Both the position numbers and the translations under genes were made by a program. From assembly GCA_000242935.3 (NCBI GenBank), contig CP007053.1:7239001-7303000 (forward strand): a stretch of 64,000 nt of DNA, in the 5' to 3' direction. The notes under the pieces were generated by a model that saw only the letters and a list, made by a program, of their open reading frames with translations, did not search any database and was not told the origin of the DNA. Positions 1-64,000 of the stretch are shown in pieces (within the stretch, counting starts at the first letter, position 1; each line of letters opens with the position of its first letter). This DNA comes from Opitutaceae bacterium TAV5 (GTDB lineage: Bacteria > Verrucomicrobiota > Verrucomicrobiia > Opitutales > Opitutaceae).

Positions 1-1
1 G

Positions 2-1138
2 CTCGATACGCTCCTCGAACGGATCACCACCACCGCCGTCGGGCTCGCCAGCACCGCGGCCACGCTCGCCGATGCCGACGCCGCCATCCGCAACCAGATC
101 GAAAGTTACGCCGCCCGGTTCCCCCGTCTCGACGAACTCACCGACCTGCTCGCCCGCATCGAGGAAGCCGACGCCCGCCTGCGCGCCACCGCCGGTTCCC
201 TCGCCGAGCAGACCGCTGCCGCCACCACCGCCGCCAGCGTCACTCCCGCGGGACGCACCCGGCTCGGCCGCGGCCTGCGCAGCCTGATCTCCGGCGCCAC
301 TCCCGGCGCTCCCGCCGGCCCGGCCACCACCGAAGACGACGTCTCCGAAGCCGCCCCGGAAAGTGACGACGGTGACAGCCCCGAGGCCGATGCGCCTTCC
401 GAGACCCCTTCCGCGCCTCCTCCCTCTCCGCCGCCGTCTGCTCCCTCGGGCAAAACGCCCTCTCCGAAATCCTCCGCTCGCAAATCAGCGAAGCACAAAC
501 CGGCTCCCCCGCCCGAACCGCAACCCGGGCCCGAACCGCAGCCGGAGTCCCGGCAGGAATCCGCTCCCGCCGACGAAGACGAACCTGCCGCGCCGGAGGA
601 CGAACCCGCGGACGAATCACCCGACGCTGCCGATGCTGCCTCTGATGCTGACGACACCGCTACCGACGCTGGCGCAGCGGCAGAGGGCGCCGACGATGAT
701 GAAGCGTCTTCCGAATCCGGTCCCGAATCCGAACCTGAACCGGAACCCGTGCCGGAACCGAAATCCAGGCCTGCTCCGCGTCGCGCCGCGGCAGTCAGGG
801 AAGACCCGGCTCCCGGTCTCTTCGACGATCCCGCGTTTCACGAATTGCCCGCCGCTCCCAGCCGCTCGCTGTCGAGCGATGGCGCCACCCGGCTCATCGC
901 CACCGCCTACATCGGCATCGGCAACAAACTCTATATCCGCGGCGAGGGCCCCGGCCTGCGTCCCGACAAGGGGGTGCCGCTCCAGTTCATCTCGATCGGC
1001 AAGTGGCGCTGGGAGACCGGCGAGGCCACCGGGCCGGTGCGCGTCCGCCTCTACAAAAACGACCAGATCGAATGCGCCGCGCTCGGCGAATTCGAACTCA
1101 CGCCCGGCCACCTGCACGAGGTCAGCGCGACGTTCTGA
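2..1138 (+). CDS. Acidic proline-rich protein, 5'-truncated
   Basis: The frame is open from the window edge to the stop at 1138, so the true start lies to the left; 378 residues are visible. The first ~85 residues are Ala/Leu-rich, charged and helical in character, like the end of a coiled coil. Residues ~105-260 are low complexity, rich in Pro, Glu, Asp, Ser and Ala with EPEPEP-type runs. The last ~100 residues look folded and contain the segment IATAYIGIGNKLYIRGEGPG and a Trp-rich stretch (GKWRWE). The layout suggests a coiled-coil region, a flexible linker and a C-terminal domain. I do not recognise the family. It converges on waaA with a 48-bp gap. Confidence 0.7.
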   Translation, partial: LDTLLERITTTAVGLASTAATLADADAAIRNQIESYAARFPRLDELTDLLARIEEADARLRATAGSLAEQTAAATTAASVTPAGRTRLGRGLRSLISGATPGAPAGPATTEDDVSEAAPESDDGDSPEADAPSETPSAPPPSPPPSAPSGKTPSPKSSARKSAKHKPAPPPEPQPGPEPQPESRQESAPADEDEPAAPEDEPADESPDAADAASDADDTATDAGAAAEGADDDEASSESGPESEPEPEPVPEPKSRPAPRRAAAVREDPAPGLFDDPAFHELPAAPSRSLSSDGATRLIATAYIGIGNKLYIRGEGPGLRPDKGVPLQFISIGKWRWETGEATGPVRVRLYKNDQIECAALGEFELTPGHLHEVSATF

Positions 1139-1186
1139 TACCGGTATCCCGAATGCCCTGAACCGTGGGGGTGCAATCCTTCCCGC

Positions 1187-2512
1187 TCACACCCGTGCCA
1201 GTTCCGCCAGCGTCCGCGCCACCGCGCCCTGGTTCGCCCGGTGCCACCCCTCGCCCGCCGCGCCCATCCGCGCTCTCGCGGCCGGGTCCGCCAGCAACGC
1301 CCGCACCGCCTCGCCCAGCGCCGCCGCGTTTTCCACGCGCCGCGCCGCGCCGCATTCCAGCAACTCGCGCGTGATCTGCCGGAAATTCGCCATGCCCGGC
1401 CCGAGCAGCAACGGCTTGCCCAGCGCCGCCGCCTCGACCGGCGTCTGTCCCTCCGTGTGCGGCGGCAGGCTTTTGCCGACAAACACCACCGTGGCCACCT
1501 GCACCAGCCGGCGCAGTTCGCCCGTCGTGTCGGCCAGCGTCACCTCGCACGGCCCCGCCGCCTTCCCGCGCGAGCGCACGCTGTACGCCACTCCGCTGCC
1601 GGCCAGCAGCGGCTCGATCTCGCCACGCCGTTCCGCATGACGGGGTACCAGCAGCAACCGGCACGCCACTCCCGCCGCCCGCAACTCCGCAAACGCCGCC
1701 AGCAACGCCGCCTCCTCGCCCGGCCACGTCGAGGCGCCCGCGATCACCGGCTCGCCCGGATCGGCCGGATCGACAGCAAAACCCAGTTCCGCCCGCAACG
1801 CCGTCACCTCCGCCTCTGCCAGTCGCGGCACCGCGAGATCGAGCTTGATGTTGCCCGTCACCGCGACCCGCTCCGCCGGGACGCCCAGCGCCCGGAATCG
1901 CTCCGCGTCGCCCTCCGATGCCGCCAGCACCCGCGTCAACCCGCGCAACATCAATCCCGCCAAGGGACGCACCCGCTGCATCCGCCGGAAACTGCGGTCG
2001 GAAAGCCGTGCGTTGACCGCCACCGCCGGCACCCCGCGCGCCCGCGCCTGGTGCAGGTGCTCCGGCCACCGTTCGCCCTCCGTCTGCACCACCAGGTCGG
2101 GGCGCACCGCGCGCCACGCCCGCGCCGGGAAAAACCAGAAATCGAGCGGAAAATACGCAGCCGCCATCACCAGCCCCGCCGCCTCGTATCGCTCCTTCGC
2201 CAGCCGGTAGCCCGTGCTCGTGGTTGTGGTCAGGTAAACCTCCACGCCCGGATCGCGCCGCCAGGCTTCCAGCAGCGGCCCCACGGCGAGCATTTCCCCC
2301 ACGCTGACCGCCTGCAGCCAGATGCGCCGCACGCCGGCCCGCTTCGGCGGCAGCGCCGGGGTGCGCCCGAACCGCTGCGAAAACCCCTCCCGATAGCCTC
2401 CGCGCCTCCGCATCCGCAGCAGGTAATAGGGAGCGGCGAACACCAGAACGGGTAAAAAGAGCAACCGGTAGAGCCAGATCATTGCAAAGGAAGTCGAAAC
2501 GGAAACGTTCAC
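1187..2512 (-). CDS. waaA: 3-deoxy-D-manno-octulosonic acid (Kdo) transferase
   Basis: Transfers Kdo from CMP-Kdo to lipid A precursor at the inner membrane, the first step of LPS core assembly. The 441-residue length is near the family norm (~425). An N-terminal hydrophobic anchor (MIWLYRLLFLPVLVF) is followed by the GT30 N-domain with WLQAVSVGE and TTTTSTGY, then the acceptor-side segment VQTEGERWPEHL. The C-terminal glycosyltransferase part contains VTGNIKLDL, GASTWPGEE and a late PVEAAALGKPLLLGP. The start is uncertain. The GTG at 2512 has a GGGGGGA stretch upstream; the ATG at 2482 gives the more family-like MIWLYR start. It shows that the host makes Kdo-containing LPS. Confidence 0.92.
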   Translation of the reverse strand: MNVSVSTSFAMIWLYRLLFLPVLVFAAPYYLLRMRRRGGYREGFSQRFGRTPALPPKRAGVRRIWLQAVSVGEMLAVGPLLEAWRRDPGVEVYLTTTTSTGYRLAKERYEAAGLVMAAAYFPLDFWFFPARAWRAVRPDLVVQTEGERWPEHLHQARARGVPAVAVNARLSDRSFRRMQRVRPLAGLMLRGLTRVLAASEGDAERFRALGVPAERVAVTGNIKLDLAVPRLAEAEVTALRAELGFAVDPADPGEPVIAGASTWPGEEAALLAAFAELRAAGVACRLLLVPRHAERRGEIEPLLAGSGVAYSVRSRGKAAGPCEVTLADTTGELRRLVQVATVVFVGKSLPPHTEGQTPVEAAALGKPLLLGPGMANFRQITRELLECGAARRVENAAALGEAVRALLADPAARARMGAAGEGWHRANQGAVARTLAELARV

Positions 2513-2578
2513 TGGAACCGATTCCCCCCGCAGCGCTCAAAACAAATCCTCACCGCACCACCAACCGATTCATTTTTT

Positions 2579-2682
2579 AACCGCTAAAGAACGCTGAAAT
2601 CCGCTAAAACCAGACCACTTCCATGCCAGGTCCCCCCTCCCCCCGGTTCAATTTTAGCGTTCTTCAGCGTTTTTTAGCGGTT
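2579..2682. repeat. Inverted repeat of CGCTAA-type units
   Basis: Left arm 2579-2609 starts AACCGCTAAAGAACGCTG; right arm 2652-2682 ends TTTTTTAGCGGTT. The arms match at about 28 of 31 positions when one is reverse-complemented. Each arm is made of short degenerate GCTAAA/CGCTGA units, and the termini are AACC and GGTT. It lies between waaA and the M16 gene, which are divergent, and may form a long hairpin in transcripts of either. Confidence 0.8.
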
Positions 2683-2695
2683 CTCCTTTTCCGTC

Positions 2696-2725
2696 ATTAG
2701 TGTCCATCAGTGTCCATTAGTGTTT
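2696..2725. repeat. Solo arm of the ATTAGTGTCCAT repeat
   Basis: A 30-bp sequence beginning ATTAGTGTCCATCAGTG and ending TTAGTGTTT followed by A-rich sequence. It is nearly identical to the right-hand repeat that flanks the GxxExxY gene at 57116-57145. No opposing arm is seen here, so it looks like a solitary copy. It lies 40 bp before the M16 start. Confidence 0.75.
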
Positions 2726-2764
2726 AAAAACAAACAACATCTCCCGCTTCCCGCGATCTCTTCC

Positions 2765-5638
2765 ATGCGCCTGCTCACCGCCTTCCTTCTCGCCGGTCTT
2801 CTCGTTTCGTCCGCCTTCGCCGCCGACGCCTCCGCGCCGGCCGTCACCGCGCTCCGCCCCGATCCCGAACTCCGCGAGGGCACGCTCGACAACGGCCTCC
2901 GCTACATCGTCCGCCGCAACAGCGAACCACAGCACCGCGCCTCGCTCCGCCTGGTCGTCCTCGCCGGCTCGTTCCACGAAACCGCACAACAACGCGGCCT
3001 CGCCCATTTCCTCGAACACATGGCCTTCAACGGCAGCACCCACTATCCCCCGCGCACCCTGATCAAGTTTTTCCAGCGCATGGGCATGGGTTTCGGTGGC
3101 GATACCAATGCCTGGACCTCGTTCGACCACACCGCCTACCTGCTGGAACTTCCCGACACCAAACCGGAAACCCTCGCCGAAGGCCTGCGCGTCTTTGGCG
3201 ACTACGCCGGCGGGCTCCTCCTCGACCCCTCCGAGATCGACCGCGAGCGCGGCGTGATCCTTTCCGAAAAACGCACCCGCGACTCCGCCGAGTACCGCGC
3301 CAGCATCGCCAGCTACGAATTTCTCTTCGCCGGCACGCTCCTGCCCCGTCGCCTCCCCATCGGAGAAGAGTCCGTCATCAAAAACGCCACCCGCGACGAC
3401 TTCCTCGACCTCTACAACACCTGGTACCGCCCCGAACGCATGGCCGTCATTGCCGTCGGCGATTTCGATCCCGACGCCGTCGTCGCCGAAATCAAAAACA
3501 ACAAAAACCTCGCCTCCGTCGCCGATCGCGCCCCCGCCCGCCCCGAGCCCGACATGGGCAAACTCGCCGCCGCCGACCGGCCGGGCGATGACACTGCGTC
3601 GTCCGCTGGCATCCTTGCCTCCGCCCACTATGAATCCGACGCCGGCGCCACCACCGTATCCATTAATGCAATACGTCCGTGGAATCGCGAGCCCGACTCC
3701 GTGCAAAAACGGCTCCGCGAACTCCCCCGCGATCTCGCCTCCGCCATGCTCAACCGCCGCCTCGAAATCCTCGCCAAGAAGGAAAACGCCCCCTTCAGCC
3801 AGGCCAGCGTCTCCATCGGAGAATATTTTCGTTTTATCCACAGCGCCTCGCTCCGCCTCACGACGACTCCCGACCACTGGTCCGACGCTCTCGCCACCGG
3901 CGAACAGGAACTGCGCCGCGCCCTGCAATTCGGTTTCCGTGAAAGCGAACTCCGCGAAGCCCGCGCCAACTACAAAAACGCACTCGAACAAGCCGTCAAA
4001 ACCGACCCCACCCGCGACTCTCCCGACCGCGCGTCCGAACTCATCGACTCCGTTGTCGATGAAATCGTGCCGACCACTCCCGCCGACGATCTCGCCCTGC
4101 TCGGCCCCGCGCTCGACGCCATCACTCCCGAAGACTGCCACGAGGCCCTCCGGGCCGACTTCTCCACTCCGGCCGGACTCCAGGTTTTTGTTGCCGGCAA
4201 CACCCGCCTCGCCGAAGCAGCCGACGATGCCTCCGCCGCCATCGTTGCCGCCTGGAAAAAATCCGCCGACAGTCCTGTCACCCCGTCCGCCGACACCGCC
4301 GCCGACGCCTTCGCCTACACCGACTTCGGCCCTGCCGGCAAAATCACCGAACGCCGTCACATCGACGACCTCGACGTCACTCTCGTCACGTTTGCCAACG
4401 GCCTCCGCCTCAATCTGAAGAAGACCGATTTCAAGACCGGTGAAATCCAGGTCCGCGCCCGCGTCGGCACCGGACGCCTCCGGCTCCCGGGCAACCAGCC
4501 CGGACTCGATTTTTACGCCGGCCTCACCTTCACCGCCGGCGGCCTCGGCAAGCACAGCACCGACGACCTGCGCTCCCTTCTCGCCGGCCGCAACGTCGGC
4601 GTCGGCTTCAATGTCGCCGACGACGCCTTCGTTTTCTCCGGCGTCACCACGCCCGCCGACCTGCTCCTCGAGCTGCAACTCCTCGCCGCCCACATCACCG
4701 ATCCCGGCTACCGCCCCGAGGCCGCCCGGCTCGCGGAAAAAAACCTCGAACAGTTCTACACCCGCCTCGCCCACAGCACCTCCGGCCCGCTCCAGACCAT
4801 CGTCCCGCGACTCCTCGCCAGCGGCGATCCCCGCTTCGGCCTGCCCACGCGCGCCGAGGCCAGCGACCGGACTCTCGGCGAAGTGAAAGCCTGGCTCGCC
4901 CCGCACCTCGCCAGCGGCGCGATCGAACTCGCCGTGGTCGGCGATATCGACATCGACGCCACCCTCCAGGCCGTCGCCGCCACCCTCGGCGCCCTCCCCG
5001 ACCGCGCCCCGCGCCCCGCGCGCGACGCCCTCGCCGATGTCCTCCGCGTCGACGTGCCCGCCAAATCCGTCGAGGAAACGTTCACCGTTCCCTCGACCAT
5101 CCCGAAAGGCATCGTCGCGCTCTGGTGGCCCACGCGCGACGCTCTCGACGCCACGCCTGCCCGCCGCCTCAACCTCCTCGCCGACATCTTTACCGACCGC
5201 CTCCGTGAAGTCGTTCGCGAAAAAATAGGCGGCGCCTACAGCCCGTATGCGGCCAGCGCCCCGAGCGATGTGTTCCCCGGTTACGGTTTCATCCTGACGA
5301 ACATCACCGTCGATCCCGGCCATGCGGTGGAGATCGCCGCCGCCGTCGCCCGGATCGCGCAGGAACTTCACGACGACGGCGTCACGGACGACGAAATCAC
5401 CCGCGCCCGCCTCCCCGTGCTGACGGCCCTGCGTGAATCCGCCCGCACCAACGAATACTGGCTCGGCATCGTGCTCGCCGCCGCCCAGGAGCAGCCGCAG
5501 CGCCTCGACTGGGCGCGCACCCGTTACAGCGACTACGAATCGATCACCAAGGCCGACATCGACGCCCTCGCGAAGACATACCTCGCCCCCGACCGCGCCT
5601 TCCGTTTCACCGTCCTCCCGGTGGACGAAAAGAAGTAG
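2765..5638 (+). CDS. M16 family zinc metallopeptidase (PqqL-like), exported
   Basis: Predicted periplasmic or surface zinc protease of the pitrilysin family. The ATG at 2765 is preferred because it gives an immediate signal peptide (MRLLTAFLLAGLLVSSAFAA); an in-frame start at 2720 would only add repeat-derived residues. The 957-residue length fits two tandem M16 units. The inverted zinc motif HFLEH is at ~81-85, with the ERGVILSE segment ~76 residues on. The second half has the inactive M16 C-domain features, including KIGGAYSPYA near residue 820. It stands alone and converges on menD (24-bp gap). The substrate cannot be inferred. Confidence 0.92.
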   Translation: MRLLTAFLLAGLLVSSAFAADASAPAVTALRPDPELREGTLDNGLRYIVRRNSEPQHRASLRLVVLAGSFHETAQQRGLAHFLEHMAFNGSTHYPPRTLIKFFQRMGMGFGGDTNAWTSFDHTAYLLELPDTKPETLAEGLRVFGDYAGGLLLDPSEIDRERGVILSEKRTRDSAEYRASIASYEFLFAGTLLPRRLPIGEESVIKNATRDDFLDLYNTWYRPERMAVIAVGDFDPDAVVAEIKNNKNLASVADRAPARPEPDMGKLAAADRPGDDTASSAGILASAHYESDAGATTVSINAIRPWNREPDSVQKRLRELPRDLASAMLNRRLEILAKKENAPFSQASVSIGEYFRFIHSASLRLTTTPDHWSDALATGEQELRRALQFGFRESELREARANYKNALEQAVKTDPTRDSPDRASELIDSVVDEIVPTTPADDLALLGPALDAITPEDCHEALRADFSTPAGLQVFVAGNTRLAEAADDASAAIVAAWKKSADSPVTPSADTAADAFAYTDFGPAGKITERRHIDDLDVTLVTFANGLRLNLKKTDFKTGEIQVRARVGTGRLRLPGNQPGLDFYAGLTFTAGGLGKHSTDDLRSLLAGRNVGVGFNVADDAFVFSGVTTPADLLLELQLLAAHITDPGYRPEAARLAEKNLEQFYTRLAHSTSGPLQTIVPRLLASGDPRFGLPTRAEASDRTLGEVKAWLAPHLASGAIELAVVGDIDIDATLQAVAATLGALPDRAPRPARDALADVLRVDVPAKSVEETFTVPSTIPKGIVALWWPTRDALDATPARRLNLLADIFTDRLREVVREKIGGAYSPYAASAPSDVFPGYGFILTNITVDPGHAVEIAAAVARIAQELHDDGVTDDEITRARLPVLTALRESARTNEYWLGIVLAAAQEQPQRLDWARTRYSDYESITKADIDALAKTYLAPDRAFRFTVLPVDEKK

Positions 5639-5662
5639 CCGTCCGGCATCCCCGCCGCGTAG

Positions 5663-7483
5663 CTACCCGCCCGCTGCCGCCGCGACCCGCGCCAGCAACG
5701 CCTTCCGGTATGCCGTGTCGCGCTTGCGATCCGTCCGCACTTCCAGCACGCGCACCCCGCCCCGGACCCTTTTCCCATAACTCCCCTCTCTCCCATAGCT
5801 CCCCTGACTCCCATCCCTCCCCTCCCCCCCCCCCGACCCCGCCAGCCCCGCGGCCAGCTCCGCGAAGTGCGCACCGTCGCGCACCGCCACATGCTCCACA
5901 CCGTAGGCTGCGCACAGCGTGGCAAAATCCACCCGCTGCGGCGTCGCCCAGTATTCCTCGAACGGCGGATCGAATTGCGCCACCGGCAGGTGCTCGAAAA
6001 TCCCCCCGCCGTTGTTGTTGATCAGCACGATCGTCAACGAACCGCGCAACCGCCCCGCCGACAGGAACCCGTTCGTGTCGTGCAGCAACGCCAGATCGCC
6101 CGTCAGCAGCACCACGGGACGATCCTCCTGCCCGTGCGCCACGCCCAGCGCCGTCGAAAGCGTGCCATCGATGCCGTTGGCGCCCCGGCTCGCCAGCACC
6201 CGGGGCCCGCGCGAGCGCACCGGCGCGAAATATTCCAGATCGCGCACCGGCATGCTGCTCGCCACGAACAGGCACGCTTCGGCCGGCAGCCGCTTCGCCA
6301 GCAGCCGCACGTACGCGCCCTCGAATCCCGCCGCCGCAGCCCCGGTCATCCCGGCGTCCAGAACCTCCTGGGCTCGCGCTTCCGCCTTCATCCAGGCGTC
6401 GAGCCAGCCGGCATGTTCTCCCGCCTTCGAAACGGAAACCCGCTGAAAATCCTGCGGCGCCACCCGCACCCGGCGGGTCCGCACGTGCAGGCCGTCCCGG
6501 TTTCCCCGGTGGGTGGTCAAGTGGATCATCGGAGCATTCACCTCCGCCAGCCACGCCCGCAACACCTTGCTCGTCGGCAACTCGCCCGCCAGCAACACGG
6601 CCTCGGGACGCAGCGCGCGCGCCAGGGTTTTATCGCGCAGGATCGCATCGTAGGCGGCGACGGTCGCGACGCCCTCCTGTCCGCCAAAACGCGCCTCCGC
6701 CAACGCATCCGCCAGCACCGGCCAGCCCAGCGCGCCGGCCAGGCGGTTGATTTCAAGAGCCCCGCCCCCCCCCGCGCCCGCCACGATGATGCCCTTCGCC
6801 CGGCAAAAATCCGGCGGCAGAGCCGGGCTGGCCGGAAACTCCGCCCGGGGGGCCGGCGGCGTTTCGAAAAACGCCTCGTCCACGACCCCGCCCGTCCGCA
6901 CCGCCGCCACCGCTTCCGCCGCGCTCCCGCCCTCCGGCACGGGCGGCAGCGGGTCGCGGAAGGGAGCGTTCAGGTGCGCCACGCCGCCCGCCCTCGCCCG
7001 GTCCACCGCATGCGACACCGTCTGGCGCAGATAGGCCAGCAACTCCGGCCGCGCCTCCGGCACCGCCAGTTCGTGATAAAACGTCACAAACCCGCCGAAC
7101 AGTTTTTGCTGGTCGATGGTCTGGCCCGACGCGCAATCGCGCATTTCCGGCGGCCGGTCCGCCGTCACCACGATCAGGGGCGCGCCGCTCTCGTGCGCCT
7201 CGATCACGGCCGGGAAGTAGTTGGCCCCCGCCGTCCCGCTCGTGCACACGAGCAGCACCGGCTCCCCCGTCGCCTTCGCCACCCCCAGCGCAAAAAATCC
7301 CGCCGACCGTTCATCGAGCACCGGCACCGCCACAATCCGAGGATGCCGCGCCAGCGCCATCGTCAGCGGCGTGGATCGCGACCCCGGAGACACCACCGCA
7401 TGCGACACCCCCCGCCGCACGAGTGTCTCCACCAGGACGCTGCACCAGAGGCTGTTGGTATTCCGGAAATCGATGTCGGTCAT
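5663..7483 (-). CDS. menD: 2-succinyl-5-enolpyruvyl-6-hydroxy-3-cyclohexene-1-carboxylate synthase (MenD)
   Basis: Thiamine-diphosphate enzyme of menaquinone synthesis; it joins isochorismate to the succinyl semialdehyde unit from 2-oxoglutarate. The 606 residues cover the whole family fold. Visible marks are the N-terminal [14 protein letters not shown] and SPGSRSTPL, the catalytic region [24 protein letters not shown], and the C-terminal ThDP-binding part [14 protein letters not shown] and [14 protein letters not shown]. Near the C-terminus an in-frame low-complexity insert ([20 protein letters not shown]) interrupts the usual LEV-containing end and is encoded by a dispersed repeat with an 11-C tract. 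No other men gene is in the window, so the gene stands outside a men cluster here. Confidence 0.93.
5779..5834. repeat. In-frame CTCCCATAG-type repeat with C11 tract inside menD
   Basis: On the + strand the unit CTCCCATAGCTCCC and variants are repeated and end in eleven consecutive C (5824-5834). The same unit forms the intergenic repeats at 62341-62380 and 62970-63071. Here it is read in frame as Gly/Ser/Tyr/Glu residues near the MenD C-terminus. Confidence 0.75.
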
Positions 7484-7633
7484 AAACGCGAGCCGTCCAC
7501 CCTACAACCCGGCCCGCCCGGCTCAACCCGCAACTCTTCCCGGAATGAATCGCAACAAAACGCCAACAACAACTCGCCACCCCTCGCCCGACTCCTCAAA
7601 TACTCTCCAAACTTTTTTCAAAACCGCCCAACC

Positions 7634-10600
7634 ATGCTCATCCATCGCGGCTCCTCCGCCCTCTCCGGCTTCCGCCTCCAGAAACTCCAGCAGGATCTCG
7701 TTGCCGCCGGTGTCCCCGTCGCCCGCATCGCCGCGCGCTTTGTCCACGTGGCCGAACTCGCCGACGGCTCCGACACGCTCCCCCCCGACCAGCAGGCCCT
7801 CTTCGAAAAACTCCTCACCTACGGCCCGCGGTCCGACTCCGCCCAGGCCGCCGCTTCGGCCTTCAGCCTTCAGCCCCCGGCCCTTTCCCTCGTCGTCGCC
7901 CCCCGCCCCGGCACCATCTCCCCCTGGTCCAGCAAGGCCACCGACATTGCCCACATCTGCGGCCTCGCCGCCGTCAAACGCATCGAGCGCGTCATCGCCT
8001 GGTCCGTCGAAATCGACAACGCGGCCTTGCAACCCCCGCTCCACGTCCTCCCCGCCGACAAGCTCGACCTCCTCCGCGCCCGTCTCCACGACCGCATGAC
8101 GCAGGCCGTCTTCACCCGCATCGACGAACTCGCCGTCCTCTTCCGCCACGAACAACCCCGCCCGGTCAAGACCGTCCCTGTCCTGAAGGAAGGCCGCGCC
8201 GCCCTCGTCACCGCCAACCGCACCCTCGGCCTCGCCCTCGCCGACGACGAGATCGACTACCTCGTCAACGCCTTCGGGACCCTCGGCCGCGACCCCAACG
8301 ACATCGAGCTCATGATGTTCGCGCAGGCCAATTCCGAGCACTGCCGCCACAAGATCTTCAACGCCACCTGGGAAATCGACGGCGCCCCCCGCGACCGCTC
8401 GCTTTTCCAGATGATCCGCAACACCCACGAGTTGCACAGCGCCGGCATCCTCTCCGCCTACAAGGACAACGCCGCCGTCTTCGAGGGCACCCGCGGCGGC
8501 CGCTTCTACCCCGATCCCGCTACCGGCGACTACGCCGCGCACGAGCAGGACATCCCCATCCTCTGCAAGGTCGAGACACACAACCATCCCACCGCCATCT
8601 CCCCCTTCCCCGGCGCCGCCACCGGCTCCGGCGGCGAGATCCGCGACGAAGGCGCCACCGGCCGCGGCTCCCGCCCCAAGGCAGGCCTCACCGGCTTCAC
8701 CGTATCCAATCTCCGCATACCCGGCGCCCTCCAGCCCTGGGAGCAGACCGACAACGGCAAACCCGACCGCATCGTCAGCGCGCTCGACATCATGATCGAA
8801 GGCCCGCTCGGCGGCGCCGCCTTCAACAACGAATTCGGCCGCCCCGCCATCAACGGCTACTTCCGCACCTACGAAGCCGCCGTGCCGGCGGCTTCGCCAA
8901 TGTCGACTCAAGTCGACTTATATCGACTCAAGTCGCCCGCTGTTGCGGAGCTCCGCGGCTACCACAAGCCGATCATGCTGGCCGGCGGTCTCGGCAACAT
9001 CCAGCCCGGCCACATCCGGAAAGGCGCGATCAACCCCGGCGACCACCTCATCGTCCTCGGCGGACCCGCCATGCTCATCGGCCTCGGCGGCGGCGCGGCC
9101 AGCTCCATGGCCAGCGGCTCCGGCCAGGCCGATCTCGATTTTGCCAGCGTACAGCGCGATAACCCGGAAATGCAGCGCCGTTGCCAGGAAGTCATCGACC
9201 GCTGCTGGGCGCTCGGCGACGCCAATCCCATCAGCTTCATCCACGACGTCGGCGCCGGCGGCGTCTCCAACGCCCTGCCCGAGCTCGTCAACGACGGCGG
9301 CCGCGGCGGCCGTTTCGACCTGCGCAAGATTCCCAACGACGAGCCCGGCATGTCCCCGCTCGAAATCTGGTGCAACGAATCCCAGGAACGCTACGTCCTC
9401 GCCGTCCCCGCCGACCGCATCGACACGTTTGAAAAACTCTGCGAACGCGAACGCTGCCCCTACGCCATCGTCGGCACCGCCACCGAAGAAAAACGCCTCG
9501 TGCTCGAAGATCCGCATTTCGGGAACACCCCCATCGACATGCCCCTCGAAGTGCTGCTCGGCAAACCCCCGCGCATGCACCGCCAGGAAACCACCCTCGC
9601 CCGCCCGCAATTTCCACTAAACCTCGGTGATATCACGCTCGCCAAAGCCGCCCGCCGCGTCCTCGCGCACCCGGCCGTCGCCGACAAGACCTTCCTCATT
9701 TCCATCGGCGACCGCACCGTCACCGGTCTCATCGCCCGCGATCAGATGGTCGGCCCTTGGCAGGTGCCCGTCGCCGACTGCGCCGTCACCGCCGCCGCCT
9801 ACGACGTCTACACCGGCGAGGCCATGTCGATGGGCGAACGCACGCCCGTCGCCGTCAACAACGCCGCCGCCTCCGCCCGCCTGGCCGTCGGCGAAGCCCT
9901 GACCAACCTCGCCGCCGCCCGCATTGCCGACCTCGGCCGCGTCAACCTCTCCGCCAACTGGATGGCCGCCCCGGCCCACCCCGGCGACGCCGCCGACCTG
10001 TACGCCGCCGTCCACGCCGTCGGCATGGAACTCTGCCCCGCGCTCGGCATCACCATCCCCGTCGGCAAGGACTCCATGAGCATGAGTACCGTCTGGAAAG
10101 ACGAAGCCACCGGCGCGCAAAAACGCGTCACCGCGCCCGTCTCGCTCATCGTTTCCGCCTTCGCTCCTGTCGCCGACATCCGCCGCACGCTCACGCCGCA
10201 GCTTCTCACCGACGCCGAAGCCGGCGGCGAGACGGAGCTGCTCCTCATCGACCTCGGCCGCGGCAAGAACCGCCTCGGCGGCAGCATCCTCGCGCAGACC
10301 CTCAGCCAGACCGGCGAAGCCACGCCCGATGTGGATGATCCCGCCGACTTGCAGGCTTTCTGGAACGCGATCCAGGCGCTCAACGCCGACGGAAAACTCC
10401 TCGCCTACCACGACCGCAGCGACGGCGGCCTCTTCGCGACGATCACCGAAATGGCCTTCGCCGGCCACACCGGCGTGGACGTCGAACTTCCCTCCTGTAG
10501 CGCGGGCTTTTTCTGCCAAACGCCCGCTTCCGACGTGGCACGGGCTTCCAGCCCGTGTGACGACGCGCAGCGTCGCCCCTTCGCGCAACTCTTCTCCGAA

Positions 10601-11716
10601 GAACTCGGCGCCGTCCTCCAGATCCGCACTGCCGACCGCGACGCCGTCCTCGCCCTTCTGCGCGCCCACCATCTGGACACCGCCACCGCGCGTATCGGAA
10701 AACTCAACACGACAAAAACCCTCCGTATCCGCACCGACGACGGAAAAATTGTCCTCGCCGAAGACCTCTTCGCCCTCCGTGCCATCTGGAGCGACACCAC
10801 CCGCCGCATCGCGGCCCTCCGCGACAACCCGGCCTGCGCCGAGTCCGAATACCGGCTCAAGCTCGATCCGGCCAACCCCGGCCTCACGCCGAAGATCACC
10901 TTCGATCTTGCCCCTCCTTCCGCTCCCGCCCTGCTCAAGACCCGGCCTCCGGTGGCCATCCTCCGCGAGCAGGGCGTCAACGGCCAGATCGAGATGGCGG
11001 CCGCCTTCACCCGCGCCGGCTTCCGCGCGGTGGACGTCCACATGACGGATATCCTGAGCGGCCGCGTCAGCCTGCGCGATTTCCGCGGCCTCGCCGCCTG
11101 CGGCGGTTTCAGTTACGGCGACGTCCTCGGCGCCGGCGAAGGCTGGGCCAAGAGCATTCTCTTCAATCCCCGCGCCCGCGAGGAATTCGCGACCTTCTTT
11201 GCCCGCCCCGACACCTTTGCTCTCGGCGTGTGCAACGGCTGCCAGATGATGAGCAACCTCCACGAAATCGTCCCCGGCGCCGATGCCTGGCCGCGTTTTG
11301 TCCAGAACAAATCCGGACGCTTCGAAGCCCGCGTCGCCTCGCTCCTCATCGAAAAAAGCCCGAGCGTCCTCTTCGCCGGCATGGAGGGCAGCGTCATCCC
11401 CATCGCCGTCGCCCACGGCGAGGGTTATGCCGAATTCCCGACTTCCGACGCCGCCAACCTGTTCAACGACAGCGGCCTCGTCAGCGCCCGCTACGTGGAC
11501 AACCACCACCGCGTCACCGAGCAATACCCGCTCAATCCCAACGGCAGCCCGCACGGCATCACGGCGATCACGACGCAGGACGGCCGCGTGACGATCCTGA
11601 TGCCGCATCCCGAACGTGTTTTCCGCACCGTACAACATAGCTGGCACCCGAAGAGCTGGGGCGAGGATTCCCCCTGGATGCGCCTCTTCCGCAACGCGCG
11701 GGCGTGGGTTGGCTGA
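7634..11716 (+). CDS. purL: Phosphoribosylformylglycinamidine synthase, large single-chain form
   Basis: Converts FGAR, ATP and glutamine to FGAM in de novo purine synthesis. From the ATG at 7634 the protein is 1360 residues, slightly longer than the usual ~1295. Domains in order: N-terminal linker/PurS-like part; FGAM synthase I with [20 protein letters not shown] and RDEGATGRG; the structural domain with [13 protein letters not shown] and [14 protein letters not shown]; the second synthetase half; and a class I glutamine amidotransferase with [16 protein letters not shown], nucleophile in GVCNGCQMM, and C-terminal [10 protein letters not shown]. Two extra segments are encoded by dispersed repeats (8903-8935 and ~10495-10585). 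Both keep the frame and lie at junctions where other PurL proteins have short loops. Confidence 0.95.
8903..8935. repeat. TCGACT(C/T)AAGTCGA palindromes inserted in purL
   Basis: Two tandem copies of a palindrome built on TCGACTCAAGTCGA lie in frame in purL, encoding roughly [11 protein letters not shown] between the conserved blocks GYFRTYE and [10 protein letters not shown] related palindrome, TCGACTTAAGTCGA, is intergenic at 13115-13128. Confidence 0.75.
10535..10557. repeat. GTGGCACGGGCTTCC-type palindrome inserted in purL
   Basis: A 23-bp palindrome with arms GTGGCACGGGCT and AGCCCGTG lies in frame and is read as VARASSPC. It is embedded in a longer extra segment (~10495-10585) with a second GC-rich inverted repeat (GCGGGC and GCCCGC). 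Identical cores occur at 21113, 24897 and 59297. Confidence 0.8.
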
Positions 11717-11736
11717 ACCGGAAAGGGACACAAGCG

Positions 11737-12534
11737 ATGGAAAAGACGCCCGTCCGCCGCACCTCCCCCGCTCCCGCTTTCCTCTCGCGCTCGACCGCCC
11801 TCGCCACCGACTACCATGTCTTTGTCGAGGCTCCCGACGCCTCTCGCCATCCCGGTCCGTGGCCCGTCGCCGTCGTCGTGGATGGCGACTACATGTTCGC
11901 TCCGCTCGTCCAGGCGGCCACAAACCTCCGCTCTTCCGCGCGCCTCCATCCCCCGTTCCCGCCTGTCCTTCTCGTCGGTGTCGGTTATGGCAAATCTTTC
12001 GGCGACCCCGCCAACCGCCGAGGACGCGACTACACGCCGACCGCTTCCGCCGAAGAACCCGGCAGCGGCGGAGCCGATGCCTTCCTCGCCCACCTCACCG
12101 GTCCGCTCTGGGCCGAGCTTGCCCGCCGTTATCCGGTGCGCAACGACCTCCGCCTCCTCGCCGGCCACTCGCTCGGCGGCCTGTTCGCGTTGCACGCGCT
12201 TTTCCAGCCCAGGCCGTTTTTCAACCGCGTGCTCGTCGGTGCCCCCTCGCTCTGGTGGGATGACCACCGCTTCCTCTCCCGGGTCGCCCGCCGCCAGCAA
12301 GAGATCCCGCTTCAGGCGCCCCGCCATCCGCCGCCCGCACCCGTTCGCCTCTTCCTCGGGATCGGCGCCGAAGACACCGAATCCATGACCGGCGATCTCG
12401 CCCGGTTCGAACGCCAGCTGGCCGAATCGCCCATTCCCGGTCTCGAAACCGTCTCGCGCACCTTTCCGCGCCACGACCACTACAACGTCCTGCCCAGGCT
12501 CTTTCACGACGGCCTGGCCGCGCTGCTGCGCTGA
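11737..12534 (+). CDS. Alpha/beta-hydrolase esterase of the enterochelin-esterase-like family
   Basis: Probable serine esterase. The ATG at 11737 follows a GGAAAGG ribosome site and lies 20 bp after purL; a start at 11704 would overlap purL by 13 bp. The 265 residues contain an oxyanion-side strand VAVVVDGDYMF, the nucleophile elbow GHSLGG (Ser145), an acidic residue in LGIGAEDTE and the catalytic His in RHDHYNV near the C-terminus, an order typical of the IroE/esterase-D-like group. No signal peptide or lipobox is seen, so a cytoplasmic site is likely. The substrate is unknown. Co-transcription with purL is possible, but a shared function is not evident. Confidence 0.85.
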   Translation: MEKTPVRRTSPAPAFLSRSTALATDYHVFVEAPDASRHPGPWPVAVVVDGDYMFAPLVQAATNLRSSARLHPPFPPVLLVGVGYGKSFGDPANRRGRDYTPTASAEEPGSGGADAFLAHLTGPLWAELARRYPVRNDLRLLAGHSLGGLFALHALFQPRPFFNRVLVGAPSLWWDDHRFLSRVARRQQEIPLQAPRHPPPAPVRLFLGIGAEDTESMTGDLARFERQLAESPIPGLETVSRTFPRHDHYNVLPRLFHDGLAALLR

Positions 12535-12700
12535 TCCTTTCCGTCAACCCGGACAAGGACTTCCGGAGCAAACCGGAGGCATTTTCAGGCCGGCGGCAGA
12601 GGATCCCGCCTCTCCCGGCGTCCCCCGCTGCCAGGCCATCCGGAAGCCCCGGCTTGCACTGGACGGCGTTTTGCGTTGTTTTATCCGGTTTCCTCACGCC

Positions 12701-13072
12701 GTGTACCGCACTTTCCTGAAGACCAAACTGCACCGGGTCACGCTCACCGCTGCCGATCCCGATTACGAGGGGTCGATCTCCATCGACCGCACGCTCTGCC
12801 GCGCCGCCGGATTGCTGGAGTACGAACAGGTGGACGTGCTCGATATCAATAACGGCTCCCGTTTCACGACTTACGTGATCTACGGGGAGCCCGGACAGGT
12901 GCAGGTCAACGGCGCCGCCGCCCGGCTCGTGCGCCCGGGCGATCTGGTGATCGTGCTCGCCTATTGCCGCCTGGAAGAGGCGGAAGTCGCCACGCACAGG
13001 CCGCGCGTCGTCCTGATGGGTCCGGGCAACGTCATCGCCTCGACGGAAGACAAACCGCTCGAACTGCCCTGA
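12701..13072 (+). CDS. panD: Aspartate 1-decarboxylase (pyruvoyl enzyme)
   Basis: Makes beta-alanine from aspartate for pantothenate and CoA. The GTG at 12701 is chosen because it numbers the protein exactly like the E. coli enzyme: Lys9 and His11 in KTKLHRV, the self-cleavage pair Gly24-Ser25 in YEGS, Arg54 and Tyr58 in GSRFTTY, and NGAAARLV. Self-cleavage before Ser25 forms the pyruvoyl group. The length of 123 residues is close to the normal 126. A TTG at 12671 would add ten unconserved residues. No other pan gene is nearby. Confidence 0.93.
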   Translation: MYRTFLKTKLHRVTLTAADPDYEGSISIDRTLCRAAGLLEYEQVDVLDINNGSRFTTYVIYGEPGQVQVNGAAARLVRPGDLVIVLAYCRLEEAEVATHRPRVVLMGPGNVIASTEDKPLELP

Positions 13073-13114
13073 TACCTCCTCCCCCCCATCCCGCGCCACC
13101 CGACTCGGCTCAAA

Positions 13115-13128
13115 TCGACTTAAGTCGA
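13115..13128. repeat. TCGACTTAAGTCGA palindrome
   Basis: A perfect 14-bp palindrome between panD and RNase P RNA, related to the repeat inside purL at 8903-8935. Confidence 0.6.
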
Positions 13129-13198
13129 ATTATGCCGCGAATCCCCCCGCAACGCGGCGACGACGCCGGAAGCGCACAAGGGTGGAGGGCGACAAAAG

Positions 13199-13622
13199 AC
13201 TGGTTTCGGGGCCGTAAGCCGGATTTTGTGCGCCGCCGTCTCGCGACGGCGGGCGGTCGTCATTTCTCTGACGGGCTTGCGCCCGCCCCGGGTCCGGAGA
13301 CCCGATGCGGCATACCCGTGACCTGAGGGCGGGCCACCCGGTCACCTATTTTGCCTTGCACCGGACGGGGTTTTTCGTGCCGCCGTCATTGCTGACGACG
13401 CGGTGGGCTCTTGCCCCACCTTTTCACCCTTGCCCCGCGCAGTTGCCTGCGGAGGCGGTTTGTTTTCTGTGACACTTTCCGTCGGTCGCGCCTTGACGCG
13501 CGCCGCCCGCACTTGCCTGCCTTGCGACAACAGCTCGTGCGGCGTCCTGCCCTGCGGTGTCCGGACTTTCCTCTCCCATGCTGCAAAGAACATCGGAGCG
13601 GCGACCTGGCCCCGAAACCAGC
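13199..13622 (-). ncRNA. rnpB: RNase P RNA (class A)
   Basis: Catalytic RNA that trims tRNA 5' leaders. On the minus strand the transcript shows the conserved 5' core GAGGAAAGTCCGGACACC (around 13556-13573) and the conserved 3' core AATCCGGCTTACGG (around 13210-13224). The P1 helix is perfect: CTGGTTTCGGGGCC at the 5' end (13608-13621) pairs with GGCCCCGAAACCAG at the 3' end (13200-13213). Internal marks include the P4-type AGAGAAATGACG stretch and a GGGTGAAAAGGTGGG segment. Ends are set by P1, so they are accurate to a few bases. Reading frames across this interval are spurious. Confidence 0.95.
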
Positions 13623-13686
13623 CGGCGAGTGCAAAAGCCGGAACGGAAAATAGCAAGGAGCAAGCCACGGGGGGATTTTTGATCCT

Positions 13687-14397
13687 CTAGCTTTCCCACC
13701 AGATGATCCGGCCGCACTGGTCGCAGGTCCCGAGCCGGGTTTCGTCGCGACTGCGGGCATCGGTCTCGGCCTCGCCGGAAACACGCAGATGGCAGCCATC
13801 ACATTTGCCATGGCGCACGGCCACCACGGCAGGCATGAGCCGGACGGAGACACGATCGTAAACCCGCAACGCCGGTTCCGGCACCGGCTCGCGTGCGGCC
13901 GCCATCGCGCTCCGCGCAGCCGCGAGTTCGGCGGCGAGGTTCTGCTCGCGCTCGCGCAACGTGGCGATGCGCGCCTGGTGACCGGCGATATTGTTTTTCA
14001 TCCCGGCCTCGGCCGCGGCAAACCGCGCCTTCGCCTCGTCGACCCGGTAAAGCAGTTCGAGCTCCTTTTCCTCCAGAGCGTCGATGTCGGCCTGCGTTTT
14101 TTCGATCTGGTGGCCGAGCGCCTGATATTCGTCGTTTTTCTTCACGAGCGATTGCTGGGTCTTGTACCTGGCCAGCGTGTTTCCGGCCGAGCCGATTTCG
14201 GTTTCGAGCAGCTTTCGTTTCGATTCGAAACCCTGCAATTCCCCCCGGGCATTCTCGATCGCGGCTTTCTCGGCGGCGATTTTTTGTTCGACCGCGGCCA
14301 CATCGGCCGGAATCGCCGCCAGTTGGGCGGCGAGGGCGCGTTGCTTCGCGTCGCGGTCCTGGAGGATCAGCAATTTCTCGATGACAGCGTGAGGCAT
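13687..14397 (-). CDS. Coiled-coil protein with C4 zinc ribbon (CdsZ/CT398-like)
   Basis: A 236-residue protein that is mostly a long antiparallel coiled coil (residues ~5-175, rich in Glu, Lys, Ala and Gln) followed by a four-cysteine zinc ribbon with CDGC (199, 202) and CDQC (225, 228). This architecture is that of the widespread C4-type zinc-ribbon family, which includes a chlamydial secretion-associated protein. The ATG at 14397 (MPHAVIEKLL) begins at the helix; a longer frame upstream overlaps the Rrf2 gene end and is not conserved-looking. Its role is unknown beyond likely protein or nucleic-acid binding. It lies just upstream of RNase P RNA on the same strand. Confidence 0.85.
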   Translation of the reverse strand: MPHAVIEKLLILQDRDAKQRALAAQLAAIPADVAAVEQKIAAEKAAIENARGELQGFESKRKLLETEIGSAGNTLARYKTQQSLVKKNDEYQALGHQIEKTQADIDALEEKELELLYRVDEAKARFAAAEAGMKNNIAGHQARIATLREREQNLAAELAAARSAMAAAREPVPEPALRVYDRVSVRLMPAVVAVRHGKCDGCHLRVSGEAETDARSRDETRLGTCDQCGRIIWWES

Positions 14398-14459
14398 CCG
14401 CGCAGTCAGCGGAGCAAAACGCTGCGGAGCCAGCACAAATCGCCCCGGGCGCGCCCGTT

Positions 14460-14873
14460 CTAGATATAATACATGTCGTCGCCGCCGCGGGACACGAGTT
14501 GGTCCAGGGTGCGTTCCTTGCAAAACTCCTCGAGTTCGTCGCGTACCTCGCTCCAGGCATGCCGCACCTTGCGCCCCGACTGCCCCTCGCCGGTGGCGCT
14601 CACCTCCAGCACCTCGCCCTCGATCAGCCGCAGGATGTCGTAAAGCGAGATCTCTTTCGGAGGACGGGCCAGCGCATAACCGCCCTGTTTGCCGCGTTTG
14701 CTGGTGATCAGGCCCCCGTTGCGAAGTTCGCTCAGGATCTGCACCAGATAATTGGCCGGCACCGCCTCGACGCGGGCCAGCTGCTCGATATGGGCCAGTT
14801 CATCGCCGCCGTGGAAACGGGCGAGCTGGGCAAGGACTCGACAGGCATAATCGACTTTGACGGAGAGTTTCAT
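14460..14873 (-). CDS. Rrf2-family transcriptional regulator
   Basis: A 137-residue winged-helix regulator. The family pattern is clear: MKLSVKVDYACRVLAQLAR, the recognition region VPANYLVQILSELRNGGLITSKRGKQGGYALARPP and ISLYDILRLIEGE. The three-cysteine Fe-S cluster of IscR or NsrR (between residues ~90 and 105) is missing; the only cysteines are in YACR and EEFCKER. It is therefore probably a redox-independent Rrf2 protein. Divergent from gyrB with a 174-bp gap that must hold both promoters. Start at ATG 14873; MTRSAAPV upstream is an alternative. Confidence 0.88.
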   Translation of the reverse strand: MKLSVKVDYACRVLAQLARFHGGDELAHIEQLARVEAVPANYLVQILSELRNGGLITSKRGKQGGYALARPPKEISLYDILRLIEGEVLEVSATGEGQSGRKVRHAWSEVRDELEEFCKERTLDQLVSRGGDDMYYI

Positions 14874-15011
14874 GACAGGTGCCGCGGAACGTGTCATCGA
14901 ATCTTCGGTTCGCAACCTGAAATACTCGAAACGCAACAATCCGGGCTGCGCATTCCTTGTTTCGGGGGGCAGCAAAAAAGGGGTTGTCGGCCCCCCGGTT
15001 TTCCGATGTGA

Positions 15012-17669
<2,658 letters not shown>

Positions 17670-17822
17670 CCCCCCCTCTCCGGATTGACCGCAGGCCCGA
17701 CGTCGCCGTCCGGTCGCGCGCAGCCGGCGCCTTCCCCGAGGTCGCCGGCCAGCCCGCAACCCCATCCGGCCCCCCCCGGCACTTGACCCGCGGATCGTCC
17801 TCAACATCGTAAAACGGAACCA

Positions 17823-17832
17823 ATATCGATAT
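17823..17832. promoter_or_regulatory. ATATCGATAT palindrome over the vapB start
   Basis: A perfect 10-bp palindrome overlaps the vapB start codon (17831), with a possible -35 TTGACC at 17783-17788. Position and symmetry suit autoregulation by the antitoxin; no second site was found. Confidence 0.35.
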
Positions 17833-18046
17833 GCCTGTCACACTCTCATCAAAATACCAAGTGGTTGTTCCCGAAACAGTACGCAAAGCCCACGATTTCA
17901 AGCCCGGCATGAAATTCGAGTTCATTGACGATGGCGCCACCATCCGGTTTGTGCCTGTGCGCGGCCTCAAGACCCTGCGAGGATTCCTCAAAGGCCGCCT
18001 GAAAAGCTCCGATGTTGAACGCGAAGAAACAGACCGTCCTCTGTGA
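17831..18046 (+). CDS. vapB: AbrB/MazE-type antitoxin (VapB)
   Basis: A 71-residue protein with the SpoVT-AbrB swapped-hairpin pattern: MPVTLSSKYQVVVPETVRK, then FKPGMKFEFIDDGATIRFVPV. The C-terminal tail (LKTLRGFLKGRLKSS) would wrap the toxin. Its stop overlaps the GTG start of the PIN toxin by four bases, the usual coupling in vapBC operons. It binds its own promoter in known systems; the palindrome at the start codon is a candidate site. Lower GC than gyrB and gyrA suggests separate acquisition. Confidence 0.88.
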   Translation: MPVTLSSKYQVVVPETVRKAHDFKPGMKFEFIDDGATIRFVPVRGLKTLRGFLKGRLKSSDVEREETDRPL

Positions 18047-18423
18047 ACCTGGTCGATTCCTCTGCCCTGATCGAATACTTCATGGACACCCCGCTCGGGG
18101 CGCGCTTTGCCACCGCCATCGAACAACGGGACAAACTCATCGTGCCCACCATCGTGATCTACGAAGTCACCAAACGAATACGCACCCAACTGGGTAAGGA
18201 CACCTCCGACACCGTGCTTGCCGAACTGCTTGCCACCAACGTCGTGGCCCTCGATGCCAAACTCGCCTGCTCCGCCTCGCGCATCAGCACCGACCACAAA
18301 CTCGCCATGGCCGATGCCATCATCTACGCCACCGCCCGGCATTACGACGCCACCCTCTGGACCCAGGACGAACACTTCAACGGCCTCCCCGGCGTCCGCT
18401 ACTTTCCCAAAACCTCCACCTGA
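18043..18423 (+). CDS. vapC: PIN-domain ribonuclease toxin (VapC)
   Basis: A 126-residue PIN-domain protein. The acidic active-site set is complete: Asp5 (NLVDSSALIEY), Glu41 (VIYEVTKR), Asp91 (LAMADAIIYA) and Asp109 (LWTQDEHF), so the nuclease is probably active. Known VapC toxins cut tRNA or rRNA loops and are neutralised by the cognate VapB, here encoded upstream with a GTGA overlap. The pair sits between gyrB and gyrA, 60 bp before the gyrA start; gyrase transcription may read through it. Confidence 0.9.
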   Translation: MNLVDSSALIEYFMDTPLGARFATAIEQRDKLIVPTIVIYEVTKRIRTQLGKDTSDTVLAELLATNVVALDAKLACSASRISTDHKLAMADAIIYATARHYDATLWTQDEHFNGLPGVRYFPKTST

Positions 18424-18483
18424 CTTCTCCCCCATTCCATCCCTCCTGTTTCTCCCATCGTCCCCTCGCACCGATAACGCCAC

Positions 18484-21060
18484 ATGTACACCGCCAACGA
18501 AAAACTCTCCACGGCCAACATCACCGACATCATGCAGACGGCCTACATCGACTACTCGATGTCGGTCATCGTCTCGCGTGCCCTGCCCGATGCCCGCGAC
18601 GGCCTCAAACCCGTCCAGCGCCGCATCCTCTACGCCATGCTCCGTGAAGGCCTCTACCACAACCGCGCCTTCACCAAGTGCGCCGGTGTCGTCGGCGAAG
18701 TGCTGAAAAACTACCACCCCCACGGCGACTCGTCCGTTTACGACACCCTCGTCCGCCTCGCCCAGCCCTGGGTCGTCCGCTACCTCCTCATCGACCCGCA
18801 AGGCAACTTCGGCTCCGTCGACGGCGACCCGCCCGCCGCCTACCGTTACACCGAGTGCCGCCTCCGCGACATCGCCGAATCCCTCCTCGCCGACATCGAG
18901 GAAGACACCGTGGACTTCGCCCCCAACTACAACGAATCCACCACCGAGCCCACCGTCCTCCCCTCCGCCCTGCCCAACCTGTTGATGAACGGCTCCACCG
19001 GCATCGCCGTCGGCATGGCCACCAACATCCCCCCGCACAACCTCCACGAACTCATCGCCGCCTCCGTCGCCGTCCTCGACAACCCGGCCACCTCCCTCGA
19101 CGAACTCTGCCAGATCATCCAGGGCCCCGACTTCCCCACCGGCGGCGTCATCGCCGGCCGCGGCGGCATCGACTCCTACCTGCGCACCGGCAAGGGCATC
19201 GTCCGCATGCGCGGCCGCGCCCACACCGAGGAAAACAAGACCGGCGAGCAGATCGTCATCACCGAGATCCCCTACAACGTCAACCGCTCCACCCTCGTCG
19301 CCCGCATCGCCGAACTCGTCTCCGACAAACAGCTCGAAGGCATCCGCGACGTCCGCGACGAATCCGACGAGAACACTCGCATCGTCATCGAACTGAAACG
19401 CGGAGAACAATCCTCGCCCATCCTCAACCAGCTCTTCCAGAAAACCGCCCTCGAATCCTCCTTCGGCGTCACCCTGCTCGCGCTCGACCAGAAGCGGCCC
19501 AAGCAGATGAACATCCGCGAGCTGCTCGACTGCTACATCGACCACCGCCGCGACGTCGTCACCCGCCGCACCCGCTACCGCCTCAAACAGGCCGAAGACC
19601 GCGCCCACATCCTCGAAGGCTACAAGATCGCCCTCGACAACCTCGACGACTTCGTCCGCATCATCCGCGCCTCCGCCTCCCGCGCCGAGGCCAAGGAAAA
19701 ACTCATGGCCAAGTACCCGCTCTCCGAGCGCCAGACCGACGCCATCCTCGAACTCCGCCTCTACCAGCTCACCGGCCTCGAACGCGACAAGATCGAAGCC
19801 GAGTACCTCGAACTCCTCAAAAAAATCGAGGAGCTCAAGATCATCCTCGAAAACGACTGGCGCCTGCGCGAGGTCATCAAGGAAGAACTCCTCGCCATGA
19901 AGGAAAAATACGGCGACGCCCGCCGCACCGAGATCATCGGCGCGCTCGGCGATTTCCGCATGGAGGACGTCATCCCCAACGAAGGCTGCGTCATCACCGT
20001 CTCCCACCTCGGCTTCATCAAGCGCACCCCCGTCGCCGACTACCGCTCCCAGAAACGCGGCGGCAAGGGCATCATCGGCACCGAGACCTACGAGGAAGAT
20101 TTTGTGGAGCACCTCTTCACCGCCTCCACGCACGACTACATCATGTTCGTGACCAGTTCCGGCCAGTGCCTGGCCAAGAAGGTTTATGACGTGCCCGAAG
20201 GCGCGCGCACCACAAAGGGCAAGTCCGTATCCAGTTTCCTGCGACTGCGCGAAGGCGAGAAAATCGCCGCCATGCTCTGCTTCCAGGAATTTGTCGAAGA
20301 CCGCTACCTCGTCATGGCCACCAAACGCGGGATTGTGAAGAAGACGCCGCTCTCCGACTACCTCGGCACCACGCGCAACCACGAAGGCGGCCTCATCGGC
20401 ATCAACCTCGCCGAGGGCGACACGGTCATCGGCACGGTCCTCACGACGGGCAGCGACGAGATCATCCTCGTCTCGCACCAGGGCCTCGCCGTCCGCTTCC
20501 GCGAGCGCGATCCCGAGACCGGTGAAATCCTCTTCCGCCCCACCGGCCGCGCCACCGGCGGCGTCACCGGCATGCGCTTCAAGCTCGATAACGACCAGCT
20601 CGATGTCATCGAGGTCGTTGACCACTCGGCCAAATTCCTTGTCGCCAGCGAAGCCGGCCTCGGCGTGCGCACGCGCTTCGAGGACTACCGCCTCATCAAC
20701 CGCGGCGGCCGCGGCGTCTGGGCGATCACCCTGCCCGAGGACAACTCGATCAACATCGCAGGAGCGCTCAGCGTGAAGGACGAGGACGAGATCATGCTCC
20801 TCACCGCCAAGGGCCAGAGCGTGCGCTGCCCGGTCCGCGACATCCGCGAAGTCAACCGCGGCGGCAAGGGCGTGAAACTCCTCACGCTCGCCGAGGGCGA
20901 CAAGCTCCTCAGCATCGCCAAGGTCGTCGAGACCGAGGAAGAGCAGGAAGCCGCCGCCGCTGCCGCCGAAACGGCCGCCGCCGAAGCCGCATCCTCCGGT
21001 GAAGCCACCGACGCCGCCGCCGATACTCCTCCCTCCGACGAACCGCCTGCGCAGGAATAA
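18484..21060 (+). CDS. gyrA: DNA gyrase subunit A
   Basis: Breakage-reunion subunit of gyrase, 858 residues. The catalytic tyrosine is Tyr122 in AAYRYTE. The quinolone-resistance region reads [19 protein letters not shown], with Ser and Asp at the positions equivalent to E. coli 83 and 87, the sensitive type. The C-terminal beta-pinwheel has the GyrA box QKRGGKG (523-529), which marks gyrase rather than topoisomerase IV. The last ~40 residues are an acidic Ala/Glu tail. Separated from gyrB by a toxin-antitoxin pair. Confidence 0.97.
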
Positions 21061-21067
21061 AGTGAAA

Positions 21068-21174
21068 GTGGCGCGGGCGTCCCGCCCGCTGACGGCGAAG
21101 CCGCCGGATCGCGTGGCACGGGCTTCCAGCCCGTGAGCGTTGCCTCTCCGCGTGGCGCGGGCGTCTCGCCCGCT
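21068..21174. repeat. Three GTGGC(A/G)CGGGC-type palindromes
   Basis: Copies begin at 21068, 21113 and 21152. Each has arms of the type GTGGCACGGGCT/AGCCCGTG or GTGGCGCGGGCG/CGCCCGCT with a loop of a few bases. They fill the gap between the convergent ends of gyrA and the PEP-CTERM gene and may act as bidirectional terminators or RNA-stabilising hairpins. The middle copy has the same core as the repeat inside purL. Confidence 0.85.
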
Positions 21175-21185
21175 CCGGGAAAGCG

Positions 21186-22010
21186 TCAGCCGCGTGTCAG
21201 ACGTGCGCCACTACGCCGCAGCGCGGCGCTGGCGAGGATCGCCAGCCCGGCCAGCGTCACATACGCGGCGGGTTCGGGCACCGCTCCCACCTCCGCCGTG
21301 CCCAGAATCACTGCGGAGCCCTCCGGCTCTATTGGGAAGTGAGCCACCGCCGCATTCACATATCCCCACCCGAAGGTCAGCGTCCCCGTCCATGCCGTAT
21401 CGAAAATGTCCGTGCCGGTGAGCAGTTCGTTGGCGCTCCAGTCCAGGGTAATCGCGAGGTCCACGGTCTTCCCGGTGTAGTCGGCCCACGAGTTGCCAAT
21501 CCCCACACCGAGAAAAATACCGGAGCCATCGGGAAAGAGCGGCGTGGAAACATATTCGGTGCCGACAAGCGCCTCGTAGGCGAACAGAGAGACCGTGCCT
21601 CCGTCAATTGTTCCCTCAATGTATCCGCTGCCGTGCATCAGGCTGTTCCCCAAAGCCGACGCGTCCGGGCCGGAAAGAAAATCCGTATATGGCTTCACGA
21701 TTCCCGATGGCGAGGCCCATACGTAAAGATATTCCGAGGCACCGTTGCTGCCTGCCGTCGCGGGCCACTCGGGCCACTCGCCTGAAAGGTTGAAGGAAAT
21801 ACTCCTGGCCTCCAGTGAGGCGACGGTGATGGTAATGTCGGCGCGGGCCGCTGTCGCGGAGAGCGTCAGGACGGCGAGCGCGGCCACGGCGAGGCGGCTG
21901 TGCGAGTAAGGACGGACGCTGGTGGATATTCGATCGGGTTTCACAGGTTTGTTTTCGTTTCGGTGCTTTCGGTTTTTGTTCGTGGTCTGCTGACCAGATT
22001 CTTCCGTCAT
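21186..22010 (-). CDS. PEP-CTERM sorting-domain protein
   Basis: A 274-residue predicted secreted protein. A hydrophobic signal segment (LAVAALAVLTLSATAARA, ending near residue 57) follows a long basic N-terminal stretch, so a later start is possible. The body is Gly/Thr/Ser-rich beta-type sequence with no recognised enzyme motif. The C-terminus is a classical PEP-CTERM: VPEPAAYVTLAGLAILASAAL followed by RRSGAR, which an exosortase would process at the outer membrane or for export. No exosortase gene is in the window. Its predicted promoter abuts an 18-base homopolymer (see 22093-22147). Confidence 0.85.
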   Translation of the reverse strand: MTEESGQQTTNKNRKHRNENKPVKPDRISTSVRPYSHSRLAVAALAVLTLSATAARADITITVASLEARSISFNLSGEWPEWPATAGSNGASEYLYVWASPSGIVKPYTDFLSGPDASALGNSLMHGSGYIEGTIDGGTVSLFAYEALVGTEYVSTPLFPDGSGIFLGVGIGNSWADYTGKTVDLAITLDWSANELLTGTDIFDTAWTGTLTFGWGYVNAAVAHFPIEPEGSAVILGTAEVGAVPEPAAYVTLAGLAILASAALRRSGARLTRG

Positions 22011-22092
22011 GCCGCATCCGATACCTCGCTTTGACCGCGCAGGCTCCCCGTCTGGCGAGAGAACGGCAGGCTCAACTATTAACCCCGAAAAT

Positions 22093-22110
22093 GGGGGGGG
22101 GGGGGGGGGG
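22093..22110. repeat. G18 homopolymer (C18 on the coding side)
   Basis: Eighteen consecutive G on the + strand, about 80 bp upstream of the PEP-CTERM start codon and immediately after the predicted transcription start of that gene. Such tracts change length by slippage. Length could also be affected by sequencing error. Confidence 0.9.
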
Positions 22111-22118
22111 CGGTATAG

Positions 22119-22147
22119 ATATTATTGGATAATAACTTGTATATCAA
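22119..22147 (-). promoter_or_regulatory. Sigma-70-type promoter of the PEP-CTERM gene
   Basis: On the minus strand, TTGATA (22147-22142) and TAATAT (22124-22119) are separated by exactly 17 bases, close to consensus. The expected start of transcription is near 22112, just before the C18 tract, giving a leader of ~100 bases. The surrounding DNA is AT-rich, unlike the rest of the neighbourhood. Confidence 0.6.
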
Positions 22148-22635
22148 ACTTCCTGCCTGTGGCGAGGCGACATGACAGGCAACCGCTCCGAAAACCATCG
22201 TCGTGTGATATGTGGAGGAGGCCGGCATGTGGCGCAATAAAAGTGCTCCATTATGCCAGCTTTCCGGGAACCAGTCATGTCAGGCAAACACCTGATTTCT
22301 TCCGATCTTTCAGGCACGAGCGACGCTTGCGACGCCCGCGGCCAGCCGGATGGAGCACCTGTCCCGTTCGCAGGCCACAACGGGCGCATGACCAAAACCT
22401 TCCGCGTCCCTCCCGGCCTGTTCCCTTCCGATTATTCCTCCCCGAAGAAGAACCACACTTTCACCCATGGACCGTGAATGAATCACACTTTGCACATTCC
22501 CCATCACTCTTTTCACCTCCTCCCCGCGTTGCCTCCGTCCGTTCCCTGCTTCCGGTGCATTTGCCAGGACGGCGGATCGCATCACATAACCGCCAGTCAG
22601 TCCTCCCGCTCCTTCCACACCCGTTCGTTTCACCC
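22148..22635. other. 488-bp gap upstream of the GH4 gene
   Basis: No convincing gene. A frame open from 22009 runs through it into the GH4 gene but has no conserved content and crosses the G18 tract. The region must contain the GH4 promoter; no clear -35/-10 pair or dyad was found by eye. Confidence 0.5.
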
Positions 22636-24840
22636 ATGCCTAAAATCACCCTTATCGGCGCCGGCTCGGTCGTGTTCGCCAAGAACCTGATCTCCGACAT
22701 CCTCCAGTTTCCCGAATTGAGCGACACCACCCTCGCGCTCATGGACATTGATCCGGCCCGCCTCGAGACCGCCCGCGTCATGACCGAACGCGTCATCCGC
22801 AAACTCGGCGTCAAGGCCCGCGTCGAGGCCACCTCCGACCGCCGCAAGGCCATCGCCGGCGCGAACTACGTCATCTGCACCATCCAGGTCGGCGGCTACA
22901 AGCCCGGCACGGTCATTGATTTTGAAATACCGCACAAGTACGGCCTCCTCCAGACCATCGGCGACACCCTCGGCGTCGGCGGCGTTTTCCGCGGCCTGCG
23001 CACCATCCCCCGGATCCTCGAAATCGCGCGCGACATCGCCGACGTCGGTGCTCCCGGTTGCACCTTTCTCAACTACACCAACCCGATGGCGATGCTCTGC
23101 ATGGCCGTCGATCACGCCGTCGGCGTCCCGACGGTCGGCCTTTGCCACAGCGTGCAGGGCACCAGCCAGCAACTCGCCGGCTACGCGGGGCTCGATTTCG
23201 ACCACGTCACTTACCGCGTGGCCGGCATCAACCACATGGCGTTTTTCCTCGACTACAAATACCGTGGTCAGGACGCCTATCCGTTCCTTTTCAAACTCCT
23301 CGACGACCCCGCCTTCACGCAGGACAAGGTCCGTTTCGAGATGATGCGCCGCCTCGGCTACTTCGTCACCGAATCCTCCGAACACCAGAGCGAGTACAAC
23401 CCCCACTTCATCCACCACGGCAAGGAGGTCATCAAAAAATTCGACATCCCCATCGACGAGTACCTGCGCCGCTGCGAATCCATCATCGCCACCTGGAAAA
23501 AAGCCGAGGCCGAGCTTATCGGCGCCGACGGCGACATCGTCGTCAATCCGCAGACGCACGAATACGGCAGCTTCATCATCCACTCGATGGAGACCAACAC
23601 CCCGCGCGTCATCTACGGCAACGTCCCCAACCGGAATCTCATCACCAATCTCCCCCACCGCTGCTGCGTCGAGCTTCCGGTGCTCGTCGATGCGCAGGGC
23701 CTGCAACCCACGTACATCGGCGACCTCCCGCCGCAACTCGCCGCCATCTGCCGCACCAACATCAACGTGCAGGAGCTCACCGTCGCCGCCGCCCTCACCG
23801 GCAAGCGCGAGCACATCTACCATGCCGTGATGACCGACCCGCACGCCGCCGCCACCCTGCCGCTCGACAAGATCTGGGCCATGTGCGACGACCTCATCGA
23901 AGCCCACCAGAAAGCCGGCCTCCTCGGCGAGTACGCTCCCGTGATCAGCAACACCGGCCGCACCCGCGCCGGCACCGGCGACAAGGTCCTCGTCTCCCTG
24001 GAACCCGTCAAAACGCTCACCGCTCTCGACGCCGCCACACCGGTCGAATTTGTCCTGACCGCCACCAATCAGGGAGACAAACCCTTCAGCGGCCCGCTCG
24101 CCATCGAATCCGATCCCGTTGCCGTCACGCTCGGCGGCTCCGGCTCCGCTGCCGGCGGCAACACGCTCGCCCTCCCCGTCGGCCCCGGCAAGACCGTCAG
24201 CAAACGGATAAAACTCCGGCCCGCCGCCTCCGTTGCCAAAGGCCCCTTCACCGTGCGCGTCACGTCCTCCGATCCGCGCGTGCTCGGTCACGACTACGTC
24301 TTCAAGGAACGCCGCCTCGTCAGCGCCGCCGCCACCAAAACCGGCGCGCCCGTCGAGGTGCGTTTCATGGACAACAAACTCCTCTCCGCGCAACTGAAGC
24401 TCAACGGCACCGTGCTCGAACTCGCGGGCCGCGTCCTCGACACCGCGGTCAAGATCGACGAAGGCAGCCCTTGGACCGCGTCCGCCATCGAGCTCTTTGT
24501 GAACAGCGAACACGGCAGCCGGCTGCGCCAGTTTTTCCTGCTCCCGCGCGAAAAGGGAATCACGGTGCTCAACCGCGAACGCCAGCCGTTTGGCAAGAAA
24601 ACCGCCACTGCGGCTTTCAAGGTGAAAATCGACAAGGGAGGTTATGATTTCACGCTCCGGCTCGATCTCGCCGCCCCGGGCGTGGAGGTGCTGGAGACCG
24701 GGAAGCCCGGCGCGTTTTTCCTCGACCTGATCGTGGCGGCCGGCGCGCTCGGCGACGCCCACAGCTCCTGCCGCGTCGGCTGGAACCGCAAACTCAACAG
24801 CTCCGCCACCTCGGCGCACTACGCCTTCGTCATCCCGTAG
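22636..24840 (+). CDS. GH4 family alpha-galactosidase-like glycosidase with C-terminal extension
   Basis: NAD- and Mn-dependent glycoside hydrolase of family 4. The ATG at 22636 (MPKITLIGAGSVVF) places the Rossmann dinucleotide motif at the N-terminus. Family residues are present: NYTNP (146-150), metal ligands Cys170 (GLCHSVQG) and His200 (GINHMAFF). The GH4 domain ends near residue 445. The remaining ~290 residues are an unusual extension with a beta-sandwich-like segment and then a part resembling family 9 carbohydrate-binding/DOMON-type sequence (SPWTASAIELFVNSE, RVGWNRKL). No signal peptide is seen, as expected for an NAD enzyme. Followed by a YhcH-like sugar protein. Alpha-galactosidase is the best guess from the CHSVQG-type signature. 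Confidence 0.88.
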   Translation: MPKITLIGAGSVVFAKNLISDILQFPELSDTTLALMDIDPARLETARVMTERVIRKLGVKARVEATSDRRKAIAGANYVICTIQVGGYKPGTVIDFEIPHKYGLLQTIGDTLGVGGVFRGLRTIPRILEIARDIADVGAPGCTFLNYTNPMAMLCMAVDHAVGVPTVGLCHSVQGTSQQLAGYAGLDFDHVTYRVAGINHMAFFLDYKYRGQDAYPFLFKLLDDPAFTQDKVRFEMMRRLGYFVTESSEHQSEYNPHFIHHGKEVIKKFDIPIDEYLRRCESIIATWKKAEAELIGADGDIVVNPQTHEYGSFIIHSMETNTPRVIYGNVPNRNLITNLPHRCCVELPVLVDAQGLQPTYIGDLPPQLAAICRTNINVQELTVAAALTGKREHIYHAVMTDPHAAATLPLDKIWAMCDDLIEAHQKAGLLGEYAPVISNTGRTRAGTGDKVLVSLEPVKTLTALDAATPVEFVLTATNQGDKPFSGPLAIESDPVAVTLGGSGSAAGGNTLALPVGPGKTVSKRIKLRPAASVAKGPFTVRVTSSDPRVLGHDYVFKERRLVSAAATKTGAPVEVRFMDNKLLSAQLKLNGTVLELAGRVLDTAVKIDEGSPWTASAIELFVNSEHGSRLRQFFLLPREKGITVLNRERQPFGKKTATAAFKVKIDKGGYDFTLRLDLAAPGVEVLETGKPGAFFLDLIVAAGALGDAHSSCRVGWNRKLNSSATSAHYAFVIP

Positions 24841-24981
24841 GGGCTTCGCTTGCGAAGCCCGCGCCTCCGGATGGCGCCGCCGTGGATGGCGGCGCCGTGG
24901 CACGGGCTTCCAGCCCGTAGGTTTGCGTGGCATGGCCATCCTGGCCATGTCTTCCGGAATCATGGGCAGGATGCCCATGCC
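24841..24981. repeat. Cluster of five palindromes
   Basis: Five different inverted repeats stand head to tail: GGGCTTCGCTTGCGAAGCCC (24841-24860), a GGCGCCGCC type (24872-24896), the GTGGCACGGGCTTCC type (24897-24919), GGCATGGCCATCCTGGCCAT (24929-24948) and CATGGGCAGGATGCCCATG (24961-24979). They lie between the GH4 gene and the YhcH gene and could modulate read-through. Confidence 0.85.
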
Positions 24982-25042
24982 GCATCGCCGCCCGCTCCAC
25001 GCTTGCCAGCCGCCCGCCGGCGGAGTTGAAGTCGGCGGCATC

Positions 25043-25576
25043 ATGGCCGTTTTCGGAACCCTCGACACTGTCCGCACGCAACTGCCCGCCACCCGCGGCT
25101 TCACGCTCGCCCTGGATTACGTGGCGCGCTGCCTCGATCCGCAATCGGACGAGCACCGCCGCATCCTCGGCCTGGCGGAAGGAGTCAACGAAACCGTCCA
25201 GCTCGGCGACGGTGTTTTCGCGATGGAGCAGGTTTACCGGACCAAACCCCGCAACGAAGGACGCTGGGAAGCGCACCGCGCCTACATCGACGTGCAGGTC
25301 ATCCTCGCCGGCGAAGAGCTCATGGAAATCGCCGACACGCGCACGCTCCGCGTCGAGGAGGACCACACCCCGCAGCGGGACGTGATTTTTTTCCATGCTC
25401 CCGCCAGCCACGGCGACGCGGCCAGCGCCAGCGTCAGCACGCTCCACGCCGGCGCCGGTTTCAACGGCATCTTTTTTCCGGTCGACGCCCACCGTCCCTG
25501 CCTTGCGACCGGCGCCGCGCCCGCGCTCGTGCGCAAGACGGTCGTCAAGGTTCCGGTGGCCCTCGGCGGCGTGTGA
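25043..25576 (+). CDS. YhcH/YjgK/YiaL family protein
   Basis: A 177-residue cupin-fold protein of the YhcH (DUF386) family, members of which act on sugars in sialic-acid or uncommon-pentose pathways and as anomerases. Family marks are LAEGVNETVQLGDGVFAMEQVYRTKP, the EAHRAYIDVQVILAGEE block with its metal-binding His and Glu, and FHAPASHGD. The start at 25043 (MAVFGTLD) is chosen because the frame upstream is made only of palindromic repeat DNA. Probably transcribed with the GH4 gene before it and rlmJ after it (22-bp gap). Confidence 0.88.
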   Translation: MAVFGTLDTVRTQLPATRGFTLALDYVARCLDPQSDEHRRILGLAEGVNETVQLGDGVFAMEQVYRTKPRNEGRWEAHRAYIDVQVILAGEELMEIADTRTLRVEEDHTPQRDVIFFHAPASHGDAASASVSTLHAGAGFNGIFFPVDAHRPCLATGAAPALVRKTVVKVPVALGGV

Positions 25577-25598
25577 TGATCTCCGGACCCGGAATCCC

Positions 25599-26570
25599 GT
25601 GAATTACCGCCACCAGTTCCACGCCGGCAACTTTGCCGACGTTTTCAAGCATGCTGCGCTCGTGCAACTCGTCCGGTTTCTCCAGCGCAAGGAGAAGGGT
25701 TTTCTGTACCTCGACACCCACGCCGGCCGCGGCAGCTACGATCTCGCGGCGGCCGCCCGCGGCGACTCGCTCGCCCGCCAGCCGGAATGGCCCGATGGCA
25801 TCGGCCGGCTCCTCGCCGCTCCGTCCGGGCCGGCAGACCCGGCTTCGCCCCGCCCCCGCCCTGCCGCCTCTGCGGGGCACGCCGCGCCTGCCGCTCCAAC
25901 GCCACTGGCCGACTATATCGAACTCGTGCGGAGCCTCGCCGACACCGACGCCAGCGCCCCCGCCGCCTCCTCTCCCTCCCCTGCTGCTCCCCTGCGGATG
26001 TATCCCGGTTCGCCGCGCATCGTGCAGGCGTTGCTGCGTCCGCAGGACCGGATGACGCTTTGCGAGAAAGAACCCGGCGAGGCGGCCGCCTTGCAGGCGG
26101 AGTTTCGTCACCTGCCGCGCGTTTCGGTGCAGGCGCTCGACGGCTATACGGGAATCCGCGCCCATCTGCCTCCCCCCGAGCGACGCGCCCTGGTGCTGAT
26201 CGATCCTCCCTACGAGGCGCAGGACGAACTGCAAAAAGTTGCCGCCGCCCTCCGCGAAGGCGTGCGACGGTTGCCGGGAGGGGTGTTTGCCGTCTGGTAT
26301 CCCTTGACCGGGCGGGCGGGTACGGAGGCGTTTTTTACCGATCTGGCCCGCGCCTCTTCGCCTCCCCTTTTCGCTGTCGAACTGACGGTTGCCGGCGACC
26401 CGGAGGCCGCGGCGGCGGGCCTGTCGCTGCGAGGATGCGGCCTTGCGGTGCTCAATCCGCCGTGGGGAATCGCGCCGGTGCTCGAGTCACTCGCGGTGGA
26501 CCTGGCGAGGCTGTTGGCGCGCCATCCCGGGGGCAGAGGAACCCTGAACTGGATCGTGCCGGAGGCATAG
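25599..26570 (+). CDS. rlmJ: 23S rRNA (adenine(2030)-N6)-methyltransferase RlmJ
   Basis: SAM-dependent methyltransferase that modifies A2030 of 23S rRNA in E. coli. The GTG at 25599 gives the exact family N-terminus VNYRHQFHAGNFADVFKHAAL. Other marks are LDTHAGRGSYD, MTLCEKEPGE and the catalytic DPPYE (from residue 202). At 323 residues it is ~40 longer than the E. coli enzyme (280). The excess is an Ala/Pro/Ser-rich stretch at residues ~75-130 (PRPRPAASAGHAAPAAP and onward), before the conserved YPGSPRIVQALLRPQD. Confidence 0.92.
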   Translation: MNYRHQFHAGNFADVFKHAALVQLVRFLQRKEKGFLYLDTHAGRGSYDLAAAARGDSLARQPEWPDGIGRLLAAPSGPADPASPRPRPAASAGHAAPAAPTPLADYIELVRSLADTDASAPAASSPSPAAPLRMYPGSPRIVQALLRPQDRMTLCEKEPGEAAALQAEFRHLPRVSVQALDGYTGIRAHLPPPERRALVLIDPPYEAQDELQKVAAALREGVRRLPGGVFAVWYPLTGRAGTEAFFTDLARASSPPLFAVELTVAGDPEAAAAGLSLRGCGLAVLNPPWGIAPVLESLAVDLARLLARHPGGRGTLNWIVPEA

Positions 26571-26664
26571 CTGAGGGCCGGGAGAAAAACTTCCGGGAAA
26601 CTTCCGAAACCGCGCTTGACAGCGAAATCCCGACTCCTACGGTCAGCGCCCTTTCCCGATTTCC

Positions 26665-26741
26665 GGGGTGGTAGCTCAGTTGGTTAGAGCGTCTGCCTGT
26701 CACGCAGAAGGCCGCGGGTTCGAGTCCCGTCCATCCCGCCA
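26665..26741 (+). tRNA. tRNA-Asp (GTC)
   Basis: Cloverleaf of 77 nt including encoded CCA. Acceptor GGGGTGG pairs with CCATCCC; anticodon stem TCTGC/GCAGA closes loop CTGTCAC with anticodon GTC; T arm GCGGG-TTCGAGT-CCCGT. Its 3' end and terminator are duplicated at 32171-32235, so this is a likely integration site. Confidence 0.97.
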
Positions 26742-26784
26742 GTTTTGAAACCCGTCCCTTGAAAAAGCGGACGGGTTTTTCATT
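26721..26784 (+). other. Left attachment repeat (tRNA-Asp 3' end plus terminator)
   Basis: The 3' part of tRNA-Asp and its terminator. An imperfect copy (about 80 % identity by eye, including ATCCCGCCAG and the terminator stem-loop) is at 32171-32235 in the same orientation. The 5.4 kb between differ from the surroundings in GC and content. Confidence 0.7.
26748..26780 (+). terminator. Rho-independent terminator after tRNA-Asp
   Basis: Stem AAACCCGTCC / GGACGGGTTT with an 11-base loop, followed by T residues. Confidence 0.85.
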
Positions 26785-26946
26785 GGTTCTGAAAATCCCC
26801 CCGGTTTTTTCCGTAAGTCTTCCTGAGCCTCTCCTGCTTCCGATGGCAAGGCATGGTCCCGAGTATGACAGGCTGTCCAGAAATCGTTGCCTTGTTTCAA
26901 ATTCTTTGCGCAAATGAGCAGCCTTTTATCCCGACCAATTCTCACC

Positions 26947-27234
26947 ATGAACCCGATCATCGACAGCAAAAAGCTCCTCGCCTTCCACACCCTCAGTCAG
27001 GTCCTCAGCTTCACCGCGACCGCCAGGGAACTGAATCTCACGCAATCGGCCATCAGCCATGCCATCGCCGGGCTGGAAAAGGATCTCGGCGTAAGGCTGT
27101 TCAACCGCCTCGGAAGAACCGTCACGATCACGGAGGCCGGAAGCTGCCTTCTGGTCCACACGAAGGCGATCCTTGAAGAAATGACCAGAACCCGGGAAAG
27201 TCTGGCCGGGCTGAAAAATAGCGGCATGGAATGA
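26947..27234 (+). CDS. LysR-type HTH domain only, truncated regulator
   Basis: The 95 residues match the N-terminal winged helix of LysR regulators: KKLLAFHTLSQVLSFTATARELNLTQSAISHAIAGLEKDLGVRLFNRLGRTVTITEAG and the start of the linker helix. It stops at TGA where the linker helix should continue, with no effector-binding domain anywhere downstream in any frame. Either a remnant left at the island edge or a functional HTH-only protein; the intact helix-turn-helix and start codon leave both open. It is the first gene inside the tRNA-Asp island. Confidence 0.7.
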   Translation: MNPIIDSKKLLAFHTLSQVLSFTATARELNLTQSAISHAIAGLEKDLGVRLFNRLGRTVTITEAGSCLLVHTKAILEEMTRTRESLAGLKNSGME

Positions 27235-27293
27235 CCGGGAGGGGCAATTTTCGAGGACGGAAATTCTCGCTGTAGATCAAAGCGAGAGGGCAC

Positions 27294-27325
27294 AAAAAAG
27301 CCCTAAAGGTGTACCATCAGGGCTT
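27294..27325 (-). terminator. Rho-independent terminator
   Basis: On the minus strand, AGCCCT and AGGGCT form a stem around TGATGGTACACCTTT-type loop sequence, followed by a run of T. It ends transcription of the minus-strand cassette genes after the gene at 27340-27693. Confidence 0.75.
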
Positions 27326-27339
27326 CGCTTCTTTCTCTT

Positions 27340-27693
27340 TCATAAAATTGAATCAATGATCCTGTCCACAATCGCATTGGCCGCACCGTCCAGAGCACAT
27401 TCAATCGGCTTCCTCTTTCCAATAATTGCGAGAACCGTACATCCAAGCCCGAGTGTTCCGATAAACAGGATGGCATAAATACTTATATCTTTGTGGTGAG
27501 AATAATACGAAAGCAGCAAAAAGAATACACCCAACAACAAACACAGTATACGTTTCCACGATTCAACCGTCTGGATACGAAGCTTCTGAATATCTTCTCT
27601 CGTTAATTTTTTCGATTCCGCACGTTTCCGGGCGCGGCGAATAGTCCTTGCCGCATGTTTTTCCAAAAATCGAAGATGCGATTCTTGGCTCAT
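27340..27693 (-). CDS. Small membrane protein, function unknown
   Basis: From ATG 27693 (MSQESHLRFLEKHAART) the protein has 117 residues: a basic, helical N-terminal half followed by two transmembrane segments (ILCLLLGVFFLLLSYY and IYAILFIGTLGLGCTVLAII) and a short tail. The start is preceded by GACGTTGGGC, an attC-like right boundary, in the same arrangement as the neighbouring cassettes. Low GC compared with the chromosome. Not recognised. Confidence 0.6.
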   Translation of the reverse strand: MSQESHLRFLEKHAARTIRRARKRAESKKLTREDIQKLRIQTVESWKRILCLLLGVFFLLLSYYSHHKDISIYAILFIGTLGLGCTVLAIIGKRKPIECALDGAANAIVDRIIDSIL

Positions 27694-27698
27694 ATTTC

Positions 27699-27926
27699 TG
27701 CCCAACGTCAAAAGATTGCCACAAAAAAGCACAAAAAATCTCTTTGCGCATAAAACCCTCCATCGCGCTTATAAGCGCACGGGAGATTCTCGCCGGGCAG
27801 ATGGCAATCTTGTGTTTTTTGTGGCCATAGACTAATTTGCAATGCTTTAGCTGGCGGGCAACCTGCGAAAGCAGGGGGGACATAACAGCCAAAGACATTG
27901 GCGCTTGCGCCTTGTCAGTTTTTTCT
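27699..27926 (-). other. Interrupted attC-like site with internal palindrome
   Basis: Read on the minus strand: the left half ACTGACAAGGCG (27926-27913) resembles the start of the site at 28307-28360. The right half TTTTGACGTTGGGC (27711-27698) resembles the end of the site at 28778-28831. The ~200 bp between contain an inverted repeat (27716-27741 and 27804-27829) of GCCACAAAAAAGC-type units. This looks like an attC site split by a palindromic repeat element. Confidence 0.45.
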
Positions 27927-27934
27927 CCCCGGAT

Positions 27935-28291
27935 TCATGGTTCGTCCCGCTTCTGAACGACACAGAACAGATTACCGTCCGGATCCTCCAGCACCACATA
28001 GTCTGCTCCCTCCGGATAACGCCACGGGTAGCGTCGAGCACCCAGGCTGACCAATCGTTCCACTTCGTCATCCTGCCTGCTGGTATAGAGGTCGAGGTGA
28101 AGCCAGCTCCGGTGTCCAGCGCGCCGGTCGCGTGCCTGGAAAGAAAGATTCGGTCCTCTTCCTTGCGGATCGCAAAGAACCACCCAGTCATTGCTCGCCG
28201 GTTCACGCGGAATGTAGCGCAAAGCCTCCTTCCAGAATGCGACCATTTGCTTGAATTCGAAGCAATGTATCACGATTGATCCGACCCTCAT
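27935..28291 (-). CDS. VOC (glyoxalase/bleomycin-resistance fold) protein
   Basis: A 118-residue single-domain VOC protein: MRVGSIVIHCFEFKQMVAFWKEALRY, WVVLCDPQGRGPNLSFQ, HLDLYT and the C-terminal VVLEDPDGNLFCVVQ. The His in the first strand and the Glu/Asp in the last match metal-binding positions of the fold. The ATG at 28291 has a good AGGAAG ribosome site. Cassette-like: its start follows one attC-like site (28307-28360) and its end meets another at ~27926. Substrate unknown; family members include lyases, dioxygenases and antibiotic-binding proteins. Confidence 0.82.
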   Translation of the reverse strand: MRVGSIVIHCFEFKQMVAFWKEALRYIPREPASNDWVVLCDPQGRGPNLSFQARDRRAGHRSWLHLDLYTSRQDDEVERLVSLGARRYPWRYPEGADYVVLEDPDGNLFCVVQKRDEP

Positions 28292-28306
28292 GGTGCTTCC
28301 TTTTTT

Positions 28307-28360
28307 ACCTGACATCGAAGATGCGCCCTGGAGGTAAGTGGCTGCATCGCCTTGTCAGGC
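28307..28360 (-). other. attC-like recombination site A
   Basis: A 54-bp imperfect palindrome. On the minus strand it starts GCCTGAC and ends GTCAGGT (outer boxes). The inner boxes GATGC-A-GCC and GGCGCATC pair with one extra unpaired A, the hallmark of integron attC sites. The next gene's ATG follows 15 bases later. Confidence 0.7.
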
Positions 28361-28771
28361 TCCTTTCTTCATCAGGGTTTTGTCTTCTTTCTCTTCCACT
28401 TCGAGAATCAAGAGGTAGGTGCCGTATTCGTCCCGGATTAATCTAAATCCGTAGTGCAGGAATCCGCCTCCGCACTCAATAAACATATCCTTTCCACTTT
28501 TGGCTATGTAGGAATATGTGGCGGGCGCTATTATGGCGCGCAGATCAGCGGCCCTAATGTCTTCTGGGCCAAGTGAAGCGTCGCCAAGCAGTGATTCATA
28601 TAGCCTGATGGCGGGCTCAAATAGTGCTTCGTAAACCTCCGGTTTCGAGATTCGCTTGATCTCACGTTGTATTTCGCCGGGGCCAGAATACAGGAGAACG
28701 CCAACGATTGCCGAGATGACGAGCAGGACTACACATAGAGCGATCCATCCAGCTTTTTCGGTGCGGTTCAT
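28355..28771 (-). CDS. Single-span membrane protein, function unknown
   Basis: From ATG 28771 (MNRTEKAGWIALCVVLLVISAIVGVLLY) the protein has 138 residues with one N-terminal membrane anchor and a soluble part rich in Glu and Ile. The soluble part contains DASLGPEDIRAADLRAIIAPATYSYIAKSG and ECGGGFLHYGFRLIRDEYG. The gene fits between two attC-like sites, its stop codon lying inside site A. No family recognised; the size and position suit an integron cassette gene. Confidence 0.65.
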   Translation of the reverse strand: MNRTEKAGWIALCVVLLVISAIVGVLLYSGPGEIQREIKRISKPEVYEALFEPAIRLYESLLGDASLGPEDIRAADLRAIIAPATYSYIAKSGKDMFIECGGGFLHYGFRLIRDEYGTYLLILEVEEKEDKTLMKKGA

Positions 28772-28777
28772 AATTTT

Positions 28778-28831
28778 GCCTGACGTCAAAGATGCGCCCC
28801 GGAGGCAGCTGGCTGCATCGCCGTGTTAGGT
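28778..28831 (-). other. attC-like recombination site B
   Basis: 54 bp, same layout and length as site A. On the minus strand it starts ACCTAAC (canonical RYYYAAC) and ends GTCAGGC. The inner boxes GATGC-A-GCC and GGCGCATC are identical to those of site A, while the central loop differs. It abuts the stop of the upstream gene (28832) and lies 7 bp from the next ATG. Confidence 0.75.
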
Positions 28832-29173
28832 TCATTTTCTTAATTTGGCTTCGTCGCGGCTCAGGACAAATGCAAAAGTAACCCCAAGGCAAGCAAGCGA
28901 CAGTAGAGGGAGTGGTATCATAATGGATGATTGCGTAATGAAAATGCTCTCCGTTACCTCAATAGATTCAATTGGGGGCGTGGAGTCGAAGCTGGGCCCG
29001 CGACTAATTTCGGTCCACGAAAGAAGCAGCCAGAACCCCGCGAGGAAGACAAATCCTGGATTCTTTCGGTTTCGAAAACCGAAAGCACTAAGCAATACGC
29101 CCGCTACACCAATAGTGAGCACTGCTACGGTGTAGATTATTTCGGGACCAGGCATTGTTTTTTTCCTAGACAT
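28832..29173 (-). CDS. Small membrane protein, function unknown
   Basis: The 113-residue form from ATG 29173 (MSRKKTMPGPEIIYTVAVL) has three hydrophobic segments: IIYTVAVLTIGVAGVLLSAFGF, FVFLAGFWLLLSW and MIPLPLLSLACLGVTFAFVL. The stop touches attC-like site B, as expected for a cassette gene. A second start at 29155 is possible. The upstream side borders the IS110 element and no attC-like box is visible there. No family recognised. Confidence 0.6.
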   Translation of the reverse strand: MSRKKTMPGPEIIYTVAVLTIGVAGVLLSAFGFRNRKNPGFVFLAGFWLLLSWTEISRGPSFDSTPPIESIEVTESIFITQSSIMIPLPLLSLACLGVTFAFVLSRDEAKLRK

Positions 29174-29205
29174 TATAGCTGAGGGCAAGAGCGATCTGTA
29201 AAAGG

Positions 29206-30600
29206 GAGCGCTTGTCCCCTAAGCGTGGGTTGCCCCGGGAAGCGGGGCCTATCCACAAGGCTGAGAGTATAACCCAAACAACCTGAAAACGAGGACAAGC
29301 GCATGAGAAAGACAGAGCACTATGTTGGACTGGATGTCCACAAAGATACAGTGATGGTGGCGGTGGCCGATGGCGGCCGCGAGGGCGAGGTTCGCCTTTA
29401 CGGGCAGATCAGCAATGATTTGCACGCCATAGAGAAGGCGTTAAGGAAGATCGGATCGGACGGCGGGGCATTGCACGTGGCCTACGAGGCGGGGCCGACC
29501 GGCTACGTGATTTATCGCCGGTTGATGCAATTACAGATTGAGTGCGTGGTGGTGGCTGCATCGAAGACGCCGGTGGACAAGGCGGCACGGCGCAAGACGG
29601 ACCGCCGGGATGCACAGATGCTGGCGCGGTTGCACCGGGCCGGGGAGTTGACCGCCGTGCACGTGCCGGACGCGGCGGACGAAGCCATGCGCGATTTGAC
29701 CCGGGCCAGGGCGGACGCGGTGCACGACCTGACGCGGGCCCGGCAGCGCCTCAAGTCGTTTTTGTTGCGTCATGGTTATCGTTACTCGGGCAAGGCGAAC
29801 TGGAGTGAGGCGCACCGTCGGTATCTGCGAGAGCTGGTGTTGCCGTTGCCGGGGCTCAAGGCGGTGCTCGAGGAATACCTTTTGGCCATCAGTCAGTGCG
29901 AGGACCGGGTGAACCGGCTGGAGCAATTGCTGGAATTGCAGGCGCCCTTGTGGCGCTTGTATCCGGCGGTCGAGGCTCTGATGACGCTGCGTGGCGTTCA
30001 ATTGGTCGCCGCAGCCGTGCTGGTCGCAGAGTTGGGCGATATACGCAGGTTTACTCATCCGCGTGACCTGATGGCGTTTCTTGGGCTAGTGCCCAAGGAG
30101 GAAAGCTCGGGGCAAACCCGCAAACTCGGTTCGATCACCAAGGCCGGCAACGCCCATGCGCGCTGGATACTGGTCGAAATGGTCCAGCACGCCTGGTTAC
30201 CGCCCAAGGTCTCCGCGCACTTGTCCAAACGGCAGGAAGGCCAGCCCGTGCACAGAAAAGAATTGGCTTGGAAGGTCCAGTTGCGGCTGCACAGCCGCGC
30301 ATGGCACCTGAGCCGGCGCGGCGTGATGAAGCCCAAAATCACCGTGGCCCTCGCTCGCGAAATGGCCGGCTTTGTCTGGGCCATGCTCAAAACCGTCGAC
30401 TGGGATCATATGACTCGCTGCGCATAAGCCAACCACGTCTGCGAAGAGGGGGAGGATGTTCTTTCAAAGGCCGAATGGCGGCACAAGTCAGGGACCGGGC
30501 GGCCGGCCCATGCATGTTGACGTTAGGGGCAGCGGTATCGGAGCCTATCCGTCCGCCACGCACGAGCCTAGGGCATGCGGGCAAGACGCACCAATGAACT
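29206..30600 (+). mobile_element. IS110-family insertion sequence (ends approximate)
   Basis: Defined by the transposase at 29303-30427 plus flanking non-coding DNA that differs in base composition from the cassette genes on both sides. IS110 elements have no long terminal inverted repeats, so the ends cannot be fixed by eye. A GAGCGCTTGTCCCC / GAGGACAAGCGC inverted pair (29206 and 29292) brackets the leader. About 170 bp of non-coding DNA follow the gene. The family encodes a guide (bridge) RNA in its non-coding ends. Confidence 0.55.
29303..30427 (+). CDS. IS110-family transposase (DEDD recombinase)
   Basis: A 374-residue recombinase. The N-terminal RuvC-like domain has YVGLDVHKDT (Asp10), YEAGPTGY (Glu) and KTDRRDAQML (paired Asp), the DEDD set. 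The C-terminal Transposase_20 domain has LMTLRGVQLVAAAVLVAELGD, MAFLGLVPKEESSG with its catalytic serine, and ITKAGNAHARW. Full length and intact, so probably active. It is the only transposase in the island and faces opposite to the cassette genes. Confidence 0.93.
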   Translation: MRKTEHYVGLDVHKDTVMVAVADGGREGEVRLYGQISNDLHAIEKALRKIGSDGGALHVAYEAGPTGYVIYRRLMQLQIECVVVAASKTPVDKAARRKTDRRDAQMLARLHRAGELTAVHVPDAADEAMRDLTRARADAVHDLTRARQRLKSFLLRHGYRYSGKANWSEAHRRYLRELVLPLPGLKAVLEEYLLAISQCEDRVNRLEQLLELQAPLWRLYPAVEALMTLRGVQLVAAAVLVAELGDIRRFTHPRDLMAFLGLVPKEESSGQTRKLGSITKAGNAHARWILVEMVQHAWLPPKVSAHLSKRQEGQPVHRKELAWKVQLRLHSRAWHLSRRGVMKPKITVALAREMAGFVWAMLKTVDWDHMTRCA

Positions 30601-30908
30601 GTCGGTAACCAACCCGCGTAGATCAGCACGATCACGGTTTACAGCCAGGATCACGCCAACCAACCCACGCACGCGTTTATCCTATAATCGACCGGTCCCT
30701 GTCCTGTGCCTCCATCGGCAAAATAGTTTATATAAACAGATACCTGATAAATCATTGGGCTGCCACTGCTTTTTCCCTCTTGCAGAATCGCAGCTAGATC
30801 AACGTCCAAGGTGAGCCGTGCGAGCGGGAGGGGAGCAAAAACCAAGAACCTTTACGACTACCTGCGAAGCAACAATCGTATTGGTTCCAGCGCCTTGTTT
30901 GGCTCTGA
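30428..30908. other. 481-bp region after the transposase
   Basis: The first ~170 bp are the right non-coding end of the IS element and contain a GGGCGGCCGGCCC palindrome; a structured RNA is possible. The rest has only short frames without recognisable content and no clear attC-like site. Confidence 0.4.
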
Positions 30909-31529
30909 TCAAAAAGTTACATTGCCGCTTTCAATGCCAATAACCAGAAGGGTAGCTTCTGGATTATTTAAAAAAACAGTTTCCAATCCAAAGCTCGGCG
31001 GGAGCTTCAAATCTTCAAAATAGAGGATGAGTAAAGGACTTCCTTTTTCCCCTTCCAACTCCTTCAGGTTAGCCTTTAGTGTGGTAAATCCATTTCGTCC
31101 TTTCAACCTAAGCTTATCTTTCGGAATATTTATAGTCCCACGTTCGCCAGAAAAGCCATTCAGATCATATGCATATGTTCGCCAGGAACCAATAATTTCA
31201 CTGTCTTTTTGCTCAAGAAAAACAGTAGTTTCTGAGTCGATTCTGTATGGGCTCTTTTCAGTAATTTTTCCTGTGGTAATATAGCCTAAATGTCTTCTGT
31301 AGATCACTTCACCATTCTGGTGGACGGAAAGAGCTATCCTCAGTGGTTTCACATTGGAAAGCCCTTTGATTTCAATATAATATGGATCCAAATTAAAATG
31401 TGGGGCAAGATCATCCCATCTAGCTAAGCTAACTTTGCTTTCCAAGTATGGGTACTTACGTGTGTCACATCCAGTTATCCCCAGTATTATTGCTGTCAAG
31501 GTTACGTAAATTGCTATTAGCTGTTTCAT
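30909..31529 (-). CDS. Predicted lipoprotein, function unknown
   Basis: A 206-residue protein with a lipoprotein signal: MKQLIAIYVTLTAIILGITGC, the cysteine at 21 being the lipidation site. The mature part is beta-rich, with charged loops (VSLARWDDLAPHFNLDPYYIEIKG, YITTGKITEKSPYRIDSETTV). Distinctly AT-rich compared with the chromosome. The ATG is preceded at 8 bases by GTTAGGC (31537-31543), a canonical attC right box, so it looks like another cassette gene. No family recognised. Confidence 0.7.
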   Translation of the reverse strand: MKQLIAIYVTLTAIILGITGCDTRKYPYLESKVSLARWDDLAPHFNLDPYYIEIKGLSNVKPLRIALSVHQNGEVIYRRHLGYITTGKITEKSPYRIDSETTVFLEQKDSEIIGSWRTYAYDLNGFSGERGTINIPKDKLRLKGRNGFTTLKANLKELEGEKGSPLLILYFEDLKLPPSFGLETVFLNNPEATLLVIGIESGNVTF

Positions 31530-31536
31530 GATTTTT

Positions 31537-31543
31537 GCCTAAC
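31537..31543 (-). other. attC right-box half site
   Basis: GTTAGGC on the minus strand (GTTRRRY), just before the lipoprotein ATG, arranged as at sites A and B. The partner box was not found within ~140 bp. Confidence 0.4.
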
Positions 31544-32170
31544 AGTGGTATTGTGCCTTACTCGGTAAGGCTTTTGGGTAAGCCCACATCAAATTAGTTT
31601 CGTTGATAAATGGAGTAATTATACATCAATATATTTTTTCATTATCTTATGTAAATTTATTCAAACCGGTATTTGAATCGAATTAAGCTTTTGCAGGGAC
31701 GTCGGACCGGCAAAGGCCAAACCGGGGAGAAAGGGGTGACTCGAATGAGGAATACCTATTTTGAATGGTACCGAGCTTCGCCCCGTCACGTCCCCGGAAC
31801 AGAGAGGCAACCATCGGGAAAAAGCGGGTGAGGATGAAAGTGAAAGCCATGGGGAAGAAAACCAAGAGGAGGCTGCCAACCAGAGGCTCAAAGCTGAATC
31901 CGGCGCCCAAGTTGGCGGATTCATGGAATGAAGACAAGCCTGTGCTGCTCGCAACGATCTGAAAGCAAGAGAATTGCAAGTACGAATGCAATGACCCCCT
32001 GACACTCTTTTTACCTGAAGTTCAGAACAGAGAGGAAAATGGATGAAAGAATGATGCTGAAGAGCGGGATTTCGCTCGGGGAAAATACCATTTTCCCCGA
32101 GCCACCAAAGGGTCACCGGACGTAACAAATAAACGTAAGCCGTTGATTTTCCTGTCCAGAAAAGCAGCGT
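31544..32170. other. 627-bp region with a decayed frame
   Basis: AT-rich at first (31600-31670), then GC-richer. A minus-strand frame at 31683-31991 (102 codons) contains one strong hydrophobic stretch (PLVGSLLLVFFPMAFTFILTRF) and may be the remnant of a membrane protein, but it has no ribosome site. Nothing else is supported. Confidence 0.35.
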
Positions 32171-32235
32171 CGAATCCTGACTATCCCGCCAGTGTTGAAA
32201 ACTCGTCCCGTTGAAAAGCGAGCGGGAGTTTCATT
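32171..32235 (+). other. Right attachment repeat (tRNA-Asp 3'-end copy)
   Basis: The sequence begins CGAATCCTGACTATCCCGCC and continues AGTGTTGAAAACTCGTCCC, then a degraded terminator stem. It aligns over ~65 bp with the 3' end and terminator of tRNA-Asp at 26721-26784. The tRNA itself is not present here, so the copy marks the far end of an inserted segment. Confidence 0.7.
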
Positions 32236-32340
32236 TACCGCCCTTCATCCCGGAGGCCGAAGTGGCAAGAAATCTGACAATCCGCAGGCCGGAAAAACAG
32301 ATTCGACTCCGGGTCCGGCACCCGAAGGATTGCCGGCCAC

Positions 32341-34308
32341 ATGACCGGCGATCCCGCTGCCACTCCAGGAAAGAAAGCTCTCCAGCTCGGACTCTGCCTC
32401 GGCGCGCTCGGCGTCGTCTTCGGCGACATCGGCACCAGCCCGCTCTACACCATGAAGGAGTGCATGGCCACCTTGCCGCCCGCGGATCGCGCGGAAGGCG
32501 TGTTTGGCGTCCTTTCCCTCATTTTCTGGGCTCTCATCCTCGTCGTCTGCATCAAGTACATTCGCTATGTGCTGCGGGCCGACAACCGCGGCGAAGGCGG
32601 CATCTTCGCCCTCCTCGCCCTCAGCCAGGTGCGCCAGGGCAAGAACGACGGCAACCCCCCCGGCGCCCCGGCCGGCGATGACAGCCGTGACAAAAAACGC
32701 CATGTCATCGGCCCGACCCTGTTCGTGATCCTTTTCGGTGCGGCGCTGCTCTACGGCGACAGCGTGATCACCCCCGCCATCACCGTGCTCAGCGCGGTGG
32801 AGGGTTTGCGCGGCGTGAGCAGTTTTTTTGCCGGTGACGATGCCCAGAGCCGCATCGTCCTCATCACCTGCGTGATTCTGGCCGTGCTGTTCCGCTTCCA
32901 GCACAAGGGCACCCACGTTATCGGCTCCATTTTCGGGCCGGTCATGCTCGGATGGTTTCTGGTCATCGGACTGCTCGGAGCCTGGCACCTGTGGGACGAG
33001 CCACATATTCTCATGGCGCTCAATCCCGCCTACGGCATCGCTCTTCTGGTCAGCCACCCGGCAGGCGCGGCCACGTTGCTCGGCTCCGTCGTGCTGGCCG
33101 TGACCGGCGCCGAGGCGCTCTACGCCGACATGGGGCACTTCGGCCGCCCTGCCATCTCGCGGGCCTGGTTCCTGGTCGCGTTGCCCGGGCTTCTGCTCAA
33201 CTACTTCGGCCAGGGCGCCAATATCCTCAAGCACCTCCAGCGCGGAGCCGATGTGGTGAACCCGTTTTTCGAGCTCGTGCCCCCCGGCCTGCCGCGGGCC
33301 GCGCTCACGTTGCTCTCGGCCTGCGCCGCCGTCATCGCCAGCCAGGCCGTGATCTCGGGCGCCTATTCGCTGACACGCTCGGCCATCCAGCTCGGCTATT
33401 TCCCGCGCCTCAAGGTCACCCACACCAGCGCCGAGCTCGCCGGACAGATCTACGTGCCGCTCATCAACACCGCCCTCGCGATTCTCTCCATCGGCGTCGT
33501 CATCCTGTTCGGCACGAGCGACCGGCTGGCGGCAGCCTACGGCATCGCCGTCACGGGCACGATGATCGTCACGACATTCGCGTTTTTCCGCGTCACCCGT
33601 TTCCGCTGGCACTGGCCGCTGTGGAAATCGGTCGGACTGTGCGCCGGTTTCTTCGCCATCGACGCCGCGCTCTTCGGCTCGACGCTCCACAAGTTCATGG
33701 ACGGCGGCTGGCTCCCCCTCGGCATCGCCCTGGCCGTCATCGCCATCATGCACACCTGGAAAACCGGACGAAACGAGATCCAGGAGCGCGTGTACAACGG
33801 AGCGACCATGGATCTCGAACTCTCCGATATCGCCAGGAGCAAGAATATCGTCCGCGTCCCCGGCTCCGCCGTCTTCATGGTGGGCACCCCCAAGGGCACC
33901 CCGCTCGCGCTCCTGCATCACCTCAAGGCCAACAAGTGCCTCCAGCAAAACGTCGTCCTCCTCACCATCATCACTGACGAGGTGCCGCACGTGGAAGAGG
34001 AGGAGCGCATGACCCTCGAACTCCTCGGCGAAGGCGTCTGGCGGGCCACCGGCCGTTACGGCTACATGGAGCAGCCCAATGTCGCGAAAATCTGTGAACG
34101 CATCGCCCACCAGGGCGTGCCGCTCAACCTCCGGACGACGACCTTCTTCTTCAACCGCGAGATGATCATCGGCGGCGGCACGGCGCGGATGTTCGAGTGG
34201 CAGAAAAATCTCTACGCCTTCCTCAGCCGCAACGCCCGTCCGGTAAAAGACTATTACCAGATCCTGCCGACCCAGATCATCGAGATCGGCCTGCCCGTGC
34301 AGTTGTAA
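32341..34308 (+). CDS. kup: Kup-type potassium uptake protein
   Basis: Proton-coupled K+ symporter of the Kup/HAK/KT family in the inner membrane. The 655 residues are near the family size (622 in E. coli). The signature LGALGVVFGDIGTSPLYTMKE starts the first membrane span; TLFVILFGAALLYGDSVITPAITVLSAVEGL and GAEALYADMGHFG are further family blocks. About twelve hydrophobic segments lie before residue ~465, followed by a ~190-residue cytoplasmic C-domain. The first gene to the right of the tRNA-Asp island; GC returns to the chromosomal level. Confidence 0.95.
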   Translation: MTGDPAATPGKKALQLGLCLGALGVVFGDIGTSPLYTMKECMATLPPADRAEGVFGVLSLIFWALILVVCIKYIRYVLRADNRGEGGIFALLALSQVRQGKNDGNPPGAPAGDDSRDKKRHVIGPTLFVILFGAALLYGDSVITPAITVLSAVEGLRGVSSFFAGDDAQSRIVLITCVILAVLFRFQHKGTHVIGSIFGPVMLGWFLVIGLLGAWHLWDEPHILMALNPAYGIALLVSHPAGAATLLGSVVLAVTGAEALYADMGHFGRPAISRAWFLVALPGLLLNYFGQGANILKHLQRGADVVNPFFELVPPGLPRAALTLLSACAAVIASQAVISGAYSLTRSAIQLGYFPRLKVTHTSAELAGQIYVPLINTALAILSIGVVILFGTSDRLAAAYGIAVTGTMIVTTFAFFRVTRFRWHWPLWKSVGLCAGFFAIDAALFGSTLHKFMDGGWLPLGIALAVIAIMHTWKTGRNEIQERVYNGATMDLELSDIARSKNIVRVPGSAVFMVGTPKGTPLALLHHLKANKCLQQNVVLLTIITDEVPHVEEEERMTLELLGEGVWRATGRYGYMEQPNVAKICERIAHQGVPLNLRTTTFFFNREMIIGGGTARMFEWQKNLYAFLSRNARPVKDYYQILPTQIIEIGLPVQL

Positions 34309-34410
34309 ACGATGCGGCGCAGGCGCTCTGGCGCTCCGCCAGTGGCGGCGGCCGCCGCCAGCGTTTCCCTCCGGCCCGCCGCGCGGGATCCTTCCCTCTG
34401 CTGCTCCTGC

Positions 34411-35715
34411 TCAGCGCGGACGTTGCACGCCCAGCGCCGGCAGGAACGTCAGGACGAGCCCTCCCGCGAGGAGCGCCGCGCTGCAATAAAACGCCACCGG
34501 CGCCGCATCCGCCGGGCGATGGTCGCGCAGCCACGCCATGAACTTCGGCCCCGCAATGCCTCCCGCCGACCAGGCCGTGAGAATCATCCCGTATAACAAC
34601 GCCATCCGCTTCTCCCCGAACAGCGCCAGCACATACGACGGGATCGCCCCGAAACCGCCGCCGTAGCACAGCAGGATGTAGCAGACCAGCCCCCCGAACA
34701 GCAACGGCGACCCCACCTGCGGCAGCACCGCAAACACGGCGATCTGGCTCCCCAGCATCAGCGTGAATGCCAGCGATTGCCCGATGCGGTCCGACACCGC
34801 TCCCCACAGGAAACGCCCGAGGCCGTTGAAAATCGCCCCGCAGGCGATCAGCGTCGCCCCGCCCGACGCAAGCTGCGCCGCGCTGATATCCGGATTCCGG
34901 ATACGCAACAGATCCTGCAGCAGCGGCGACTGGAAGCTGATGATCGAAATGCCGACGAAAATGTTGCAGAAAAACAAAAGCCACAGCAGCCCGAATTTTC
35001 CCCATCCTCCCTCATCTCCGGCCGCCGCCGTCGCGGCAGCCGTGACCGGTCCCGCAGACGCTTTCGCCCCTTCGCTTTCCCGTTCCTCCGCACCCGCATC
35101 CCCGTGTTCCGGTGGGTTCTTCATGAAGGCGCCGGCGGCGGGCGCCAGCACCGCAAAAACGCAACCCATGGCCGCAAAAGCCACGGCGAGATTTCCGTCA
35201 AACCATCGCAGGGCGAGCGGCGCGAGCACCTTGCTCATCAGCAGCGCCCCGAGCCCGAAGCCCATGACCACCATGCCCGTGACCAGCCCTTTCTTGTCGG
35301 GAAACCAGCGGGCCGCTGTCGCCACCGGCACCACGTAGGCCAGCCCGAGCCCCGTGCCGCCGATCACGCCGTAACCGAGCAACAGCAGCCAGAGCTGGCT
35401 TTTCCACAACGCCGCCGCCGTCACCAGATGCCCGAGCGCAAACAGCAGTCCGCCCGTGATGGCGATGGCACGCGGTTCCGTCCGGCCCTTCTTGAGCTGG
35501 AGGCCGCCCCAGGCTGCCGCCAGTCCGAGAAAACAGATCGCCAGGCTGAACACCCAGGTCACGGCTTCGTTTTTCCAGCCGTGCTGCTCCATGATCGGCT
35601 TCTGGAAATAGCTCCAGGCATAGACCGTGCCCAGGCAGGTCTGGAGCAGTGTGCCGGCCACGGCGACGGTCCATCGCCGGCCGGCCGGGAAGGGAGTGAG
35701 GGATTGGTTTGTCAT
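34411..35715 (-). CDS. MFS transporter, oxalate/formate antiporter (OFA) family
   Basis: A 434-residue, twelve-span major facilitator. The ATG at 35715 (MTNQSLTPFPAGRRWTVAVAGTLLQTCLGTVYAWSYFQKP) gives the OFA start; the longer upstream frame is not membrane-like. Family features include the conserved Trp/Tyr in helix 1, GYGVIGGTGLGLAYVVPV, RWFPDKKGLVTGMVVMGFGLGA and a polar central loop (~residues 195-225). Substrate unknown; OFA members exchange small carboxylates. Convergent with kup. Confidence 0.88.
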   Translation of the reverse strand: MTNQSLTPFPAGRRWTVAVAGTLLQTCLGTVYAWSYFQKPIMEQHGWKNEAVTWVFSLAICFLGLAAAWGGLQLKKGRTEPRAIAITGGLLFALGHLVTAAALWKSQLWLLLLGYGVIGGTGLGLAYVVPVATAARWFPDKKGLVTGMVVMGFGLGALLMSKVLAPLALRWFDGNLAVAFAAMGCVFAVLAPAAGAFMKNPPEHGDAGAEERESEGAKASAGPVTAAATAAAGDEGGWGKFGLLWLLFFCNIFVGISIISFQSPLLQDLLRIRNPDISAAQLASGGATLIACGAIFNGLGRFLWGAVSDRIGQSLAFTLMLGSQIAVFAVLPQVGSPLLFGGLVCYILLCYGGGFGAIPSYVLALFGEKRMALLYGMILTAWSAGGIAGPKFMAWLRDHRPADAAPVAFYCSAALLAGGLVLTFLPALGVQRPR

Positions 35716-35797
35716 CAGGTTGAGTGAACGCGAGGGCCCTGATCTGAAACCGGTTTGCGGCGGCGCGGCGACGGAAAAACGGCGCGTGTCCAGGTCT

Positions 35798-36952
35798 TCA
35801 GGAAAACCTCCGCTCCCCGATGCGTTCCGCCCGCGTGATGCGCCGGCCATCATGCTCCCAGCGAAACAGCGGGATGCCCGGTCGCCGTGACAACTCCTTC
35901 AACAACTGCGGATCGGCGCGTTTCTGCAATTCCAGCTCCACAAGCCCGGAGGCCTCGCACGAAAGCATCCGCGCATAACCCTTAAACACCTCGGGGCGAC
36001 CGAGCACGCGGGCGGCGCCCTCGACATCCGCCGCGATCGACCCGGCGGCTTCGGTCCCCCCCTCCCCCCCCTTTGCACCGGAGCAGGCACCGGCGGGCGA
36101 CAGGGCCGGCCGGTCGAGCACCAGAAACGAATACGGCAGACTCCGCAAATCGATGCCCGCCCGCTGGCCGAAACGGACCCATTCCGAATCGTTCTGCACT
36201 CCGGCCGGAGGAGAGGCGAAAAAATGACACCAGTGGCGTTCGTTTTCCGCCTGGAAAAGCGGGCACGCCTCGCGATGCGTGCAGGGCGCGACGATCCGCG
36301 GCGGGGCGCTGCTGCCGTCGCCGCCGTTGTTACCGTTGCCGCTGTTGGCAGTCTTCAGCAAGGCGTCGCGCACTGCCGCGAGCGCACGGCTGTCCGCATG
36401 GGTGCCCGGCTCCACCCAGATCACGGCGGCGGCCCGGGCGGCGAGAGCCAGCAGCGCGGTCCGGTCGGCCGGCGAAAGCTCGTTGATGACATGGCTCACG
36501 ACGAGCACCAGCGGACCGTCGGCGGCGCAGGCCCCCTCGCCACTCCATTCGCCAACATCGGCCATTCCGGGAAACCGCTCGCGCGCCCGGTCGAGGGCGA
36601 AGCGTCGCGCCAGCGGCGAATGGTCCCACACGCGCACGCCCGCAAAAGAGTCCGGTCCGAACGCCGCAAGCACCCGCCGCCCGGCGATCCCGCTCCCGCA
36701 ACCCCAGTCGAGCAACACGCCACCGGCAGGCGGACGCCAGTGGCGGACGCAGAGTTCGTGCAGCACGGCATCCCACTTCCAGCCGATGCGCTCGCCATAC
36801 GTGGCATCGTAGGACGCCAGATCGTGTTCCGTTTTCCAGTACGGCCCGTTCGCCGCCGCGCCGGAGAGAAATCCGGCGCGCAACCGGTCCAGCGCCTCCC
36901 AGTCGAGTGGCGGGAGCGAAGACGGGGGAGAACCGGATTCAGGGGAATTCAT
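35798..36952 (-). CDS. Rsm22-like small-subunit ribosomal methyltransferase family protein
   Basis: SAM-dependent methyltransferase-like protein related to mitochondrial Rsm22. The 384 residues from ATG 36952 include the SAM loop LLDWGCGSGIAGRRVLAAFG, VVSHVINELSPADRTALLALAARAAAV with WVEPGT, and the cysteine-rich block PCTHREACPLFQAENERHWCHF typical of this family (a possible metal or Fe-S site). The gene has low-complexity Gly/Asn stretches (TANSGNGNNGGDGS). A longer frame would cross the tRNA-Gly gene and is rejected. Likely binds the ribosomal small subunit; the exact reaction is uncertain. Confidence 0.85.
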   Translation of the reverse strand: MNSPESGSPPSSLPPLDWEALDRLRAGFLSGAAANGPYWKTEHDLASYDATYGERIGWKWDAVLHELCVRHWRPPAGGVLLDWGCGSGIAGRRVLAAFGPDSFAGVRVWDHSPLARRFALDRARERFPGMADVGEWSGEGACAADGPLVLVVSHVINELSPADRTALLALAARAAAVIWVEPGTHADSRALAAVRDALLKTANSGNGNNGGDGSSAPPRIVAPCTHREACPLFQAENERHWCHFFASPPAGVQNDSEWVRFGQRAGIDLRSLPYSFLVLDRPALSPAGACSGAKGGEGGTEAAGSIAADVEGAARVLGRPEVFKGYARMLSCEASGLVELELQKRADPQLLKELSRRPGIPLFRWEHDGRRITRAERIGERRFS

Positions 36953-37074
36953 GGCCGGGCGCGCGGGTCGTTGCGAGGCCAGCCACATTTCCGGAAATGC
37001 ATCCGGACACAGGGCCGGTTCATTTTCATGGTTGCGGATGGCCGGCGGGATGTTTTGTTGGCGCGCAGTTCCTC

Positions 37075-37149
37075 GCGGGCATAGTATATCGGCTATTATG
37101 TGTGCTTCCCAAGCATGAGAGGAGGGTTCGACTCCCTCTGCCCGCACCA
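37075..37149 (+). tRNA. tRNA-Gly (CCC)
   Basis: 75 nt with encoded CCA. Acceptor GCGGGCA pairs with TGCCCGC; anticodon stem and loop TGTGC-TTCCCAA-GCATG with anticodon CCC; T arm GAGGG-TTCGACT-CCCTC. The D arm is short and AT-rich (GTAT / TTAT around ATCGGCTA). Confidence 0.95.
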
Positions 37150-37152
37150 GCA

Positions 37153-37197
37153 AAAAATCCCCTCTGAAACACGGTTGTTTTCACGGAGGGGATTTTT
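37153..37197. terminator. Strong bidirectional terminator
   Basis: Stem AAAAATCCCCTC / GAGGGGATTTTT with A-run and T-run on the two sides. It serves tRNA-Gly on the + strand and ndk on the minus strand. Confidence 0.9.
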
Positions 37198-37248
37198 GTT
37201 TTCCGGTTTGCAGGCTGCGGATCTGCGGACCGGCAGCCTTGCCGGATC

Positions 37249-37665
37249 TCAGCCGAGCACTTCCTCGGGCTTGAAGAAACGGGCGATCTCGATCTCGCCG
37301 TTCGCGACGCTGTCGGAGGCATGCACGACGTTGACCATCATGTTCTCGCCGAAGTCACCGCGGATCGTGCCCTTGGCCGCCTTGGTGGAATCGGTCGGGC
37401 CGAGCAGGTCGCGCACCTTCGCCACGACGTTTTCCCCCTTGAGCACGAGGGTGAGCACCGGACGCTGGCTCATGAACGCCTCGATCTCCGGATAAAACGG
37501 CTTCGATGCGACGTGCGCATAATGCTCGCGCAGCAGCGCGGGCGTCAGCCGGATCAACCTGGCGGCGACGATCTCGAAGCCGGCTTTTTCGAAGCGGGCG
37601 ATCACATCGCCCACATGCTTCTTCGCCATGCAGTCCGGTTTACAGATGATGAATGTTTTTTCCAT
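37249..37665 (-). CDS. ndk: Nucleoside diphosphate kinase
   Basis: Transfers the terminal phosphate between nucleoside tri- and diphosphates. The 138 residues show KPDCMAKKHVGDVIARFEKAGFEI, YAHVASKPFYPEIEAFMSQRPV and the catalytic histidine in MVNVVHASDS (His115). The normal Gly-Asn-Ile signature is replaced by MMVNVVHASDSV, as in the longer-linker NDK group. Single gene ending at the shared terminator. Confidence 0.95.
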   Translation of the reverse strand: MEKTFIICKPDCMAKKHVGDVIARFEKAGFEIVAARLIRLTPALLREHYAHVASKPFYPEIEAFMSQRPVLTLVLKGENVVAKVRDLLGPTDSTKAAKGTIRGDFGENMMVNVVHASDSVANGEIEIARFFKPEEVLG

Positions 37666-37811
37666 AAAGAATCCGGATCACAAACCGCCCGCCCTCGCAT
37701 GGGAAGCCTGATTTTGGCATGAATTCTCTCCCTGCAACTAACGTGAACCTCTTCACGTAATCGTTGTCGCCTGCTTGCCTTGAAGCCGTTAAGAACTTCT
37801 GCTCATTCCCT

Positions 37812-39368
37812 GTGACAACTTCCGGTCCACGACTCCTCTTTTCCCGCCTCGCCGCCTGCGTCCTGTTCGCCGGATGTCTGCTGCTGCTCCCCTCTGCGGC
37901 GCGCGCCGCCATCGAGAAAGCGGAAATCACCTTCGACACCATCCGCGAACTCGCCGCCAGACGCGCGGCCAGCGCGTGGAAGGCTCCCGACGTCGAACTG
38001 CCTTCCGGCCTGGCCGCCCTCGATTACGACCAGAACCGCAAAATCCGCTTCATCCCCGAAAAGGCCCTCTGGCGCGAGGAGAACCTCCCCTTCAATCTTC
38101 AGCTGTTCCACCGCACCAGCGCGCGGCGTGAACGCGTCACCATCAGCGAATTCAGCCCCACGCACGTGCAGGACATCCCGTTCATCCGGGAGTTTTTCGA
38201 CTACGGCGACCTGAAGAACCTTGGCTGGATCCGCTCCTCGCTCGGCTACGCGGGTTTCCGCATCCATTACCCGCTCAATCGTCCCGAGGTTTACGACGAG
38301 CTGCTCGTGTTTCTCGGCGCGAGCTACTTCCGCGCTCTCGGCGCCGGCCAGATCTACGGCCTCTCCGCCCGCGGCCTCGCCGTCGACACCGGCATCATCG
38401 GCCAGCCCGAGGAGTTTCCCATGTTCACCGATTTCTGGCTCGGCAAGCCCAAACCCGGCGCGAAAACCCTCACGATCTACGCCATCCTCGACAGCCGCAG
38501 CGTCGCCGGCGCCTACGAATTTATCGTCACCCCCGGCAAGCCCACCGTCATCGACGTGCGCACCGAGCTGCGTTTTCGCTCCGCCGTGGAACTCCCCGGC
38601 ATCGCCCCGCTGACCAGCATGTTCTGGTTTGGCGAAAACACCGACCGGCCCGCCGGCGAACCCCGCCCCGAGGTGCACGATTCCGACGGCCTGTTCGTCG
38701 AGGACAAGAACACCCACGCCTGGCGTCCGCTCTCCAACCCGCGCATCATCGTCTCCACCGACATCGCTCTCGACAACCCCGTGCGCTTCGGCCTCCTCCA
38801 GCGCGACCGCGCCGTGTCGAGCTACGAGGACTTCGAGGCGCTTTATCACCAGCGTCCCTCCGTCTGGATCGAACCGAAAGGCGACTGGGGCCGCGGCAAG
38901 GTCCGCCTCGTCGAGCTGCCCACCGGCGACGAGTACGCCGACAACATCGTCGCCTTCTGGGTCCCCGAATCGAAACCCCTCCCCGGCCGGCCCGTCCTCT
39001 ACAGCTACCGGATGACGTGGGCGCTCTCCGAGCCGAAGGCCGATCCTCCCCTCGCCCACGTCGCCGCCACGCGCACCGGCGCCCTCCCCGGCGATGCGCA
39101 GGGCCGGCTCATCTGGGTGGATTTTGCGGGCGGCCAGCTCGAAGGCATCGAGGCCGACAAGATCACCGCCAAGGTCGAGGCCTCCGCCGGAGGCAAGATT
39201 CTCAGCCAGACACTCGTCCGCCACCCCGGCCTCAAGGGCTGGCGCGTGGTCCTCCAGGTCGAGCGCGGCCCCGAACTCGCCAACGACGGCACCATCGAGC
39301 TCCGCTGCCAGCTTCTCAACGGCTACGATCCTCTCAGCGAGACGTGGCTCTATTCATGGACACCGTAA
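37812..39368 (+). CDS. opgG: Periplasmic glucan biosynthesis protein OpgG
   Basis: Periplasmic protein needed to make osmoregulated periplasmic glucans. The GTG at 37812 gives a good signal peptide (VTTSGPRLLFSRLAACVLFAG... ending AARAA); a TTG at 37764 is an alternative. The 518 residues contain the OpgG blocks LDYDQNRKIRFIPEKALWRE, LGYAGFRIHYPLN, FLGASYFRALG, YGLSARGLAVDTG, FPMFTDFWLG and TSMFWFGENT. First gene of an opgG-orf-opgH operon. A GTGAA-CCTC-TTCAC dyad at ~37743 may be an operator or terminator. Confidence 0.93.
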   Translation: MTTSGPRLLFSRLAACVLFAGCLLLLPSAARAAIEKAEITFDTIRELAARRAASAWKAPDVELPSGLAALDYDQNRKIRFIPEKALWREENLPFNLQLFHRTSARRERVTISEFSPTHVQDIPFIREFFDYGDLKNLGWIRSSLGYAGFRIHYPLNRPEVYDELLVFLGASYFRALGAGQIYGLSARGLAVDTGIIGQPEEFPMFTDFWLGKPKPGAKTLTIYAILDSRSVAGAYEFIVTPGKPTVIDVRTELRFRSAVELPGIAPLTSMFWFGENTDRPAGEPRPEVHDSDGLFVEDKNTHAWRPLSNPRIIVSTDIALDNPVRFGLLQRDRAVSSYEDFEALYHQRPSVWIEPKGDWGRGKVRLVELPTGDEYADNIVAFWVPESKPLPGRPVLYSYRMTWALSEPKADPPLAHVAATRTGALPGDAQGRLIWVDFAGGQLEGIEADKITAKVEASAGGKILSQTLVRHPGLKGWRVVLQVERGPELANDGTIELRCQLLNGYDPLSETWLYSWTP

Positions 39369-39982
39369 CCACCACCATGACCATGCCTGCGCCAGGCCAG
39401 CATCCCGATTTCCTCATGGCGACCGTGCCGTCCTCCTCCTGCCCGCCCCCCATCGAACCCGACTGGGACGAGGCTTTCGTCCGCGTCGAGAGCTACCTCC
39501 GCGCCCACCAGATCGAGAGCCGCATCCAGCTCAACCGCCTCACCAGCGAGATCATCCAGGCCTCCCGCGCCCGGGCGAAGCTCGAGCCCGACGCCGATCC
39601 CGTGACGCTCGCCATCCACGTTGCCGAAGCCCGGCTCGAAGCCTGGTGCGCCAACGTTCTCGGCAGTCGCGAACGCGCCGGCCTCCGCGGGCGCCTCGCC
39701 CTCGCCATGGCCAACGTCCCCGGCCGCTGGCCGCAACACTTCCTCGCCGACACGCCCCCCCCGCCCGAACTCGTCGCCGCCATGCGCGCCAGCTACATCG
39801 AGACCGGCCCCGAACTGAAACTCACCGCCATGGTCCCGCGCAAGATCGACTTCGGCCCCGTCGCCAACGCCGCCGGCGAGACGTGGAAAACCTTCCGCCG
39901 CCTCCCCTTCCTGCGCGCCGTCACCGGCTGGGTGCTCATCGTCGCCCTGCTCGCCGTCATCTGGGTCATCACCCACCCGTGA
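39356..39982 (+). CDS. Unknown membrane-anchored protein between opgG and opgH
   Basis: The 208 residues overlap opgG by 13 bases. The first ~180 residues are soluble and mostly helical (DEAFVRVESYLRAHQIESRIQLNRL, RLEAWCANVLG). A single membrane span lies at the very C-terminus (VTGWVLIVALLAVIWVITHP), so it is probably tail-anchored with its bulk in the cytoplasm. The later ATGs at 39377 and 39416 are alternative starts. Operon position suggests a role in glucan synthesis, perhaps with OpgH, but no family is recognised. Confidence 0.75.
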   Translation: MDTVTTTMTMPAPGQHPDFLMATVPSSSCPPPIEPDWDEAFVRVESYLRAHQIESRIQLNRLTSEIIQASRARAKLEPDADPVTLAIHVAEARLEAWCANVLGSRERAGLRGRLALAMANVPGRWPQHFLADTPPPPELVAAMRASYIETGPELKLTAMVPRKIDFGPVANAAGETWKTFRRLPFLRAVTGWVLIVALLAVIWVITHP

Positions 39983-40029
39983 TCGGGAAAAACCGAAACC
40001 TGAAAAGCCGAAACGCCGAAAACCGATCC

Positions 40030-42261
40030 ATGGCCGAACAACGTCCACCGCCCTCCCCGTCCGCCGCCTCCGGCGCGTCCGCCCGGCCGGCCGCGCGCTT
40101 CGATCTCCCCACGCTCGACGCCGGCCGTGTCACCCGGCGCCGCACGCTCATCGCCACGCTCACCCTGCTCCTGCTCGGCCCCGCCGTGCTCCTCATGGCC
40201 GATCTCCACTGGCGCAGCGGCGTGGATACGTGGAAGATGATCCATCTCGTCCTCTTCACCGTGCTCTTCGGCCTCATCGCCTTCGGCGCGGTGCAGGCCG
40301 TCATCGGTTTCTGGATACGCCGCCGCCGGCGCGGCCAGCCCGGCGGCGATCCCTGCCGCATCGTCCGCAGCCTCTCCGCCGAAGACGACCTCGCGCCGAT
40401 CGAAGCCTCCGTCGCCATCGTCATGCCCGTCTACAACGAGGAGCCCGGCCGCATCCTCGAAGGCCTGCGCGTCATCTACGAATCCCTGCGCAAGACCGGC
40501 CAGCTCGACGCCTTCGACTTCTTTATCCTCAGCGACTCCAGCGACCCCAACCGCTGGATCGAGGAGCAGACCGGCTGGATCGCCCTCACCCGCCAGCTCA
40601 ACGCCGAGGGCCGCATTTTTTATCGCAAGCGCCGCGTCAACACCAACAAGAAGGCCGGCAACATCGCCGACTTCTGCCGCCGCTGGGGACGCCACTACCG
40701 CTACATGGTCGTGCTCGACGCCGACAGCATCATGACCGGCGAAGCCATCACGAAGCTCGCCCGGATGATGGAGAAAAACCCCACCGTCGGCATCATCCAG
40801 ACCGTCCCCGAGCTCGTGAACGGCGAGACGCTCTTCGCCCGCCTCCAGCAATTCGCCAGCCGCCTCTACGGCTCCATTTTTTCCGCCGGCCTCAACTTCT
40901 GGCAGCTCAGCGAGGCCAACTACTGGGGCCACAACGCCATCATCCGCCTCGCCCCTTTCATCGATCACTGCTCGTTGCCCGACCTCCCCGGCCGCGAACC
41001 TTTCGGCGGACGCATCCTCAGCCACGACTACGTCGAGGCCGCCCTCATGCGCCGCGGCGGCTGGGAAGTGTGGCTCGCAATCGATCTTCCGGGCAGCTAC
41101 GAGGAATGCCCCGGCAACCTCATCGATTTCGCCAAGCGCGACCGCCGCTGGCTGCAAGGCAACCTCCAGCACGCCTGGCTCCTTTCCGCGCGCGGCCTGC
41201 GCGCCGCCAACCGCGCCCACCTCGCGCTCGGCATCATGGCCTACCTCAGTTCGCCGCTCTGGTTCGCCTTTCTCGCGCTCACCACCGTCATCTCCTGGCG
41301 CAACGTCGCCACCGGCCTCACCCCGCTGCCCGTGGACAGCTTTGCCCGCTACCTCACGCTCACCTTCGCGCAACAGGCTCTTGTCCTCTTCGGCATCACC
41401 CTCGGCCTGCTCTTCCTGCCCAAGCTCCTCGCGCTCCTCGACCTCCGCCGCCGCCCCGGCTCCGCCGCGCTCTTCGGCGGCTGGAGATGCGCGCTCACCA
41501 GCGTCATCCTCGAAACCGTGCTCTTCACGCTGATGGCTCCGGTGATGATGCTGTTTCACACCAAATTCATTTTCATGACACTTGCCGGCAGCGGCGTCGC
41601 CTGGGTCACCCAACGTCGCGGCCAGGACGGCGAACCCGAATGGCGCGAGACCATCCTCACGCACCTCGGGCAGACGCTCCTCGGCGCCGTCTGGCTCGCT
41701 GCCGCGCTCTGGATCAACCCCTGGCTGGCGATCTGGATGTCGCCGATCTTCGCCGGCATGCTGCTGGTGATGCCCGTCTCGCTGCTCACCGGCCAGCGTT
41801 CGCTCGGCTTGCGCATGCGCCGCTGGGGTCTCTTCTGCACGCCCAACGAAACCGCCCCGCCTCCCGAACTTGACGACCTCGCCCGCGCGCTCGCCCCGCC
41901 CACGCCCGACGCGCCCCGCCATGCGCCCCTGCCCGAACTCGCCGCCGATTACGGTCTCATGCAGGCTGTGCTCGACCCGTACGTGAACGCCGTCCACGTC
42001 GCCCTCCTGCGCGAAAAAGACACCACGCCTCCGGCCAGCGAAGAGCGTTTCGCCGTCCTCCGCCAACGCCTCCTGCGCGAAGGCCCCGCGACCCTCGACC
42101 AGCGCGACAAGCTCTCGCTCCTCATGGATGCCGAGTCGATGACCCTGCTCCACCGCGATCTCTGGTCCGCGCACACCTCCGACCTCGCCGACTGGTGGCG
42201 CCACGCCATCCGCTCCTACAACATCGTCGCGCCCGCCCCGCAGACGGCGCTGCACCGGTAG
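40030..42261 (+). CDS. opgH: Glucans biosynthesis glucosyltransferase OpgH
   Basis: Processive inner-membrane GT2 enzyme that makes the beta-1,2 glucan backbone of periplasmic glucans. 743 residues. Two N-terminal spans are followed by the GT-A domain with IVMPVYNEEPGRILEG, VLDADS (from residue 229), SHDYVEAALMRR and RRWLQGN (~372-378), the D,D,D,QxxRW-type set, then six or so further spans and a cytoplasmic C-tail. Start at ATG 40030, 47 bp after the unknown gene. The C-tail (~residues 620-743) matches that of OpgH proteins. Confidence 0.95.
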   Translation: MAEQRPPPSPSAASGASARPAARFDLPTLDAGRVTRRRTLIATLTLLLLGPAVLLMADLHWRSGVDTWKMIHLVLFTVLFGLIAFGAVQAVIGFWIRRRRRGQPGGDPCRIVRSLSAEDDLAPIEASVAIVMPVYNEEPGRILEGLRVIYESLRKTGQLDAFDFFILSDSSDPNRWIEEQTGWIALTRQLNAEGRIFYRKRRVNTNKKAGNIADFCRRWGRHYRYMVVLDADSIMTGEAITKLARMMEKNPTVGIIQTVPELVNGETLFARLQQFASRLYGSIFSAGLNFWQLSEANYWGHNAIIRLAPFIDHCSLPDLPGREPFGGRILSHDYVEAALMRRGGWEVWLAIDLPGSYEECPGNLIDFAKRDRRWLQGNLQHAWLLSARGLRAANRAHLALGIMAYLSSPLWFAFLALTTVISWRNVATGLTPLPVDSFARYLTLTFAQQALVLFGITLGLLFLPKLLALLDLRRRPGSAALFGGWRCALTSVILETVLFTLMAPVMMLFHTKFIFMTLAGSGVAWVTQRRGQDGEPEWRETILTHLGQTLLGAVWLAAALWINPWLAIWMSPIFAGMLLVMPVSLLTGQRSLGLRMRRWGLFCTPNETAPPPELDDLARALAPPTPDAPRHAPLPELAADYGLMQAVLDPYVNAVHVALLREKDTTPPASEERFAVLRQRLLREGPATLDQRDKLSLLMDAESMTLLHRDLWSAHTSDLADWWRHAIRSYNIVAPAPQTALHR

Positions 42262-42280
42262 CGAGCGAAGACGCACCAGA

Positions 42281-42331
42281 GCCGGAGCGGCGGCATTCCT
42301 GCCGCTGCGACGAGGCGCGACGCGCCTCGCC
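42281..42331. repeat. Two GC-rich palindromes
   Basis: AGCGGCGGCATTCCTGCCGCT (42286-42306 region) and GAGGCGCGACGCGCCTC (42311-42327 region) stand between opgH and the next gene. Type and position resemble the other intergenic palindromes. Confidence 0.65.
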
Positions 42332-42434
42332 CCTTGCCGGAGCACGGAGCATGTCCCTCGAACAAGCGGCGCACCAGTCTCCCTTTTTCGCAAAACTCGA
42401 CACACCGCTACGCGTTCAGTTTCATTCCGGGGCA

Positions 42435-43847
42435 GTGAATGCAAACACCACCGGCGCCCCTCCCCCCCTCCCCTCTCCCGCCGGGCCATCCTGTTTCCGG
42501 CGCCACCACCGCCTGACCGCGCTCGTTCTCACCTTCCTCGTTCTCAAGGCCCTCCTCGCCGGCCTCTATCTGCGCCAGGCCCGCGACGAACCGCCACCCG
42601 ATCTCACTGAGATCGAAATTCCCCGCCCACCAAAAATTCCCGACGAACAAAACGCCTACTCCCTCCTCGCCCAAGCCGCCGCCGCCGCGCAGACCCCCCT
42701 CCTCCAAACCCGCAAAAACGACATCCATGCCCTCGCCACAGGCACGCTCCGCGATGACGCCCTGCACGCCGAGCTCCTCGCCCACGCCGAAGCCTGCAAC
42801 CTCTGGCCGCAAGTCGCCGCCGCCCTCGCCGCCCCCGATGCCCAAGGACCGTGGCCGACCAAGCTGGATTCTTTCATCCCGGAAATCGGCCAAGTCCGTT
42901 TCCTCGCCCAATACATGATCATCCGCGCCATTGGCGAAGCCCGGCGTGGCGACACCCATCAGGCCGTACAAACGCTTCGGGACGTTTTTGCAGTCGGGAC
43001 CATCATCGAAAACAGCAGCACCAGCCTGATTCACTACCTCACCGGCCTTGCCATCAAGACAGTCGCGCTCGACGCCACCCGACGCCTCGCCGTCACCCAG
43101 CCCCTTTCCGGCGAAGACCTCCGTTTCGCCATTGCCACCGTCCGCGCATCGCGTATTAATCCTGAAAATACACGACGTACATTCCGCCTCGAGCTGAACT
43201 TTTTCCGGCTTTGTCTGGATGAAGTCCTCCGCGACCGCAAAGGGCTCTACAAGTTGTCTCCGGAAACCGGTGGCCCCCAAGGCGCCCATCGGCGTTTGGC
43301 CGTCATGGGAAAACTCCGGCTCACGCTCAAACCCAACAAAACCACCCGCCTCTACACGGAAAACCTCCGTGAAGTCATCCAACTCATTGGCAAAGACAGC
43401 ACAGCGATCACCTCCTCAGGCATTGCCAACAGTCTCAGGTATCCCCGCCTGCCCAACCCCGAAAACTTCGTGGGCAAAATACTCTTGGCGATCGTCACTC
43501 CCACCTGGCCCAAAATCCTCCAGTCCGGCGTCCGCCACGAAACCGCCTTTTCGGGCACCGAAGCCTTTCTGGCGCTCCGCCTTTACGCCCTCGAACACGA
43601 CAACACGCTGCCCGCCACCCTCGACGCCCTCGTCCCCGATTACCTCTCTGCGGTTCCCCGCGACCATGCCGATGGAAAACCGATACGTTATTCGCGCGAA
43701 TTTCACGCTCTCTGGTCAGTTGGTGAAAACAACCTCGACGTCACCCGTGCCGGCCAAAAACCCGAAAAACGCGACCTGATTCTCGACCTCGTTTTCGCCG
43801 CGCCGGCCGCTCCTGCCGATCAGGAACCGGCTCCCCTCCATCCATAA
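42435..43847 (+). CDS. Unknown membrane-anchored protein
   Basis: The 470-residue form from GTG 42435 begins with a Pro-rich stretch and one span (LTALVLTFLVLKALLAGLYL), then a large, probably periplasmic, mostly helical domain. Recognisable local patterns are NAYSLLAQAAAAA, QALLRDVFAVG-like helices, and a C-terminal LYALEHDNTLPATLDALVPDYLSAVPRDHADGKPIRY. The last pattern resembles the end of pseudopilin-like or secretion-associated proteins, where a helical segment is followed by processing-type repeats. An ATG at 42351 is an alternative start. Family unknown; position after opgH may be chance. Confidence 0.7.
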   Translation: MNANTTGAPPPLPSPAGPSCFRRHHRLTALVLTFLVLKALLAGLYLRQARDEPPPDLTEIEIPRPPKIPDEQNAYSLLAQAAAAAQTPLLQTRKNDIHALATGTLRDDALHAELLAHAEACNLWPQVAAALAAPDAQGPWPTKLDSFIPEIGQVRFLAQYMIIRAIGEARRGDTHQAVQTLRDVFAVGTIIENSSTSLIHYLTGLAIKTVALDATRRLAVTQPLSGEDLRFAIATVRASRINPENTRRTFRLELNFFRLCLDEVLRDRKGLYKLSPETGGPQGAHRRLAVMGKLRLTLKPNKTTRLYTENLREVIQLIGKDSTAITSSGIANSLRYPRLPNPENFVGKILLAIVTPTWPKILQSGVRHETAFSGTEAFLALRLYALEHDNTLPATLDALVPDYLSAVPRDHADGKPIRYSREFHALWSVGENNLDVTRAGQKPEKRDLILDLVFAAPAAPADQEPAPLHP

Positions 43848-43920
43848 CCCGCCTGCGATCCTTCCTCCTCCGCCATCGCAACCGGCTCTGGACAGTATTC
43901 TGGATAGCCGTACCCGTCAC

Positions 43921-43944
43921 CCTCATCCTTGCGCAAGGATGAGG
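43921..43944. terminator. Perfect 24-bp palindrome, possible terminator
   Basis: CCTCATCCTTGC followed by its exact reverse complement, GCAAGGATGAGG. It lies between the convergent unknown gene (ends 43847) and flavin reductase gene (ends 44031). No T-run, so factor-independent termination is doubtful. Confidence 0.5.
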
Positions 43945-44030
43945 CCCCGGGCCCGGGTCCGCCATCGGCAAACCACGGACGCAGGCTTGCGGATTCGCGA
44001 CGACCGCCTCTCCCCGGGTATGCTGCGGCC

Positions 44031-44588
44031 TCACAGGTTCTGCGGCTTGAATTTTTTTCTCAAACTGATCGAACGTCCCGAGATCATGAATACGCCGTCC
44101 CCCCGGTAGTGAAAGGTTTCCGGATACTTCGGCGACACGGCGACATGGGCTTTCACCACCTCCCAGATAAAAAGGCCGTTTCGCGAAATCTGCGTGGCGT
44201 CGGCCAGCCGGCACTCGAAATTCGCGTAACATTCCCGGATCAGGGGCGCTCCCACCTTTTCGCCCGGCACCGGCGTGAGACCGAATTTTTTGAACTTGTC
44301 CACTTCCGCCCCCGAACAGTTGCCGATGCCCACCGCCTCGTTGATGAGGTCGGTGGTCGGGATGTTGATCACGCATTCCCGGCTCCGGCGGATCATTTCG
44401 AAACTGTGGTTTTCGTCCCAGATGTAGCAGCCGACCCGCGCCGGGGTGAATGCCATCATCAGGTGCCAGCCCATCGTCATGATATTGGTTTTCCCCTTCC
44501 ACGCCGAACTCACGAGCACGATGGGGCCGGGCTCGAGGTAGCGGCGGATTTCGGATAACGGGTAGTCTTTTTTTCGGTACGTTCTCAT
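44031..44588 (-). CDS. Flavin reductase family protein
   Basis: The 185 residues match the FMN-binding split-barrel flavoprotein group: GPIVLVSSAWKGKTNIMTMGWHLMMAF, the FMN-side block PARVGCYIWDENHSFEMIRRSRECVINIP, GNCSGAEVDKFKKFGLT and CYANFECRLADAT. Members reduce flavin or act as small oxidoreductases. The C-terminal FHYRGDGVFMISGR is usual. Start at ATG 44588. Upstream stands a run of inverted repeats. Confidence 0.9.
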   Translation of the reverse strand: MRTYRKKDYPLSEIRRYLEPGPIVLVSSAWKGKTNIMTMGWHLMMAFTPARVGCYIWDENHSFEMIRRSRECVINIPTTDLINEAVGIGNCSGAEVDKFKKFGLTPVPGEKVGAPLIRECYANFECRLADATQISRNGLFIWEVVKAHVAVSPKYPETFHYRGDGVFMISGRSISLRKKFKPQNL

Positions 44589-44600
44589 GATTTTTGAATA

Positions 44601-44682
44601 AACCGCTAAAGGTCGCTAACGGACGCTAGACCGGATTTTTCCGATTGTCCGGTTTTTAGCGTCCGTTAGCGATCGTTAGCGC
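44601..44682. repeat. Inverted repeat of CGCTAACGGA-type units
   Basis: Left arm 44601-44630 starts AACCGCTAAAGGTCGCTAAC; right arm 44657-44682 is its near reverse complement (TTAGCGTCCGTTAGCGATCG). Same AACC start and A-rich border as the repeats at 2579 and 44724. The gap 44589-45011 holds this element and the next one and no gene. Confidence 0.85.
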
Positions 44683-44723
44683 ATTTTTTAAAAAATTGTA
44701 GCCGTACAGGATCCTGAAAACAG

Positions 44724-44839
44724 AACCACGGATATCACGGATAAAAAACCGGATTACACAGATAATGCATTGGTATATGGCATCTTGATTATTTCTTGAC
44801 CATCCGTGAAATCCAAAGTCATCCGTGAAATCCGTGGTT
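44724..44839. repeat. Inverted repeat of CACGGAT-type units
   Basis: Left arm AACCACGGATATCACGGAT (44724-44742); right arm ATCCGTGAAATCCGTGGTT (44821-44839) followed by A-run. A third partial unit (ATCCGTGAAATCC) lies at 44803. The outer ends are AACC and GGTT. Confidence 0.85.
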
Positions 44840-45011
44840 AAAAAAACGGCTGCGGCTTTATTTGAACCGCTTTAGCGGTCTCCCTCTCTTCGGTTGCCGC
44901 TCTGCCATTCCGGGCCCGATCCGCAAAGATCACCGAAACATCCGGGGTTAGCTCCTGCCAGGACGGTTGCGAATGGCGCCAATTTGGCGAAACTGAGGCC
45001 ATCGCCCACCT

Positions 45012-45800
45012 ATGAATCTCCAGCTCGAAAACCGTCTCGCTCTCGTCACCGCCTCCTCCGGCGGCATCGGCCTCGAAATCGCCCGCGCGCTCGCCCGCGA
45101 AGGCGCCCGCGTCATCATCAACGGCCGCTCCGTGGCCAGCGTCGAGGCGGGCATCGCCTCCATCCGCGCCGACATTCCGGACGCCCGGCTCGAAGCCCTC
45201 GCCTCCGACAACGGCACCGCCGCCGGCACGGAGCAGAGCATCGCGCAATTCCCCGACGTGGACATCCTCGTCAACAACCTCGGCATTTACGAACCCGTCG
45301 GTTTCTTCGACGAAACCGATGCCGACTGGTTCCGGCTGTTCGAAGTCAACATTCTCAGCGGCGTCCGCCTCGCCCGGCATTACCTGAAGCGGATGCTCGA
45401 AAAGAAAACCGGGCGCATCCTTTTTATCTCGAGCGAATCCGCCATCAGCCCTTCGCCCGAAATGCCGCACTACGGCGCGACCAAGACGATGCAACTCGCC
45501 CTCTCGCGCAGCCTCGCCGAGCTGACGAAAGGCACGCAGGTGACGGTCAACACGATCATGCCCGGCTCCACCCTGACGGACGGTGTGGCGAAGTTTGTCC
45601 AGGAGCTTTTCCCCGGCCTTTCGCTGGAAGAAGCCGGACGCCGCTTCATGCGCGAAAACCGTCCCACCTCGCTCATCGAACGGCTGCTCGACCCGAAGGA
45701 GATCGCGAATTTCGTCGCCTTCGTCAGCAGCCCGCTCGCCTCCGGTATCAATGGCGCGGCCCTGCGCGTGGACGGCGGCCTGGTGCGCAGCGTGTTCTGA
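45012..45800 (+). CDS. Short-chain dehydrogenase/reductase (SDR)
   Basis: A 262-residue classical SDR. Coenzyme loop TASSGGIG (13-20), NNLG (88-91), catalytic Ser141 with Tyr154 and Lys158 (YGATK), and C-terminal GINGAALRVDGGLVRSVF. The Arg after the second strand (NGRS) favours NADP(H). Substrate unknown; isolated gene. Confidence 0.92.
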   Translation: MNLQLENRLALVTASSGGIGLEIARALAREGARVIINGRSVASVEAGIASIRADIPDARLEALASDNGTAAGTEQSIAQFPDVDILVNNLGIYEPVGFFDETDADWFRLFEVNILSGVRLARHYLKRMLEKKTGRILFISSESAISPSPEMPHYGATKTMQLALSRSLAELTKGTQVTVNTIMPGSTLTDGVAKFVQELFPGLSLEEAGRRFMRENRPTSLIERLLDPKEIANFVAFVSSPLASGINGAALRVDGGLVRSVF

Positions 45801-45867
45801 CAAAGGAGCGCTGGCCTTCCAACCTCGTCCTGTCCTGCATTTTCAGAACTTTTGCTGATAAAGATTT

Positions 45868-46015
45868 GAACAGAAGGTAACGAAGGGAACGAAGATGTTC
45901 CGGTTTCCGTGCTCCGTCCTGTATCCGGAACCTTTTTCAAAACAGAAAATGATTCTTCCGCTCAATCCCCGGTCGGCCTCCAGCGAATCTTCGTTCCCTT
46001 CGTTACCTTCTGTTC
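45868..46015. repeat. Perfect 27-bp inverted repeat of GGTAACGAA-type units
   Basis: Arms 45868-45894 (GAACAGAAGGTAACGAAGGG and on) and 45989-46015 are exact reverse complements. The ~95 bp between hold no gene. Lies in the 294-bp gap between SDR and DoxX genes. Confidence 0.9.
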
Positions 46016-46094
46016 AATCTTCTGTATCCGGATTTCCCTGATAAATGCAGAAGAGCTTATGATTGAAATAAAACGCCGTTTCGGCAGGAGCGGC

Positions 46095-46505
46095 TCAGGC
46101 CGGTGTCGCGCGGGCGGCAAGCATCGGGCGGTAGCTGTTGCGGTAGCACCACGCCAGATACAGTTCCAGTGCCAGGAAAACGGCGGCAACAGGAAGCCCG
46201 GAACGTTCAAGAAACAGGTGGAAGGCGATGCTGTTGACGATGAAGGGAGCGAACAACGCGAGGGCCAGAGGCACGAAACGGTTGGTCAACAGCAAGACGC
46301 CGACGATCAGCTGGGTGACGCCGATCAGCGGCATCATGTAGCCGCTGTTCACCAGCGCGCCGGCAAATGCCACGGCGCCCTCCGGCATGGGCGTCTCGGG
46401 TTGCGGGATGAAGTTCAGAAACAGGTTCAGCCCGAAGACCAGAAGCGGCAGGCCCAGCAGGACCCGGGCGACCGTCGGAAGATGGCGGGTCAGTGATTTT
46501 TTCAT
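46095..46505 (-). CDS. DoxX-like membrane protein
   Basis: The 136 residues form four hydrophobic spans (VARVLLGLPLLVFGLNLF, YMMPLIGVTQLIVGVLLL, FVPLALALFAPFIVNSIAFHLFL, LPVAAVFLALELYLAWCY), the DoxX/DoxD-like fold. Usually linked to redox or stress roles. It lies on the same strand as the DUF1428 gene, which has its own promoter region upstream; members of this family often neighbour ECF42 sigma loci. Confidence 0.82.
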   Translation of the reverse strand: MKKSLTRHLPTVARVLLGLPLLVFGLNLFLNFIPQPETPMPEGAVAFAGALVNSGYMMPLIGVTQLIVGVLLLTNRFVPLALALFAPFIVNSIAFHLFLERSGLPVAAVFLALELYLAWCYRNSYRPMLAARATPA

Positions 46506-46575
46506 GATTGGTTCAGGGGTTCTTTGATCGACGCAAAGGATATCCGGTGGGACACGACACGGCCTTGCGTCATTA

Positions 46576-46935
46576 TCATGCGGATACGATTACCTTGAAT
46601 CCGCCGTAAGCCATGCGCTTGCAGTCGAAGGGCATGGCTTTCGGGTCGGGGCACTTGAGGCGCGGGTCCTTCATGACCCTGGCGTTCACCCGATCACGGT
46701 GGGCGCGCGACTTGAAGGTGATCCAGGAAAACACCACGGTCTCGTCCGCCCTGGTTTTCGCCAGCCGGGGAAACGGAAGGCCGAATTTCACGTCGGCGTC
46801 GTCAACGACGCACTCCTTGTAGTCGAGCGCGCCGTGCTCGCGCCAGAGTTTGCCGCCCAGGCGGGCCATGCGGCGGTAGGCGGCGATGTTTTTTTTCGGG
46901 ACCGGAATGACGAATCCGTCTACATAATGAGCCAT
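46576..46935 (-). CDS. DUF1428 family protein
   Basis: A 119-residue protein matching DUF1428: MAHYVDGFVIPVPKKNIAAYRRMARLGGKLWREHGALDYKECV and FSWITFKSRAHRDRVNARVMKDPRL, then MPFDCKRMAYGGFKV. A ferredoxin-like small protein of unknown action. ATG at 46935; a longer frame crosses the divergent promoter region. It is transcribed away from the DGPF-sigma pair, from a promoter that matches theirs, so it is probably in the same regulon. Confidence 0.9.
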   Translation of the reverse strand: MAHYVDGFVIPVPKKNIAAYRRMARLGGKLWREHGALDYKECVVDDADVKFGLPFPRLAKTRADETVVFSWITFKSRAHRDRVNARVMKDPRLKCPDPKAMPFDCKRMAYGGFKVIVSA

Positions 46936-47009
46936 GGTATTAATCTCCTGATTTGAGTCGGGTGAACAGATGCGGGTGGAGGAACGGATTTGTTGTCCGT
47001 TCAAGAAGT

Positions 47010-47040
47010 ACAACGAACGAACCGGCGGCATCCGGACAAC
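47010..47040 (-). promoter_or_regulatory. Putative ECF-type promoter of the DUF1428 gene
   Basis: On the minus strand, GTTGTCCGG, an 11-base spacer and TCGTTCGTTGT. Identical elements with the same spacing occur in the opposite orientation at 47068-47098. Leader to the ATG about 75 bases. Confidence 0.6.
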
Positions 47041-47067
47041 TCGCTCCGAAAGAAATTTCCGCCCCCG

Positions 47068-47098
47068 GTTGTCCGGCGGGCGATCCCTCGTTCGTTGT
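47068..47098 (+). promoter_or_regulatory. Putative ECF-type promoter of the DGPF-sigma operon
   Basis: GTTGTCCGG (47068-47076), 11 bases, TCGTTCGTTGT (47088-47098); leader ~70 bases. Mirrors the minus-strand copy at 47010-47040. The -35 GTC core resembles known ECF42 targets. Confidence 0.6.
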
Positions 47099-47168
47099 GA
47101 TGTATGCCCACCGGAGCCGGCAAAAGCCGGCGGCCCCGGACGGACAACCATCTGCCATCCTCCATCTC

Positions 47169-47609
47169 ATGAAAACCACACCTGTTCCCGACTCCTCTCC
47201 GTACCTCTTGTTTTTCCGCAATACCGGCCCGGAAAACTACCAGCACCTGTCGCCGGATCAACGCCAGCAACTCGTCGCCCGCTGGAATGCGTGGTACGAC
47301 CGGCTGGTCGCGCAAGGCAAGGCCGTCGAAGGTCAGCCGCTGGAGACGGAAATCCGCCTCGTCTCCGGGCGTCCCGGCGGGGGCCGCGTGGTGGACGGCC
47401 CCTTTCCCGAGACCAAGGAAGCGATCGGCGGCTACGTCAAACTGCTGGTCCGCGATGTGGACGAAGCCGTCGAGATCGCCCGCCAGCATCCGGCCCTCGA
47501 ATACGGAATGCAAATCGAGGTGCGCTCCATGACGGCCACCTGTCACCTCGGCGTCACCGCCGGCCACGACACGATCGCGGTCGCCTCCGGCCAACCCGTG
47601 CCGGCCTGA
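47169..47609 (+). CDS. DGPF-domain (YCII-related) protein
   Basis: A 146-residue YCII-fold protein with the hallmark DGPF motif at 76-79 in VVDGPFPETKEAIGGY, preceded by YLLFFRNTGPENYQHLSPDQRQQLVARWNAWYDRL. DGPF proteins are the conserved partners and targets of ECF42 sigma factors, as seen in the next gene (13-bp gap). Biochemical activity unknown. ATG at 47169 after a leader with the ECF-type promoter. Confidence 0.92.
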   Translation: MKTTPVPDSSPYLLFFRNTGPENYQHLSPDQRQQLVARWNAWYDRLVAQGKAVEGQPLETEIRLVSGRPGGGRVVDGPFPETKEAIGGYVKLLVRDVDEAVEIARQHPALEYGMQIEVRSMTATCHLGVTAGHDTIAVASGQPVPA

Positions 47610-47622
47610 TCCCGCCATCCCC

Positions 47623-48990
47623 GTGCCGCCCTCCGACGCAGAACAGGACGCCGCAGCCGGCGTCCCGCCGGTCGAACATGACATCGAGACCGGCGCGCCC
47701 GCCCCCGCCCCGGCGGCGCCCGGACAACTGGTGGAGCATTTTTTCCGTCACGAGGCGGGGCGGCTGCACGGCGCGCTGATCCGGCGGTTCGGCGTGGAAA
47801 ACATCGCGCTCGCCGAAGACGTCGCGCAGGAAGCCCTCCTCCGCGCGCTGCGCGCGTGGTCGATGGGCGGCGTGCCGCCCAATCCCTCGGCCTGGATCAC
47901 CCGCGTGGCGATGAACCTCGCGCGCGACGCGCTGCGCCACCGGCAGATGTCCGCCGCCAAGGAACCGGCGCTCGTCACGCATTTCGACCAGCTCCACGCC
48001 GCGCCTCCCTCCCCCGCCGCGGCCCTCGCCGGCGAGGCCGGATACGAAATCCGCGATGACGCGCTGCGGCTGATGTTCGTCTGCTGCCATCCGTCGATCG
48101 CACCCGATGCGCAGGTCGTGCTCGCGCTCAAGGTGTTGTGCGGCTTCAGCACGGCGGAGATCGCGCAGGCGTTTTTCGCCAGCGAGGCGGCCATCGAGAA
48201 ACAGCTCGGGCGGACCAAACAACGCATCCGCGAGGCCGGCATCGGCTTCGAAATCCCCGAAGGCGAAGATCTCGCCCCGAGGCTCGACGGCGTGCTCGGC
48301 GCGCTTTACCTGCTCTTCAACGAAGGCCACAAGGCCTCGTCCGGCGAACGGCTGCTGCGCGAGGATCTTTGCCAGGAGGCGGTGCGCCTGACGTCGCTCC
48401 TCGTCGCCCATCCCGCGGGCCGGACACCCCGCAGCCACGCCCTGCTCGCACTCATGCTGCTGACTGCGGCGCGGTTCCCCTCGCGCCTGGATGAACACGG
48501 CACGCTCCTGCGTCTCGACGACCAGGATCGCTCCCGGTGGAACCAGCCGCTCATCGAACGCGGCCTGATCCATCTCGCCGAAGCCGCGCAGGGCAACGAA
48601 CTCGGCGAGTACCACCTGCAAGCCGGCATTGCCGCGATCCACTGCACGGCGGCTGATCACGCGTCCACGGACTGGGCGCGCATCCTGAGTCACTACGACG
48701 AACTCTACCGGATAAAACCCTCGCCTGTCGTCGCGCTCAACCGCGCCGTGGCAGTCGCACACGTGCGCGGGCCCCGGGCCGGGCTCGACGCCATCACGGC
48801 GATCCCGCAGCGCGACCGGCTCGAAGCGCATTATCTGCTGCACGCGGTCACGGGTGAGTTGTATTGGCGATTGCAGGACCACCGTGCCGCCGCCGCGAGT
48901 TTTCGCCGCGCGCTGCAACTCGCCCGCGTGGAGCCCGAACAGGTTTTCCTCTCGCGCCTGCTGGAACGGGTGAACCGGACAGCGGAGTGA
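47623..48990 (+). CDS. ECF sigma factor of the ECF42 type, with C-terminal TPR-like extension
   Basis: A 455-residue RNA polymerase sigma factor. Region 2 is in AEDVAQEALLRALRAW and the WITRVAMNLARDALRHR stretch; region 4 is in ALKVLCGFSTAEIAQAFFASEAAIEKQLGRTKQRIRE. The remaining ~230 residues are the helical, TPR-like extension of this group (LYLLFNEGHKASSG, RLDEHGTLLRLDDQDRSRWNQ, VALNRAVAVAHVRGP). ECF42 factors have no classical anti-sigma; the extension is thought to control them. GTG start at 47623. Co-transcribed with the DGPF gene. Confidence 0.92.
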   Translation: MPPSDAEQDAAAGVPPVEHDIETGAPAPAPAAPGQLVEHFFRHEAGRLHGALIRRFGVENIALAEDVAQEALLRALRAWSMGGVPPNPSAWITRVAMNLARDALRHRQMSAAKEPALVTHFDQLHAAPPSPAAALAGEAGYEIRDDALRLMFVCCHPSIAPDAQVVLALKVLCGFSTAEIAQAFFASEAAIEKQLGRTKQRIREAGIGFEIPEGEDLAPRLDGVLGALYLLFNEGHKASSGERLLREDLCQEAVRLTSLLVAHPAGRTPRSHALLALMLLTAARFPSRLDEHGTLLRLDDQDRSRWNQPLIERGLIHLAEAAQGNELGEYHLQAGIAAIHCTAADHASTDWARILSHYDELYRIKPSPVVALNRAVAVAHVRGPRAGLDAITAIPQRDRLEAHYLLHAVTGELYWRLQDHRAAAASFRRALQLARVEPEQVFLSRLLERVNRTAE

Positions 48991-49028
48991 AAAACAAAAA
49001 ACCGCAGAGGCGGCGGGCGCCCCTGCGG
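48989..49028 (-). terminator. Rho-independent terminator of the aminotransferase gene
   Basis: On the minus strand, CCGCAGGGG and CCTCTGCGG form a stem, followed by TTTTTTGTTTTT. It also covers the convergent sigma gene end. Confidence 0.85.
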
Positions 49029-49070
49029 TCGGAAAATGCCAGCCTGACGCGCCGGAAACGGCGCGGCAGG

Positions 49071-50267
49071 TTATTTCTTCAGCGTCGTACAAAACGCCGC
49101 GAGGCGCTCCACGCCCTTTTTGATGATCTCGTCGCTCGTCGCGTAGCTGAGGCGGAGGTACCCCTCGGCGCCGAAAGCACTGCCGAAGACGGCGGCGACT
49201 TTTTGCTGCTCGAGCAGCTTGTCGCAAAACTCGGCCGAACCGAGCCCGAAGCTGGAGATGTTCGGAAACAGGTAAAACGCGCCCTGGGCGAGCAGACACG
49301 TCACGCCGGGGATCTTGTTGAGCTCGGCATGGAGGAATCTGCGACGGCGGTCGAAAGCCACGAGCATCGCGTCGAGCGCGGCCTTCGTCTTGTCCTTCTC
49401 CTTGAGCGCGGCGAGGGCGCCATACTGGGCGAAGGTCGTGGCATTGGAGCTCGTCTGGCTCTGGATCTCGGCGACCGCCTTGGCGACGGGCGCGGGCGCG
49501 ACCGTGGTGCCGAGACGCCAGCCGGTCATCGAATAGGTTTTCGAGAAACCGGAGACGATGATCGTGCGCGCGGCGGCCTCGGCCGAAAAGGTGGCGGGCG
49601 AAACGTGCTTCGCTCCGTCGTAGAGCAGGTGCTCGTAGATCTCGTCCGACAGGATGTAGAGGTTGTGCCGGAGCGCGACCTCGACAATGGCCTCGAGTTC
49701 GGCGCGGGTGTAGACGGCGCCGGTCGGGTTGGACGGGGAATTGAGGATGAGGAGCTTCGTCTTCGGCGTGATCGCGGCCTCGAGCTGCGCGGGCGTGAGA
49801 CGGAAGCCGGTGGTGTCGTCGGCGAGAACGAATTTCGGGGTGGCCCCGGCAAGCTTCACCATCTCGGGATAGCTGACCCAGTAGGGCGCGGGGATGATCA
49901 CCTCGTCGCCGGGTGAACACACGGCGAGAATGGAAAGGTAGCAGGAAAACTTGCCGCCCGGCGAGACGATGACCTGGGCGGGCGCGGTCTTGAGACCGAG
50001 GCGGGTGGAGTAGTCCTCGGCGATGGCCTCGCGGAGGGGCTGGATGCCGGGAGTGGGCGCGTACTTGGTCTTGCCGGCCTTGAGCGCGGCGATCGCGGCC
50101 TCCTTGATGTGCTCCGGCGTATCGAAGTCGGGTTCGCCGGCGGCGAAACCGCAAACGTCCTCGCCGGCGGCGAGAAGGGCCTTGGCCTTGGCATCGACGG
50201 CAAGGGTCGGCGAAGGCGCGATGTTGAGAGACCAGGTGGAGAGCGGCGCAGGCGCGGGACTACTCAT
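49071..50267 (-). CDS. Class I aminotransferase (aspartate aminotransferase-like)
   Basis: PLP enzyme of fold type I, 398 residues. Visible marks: [42 protein letters not shown], the PLP lysine in [15 protein letters not shown], and the substrate Arg in YLRLSYATS. The size and pattern are those of the I-gamma/AspC type (aspartate to oxaloacetate). Other 2-oxo-acid specificities are possible. Single gene with its own terminator. Confidence 0.92.
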
Positions 50268-50406
50268 GGAGATGGAAAACGGACAGGCAGGCGTAGCGGA
50301 CAGAAACAGAGGATTCGATTTACCGGAAGTGGCGCGCGATCAGACCAGCCGGAACCGGAGGCGAAGGGTTTCGCCTGATCGGGCATGTGCGATGGAATAA
50401 GCGCGA

Positions 50407-50437
50407 CTTGCCCCGAAACGCAAGGAATCGGGGCAAG
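50407..50437. terminator. Hairpin after the RHH gene
   Basis: CTTGCCCCGA and TCGGGGCAAG pair perfectly around an 11-base loop, downstream of the RHH gene stop (50476) on the minus strand. No clear T-run. Confidence 0.45.
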
Positions 50438-50475
50438 AAACACGCGAGGAGGATCCGCGGCGGGCGCGGAGCCGG

Positions 50476-50787
50476 TCAGCGCCTGCCTTTTTTGGTCGGC
50501 AGGCTCTCGACGGCGGCGCGGATGACGTCGCCGATGCTGGCCTTTTGTTTCTTCGCAGCGCGGGCGAGCGCGGTCTTGGCCTTGGGGTCAAGACGCACGG
50601 AGATCTGGCGGCGCTCCTCGACGGAAGCCTCGAAGCGGGTGAGATCGTACTCGGCGATCGCGTGACGGACGACTTCACTGGTGGAAGCGAGGCCGAGTTG
50701 CTTGCGGTGCTGCTCGATTTTCTTGAGCAGGGAGGCAGGCAGATCGAAGGTCAGAGGAACAGGAGCGGATGCAGTTTTTTTAGCCAT
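50476..50787 (-). CDS. Ribbon-helix-helix DNA-binding protein
   Basis: A 103-residue CopG/Arc-type protein. LTFDLPASLLKKIEQHRKQLGLASTSEVVRHAIAEY is one RHH unit; RQISVRLDPKAKTALARAAKKQKASIGDVIRAAVESLP is a second, so it appears to be a tandem RHH protein. No toxin gene adjoins. ATG at 50787; a longer frame reads through the promoter. The dyad at 50833-50857 upstream is a candidate operator for autoregulation. Confidence 0.8.
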   Translation of the reverse strand: MAKKTASAPVPLTFDLPASLLKKIEQHRKQLGLASTSEVVRHAIAEYDLTRFEASVEERRQISVRLDPKAKTALARAAKKQKASIGDVIRAAVESLPTKKGRR

Positions 50788-50817
50788 ATGGAGAGATGTG
50801 GTTGAGTTGATGTTGTA

Positions 50818-50857
50818 AGTATAACCGGATACGAAGGGTTCCACGTATTGACCCTTC
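50818..50857 (-). promoter_or_regulatory. Promoter and dyad operator of the RHH gene
   Basis: A -10 TATACT on the minus strand (50823-50818) lies next to a perfect inverted repeat GAAGGGT / ACCCTTC (50833-50857, 11-base spacer) that would cover the -35 region. The two-fold symmetry suits an RHH repressor acting on its own gene. Confidence 0.5.
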
Positions 50858-51196
50858 GGATGCAGGGGCAACACCAAATTTCACCCTTGGTCATTTCTTT
50901 TGCCGCATGGTATCGGCATATCAATGACTTCCGTATACTAAAAATTATGGCCAACCACCGGCAATTTCCCGGAAAATCCCCTCCCGCAGCCTTTTTCCCG
51001 CCCGTCGTAACCGTTTTTCCCCTACCTTGGCGGCGCCATCGGCGCAAAAGGCGCGAAGCCATCCTTTATCCCGGATAAAAAATCACAAAATGCACATCGA
51101 TTATCAAACTTCGGCACTGCGCCGTGCGGTCAGCATCCGGCAGGATGAAGGCCGCTCCATCCCGGAGCGCAACCCACACCTGTCACATTATTCCCG
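50858..51196. other. 339-bp gap between RHH and GH4 genes
   Basis: No gene supported. Holds the divergent regulatory region of the RHH gene and the promoter of the GH4 gene; a TATACT box at ~50936 is a candidate -10. A third partial ACCCTT copy lies at ~50882. Confidence 0.4.
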
Positions 51197-52720
51197 ATGG
51201 CTACGAAAACAGTTACCAAAACCGCCAGGACGAAGCTCAGCGGCCACGCTGCCCATACCCAGGACGCCGCCGCGAACGGGCTCGCCGGCGCGATCCGGCG
51301 CCCGATCAAGATCACCATGCTCGGCGCCGGCTCGGGCTTCACGCCCCGCCTTGTCAATGACGTGCTCCGCATTCCCGGCAACCAGGGCGGCGTCGTCGCG
51401 CTGGTCGATATCGACACGAAGCGGCTGCGCACGATGCACCGGCTCCTCGATAAGCTCATCGCGCAGCTCGGCGCCGGCTCCAGAGCCGGAGCGAAAGGGT
51501 GGCGCGTCATCTCGTCGCCCGATCGCGCCAGGGTGCTCAAGGACTCGGATTACGTGGTCAACTGCATCGAAGTCAGCGGCACCGCCTGCGTTGTCCACGA
51601 CAACGATATCCCGCTCAAATACGGCATCGACCAGTGCATCGGCGACACCATCGGCCCGGGCGGCCTCTTCAAGTCCCTGCGCACGATTCCCGTCTGGCTC
51701 GACGTGCTCCGCGATTGCGAACGGCTCTGCCCCCGGGCTCTCGTCCTCAACTACACCAATCCGATGGCCATGATGTGCCTGGCCGCCGGCCGCGTGTCAT
51801 CGATGCCGGTCGTCGGCCTCTGCCACTCCGTGCAGGGCACCAGCCACCTTCTCGCCCGGTATGCGGACATTCCCTACGAGGAAATGGACTGGGAATGCGC
51901 CGGCATCAATCACCTGGCCTGGTTCACCCGGCTCGAGCACCGCGGCGCCAACCTCTACACCAGCCGCCTTTACAAAAAATTCACCGCCGATCTCGCTGCC
52001 GCCGAACGCGAGCGCCAGGCCGGCAAGGCTTCGCACGACAGCTCCGATCTCGACCGCGGCAAGACCGAAAAGGGCTACGAGGCCGCCGATCTCGTCCGCA
52101 AGGACATGTGCCTGCACTTCGGCGCATTCATCACGGAAAGCTCCGGTCATCTGTCCGAGTACCTGCCCTACTATCGCAAGAGCGACGCCGGCCGCGCCCT
52201 GCTCCGCCAGCGTTACGACGGCGGGTCGCGTTTTTACGCCACCAACTGGCCCGACTGGCGCAAGGCCGCCGACGCCTCCCGCATGGCCATGCTCGCCGGC
52301 ACCGAATCCATCGACTGGAAACGCTCCTGGGAATACGCCTCGTGGATCATCGAGGCCCGCGAGAAAGACGTGCCCTTCCGCATTCACGGCAACGTCATGA
52401 ACAACCACAAGGGCGCGGGGCAACTCATCACCAACCTCCCGGCCGATGGCTGCGTCGAGGTCGCCTGCATGATCGACGGCAACGGCATCAACCCGACCCG
52501 CTACGGCGCGCTCCCCGCGCACCTGGCCGCCGTGTGCGCGAGCAATATGAGCATGTTCGATCTCGGAGCCCAGGCCGCCATCGACCGCAGCATCGAGAAA
52601 GCGATCCATGCCCTGATGCTCGATCCGCTCACCGCCGCCATCCTCACGCCGGCCGAAATCAAGGCGATGACGCTGGAGATGTTCCGGGCCGAAAAGGATT
52701 TCCTCCCCGGCTACCGCTAA
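51197..52720 (+). CDS. GH4 family glycosidase (alpha-galactosidase/alpha-glucosidase type)
   Basis: A second NAD-dependent GH4 enzyme, 507 residues, without the C-terminal extension of the one at 22636. A ~36-residue Lys/Ala-rich N-terminal extension precedes the Rossmann start IKITMLGAGSGFTPRLVNDVLRIP. Family residues: NYTNPMAMMC, Cys in GLCHSVQGTSH, His in GINHLAWF. The loop between residues ~275 and 300 (AGKASHDSSDLDRGKTEKG) is longer than usual. No adjacent transporter or kinase. Stop overlaps the stop of the phosphoesterase gene. Confidence 0.9.
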   Translation: MATKTVTKTARTKLSGHAAHTQDAAANGLAGAIRRPIKITMLGAGSGFTPRLVNDVLRIPGNQGGVVALVDIDTKRLRTMHRLLDKLIAQLGAGSRAGAKGWRVISSPDRARVLKDSDYVVNCIEVSGTACVVHDNDIPLKYGIDQCIGDTIGPGGLFKSLRTIPVWLDVLRDCERLCPRALVLNYTNPMAMMCLAAGRVSSMPVVGLCHSVQGTSHLLARYADIPYEEMDWECAGINHLAWFTRLEHRGANLYTSRLYKKFTADLAAAERERQAGKASHDSSDLDRGKTEKGYEAADLVRKDMCLHFGAFITESSGHLSEYLPYYRKSDAGRALLRQRYDGGSRFYATNWPDWRKAADASRMAMLAGTESIDWKRSWEYASWIIEAREKDVPFRIHGNVMNNHKGAGQLITNLPADGCVEVACMIDGNGINPTRYGALPAHLAAVCASNMSMFDLGAQAAIDRSIEKAIHALMLDPLTAAILTPAEIKAMTLEMFRAEKDFLPGYR

Positions 52721-53577
52721 ACGCCGCCGCTCCCCTGCCCTCGCAGGAATTCCCCGACCGCCGCCTCCAGCGACAGGTCGGGGTTTGCCTTCGACACCAC
52801 GCCCCAGAACCGCAGGAACGGCACCACCTGATGCGTGGCCGTGGCGACCTCGCGGTAAAACAGGCGTCCGAGGGGTCCCGTTTTTTCCAGATACCCCGTC
52901 TCGCGAAACCGCCGCAGCGTCGCCTCCACCTCGTAACGCACCGCGCGGTGCCGCACCCGCCATCCCCCCGCTCCGCCCGCCGCCGCGTCACTGCGTAGTC
53001 GTTCCAGAACGACAAATTGCGCCGCCAGGTTGCCGTCCTGCGGCATGCCGGTCGCGCCGGTCGTCACGATCCGGCCGTGCCGCCACTCGCGCAGCATGCA
53101 CTGGTGATTGTGCCCGCGCACGATCAGGCTCTCCCGCATCGTCGGGAACATCGCTTCCACCAGTTCGTCCGGCGTGTAGTGGAAAACCGAATCGTGGTCC
53201 CCCCGCTCCGACGCATGCACGACGACCAGGCCGGGCGCCTCCGGATCGCGCCACACCGTCGGCAACGCCGCCATCTCGCGCATCTGCTGCGCGGAAAGCT
53301 CCGCCCGCGCGAAGTGCAGCGGACCAAACTGCGGTTTTGCCCACTCCGGCGCCGCGCGCTCCGTGCCGAAATCGAAAACGTAGCGTTCATGGTTTCCTCG
53401 CAACACCGGGCAACCCAGACCCCGGACGCGCTCCCAGCAGGCGGCCGAATCCGGACCGCCATCGACGACGTCGCCCGCCACCACCAGCCGGTCGGGATGC
53501 AGCCGCGAGATTTCCGCCAGCGCGGCCTCGAGGGCCGCAAGGTTCCCGTGAATATCCGCAATGACGACGACTCGCAT
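52717..53577 (-). CDS. Metallophosphoesterase
   Basis: The 286 residues carry the calcineurin-like motif set: VIADIHGNLAAL (Asp8, His10), VAGDVVDGGPDS, LRGNHERYV, VVVHAS and RGHNHQCML. YfcE/SAM-type phosphodiesterases are the closest by pattern. The C-terminal ~80 residues (RAVRYEVEATLRRFRETGYLEKTGPLG) are outside the core. Convergent with GH4 by a 4-bp overlap. Substrate unknown. Confidence 0.9.
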   Translation of the reverse strand: MRVVVIADIHGNLAALEAALAEISRLHPDRLVVAGDVVDGGPDSAACWERVRGLGCPVLRGNHERYVFDFGTERAAPEWAKPQFGPLHFARAELSAQQMREMAALPTVWRDPEAPGLVVVHASERGDHDSVFHYTPDELVEAMFPTMRESLIVRGHNHQCMLREWRHGRIVTTGATGMPQDGNLAAQFVVLERLRSDAAAGGAGGWRVRHRAVRYEVEATLRRFRETGYLEKTGPLGRLFYREVATATHQVVPFLRFWGVVSKANPDLSLEAAVGEFLRGQGSGGV

Positions 53578-53682
53578 GCCCTCAATCAGCGGCCTCCTCC
53601 CGCATTACGGAAGGCAAAAATACGCCGGTGCCACGGCAGCAACGCTGCCACTCCTGTATCCGTCCTGCGCCCGCACGCCCTC

Positions 53683-53985
53683 TCAGGGCATGCCCGAATG
53701 CTCGCCCGGCTTCTGCCGGTGACCGGACGCCGCAGGGCGGGCCGGCTCGTACCTGCGCTCCGTTTGCGATTCGCCTCCCGGAGCAGCCAGGTGAGGAACC
53801 GCCGATTCGGCATAATCATGCAGCCACAGAAAATCCCCGCCATAACGGTGCGAGCCCCATGCAATCAGGACTCCCCCCAGAAGCGCCACGCACCAGGCCT
53901 TGCGCAAACGGGGCAGCCGGAAAAACGATGTGGTAGACCCTTTCGCTGCCCGTGATGCCATGGAAGATTTTTTACCGGAAAACAT
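53683..53985 (-). CDS. Small single-span protein, function unknown
   Basis: A 100-residue frame with a basic N-terminus (MFSGKKSSMASRAAKG), one span (AWCVALLGGVLIAWG), a Trp/His/Asp-rich juxtamembrane part and a polar C-tail. An ATG at 53961 is an alternative. No convincing ribosome site and no family; supported mainly by coherent topology and codon use. Confidence 0.45.
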   Translation of the reverse strand: MFSGKKSSMASRAAKGSTTSFFRLPRLRKAWCVALLGGVLIAWGSHRYGGDFLWLHDYAESAVPHLAAPGGESQTERRYEPARPAASGHRQKPGEHSGMP

Positions 53986-54097
53986 AGCCGTTTTCACAGG
54001 GACGAGCTTTTCGTTCCCCGCGTTACAACGCAACGATCAAAATCATGTTTGTGCGCCCGGTTTTTCATAAATGTTCATCAGTATCGGTACAAATCCA

Positions 54098-54679
54098 TCA
54101 CGGGAAAAGTCCCACCGACTGCCAGCCCCTGCCATTCGCGGAGCGCTCATAGCGGGTGCGATCGTGCATGCGGAAGGGTTTTTCCGTCCACAATTCGATC
54201 ATCGCCGGGACGAGCCGGAAGCCCGACCAGTGCGGCGGACGCGGCACCCGGCCGCGCGGATACTTGATCATTGTCGCCGCCACGGCCCGCTCCAGCTCCG
54301 CCGGCGTTTTTAACGGCTGCGACTGGCGCGACGCCCACGCTCCGATCCGGCTCAGGTAGGGCCGCGACGCGAAATACGCATCCGCCTCGCTCGCCGCAAT
54401 CGGCTCCACCACGCCCTCGATCCGCACCTGGCGCCCCGGAGGATTCCAGTAAAAACACAACGCCGCATGCGGATTGGCCCTGAGCGCGCACACCTTCGGG
54501 CTCTCCAGATTGGTGTAGAAAACAAACCCGCTCTCGCTGGCCTCTTTCAGCAACACCATCCGCACCGATGGCTTGCCGTCGGGATCGACCGTCGCCAGGG
54601 CCATCGCATTGGGCTCATGCACGCCGCGACGCGCCGCGTCGTCCAGCCAGTCGTGAAATGTATCCAGAGGATTCTTCAT
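54098..54679 (-). CDS. pdxH: Pyridoxamine 5'-phosphate oxidase
   Basis: FMN enzyme making pyridoxal phosphate from pyridoxine or pyridoxamine phosphate. The 193 residues from ATG 54679 include NAMALATVDPDGKPSVRMVLLKE, FVFYTNLESPKVCALRANPHAALCFYW, the FMN-side RIGAWASRQSQPL and the PLP-site end RVPRPPHWSGFRLVPAMIELWTEKPFRMHDR with the terminal W. The start is the first residue of the family pattern (MKNPLDTFHDW); a longer frame reads into the divergent nadE promoter region. Confidence 0.95.
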   Translation of the reverse strand: MKNPLDTFHDWLDDAARRGVHEPNAMALATVDPDGKPSVRMVLLKEASESGFVFYTNLESPKVCALRANPHAALCFYWNPPGRQVRIEGVVEPIAASEADAYFASRPYLSRIGAWASRQSQPLKTPAELERAVAATMIKYPRGRVPRPPHWSGFRLVPAMIELWTEKPFRMHDRTRYERSANGRGWQSVGLFP

Positions 54680-54917
54680 ATTAGAGGATATTCTGGAGCT
54701 TATTCCAAATCGCTGCTCCGCATGCGTTGCCAATATCTGCGCAGTGACACGCCGAACCGCAAAATCTGCATGATGCTTGCGAATACCGACGCGAGAATCC
54801 GCGGGCCGTTCCGGTTGTCCTTTTCCGGTCTCCGCTTCCGCATTGGACATTCCTTCCCGCCGATGCTCACGTTGCATCCGTCACACACCGTACAATCCAC
54901 CCGCCACCTACGCCTCC

Positions 54918-56666
54918 ATGCGCATCGGCATTGCCCAGCTCAACACCACGGTCGGCGATCTCGCCGGCAACCGCCGCAAGATCCTCGACACCTACGCCAC
55001 TCTCGTCGAGCAGGGGGCGGAACTCGTCGTCTATCCCGAACTCGTGGTCTGCGGCTATCCTCCCCGCGACCTGCTTTTCAAAAGCCGCTTCGTCCCCGAC
55101 ACCGGGGAAAGTCTGGCCGCCATCGCCGCCGCCATCCGCGAGGTGCCCGCCCTCATCGGCACCGTCACCCGCAACCCTGCGCCCCATGGCCGGCCCTTCC
55201 TCAACGCCGCCGCCTTCTGCCAGCACGGAAAAATCCTCCACACCGCCCACAAGTGCCTGCTCCCCACCTACGACGTCTTTGACGAAGACCGTTATTTCGA
55301 ACCCGCCACCGCGCCGCTCGTCATCGACCACGCCGGCCACCGCATCGGCGTCACCATCTGCGAAGACATCTGGACGCACCCCGCGCTGCGCACCCGTCCG
55401 CTCTACCGGATCGACCCGGTGATGCTCCTTTCGTCCCAAAAACCCGACCTCATGCTCAACCTCTCCGCCAGCCCCTGGCAGCAGGAGAAGGCGAGCACGC
55501 GCGAGCAACTCGTCGCCAACACCGCCCGCGCCCTCCGCGCCCCGGTCGTCTATTGCAATGCCATCGGCGGGAACGACGAACTCGTTTTCGACGGCCGCAG
55601 CCTCGCCGTCGATGCCGGCGGCAACCTCCTTGCCACGCTCTCCGCCTTTCGCGAGGAGCTGCGCGTGGTCGAAATCCCGAAAGCAGGCGGGGCCGCTCCG
55701 CGCCTCCCCGCGGCAGCGGCAGCCTCCGCCGGAACCCGCCCTCCGGCTCCAGTCACGTCCGCCGCCCGCGAGCGGCCGGAACCCGCCCCGCCCCTCCCTC
55801 CCCCTCCTCCCCCGCATTCCGGCGAAGAGCTTGCCGACATCCACGACGCCCTGGTGCTCGGCCTGCGCGATTACGCCGGCAAGAGCGGTTTCCGGCGCGC
55901 CCTCATTGCCCTGTCCGGCGGCATCGACTCGGCGCTCGTGGCGGTGCTCGCCGTCGAGGCGTTCGGGGTGGACAATGTCACGGGCATCGCGCTCCCCTCC
56001 GCGATTTCCTCGCAACATTCCCGTGACGATGCCGCGGCGCTCGCCCGCAATCTCGGCATCCGTTTCGAGTCGCTCTCCATTGCCGGGCCCGTGGCCGCCA
56101 CCGAAGCCGCGCTCGCTCCGGTGTTCGCCGGATTGCCGCGCGACGTGGCCGAGGAAAACATCCAGGCGCGCCTCCGCGGCGTCCTCATGATGGCGCTCTC
56201 CAACAAGCTCGGCGCGCTCCTCCTCACCACCGGCAACAAGAGCGAGATCGCGGTCGGCTACTGCACACTTTACGGCGACATGTGCGGCGGCCTCGCCGTG
56301 ATCAGCGACGTTTTCAAGACGCAGGTCTATGCCCTTTGCCGGTGGATCAACCGCGACCGCGAGATCATCCCGCCCAACACGATCAGCAAGCCGCCCAGCG
56401 CCGAGCTCCGCCCCGGCCAGGTTGATCAGGACAGCCTCCCGCCGTACGACATCCTCGACGCCATCCTTCACGGTTATGTGGAGGAAGGCCTGTCGCGCGC
56501 CGAACTGGTCGCGCGCGGTTTCGATGCCGCCGTGGTCAACGACGTGGTCCGCAAGGTCGATCTCAACGAATACAAGCGCAAGCAGGCCGCCCCCGGCCTG
56601 AAGATCACCCCGCTCGCCTTCGGCGTCGGCCGCCGCATCCCCCTCGTCCAGAAATACGTGAGCTGA
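54918..56666 (+). CDS. nadE: Glutamine-hydrolysing NAD+ synthetase
   Basis: Makes NAD+ from deamido-NAD+ with ammonia released from glutamine. 582 residues. The N-terminal nitrilase domain has the triad Glu41 (VVYPEL), Lys112 (HTAHKCLLP) and Cys148 (VTICEDIW). A Pro/Ala-rich linker (~residues 255-300, [20 protein letters not shown]) joins it to the synthetase domain with the P-loop-like SGGIDSAL (from 333), [12 protein letters not shown] and [21 protein letters not shown]. Start at ATG 54918. The linker is longer than in most enzymes. Confidence 0.95.
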
Positions 56667-56686
56667 GGATTTTCAAATCCGGTAAA

Positions 56687-56716
56687 AACCACTAATGCAC
56701 ACTGATGGACACTAAT
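56687..56716. repeat. Left inverted repeat flanking the GxxExxY gene
   Basis: 30 bp starting AACCACTAATGCACACTGAT. Its reverse complement differs from the right copy (57116-57145) at about two positions. The GxxExxY start codon (56705) lies inside it. Confidence 0.9.
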
Positions 56717-57097
56717 AGCCGAACAACGGAACTGTATCAGGAAGAAGGTTACAACTTCATGGCAGCGTGCTTTGAGGTGCACAACACGATGGGGGCCGGT
56801 TTTCTTGAAGAGGTTTATCAGGAAAGCCTCGAGATGGAACTCACCGATCGGGGTATCCCCTTCATTTCCAAACCTCGACTCCAGCTCTACTACAAAAACC
56901 GTCCGCTCAAAAAATACTACGAGGCCGACCTGATCATCATTGGAGAAATCCTTGTCGAACTCAAGGCGGTCAAAAAACTCCTTCCCGAACACGACGCCCA
57001 GCTCATCAACTACCTGAAAGCCACGCGCAAGCGCGTCGGTTATCTCGTCAACTTTTGTTCCTTTCCGCGCCTCGAATGGAAACGCCTCGTCAACTGA
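56705..57097 (+). CDS. GxxExxY family protein (PDDEXK-like nuclease fold)
   Basis: A 130-residue protein with the defining G-F-L-E-E-V-Y at 32-38 and, downstream, KKYYEADLIIIGEILVELKAVKKL, which contains the Asp and Glu-x-Lys of a PDDEXK-type active site (Asp75, Glu84, Lys86). The family occurs in many copies per genome in Verrucomicrobiota and Planctomycetota. Its biological role is unknown. The start codon lies within a 30-bp repeat and the gene ends 18 bp before the matching inverted copy, so the gene and its repeats look like one unit. Confidence 0.88.
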   Translation: MDTNSRTTELYQEEGYNFMAACFEVHNTMGAGFLEEVYQESLEMELTDRGIPFISKPRLQLYYKNRPLKKYYEADLIIIGEILVELKAVKKLLPEHDAQLINYLKATRKRVGYLVNFCSFPRLEWKRLVN

Positions 57098-57115
57098 TTC
57101 TCCAGCCCGCTCATC

Positions 57116-57145
57116 ATTAGTGTCCATAAGTGTCCATTAGTGGTT
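57116..57145. repeat. Right inverted repeat flanking the GxxExxY gene
   Basis: 30 bp starting ATTAGTGTCCATAAGTG and ending TTAGTGGTT, followed by an A-run and the hemL start five bases on. Pairs with 56687-56716; nearly identical to the solo copy at 2696-2725. Confidence 0.9.
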
Positions 57146-57150
57146 AAAAA

Positions 57151-58440
57151 ATGCCATCCACCGATCCTGTTTCCACCGACCTCTTCGCCCGGGCGAAAAA
57201 GCTCATTCCCGGCGGCGTCAACTCGCCCGTCCGCGCCTTCCGCTCGGTCGGCGGCGCGCCGTTTTTCGTCAAGGCCGCGCGCGGCGCCACGCTCGTCACC
57301 GCCGACGATCGCGAACTCGTCGACTTCGTCTGCACCTGGGGGCCCGCCATCCACGGGCACAACCATCCCGTGATCCGCGATGCCATCGCCGCCGCGCTCG
57401 GGCACGGCACCTCCTTCGGCACGCCCAACCCGTACGAGGTCGAGATGGCCGAGCTCATCGTCCGCTTTTTCCCCTCCATCGAAAAAGTCCGCATGTGCAA
57501 CAGCGGCACCGAAGCCACCATGACGGCCATCCGGCTCGCCCGCGGCTTCACCCGGCGCGACAAGATCATCAAGTTCTCCGGCTGCTACCACGGCCATTCC
57601 GACTCGCTCCTCATCAAGGCCGGCTCCGGCGCGCTCACCCACGGCAATCCCGACAGCGCCGGCGTCCCCGCCTCCTTTGCCCGGGAAACCGTCGTCCTGC
57701 CGTACAACGACCGCGACGCGCTCGAAGCCGCCTTCGCCGCCAATCCGCAACAAATCGCCGGCGTCATCATCGAACCCTTTTGCGGCAACGTCGGCTTTAT
57801 CATGCCCGACCCCGGCTACCTCGCCTTCCTCCGCAACCTCACCGCCCGCCACGGCGCCGTGCTCATTTTCGACGAGGTCATGACCGGCTTCCGCATCGCC
57901 CCCGGCGGCGTGCAGGAACGCGAATCGATCACCCCCGACCTCACCACCTTGGGAAAAATCATCGGCGGGGGCCTTCCTGTCGGCGCCATCGGCGGCCGCG
58001 CCGACATCATGGATCACCTCGCGCCCGACGGACCCGTCTACCAGGCCGGCACCCTCAGCGGCAACCCGCTCGCCATGGCGGCCGGCATCGCCTCGCTCCG
58101 TCTCCTCCGCGAACTCGATCCCTATGCGGGCCTCGACGCCCTCGGCCGCCGGCTCCGGGGCGCCGTCCTCGCCGCCGCCCGCGCCAAGGGCATCCCCGTG
58201 CAGGTGCCGCAATGCGGATCCATGTTCAGTATCTTTTTTACCGATACGCCGGTCCGCGATTACGCCACCGCCCTCAAGGGCGATGCGAAACGCTTCGCGC
58301 GCTTTTTTCATGCCTGCCTCGCCGGCGGCGTCTATCTCGCGCCCAGCGCGTACGAAGCCGGTTTCCTCAGCACCGCCCACGAGGGCTCCGCCATCGACCG
58401 CGCCTGCGAGGTCCTCTCCGCGGCGATCCGGGAGCTGTGA
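57151..58440 (+). CDS. hemL: Glutamate-1-semialdehyde 2,1-aminomutase
   Basis: PLP enzyme that makes 5-aminolevulinate in the C5 haem pathway. The 429 residues show [82 protein letters not shown] and the PLP lysine (Lys269) in [15 protein letters not shown]. Start at ATG 57151, only five bases after the right GxxExxY repeat, so the promoter must lie in or before that element. Ends next to another inverted repeat. Confidence 0.96.
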
Positions 58441-58540
58441 ATTTTCGATTCTTGATTCTCGATTTTCAATTGGGCGCTGCCACGCCGGATTCACAGGCGG
58501 AGCGGTAGCTCCATCAATCGAGAATCGAAAATCGAAAATT
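58441..58540. repeat. Inverted repeat of TCGATTTTC-type units
   Basis: Left arm 58441-58471 (ATTTTCGATTCTTGATTCTC) pairs with right arm 58513-58540 (ATCAATCGAGAATCGAAAAT). Made of degenerate GATTTTC/GATTCTC units. Fills the gap between hemL and the NAD(P)HX repair gene. Confidence 0.85.
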
Positions 58541-58590
58541 GCTCGCCCCGCGCTCGCCTCGCGGACGATTTTCCTGTTGCCTGTGCGTCC

Positions 58591-60183
58591 ATGATCCCGT
58601 CTCACCCGATTCTTTCCTGCCAAGCAGCGAAGGCATTCGAAGCCGCGTTTTTTGCCGGCGACGAGGAACGCGAGTGGTCCGCCATGCAGCGGGCCGGCAT
58701 CGCGGTCGCAGAGAGTGCGCGGCGTGATTTTGCCGAAGCCGGTCCGTTTCCCGCCGCTCCCCGCCTGCTCGTGCTCGCCGGCAAGGGACACAATGCCGGC
58801 GATGCGCTCATCGCCGCCCGGCACCTCCTCGTCACCTCGCCGGCGGGCGGCTCCGCGGATGTGCTGTTCGTGTTCGGCGAACGCACGCTGCGCCCCCTCG
58901 CCGTGCGCGCCTGGCGCGAGCTTTTACTGACAAACCTGACCAACCCGACGGCCCAGGCCGCCCCGGGTCGCGTGCGGATGATCCGCGCCCCGGACCTGCC
59001 CGCCGGCGGCGACGCTACGGCGGTATCCGGAACCGCATACGATCTCGTCCTCGACGGCGTCTTCGGCTTTCAGTTCCGCCCCCCCCTGCCCGCGGAGGCC
59101 GCGCGCGTGTTCGCCGCCGTCAACGCCTTGCCCGTCCGCCTGCGCGTGGCCGTCGATCTGCCGAGCGGGCTCGATGCCTCCGACGCATTCCGCGCCGATT
59201 TCACCTATGCCACCGGCAGTGTGAAAACGCCCCTGCTCCCGCCGGGCAATGCCAATGCCGGACGCGTGCGCTACCTCGATCTCGGTTTCTTCGACCGTGG
59301 CACGGGCTTCCAGCCCGTGCCACTTTTTCTGCCAATCGGGCAGGAGGCCCATGCCACCGCGACCGACGACACCCGTGACCGCGTGCTCGTGCCCGCGGTG
59401 CTCGATCCGCTGCGCCGGTGGCGTTCGCCGCATTCGGACAAACGCAGCTTCGGCCACGTCCTGCTGGTCGGTGGTTCGCGGGCGTTTCCCGGCGCCATCT
59501 TCATGGCGGCCACCGCGGCCGTGCGCAGCGGCGCCGGACTCGTCACGGTGCTCGCTCCGGAATCGCTGATCCCGGCCTTTGCCGCGCAGTTGCCCGAAGC
59601 CATGTGGGTCGCCTGGCCGGAAACGCCGGACGGCGGGCTCGCCCTGGAAGGCCTGCACCTGATCCGCGAACGGCTCACGCGGACCTCCTCGCTCGTCATC
59701 GGCCCCGGCCTCGGGCGCGAGCCGGAAACGCTCACCCTTGCCGCCGAAATCGTGAAACTCGCCACCGTGCCGCTCGTGATCGACGCCGATGCGCTGCAAC
59801 CGCAGATCGTGAGCGCCGGCAAGGCGCCGCGCATTCTCACGCCCCACGCGGGCGAACTTCCCCGGATCGAAAAACAGATTCCCGCCGCCCACTCCATCCT
59901 CGTCCGCAAGGGACCGGTGACTGTAGTTGAAACCGGAGGACACCGTTACCACAGCCTGGCCGGCGGCCCGGTGCTGGCGCGAGGCGGCAGCGGTGACATT
60001 CTCGCCGGGCTCACCGGCGGCCTGCTGGCGCAGACGCCGGACGATCCGGCCGGCGCCGCCTGCCGCGGCGTCGCCTGGCACGGAGCCGCCGCCGATGCCC
60101 TCGCGCGCGCACGCGGCGCCGTCGCGGTGCGCACCACGGAGTTGACGGAGTATCTGGGGCCGGTGTTGCGGGAAACGGCGTAG
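58591..60183 (+). CDS. nnr: Bifunctional NAD(P)H-hydrate epimerase/dehydratase
   Basis: Repairs hydrated NAD(P)H: the N-domain interconverts the R and S forms and the C-domain (ADP- or ATP-dependent) removes water. 530 residues. YjeF_N domain: AMQRAGIAVAES, LVLAGKGHNAGDALIAARHL, DLVLDGVFGF, VAVDLPSGLDAS. YjeF_C/ribokinase-like domain: RSFGHVLLVGGSRAFPGAIFMAATAAVRSGAGLVTVL, TPHAGELPR, VLARGGSGDILAGLTGGLLAQ. Between them an extra segment [12 protein letters not shown] is encoded by a palindromic repeat (59297-59323). It lies at the domain junction and keeps the frame. Confidence 0.93.
   Translation: MIPSHPILSCQAAKAFEAAFFAGDEEREWSAMQRAGIAVAESARRDFAEAGPFPAAPRLLVLAGKGHNAGDALIAARHLLVTSPAGGSADVLFVFGERTLRPLAVRAWRELLLTNLTNPTAQAAPGRVRMIRAPDLPAGGDATAVSGTAYDLVLDGVFGFQFRPPLPAEAARVFAAVNALPVRLRVAVDLPSGLDASDAFRADFTYATGSVKTPLLPPGNANAGRVRYLDLGFFDRGTGFQPVPLFLPIGQEAHATATDDTRDRVLVPAVLDPLRRWRSPHSDKRSFGHVLLVGGSRAFPGAIFMAATAAVRSGAGLVTVLAPESLIPAFAAQLPEAMWVAWPETPDGGLALEGLHLIRERLTRTSSLVIGPGLGREPETLTLAAEIVKLATVPLVIDADALQPQIVSAGKAPRILTPHAGELPRIEKQIPAAHSILVRKGPVTVVETGGHRYHSLAGGPVLARGGSGDILAGLTGGLLAQTPDDPAGAACRGVAWHGAAADALARARGAVAVRTTELTEYLGPVLRETA
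59297..59323. repeat. GTGGCACGGGCTTCC-type palindrome inside nnr
   Basis: 27-bp palindrome with the same core as the copy in purL, read here in another frame as [10 protein letters not shown] second, weaker dyad (GGGCAGG/CCTCCTGC type) follows. Confidence 0.85.
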
Positions 60184-60212
60184 AGGTGCGCTTCACTGTG
60201 AAGTGCGCCCCT
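60184..60212. repeat. Imperfect palindrome between convergent genes
   Basis: AGGTGCGCTTCAC and GTGAAGTGCGCCCC form an imperfect hairpin between the nnr stop (60183) and the kinase stop (60211). May terminate both. Confidence 0.6.
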
Positions 60213-61671
60213 ACGGACGAGGCAGGCGCACCTCGAAACAGGCGCCGGCACCGGGTTCGCTCTGCACGTCGATCGTGCCGCCGTGGTTGGTCACGATGGT
60301 TTTCACGATCGCCAGGCCGAGGCCGGCATGCGCCGCCGGGTCGCCGCCGGTGCGCGCCTTGTCCGCCCGGTAAAAGCGCTCGAAGATGTGCGGCAGGTCT
60401 TCGGCCGGGATGCCGGGGCCGTCGTCCCGGATCATGATGACCGCCTCGCCGTCGCGCGTCCCGCTGCGGAGATGGACGTGGCCGCCGCCGGTGGCGTGGT
60501 GGTGCTGGAGGGCGTTGGTCAGGAGGTTGGTCACGAGGATCGAGAGCGCCGCCGGGTCGCCCCGGCATTGCGCCGGCTGCAGGTCGGCGTGAAAGGTGAT
60601 GCCCCGGTCGGCGGCAAGCGGGGCGAGGTGCGCGGCGGCCTCGTCGAGGATCGCGGCGAGATCGCAGGGCTCATGGTGGGCATGCGCTCCGCCGGCGCTG
60701 GCGGTCTCCTGGCGGGCGAGGAGGAGCAGCGCCTCGATGAGGCGGCGCATCCGGGTGGCCGTCTCGCCGCAGGTTTGCAGGGCCTCGCGGTATTCTGCCG
60801 GCGTGCGGTCGCGTTTGAGGATGCGCTGGGTTTCGGAGAGGAGGATCGTGACAGGCGTGCGCAGTTCGTGGGAGGCATCCGCCGTGAAACGGCGCTGGCG
60901 CTCGAAGGTGGCGGCGAGGCGGTCGAAGGTCTCGTTGAGCACGCGGCCGAGCTGGTCGAGCTCGTTATCCGTATCGGTTACATTGATACGCTCGGAGAGA
61001 TTGCCTTCGGCGATCCGGCTGGCGGTGCGGCTGATGGCCTCGATGGGCCGGATGGCGCGGCCGGCCAGCCACCAGCCGCCGAGCAGGCCGAGCAGCCAGA
61101 CGGCGAGTCCGCAGCCGGCGAGCGACCACGCGAAACGGCGGCTGTCGTCGAGATCGGGCGTGAGGTCGCGCCCGAAGGTGAGCAGCAGGCCGTTGCGAAA
61201 CCGGTGATGGACGATGCGGCGATGTTTTTCGGTGTGCAGTTCCTCGGCGTCGGTTTCGCCCGGATCGGGCGGCAAGACGACATCGCCGGGAAGATTGGGC
61301 GACGGGAGAAGGGTTTTTCCGTTTTCCCCGCCTTCGCGGAAACTGAACCAGTAATACCCGGGAGACGTGTCTTCGTAGACGGCCGCGAGGGAAGGCGGGA
61401 CCGTCAGGCGGCCCTCGCGGGCGAGCGTGGTGAAGAGCACGTCCGGAGGAGGGCGTTCGGCGAGGTCGGACGGGCTCGCGAGTTCGAAGATTCCCCGGAC
61501 GAGTTTTTTTTCGTTCTCGACCAGCACGGCATCGATGCGGCGGAGGTGGTTGTTCCAGGCAAGCCGGTGGGCGGTGAAGCAAAAGGCCGCGATGGCGAAA
61601 AGCAGGATCAGCCCGTGCCAGGCCTGCACGCGCCAGCGGATGGAATGAAGAAAGCGGAGAGGGAGCGTCAT
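60211..61671 (-). CDS. Sensor histidine kinase (OmpR-type system)
   Basis: A 486-residue membrane kinase. Spans at ~18-37 and ~181-203 bracket a ~140-residue sensor domain. HAMP at ~204-257 (RAIRPIEAISRTASRIAEGNLSERI); HisKA with phospho-site His268 in FTADASHELRTPVTILLSE; HATPase with NLLTNALQHHHA (N box), RDDGPGIPAEDLPHIFERFYRA (G1/F) and GLGLAIVKTIVTNHGG (G2). Start overlaps the regulator's stop by four bases, so the pair is translationally coupled. The sensed signal is unknown. Confidence 0.93.
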   Translation of the reverse strand: MTLPLRFLHSIRWRVQAWHGLILLFAIAAFCFTAHRLAWNNHLRRIDAVLVENEKKLVRGIFELASPSDLAERPPPDVLFTTLAREGRLTVPPSLAAVYEDTSPGYYWFSFREGGENGKTLLPSPNLPGDVVLPPDPGETDAEELHTEKHRRIVHHRFRNGLLLTFGRDLTPDLDDSRRFAWSLAGCGLAVWLLGLLGGWWLAGRAIRPIEAISRTASRIAEGNLSERINVTDTDNELDQLGRVLNETFDRLAATFERQRRFTADASHELRTPVTILLSETQRILKRDRTPAEYREALQTCGETATRMRRLIEALLLLARQETASAGGAHAHHEPCDLAAILDEAAAHLAPLAADRGITFHADLQPAQCRGDPAALSILVTNLLTNALQHHHATGGGHVHLRSGTRDGEAVIMIRDDGPGIPAEDLPHIFERFYRADKARTGGDPAAHAGLGLAIVKTIVTNHGGTIDVQSEPGAGACFEVRLPRP

Positions 61672-62324
61672 TCGATGAGGTAGCCGTGGCCGCGGCGGGT
61701 TTTGATCAGGTCCAGGTCGGCGCCGAGTTTCTTGCGGAGGTTGGAGACGTGGACGTCGAGGAGATTGGAGAGCGTGTCGTCGTCCTCGTCGAAGAGGTGT
61801 TCGTAGAGCGTGGCGCGGCTGACCACTTCGCCGCGGTGGAGCGCGAGGTATTCGACAAGCGAATACTCGCGGGCGGTGAGCGGGATGTCGGCGGCGCCGA
61901 GCGCGACGCGCCGGGCGGCGGTGTCGATGGCGAGCGGGCCGATACGGAGGATCGGGTGAGTCTGTCCGGCGGAGCGGCGGATGAGGGCGCGCAGGCGGGC
62001 GAGGAGTTCGTCGATGTCGAAGGGTTTTGTCAGGTAGTCGTCGGCGCCGTGGTCGAGGCCCTTGATGCGGTCGGGCACGGTGTCGCGGGCGGTGAGCATG
62101 AGGACGGGCGTGCGGCAGGCGGGCCGGAGGGCGGCGAGCACGCCCCAGCCGTCGAGGCGCGGGAGCATGACGTCGAGGACGATGGCATCGTAGACGGTTT
62201 CGCGGGCCTTGAAGAGCCCGTCCTCGCCGTCGGCGGCGGTGTCGACGGCGTAGTTTTCCTCGCGCAGCGTGGCGGCCAGGCTGCGGAGGAGCACGGGATC
62301 ATCTTCGATGACGAGGAGGCGCAT
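61668..62324 (-). CDS. OmpR/PhoB-type response regulator
   Basis: A 218-residue regulator. Receiver domain with VIEDDP, phospho-acceptor Asp51 (IVLDVMLPRLDGW) and TARD...TKPFDIDELLARL; C-terminal winged helix with LTAREYSLVEYLALHRGEVVSRATLYEHLFDEDDDTLSNLLDVHVSNLRKKLG and the terminal RGHGYLIE. Coupled to the kinase gene. The MacB-like permease on the same strand upstream is separated by the four-helix-bundle gene and its repeats. Confidence 0.95.
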   Translation of the reverse strand: MRLLVIEDDPVLLRSLAATLREENYAVDTAADGEDGLFKARETVYDAIVLDVMLPRLDGWGVLAALRPACRTPVLMLTARDTVPDRIKGLDHGADDYLTKPFDIDELLARLRALIRRSAGQTHPILRIGPLAIDTAARRVALGAADIPLTAREYSLVEYLALHRGEVVSRATLYEHLFDEDDDTLSNLLDVHVSNLRKKLGADLDLIKTRRGHGYLIE

Positions 62325-62340
62325 GGGAGGACGGAAGGGG

Positions 62341-62380
62341 ATGGGAGATAGGGGAGGTATGGGAGACAGGGGAGTTATGG
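62341..62380. repeat. GGGAGTTATG-type repeat, 3' side of the four-helix-bundle gene
   Basis: Degenerate copies of GGGAGATAGGGGAGGTATG and related units run from 62341. The repeat includes the stop codon of the four-helix-bundle gene (62375-62377). Same unit as in menD and at 62970-63071. Confidence 0.8.
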
Positions 62381-62947
62381 TTTCGGGGGGCGGGAGCGGT
62401 GATCGAGGCGGGCGCGGGTCATGCGTTCGCGGAGACCGCCGTTTTTGAGGAAATCTTTTTCGAGGTAGCGGAGCTGGCGGTCGATGAGGTAGTTGGTCTG
62501 GTGGATGAGACAGATGGCGATGTTGGCGAGGGTCGCAGCCGGACGGGTTTCCACAAAGGGGCGGTAGAGATCCCAGGTCTGCGGGGTGCGTCTCCCGAGT
62601 TTGCGGACATAGAGGGCCTCGCGGGAGTTTTTGTCCCAGACAGGGAGATCGCGCGTATTGAGGTAATCGCGGTAGTCATCGAGAAGTTCTTCGAGGCTGG
62701 CACGGGCGACATTGGTGAGCTTGATTTCGGTTTCTTTGGAGGTGACGGCCGCCTTGCTCCCTTCGAGCAGGTTTTTCTTTCCGGAGCGTGCCGCCTGCAC
62801 CATCTGGTCGATGGTGCGGTCGCTTTTGGCGAAGTATTTGTGGCAAAACCGGTAGGTGATGCCGTAGACGATTTCGGCTTTCTGGAACGAGAGGAGCCGG
62901 GTGTAGTCGCCGTGGCGAGGGAGGAAGCCTTCGGGTTCGGATGACAT
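62375..62947 (-). CDS. Four-helix-bundle suffix-domain protein (rRNA intervening-sequence protein-like)
   Basis: A 190-residue protein whose core resembles the S23-type four-helix-bundle proteins found in 23S rRNA intervening sequences and as stand-alone genes: FQKAEIVYGITYRFCHKYFAKSDRTIDQMVQAARSGKKNLLEGS, SKETEIKLTNVARASLEELLDDYRDYL and LANIAICLIHQTNYLIDRQLRYLEKDFLKNGGLRERM. Function unknown. Bracketed by low-complexity GGGAG(T/C)TATG repeats on both sides, like the GxxExxY gene by its own repeats. It lies inside what could otherwise be a permease-regulator-kinase cluster. Confidence 0.85.
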   Translation of the reverse strand: MSSEPEGFLPRHGDYTRLLSFQKAEIVYGITYRFCHKYFAKSDRTIDQMVQAARSGKKNLLEGSKAAVTSKETEIKLTNVARASLEELLDDYRDYLNTRDLPVWDKNSREALYVRKLGRRTPQTWDLYRPFVETRPAATLANIAICLIHQTNYLIDRQLRYLEKDFLKNGGLRERMTRARLDHRSRPPKP

Positions 62948-62969
62948 GGCGAGGGGGGAGAGGAGGGAT

Positions 62970-63071
62970 GAGAGATATGAGAGAGATGGGAGTTATGGGA
63001 GTTATGAACCGGCTCACAATTTCCGATTTTCCCATAGCTCCCATGGCTCCCATTTCTCTCATAGCTCCCAT
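62970..63071. repeat. Inverted GGGAGTTATG-type repeat, 5' side of the four-helix-bundle gene
   Basis: Arm 62970-63006 (with GGGAGTTATGGGAGTTATG) and arm 63031-63071 (with CCCATAGCTCCCATGGCTCC) are inverted relative to each other around a ~24-bp centre. Low complexity, no gene. Confidence 0.85.
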
Positions 63072-63082
63072 ACCCTCCTCCT

Positions 63083-64000
63083 TCACTCGTGCCGCAGGGC
63101 GTCGATGGGGTCGAGGGCGGCGGCGCGGCGGGCGGGAGTGAAGCCGAAAAGCACGCCCACCGCCGCCGAAAAGATAAAGGCGATGAGGTTGATCTGCAGG
63201 TTCCACGTGACCGGCACATTGATGATCGCGCCGAGGCCGTAGCAAAGGCCGAGCGCGAAGAGGATGCCGACCAGGCCGCCGATGCAGGAGAGCGTGATCG
63301 CCTCGACGAGAAATTGCAGCAACACCTCGCGGGCCCGCGCGCCGATCGCCAGGCGGATGCCGATCTCGCGGGTACGTTCGGTGACGCTGACGAGCATGAT
63401 GTTCATGATACCGATGCCCCCGACCAGGAGCGACACCCCGGCCACGGCAGCGAGGAGCATGGTCATCATGCGGGTGGAGCTGCTGAGCGTCTCGGCAATC
63501 TGGCGGGTGTCGAAAACATTAAAATTGTTGTCCTGGTTGCTCTGGAGATTGCGGCGCTGGCGCATGAGCGAGGTGATGTCCGCAATCAGCGTGTCGCTGT
63601 TGGCGTTGTCCTCGGCGGAGATGCTGATCTGGCGGATGTCGCGCGACGAGGTGCGGCCGACCAGCCGGCGCTGGAGCGTGGAAAGCGGCACGACGATGGT
63701 GTCGTCCTGGTCGCCCATGCCGACCTGCCCCTTGGCGGCGAGGACGCCGATGATTTCGCAGGACGCCTTGCCGATGCGGATCTTCGCCCCGATCGGGGAT
63801 TCGCCGACGGTGTCGAAGAGTTCCTTTTTGACCGTGTTGCCGATCACGCAGACGGCGGCGCCGGAGCGTTCTTCGAGTTCGTTGAAAAAACGTCCGTCGG
63901 CGAGGTTCCACTTGTTGATCTGGAAATAATCGACCGTGGTGCCGGTGACGGTGGTGGAGCGGGCGTTCTGGAGGTAGATGGTGCTGAGCGAGGAATTGCC
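63083..64000 (-). CDS. MacB-like ABC transporter permease, partial
   Basis: Open to the right window edge, so the N-terminal part is missing; 305 residues are visible. The MacB periplasmic core domain (STIYLQNARSTTVTGTTVDYFQINKWNLADGRFFNELEERSG, VIGNTVKKELFD, GKASCEIIGVLAAKGQVGMGDQDD) is followed by the FtsX-type membrane part with three spans and the conserved cytoplasmic loop SVTERTREIGIRLAIGARAREVLLQFLVEA, ending PARRAAALDPIDALRHE. Probably part of an export system with an ATPase and membrane-fusion protein off the window. The frame has no stop or start at the edge. Confidence 0.9.
   Translation of the reverse strand, partial: GNSSLSTIYLQNARSTTVTGTTVDYFQINKWNLADGRFFNELEERSGAAVCVIGNTVKKELFDTVGESPIGAKIRIGKASCEIIGVLAAKGQVGMGDQDDTIVVPLSTLQRRLVGRTSSRDIRQISISAEDNANSDTLIADITSLMRQRRNLQSNQDNNFNVFDTRQIAETLSSSTRMMTMLLAAVAGVSLLVGGIGIMNIMLVSVTERTREIGIRLAIGARAREVLLQFLVEAITLSCIGGLVGILFALGLCYGLGAIINVPVTWNLQINLIAFIFSAAVGVLFGFTPARRAAALDPIDALRHE

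Follow-up and report, generated by a model that had tools for sequence, protein, structure and literature searches.

Two described systems come closest to the element considered here. In the REPIN/RAYT system (PMC3116915), gene-less inverted doublets with a short spacer occur in several classes per genome, and each class is tied to a resident enzyme whose gene is itself flanked by the repeat. The 23S rRNA intervening sequence (PMC4990558) consists of a small ORF between terminal inverted repeats, is patchily distributed and is called selfish. The stretch of DNA analysed in this work, hereafter the window, comprises 64,000 nucleotides of the genome of Opitutaceae bacterium TAV5 and contains, between nadE and hemL, a unit that looks like a member of a little-noticed kind of tiny mobile element, encountered in many bacteria and some archaea.

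The whole unit, consisting of left arm, gene and right arm, occupies positions 56687 to 57150 on the plus strand, where BLAST matches to copies at unrelated sites begin and stop. Its left arm (56687-56716, plus strand) opens with AACC, followed by the words CACTAAT, CACTGAT and CACTAAT (word starts 56690, 56700 and 56710; spacing 10,10), and its right arm (57116-57145) presents the words CACTAAT, CACTTAT and CACTAAT when read on the minus strand. Each arm of the window unit follows one grammar, namely AACC plus three 7-nt words CACTNAT that start every 10 nt. A previous sequence-only reading had described near-perfect inverted arms around an interior of about 400 bp filled by a PDDEXK-like GxxExxY gene that starts within one of them, and this anatomy is borne out: the arms are complementary at 28 of 30 positions (93%) and lie 399 nt apart, the interior holds one ORF (56705-57097, plus strand, 130 aa), which matches TIGR04256 and PF13366, and the ATG at 56705 is situated inside the left arm. 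The same in-frame ATG is present in the sister copies L008, L212 and L217, and an in-frame ATG inside the left arm is found in 21 of 80 units from the same genome and its relatives. Upstream lies nadE, coding for NAD+ synthase (54777-56666, plus strand; 672.6 bits to NF010588; putative ORF start as called), and downstream hemL (57151-58440, plus strand; 594.4 bits to TIGR00713), whose ATG is 5 nt beyond the right arm.

Related words occur elsewhere in the window. A gene-less CACTAAT arm at 2696-2725 (minus strand), which had been noticed before as a solo copy, is real and agrees with the right arm at 28 of 30 positions, but it is not alone, as it adjoins a gene-less inverted pair with the word CGCTAA at 2582-2679 (arms 2582-2607, plus, and 2654-2679, minus). 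A word search also detected a single CGCTAA triple word at 44656-44681 (minus strand). With up to 3 mismatches, the CACTAAT triple word has 36 copies in the genome, whereas the same pattern read backwards has 0, and these triple words are therefore not due to chance.

The window protein shows a full-length family match, with 133.3 bits to NCBIfam TIGR04256 GxxExxY (cut-off 35) and 131 bits to Pfam PF13366 PDDEXK_3 (cut-off 22). These are the only family matches of the unit, and the Pfam search gives PF13366 only and not S23 (PF05635); both models cover the protein alone, and their match lines make no mention of repeats. Putative catalytic residues of this PD-(D/E)XK nuclease family member are E35, D75, E85, K87 and Q99, and by analogy with the superfamily E35, D75, E85 and K87 would participate in catalysis. 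Among 181 homologues, the corresponding E is present in 176, D in 177, E/D in 179 and K in 179. The median dN/dS of the GxxExxY protein is about 0.05, computed from the 92 pairs that gave finite values; synonymous sites are nearly saturated. AlphaFold predicts the structure of the window protein with confidence (mean pLDDT 94.2), and among PDB entries this model comes closest to the Cas4-like SSO0001 (Foldseek E 2.5e-4; VIA Z 9.2 over 99 residues), other VIA matches being SwaI (Z 7.5) and Hjc (Z 6.4). Cas4-like SSO0001, lambda exonuclease, Hjc resolvase and type II restriction enzymes have the PD-(D/E)XK core in common with GxxExxY, a likeness of fold only at 8-21% sequence identity, and because SSO0001 alone exceeds Z 8 among them, the fold matches give no function for GxxExxY. 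No match resulted when PDB chains were searched by sequence with the family profile; PADLOC defence models, applied to three proteins, gave nothing except a weak Cas4 match for one (E 0.009), and PHROGs gave nothing beyond one weak endonuclease match.

Copies at unrelated sites define the ends of the unit. A second, broken copy in the same genome (G000:C1:2383392-2383859) matches at 83% over query positions 1788-2251, equal to 56687-57150 of the window, and a copy at G001:C132:19212-19694 matches at 81% over query positions 1788-2253. At unrelated sites, matches start at 56687 and end at 57150-57152, and such exact ends uphold the view that gene and inverted repeats form a discrete unit with gene-less relatives. 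Orthologous sites with and without the unit also exist, in line with the polymorphism among relatives that a mobile unit had been expected to show. Twenty nadE-hemL loci were returned, of which 6 did not have both genes and were left out; the unit is present in 4 of the remaining 14 (the own genome, G005, G010 and G009), no unit is found in 8, where 1-73 nt separate the two genes, and 2 have other content. The unit of G009 at this site carries CGCTAAT words. At that locus (L396), a 57-nt copy of the hemL 5' end (82%; positions 957-1013) precedes the unit and the real one (1487-1543) follows it.

At an orthologous site in Flavobacterium, for which 29 loci were read out of 294 matching genomes (265 unread), the unit is present in 17 loci and the gene is absent from 12; nine of these 12 have no arm, one has a short gene-less pair and two have a single arm. 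In the main match, the Flavobacterium protein is 82-89% identical across species. On a tree of the flanks, the filled state requires 3 changes, maybe one gain and two losses, gain and loss being indistinguishable.

Target duplications, for which the sequence-only reading had proposed to look, were not found: in 19 gene-less and 40 gene-bearing units there is no excess of direct flank repeats, TTAA or other. Insertion into palindromic (hairpin) targets was considered and discarded, as inverted complementarity beyond the arms stops within 2-4 nt in 19 gene-less pairs; in the 40 gene units, the inverted likeness of the flanks, summed over offsets 4-20, is slightly raised (5.75 vs 4.93) without forming an unbroken run. 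Spread by phages or plasmids is likewise dismissed for the A2-type protein, with which the searches were done: it matched 0 of 50,697 phage records and 8 of 72,556 plasmid records, the best of which carries radA and a thrA-type gene alongside and looks chromosomal. With the same protein, IMG/VR yielded 5 loci.

Inverted word arms are a frequent attribute of GxxExxY genes. The genome of the window has 9 GxxExxY matches at 8 loci, and inverted flank repeats of at least 20/24 accompany 6 of the 8 genes, mostly with different words, L005 and L007 being the exceptions. Considering this genome and its relatives, the gene is present in 27 of 38 genomes, and 74 of 101 genes in those 27 genomes have a flanking inverted repeat of at least 20/24 (101 of 114 matches were tested; 13 partial or duplicate matches were left out). 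At the same threshold, such repeats are seen in 1.7% of 10,100 mismatched flank pairs, in 2 of 193 windows displaced by 1 kb, and in 4 of 24 Y1 transposase genes (6 of 30 Y1 loci were too short and left out). The arms are not placed at random with respect to the genes, an association beyond chance that the sequence-only reading had supposed. In a collection-wide search over bacteria and archaea of many phyla, 50 of 75 loci reach at least 20/24 (5 of 80 loci near contig ends were dropped), compared with 444 of 5,550 mismatched pairs (8%), a higher chance level because words are common to loci.

Gene lineages differ in arm word and spacing, and Flavobacterium arms have four direct word copies instead of three. 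Between genomes, arm likeness correlates with protein identity (80 arm-bearing genes; r 0.37, the maximum of 2,000 within-genome permutations being 0.11). When the closest protein in another genome is picked out, its arms are also the best match which that genome offers in 61 of 79 cases. The correlation is also expected from plain linkage and results in part from the linkage of arms and gene; recognition in trans is indicated more strongly by the dispersed copy classes. Alike arms were found in 5 of 132 gene pairs from the same genome, and in the genome of the window L002 and the broken L008 are the sole sister copies, so the proposal that amplification of the unit explains the high number of GxxExxY genes per genome mostly does not hold.

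Some loci deviate from the simple plan. L005 and L007 (G000:C1:5003436-5004194) are two GxxExxY domains in one 277-aa frame, the second of which no longer has the D and the ExK residues; word arms are missing from the pair, and copies of a palindromic CTCTGCGCCC element are found on both sides. The flanks of L006 (G000:C1:4232657-4232998), a gene with CACAAAA words, are apparently two whole short inverted elements and not single arms. Around the GxxExxY gene L243 (G027:C73:118564-120205), the triple word is repeated on either side at intervals of ~110-115 nt, always in the same orientation, an array that represents a local tandem amplification.

Genes for S23 / 23S_rRNA_IVP four-helix-bundle proteins (PF05635; L149, L150 and L355-L383) in the same genome and its relatives are also located between inverted word arrays. 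The S23 loci read are not in rRNA, and their arrays are tandem with a period of ~7 nt, such as AGTAGCG or GAGTCAG. At least 20/24 is reached in 21 of 31 S23 loci, two of which are short and counted as misses, compared with 2.0% of 930 mismatched pairs. As unrelated S23 genes have the same layout, the layout needs no nuclease.

Dispersed copies were sought with a degenerate triple word starting with ACCAC, a pattern blind to words such as CGC or GCCAC. Over 38 genomes it found 1,234 copies, compared with 4 for the backwards pattern; the median is 32 copies among the 27 gene-bearing genomes, one of which has none, and of the 11 genomes that lack the gene one has 4, one has 2 and nine have 0. The window's genome contributes 125 dispersed copies, and the 100 of them that were listed fall into three classes of word and spacing: a GGAT class with 37 members (spacing 9,10; one at 9,9), an RGAG-like class with 34 (8,8) and a TAAT-like class with 29 (10,10). 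These are the words and spacings of the resident genes L004 (GGAT), L001 (RGAG-like) and L002/L008 (TAAT-like). Among the same 100 copies, 38 pairs of neighbours lie within 1 kb of each other, every one of them inverted with its ACCAC ends outward; 36 of these pairs are gene-less with spans of 62-290 nt, and 2 hold the genes L004 and L001.

The largest class seen in this genome is CGCTAA, with 112 copies (control 1) and the spacing of CACTAAT, and no resident gene has such a word in its arms. At 1737710-1737891 and at 4836849-4837014, CACTAAT pairs enclose CGCTAA pairs. The copies listed for G024 do not have the words of that genome's own GxxExxY genes. Such orphan classes may have been left by lost genes or may be read by a sister protein, or they may be contrary to the model proposed below. 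Ten of 20 gene-less copies read are located inside larger ordinary MITEs (6 of 10 of the GGAT class and 4 of 10 of the RGAG class), so the copy number is in part due to something else. Six 84-nt GGAT-class elements (L336, L337 and L340-L343) lie within a larger repeat with TTAGAGC-like outer ends, two element types that spread together.

Conservation in Flavobacterium separates the words from their pairing. Across 17 orthologous units, the first two words of both arms always keep their letters C, C, A and G, and the linkers and the fourth letter vary. Words agree at 0.854 between arms of the same unit and at 0.843 between arms of different units (p 0.15), and linkers at 0.627 and 0.602, respectively (p 0.25), a coarse test since the 17 rows are related, two pairs of them closely. 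A co-evolution of arms that would keep pairing was therefore rejected, as the two arms of a unit are no more alike than arms taken from different units. Words and protein are conserved and arm-to-arm pairing is not, which favours words that would be read by a protein over the upkeep of a hairpin.

Taken together, the window unit is probably a REPIN/RAYT-like small mobile element in which a PD-(D/E)XK nuclease replaces the HUH transposase. We infer that the GxxExxY protein binds and cuts the arms and serves as the mover, its own unit included. The autonomous form would be a GxxExxY gene between two outward-facing arms, each with three (in Flavobacterium four) direct 7-nt words at fixed spacing. 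The encoded nuclease may bind the word arrays at both ends of the unit and cut or nick the DNA at the outer CCAC/GTGG or close to it, after which host repair might copy or join the unit elsewhere without target duplication. The gene may live on read-through, as it shares the strand of its upstream neighbour in 113 of 150 scorable units. Gene-less pairs that match the gene unit in word and spacing would be mobilized in trans, and each protein lineage would read its own word, so that several systems could coexist in one genome. Some observations speak against this model: no movement has been seen, the CGCTAA class is an orphan, the words of G024 do not fit its genes, L005 and L007 are armless, some gene-less copies are carried within larger ordinary MITEs, copy number tracks S23 and Y1 genes as well, and unrelated S23 genes have the layout too. 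The sequence-only reading of a GxxExxY gene with terminal inverted repeats as a small mobile unit is, as a whole, partly supported.

The gene might instead be a passenger, caught or kept for other reasons in MITE-like elements that another transposase, IS200-like Y1 or DDE, moves. Y1 genes are indeed present in 28 of the 38 genomes, yet G017 has 32 copies and no Y1 match, and G018 has four Y1 matches, no GxxExxY gene and 0 copies. Copy number correlates as well with S23 genes (rho 0.74) and with Y1 transposases (0.66); for GxxExxY the partial correlation is 0.59 once Y1 is accounted for and 0.43 once S23 is, and given GxxExxY those with Y1 and S23 are 0.42 and 0.40, so that partial correlations fail to isolate GxxExxY as the correlate of copy number. 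G005, for its part, has 73 copies without S23. The CGCTAA class without cognate gene, the gene-less copies within larger ordinary MITEs and a strong purifying selection, as for a host function, would all suit a passenger, whereas cognate word classes and a near-universally intact nuclease site are not expected of one, nor was a target duplication found; altogether we regard this explanation as rather unlikely.

Two further readings assign the arms to RNA or to regulation. In the former, the arms would pair in the transcript as in a 23S rRNA intervening sequence, RNase III would excise the unit from mRNA, so that insertions into operons are tolerated, and the protein would be a helper on the RNA side. 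The GxxExxY gene lies on the strand of its upstream neighbour in 113 of 150 scorable units and on that of its downstream neighbour in 108 of 150 (31 of 181 units were unscorable; neighbours are ORF calls). RNase III is reported to excise a Coxiella element (PMC4990558), and S23, the protein of the rRNA element, sits in similar repeats as mentioned, but the folds of S23 and GxxExxY differ, the latter is akin to DNA nucleases, and within a unit the two arms show no co-variation that would preserve pairing, which makes excision from RNA improbable. In the latter, the arms would be binding sites of an autoregulator or chromosome-organising protein, and dispersed pairs would be copied by ordinary recombination. 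Conserved words rather than pairing, start codons within arms and the long vertical retention in Flavobacterium agree with regulation, to which we nevertheless give little credence, as a regulator needs neither outward arms on both sides, nor exact boundaries at unrelated sites, nor a conserved nuclease site.

Returning to the REPIN/RAYT-like element, one may ask for a wider meaning. It is conceivable, at somewhat less than even chances, that a separate mobile world parallel to RAYT/REPIN exists in bacteria and archaea, in which stand-alone PD-(D/E)XK nucleases of ~130 residues move inverted word arrays, with a protein-to-word code (7-nt word plus spacing) that lets many systems share one chromosome. 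The repeat grammar gives GxxExxY, a family annotated across many phyla, a testable role, accounts for a large class of intergenic repeats that annotation pipelines would pass over without a name, and supplies DNA recognition with a ready specificity code of protein versus 7-nt word. In the open-licence literature, no link of the GxxExxY family to repeats was found, nor any of six repeat strings, and no function is stated where the family is named.

Among known systems, a DDE insertion sequence or classical MITE would be expected to produce a target-site duplication, and the units described here have none that we could find. To the 23S rRNA intervening sequence with its S23 (PF05635) ORF, the GxxExxY unit is similar in layout only; it encodes another protein family, resides between protein genes (nadE and hemL) and not in rRNA, and does not keep its pairing. 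REPIN/RAYT elements (PMC3116915, PMC8266576) seem to work alike, but the units here lack both an HUH enzyme and a GTAG tag, two features that define them. Their enzyme is an HUH (Y1) tyrosine transposase and the unit here encodes a PD-(D/E)XK protein; their repeat is one palindrome with GTAG, whereas here each arm has three or four direct 7-nt words and 0 of 80 units have GTAG/CTAC in both arms. The tie between repeat class and resident enzyme holds for the three classes of the 100 copies listed and not for CGCTAA or G024. Gene-less inverted doublets exist in both systems, and the elements here, too, leave no target duplication. If the proposed role of the nuclease is true, a REPIN-like life style has arisen with an unrelated enzyme.
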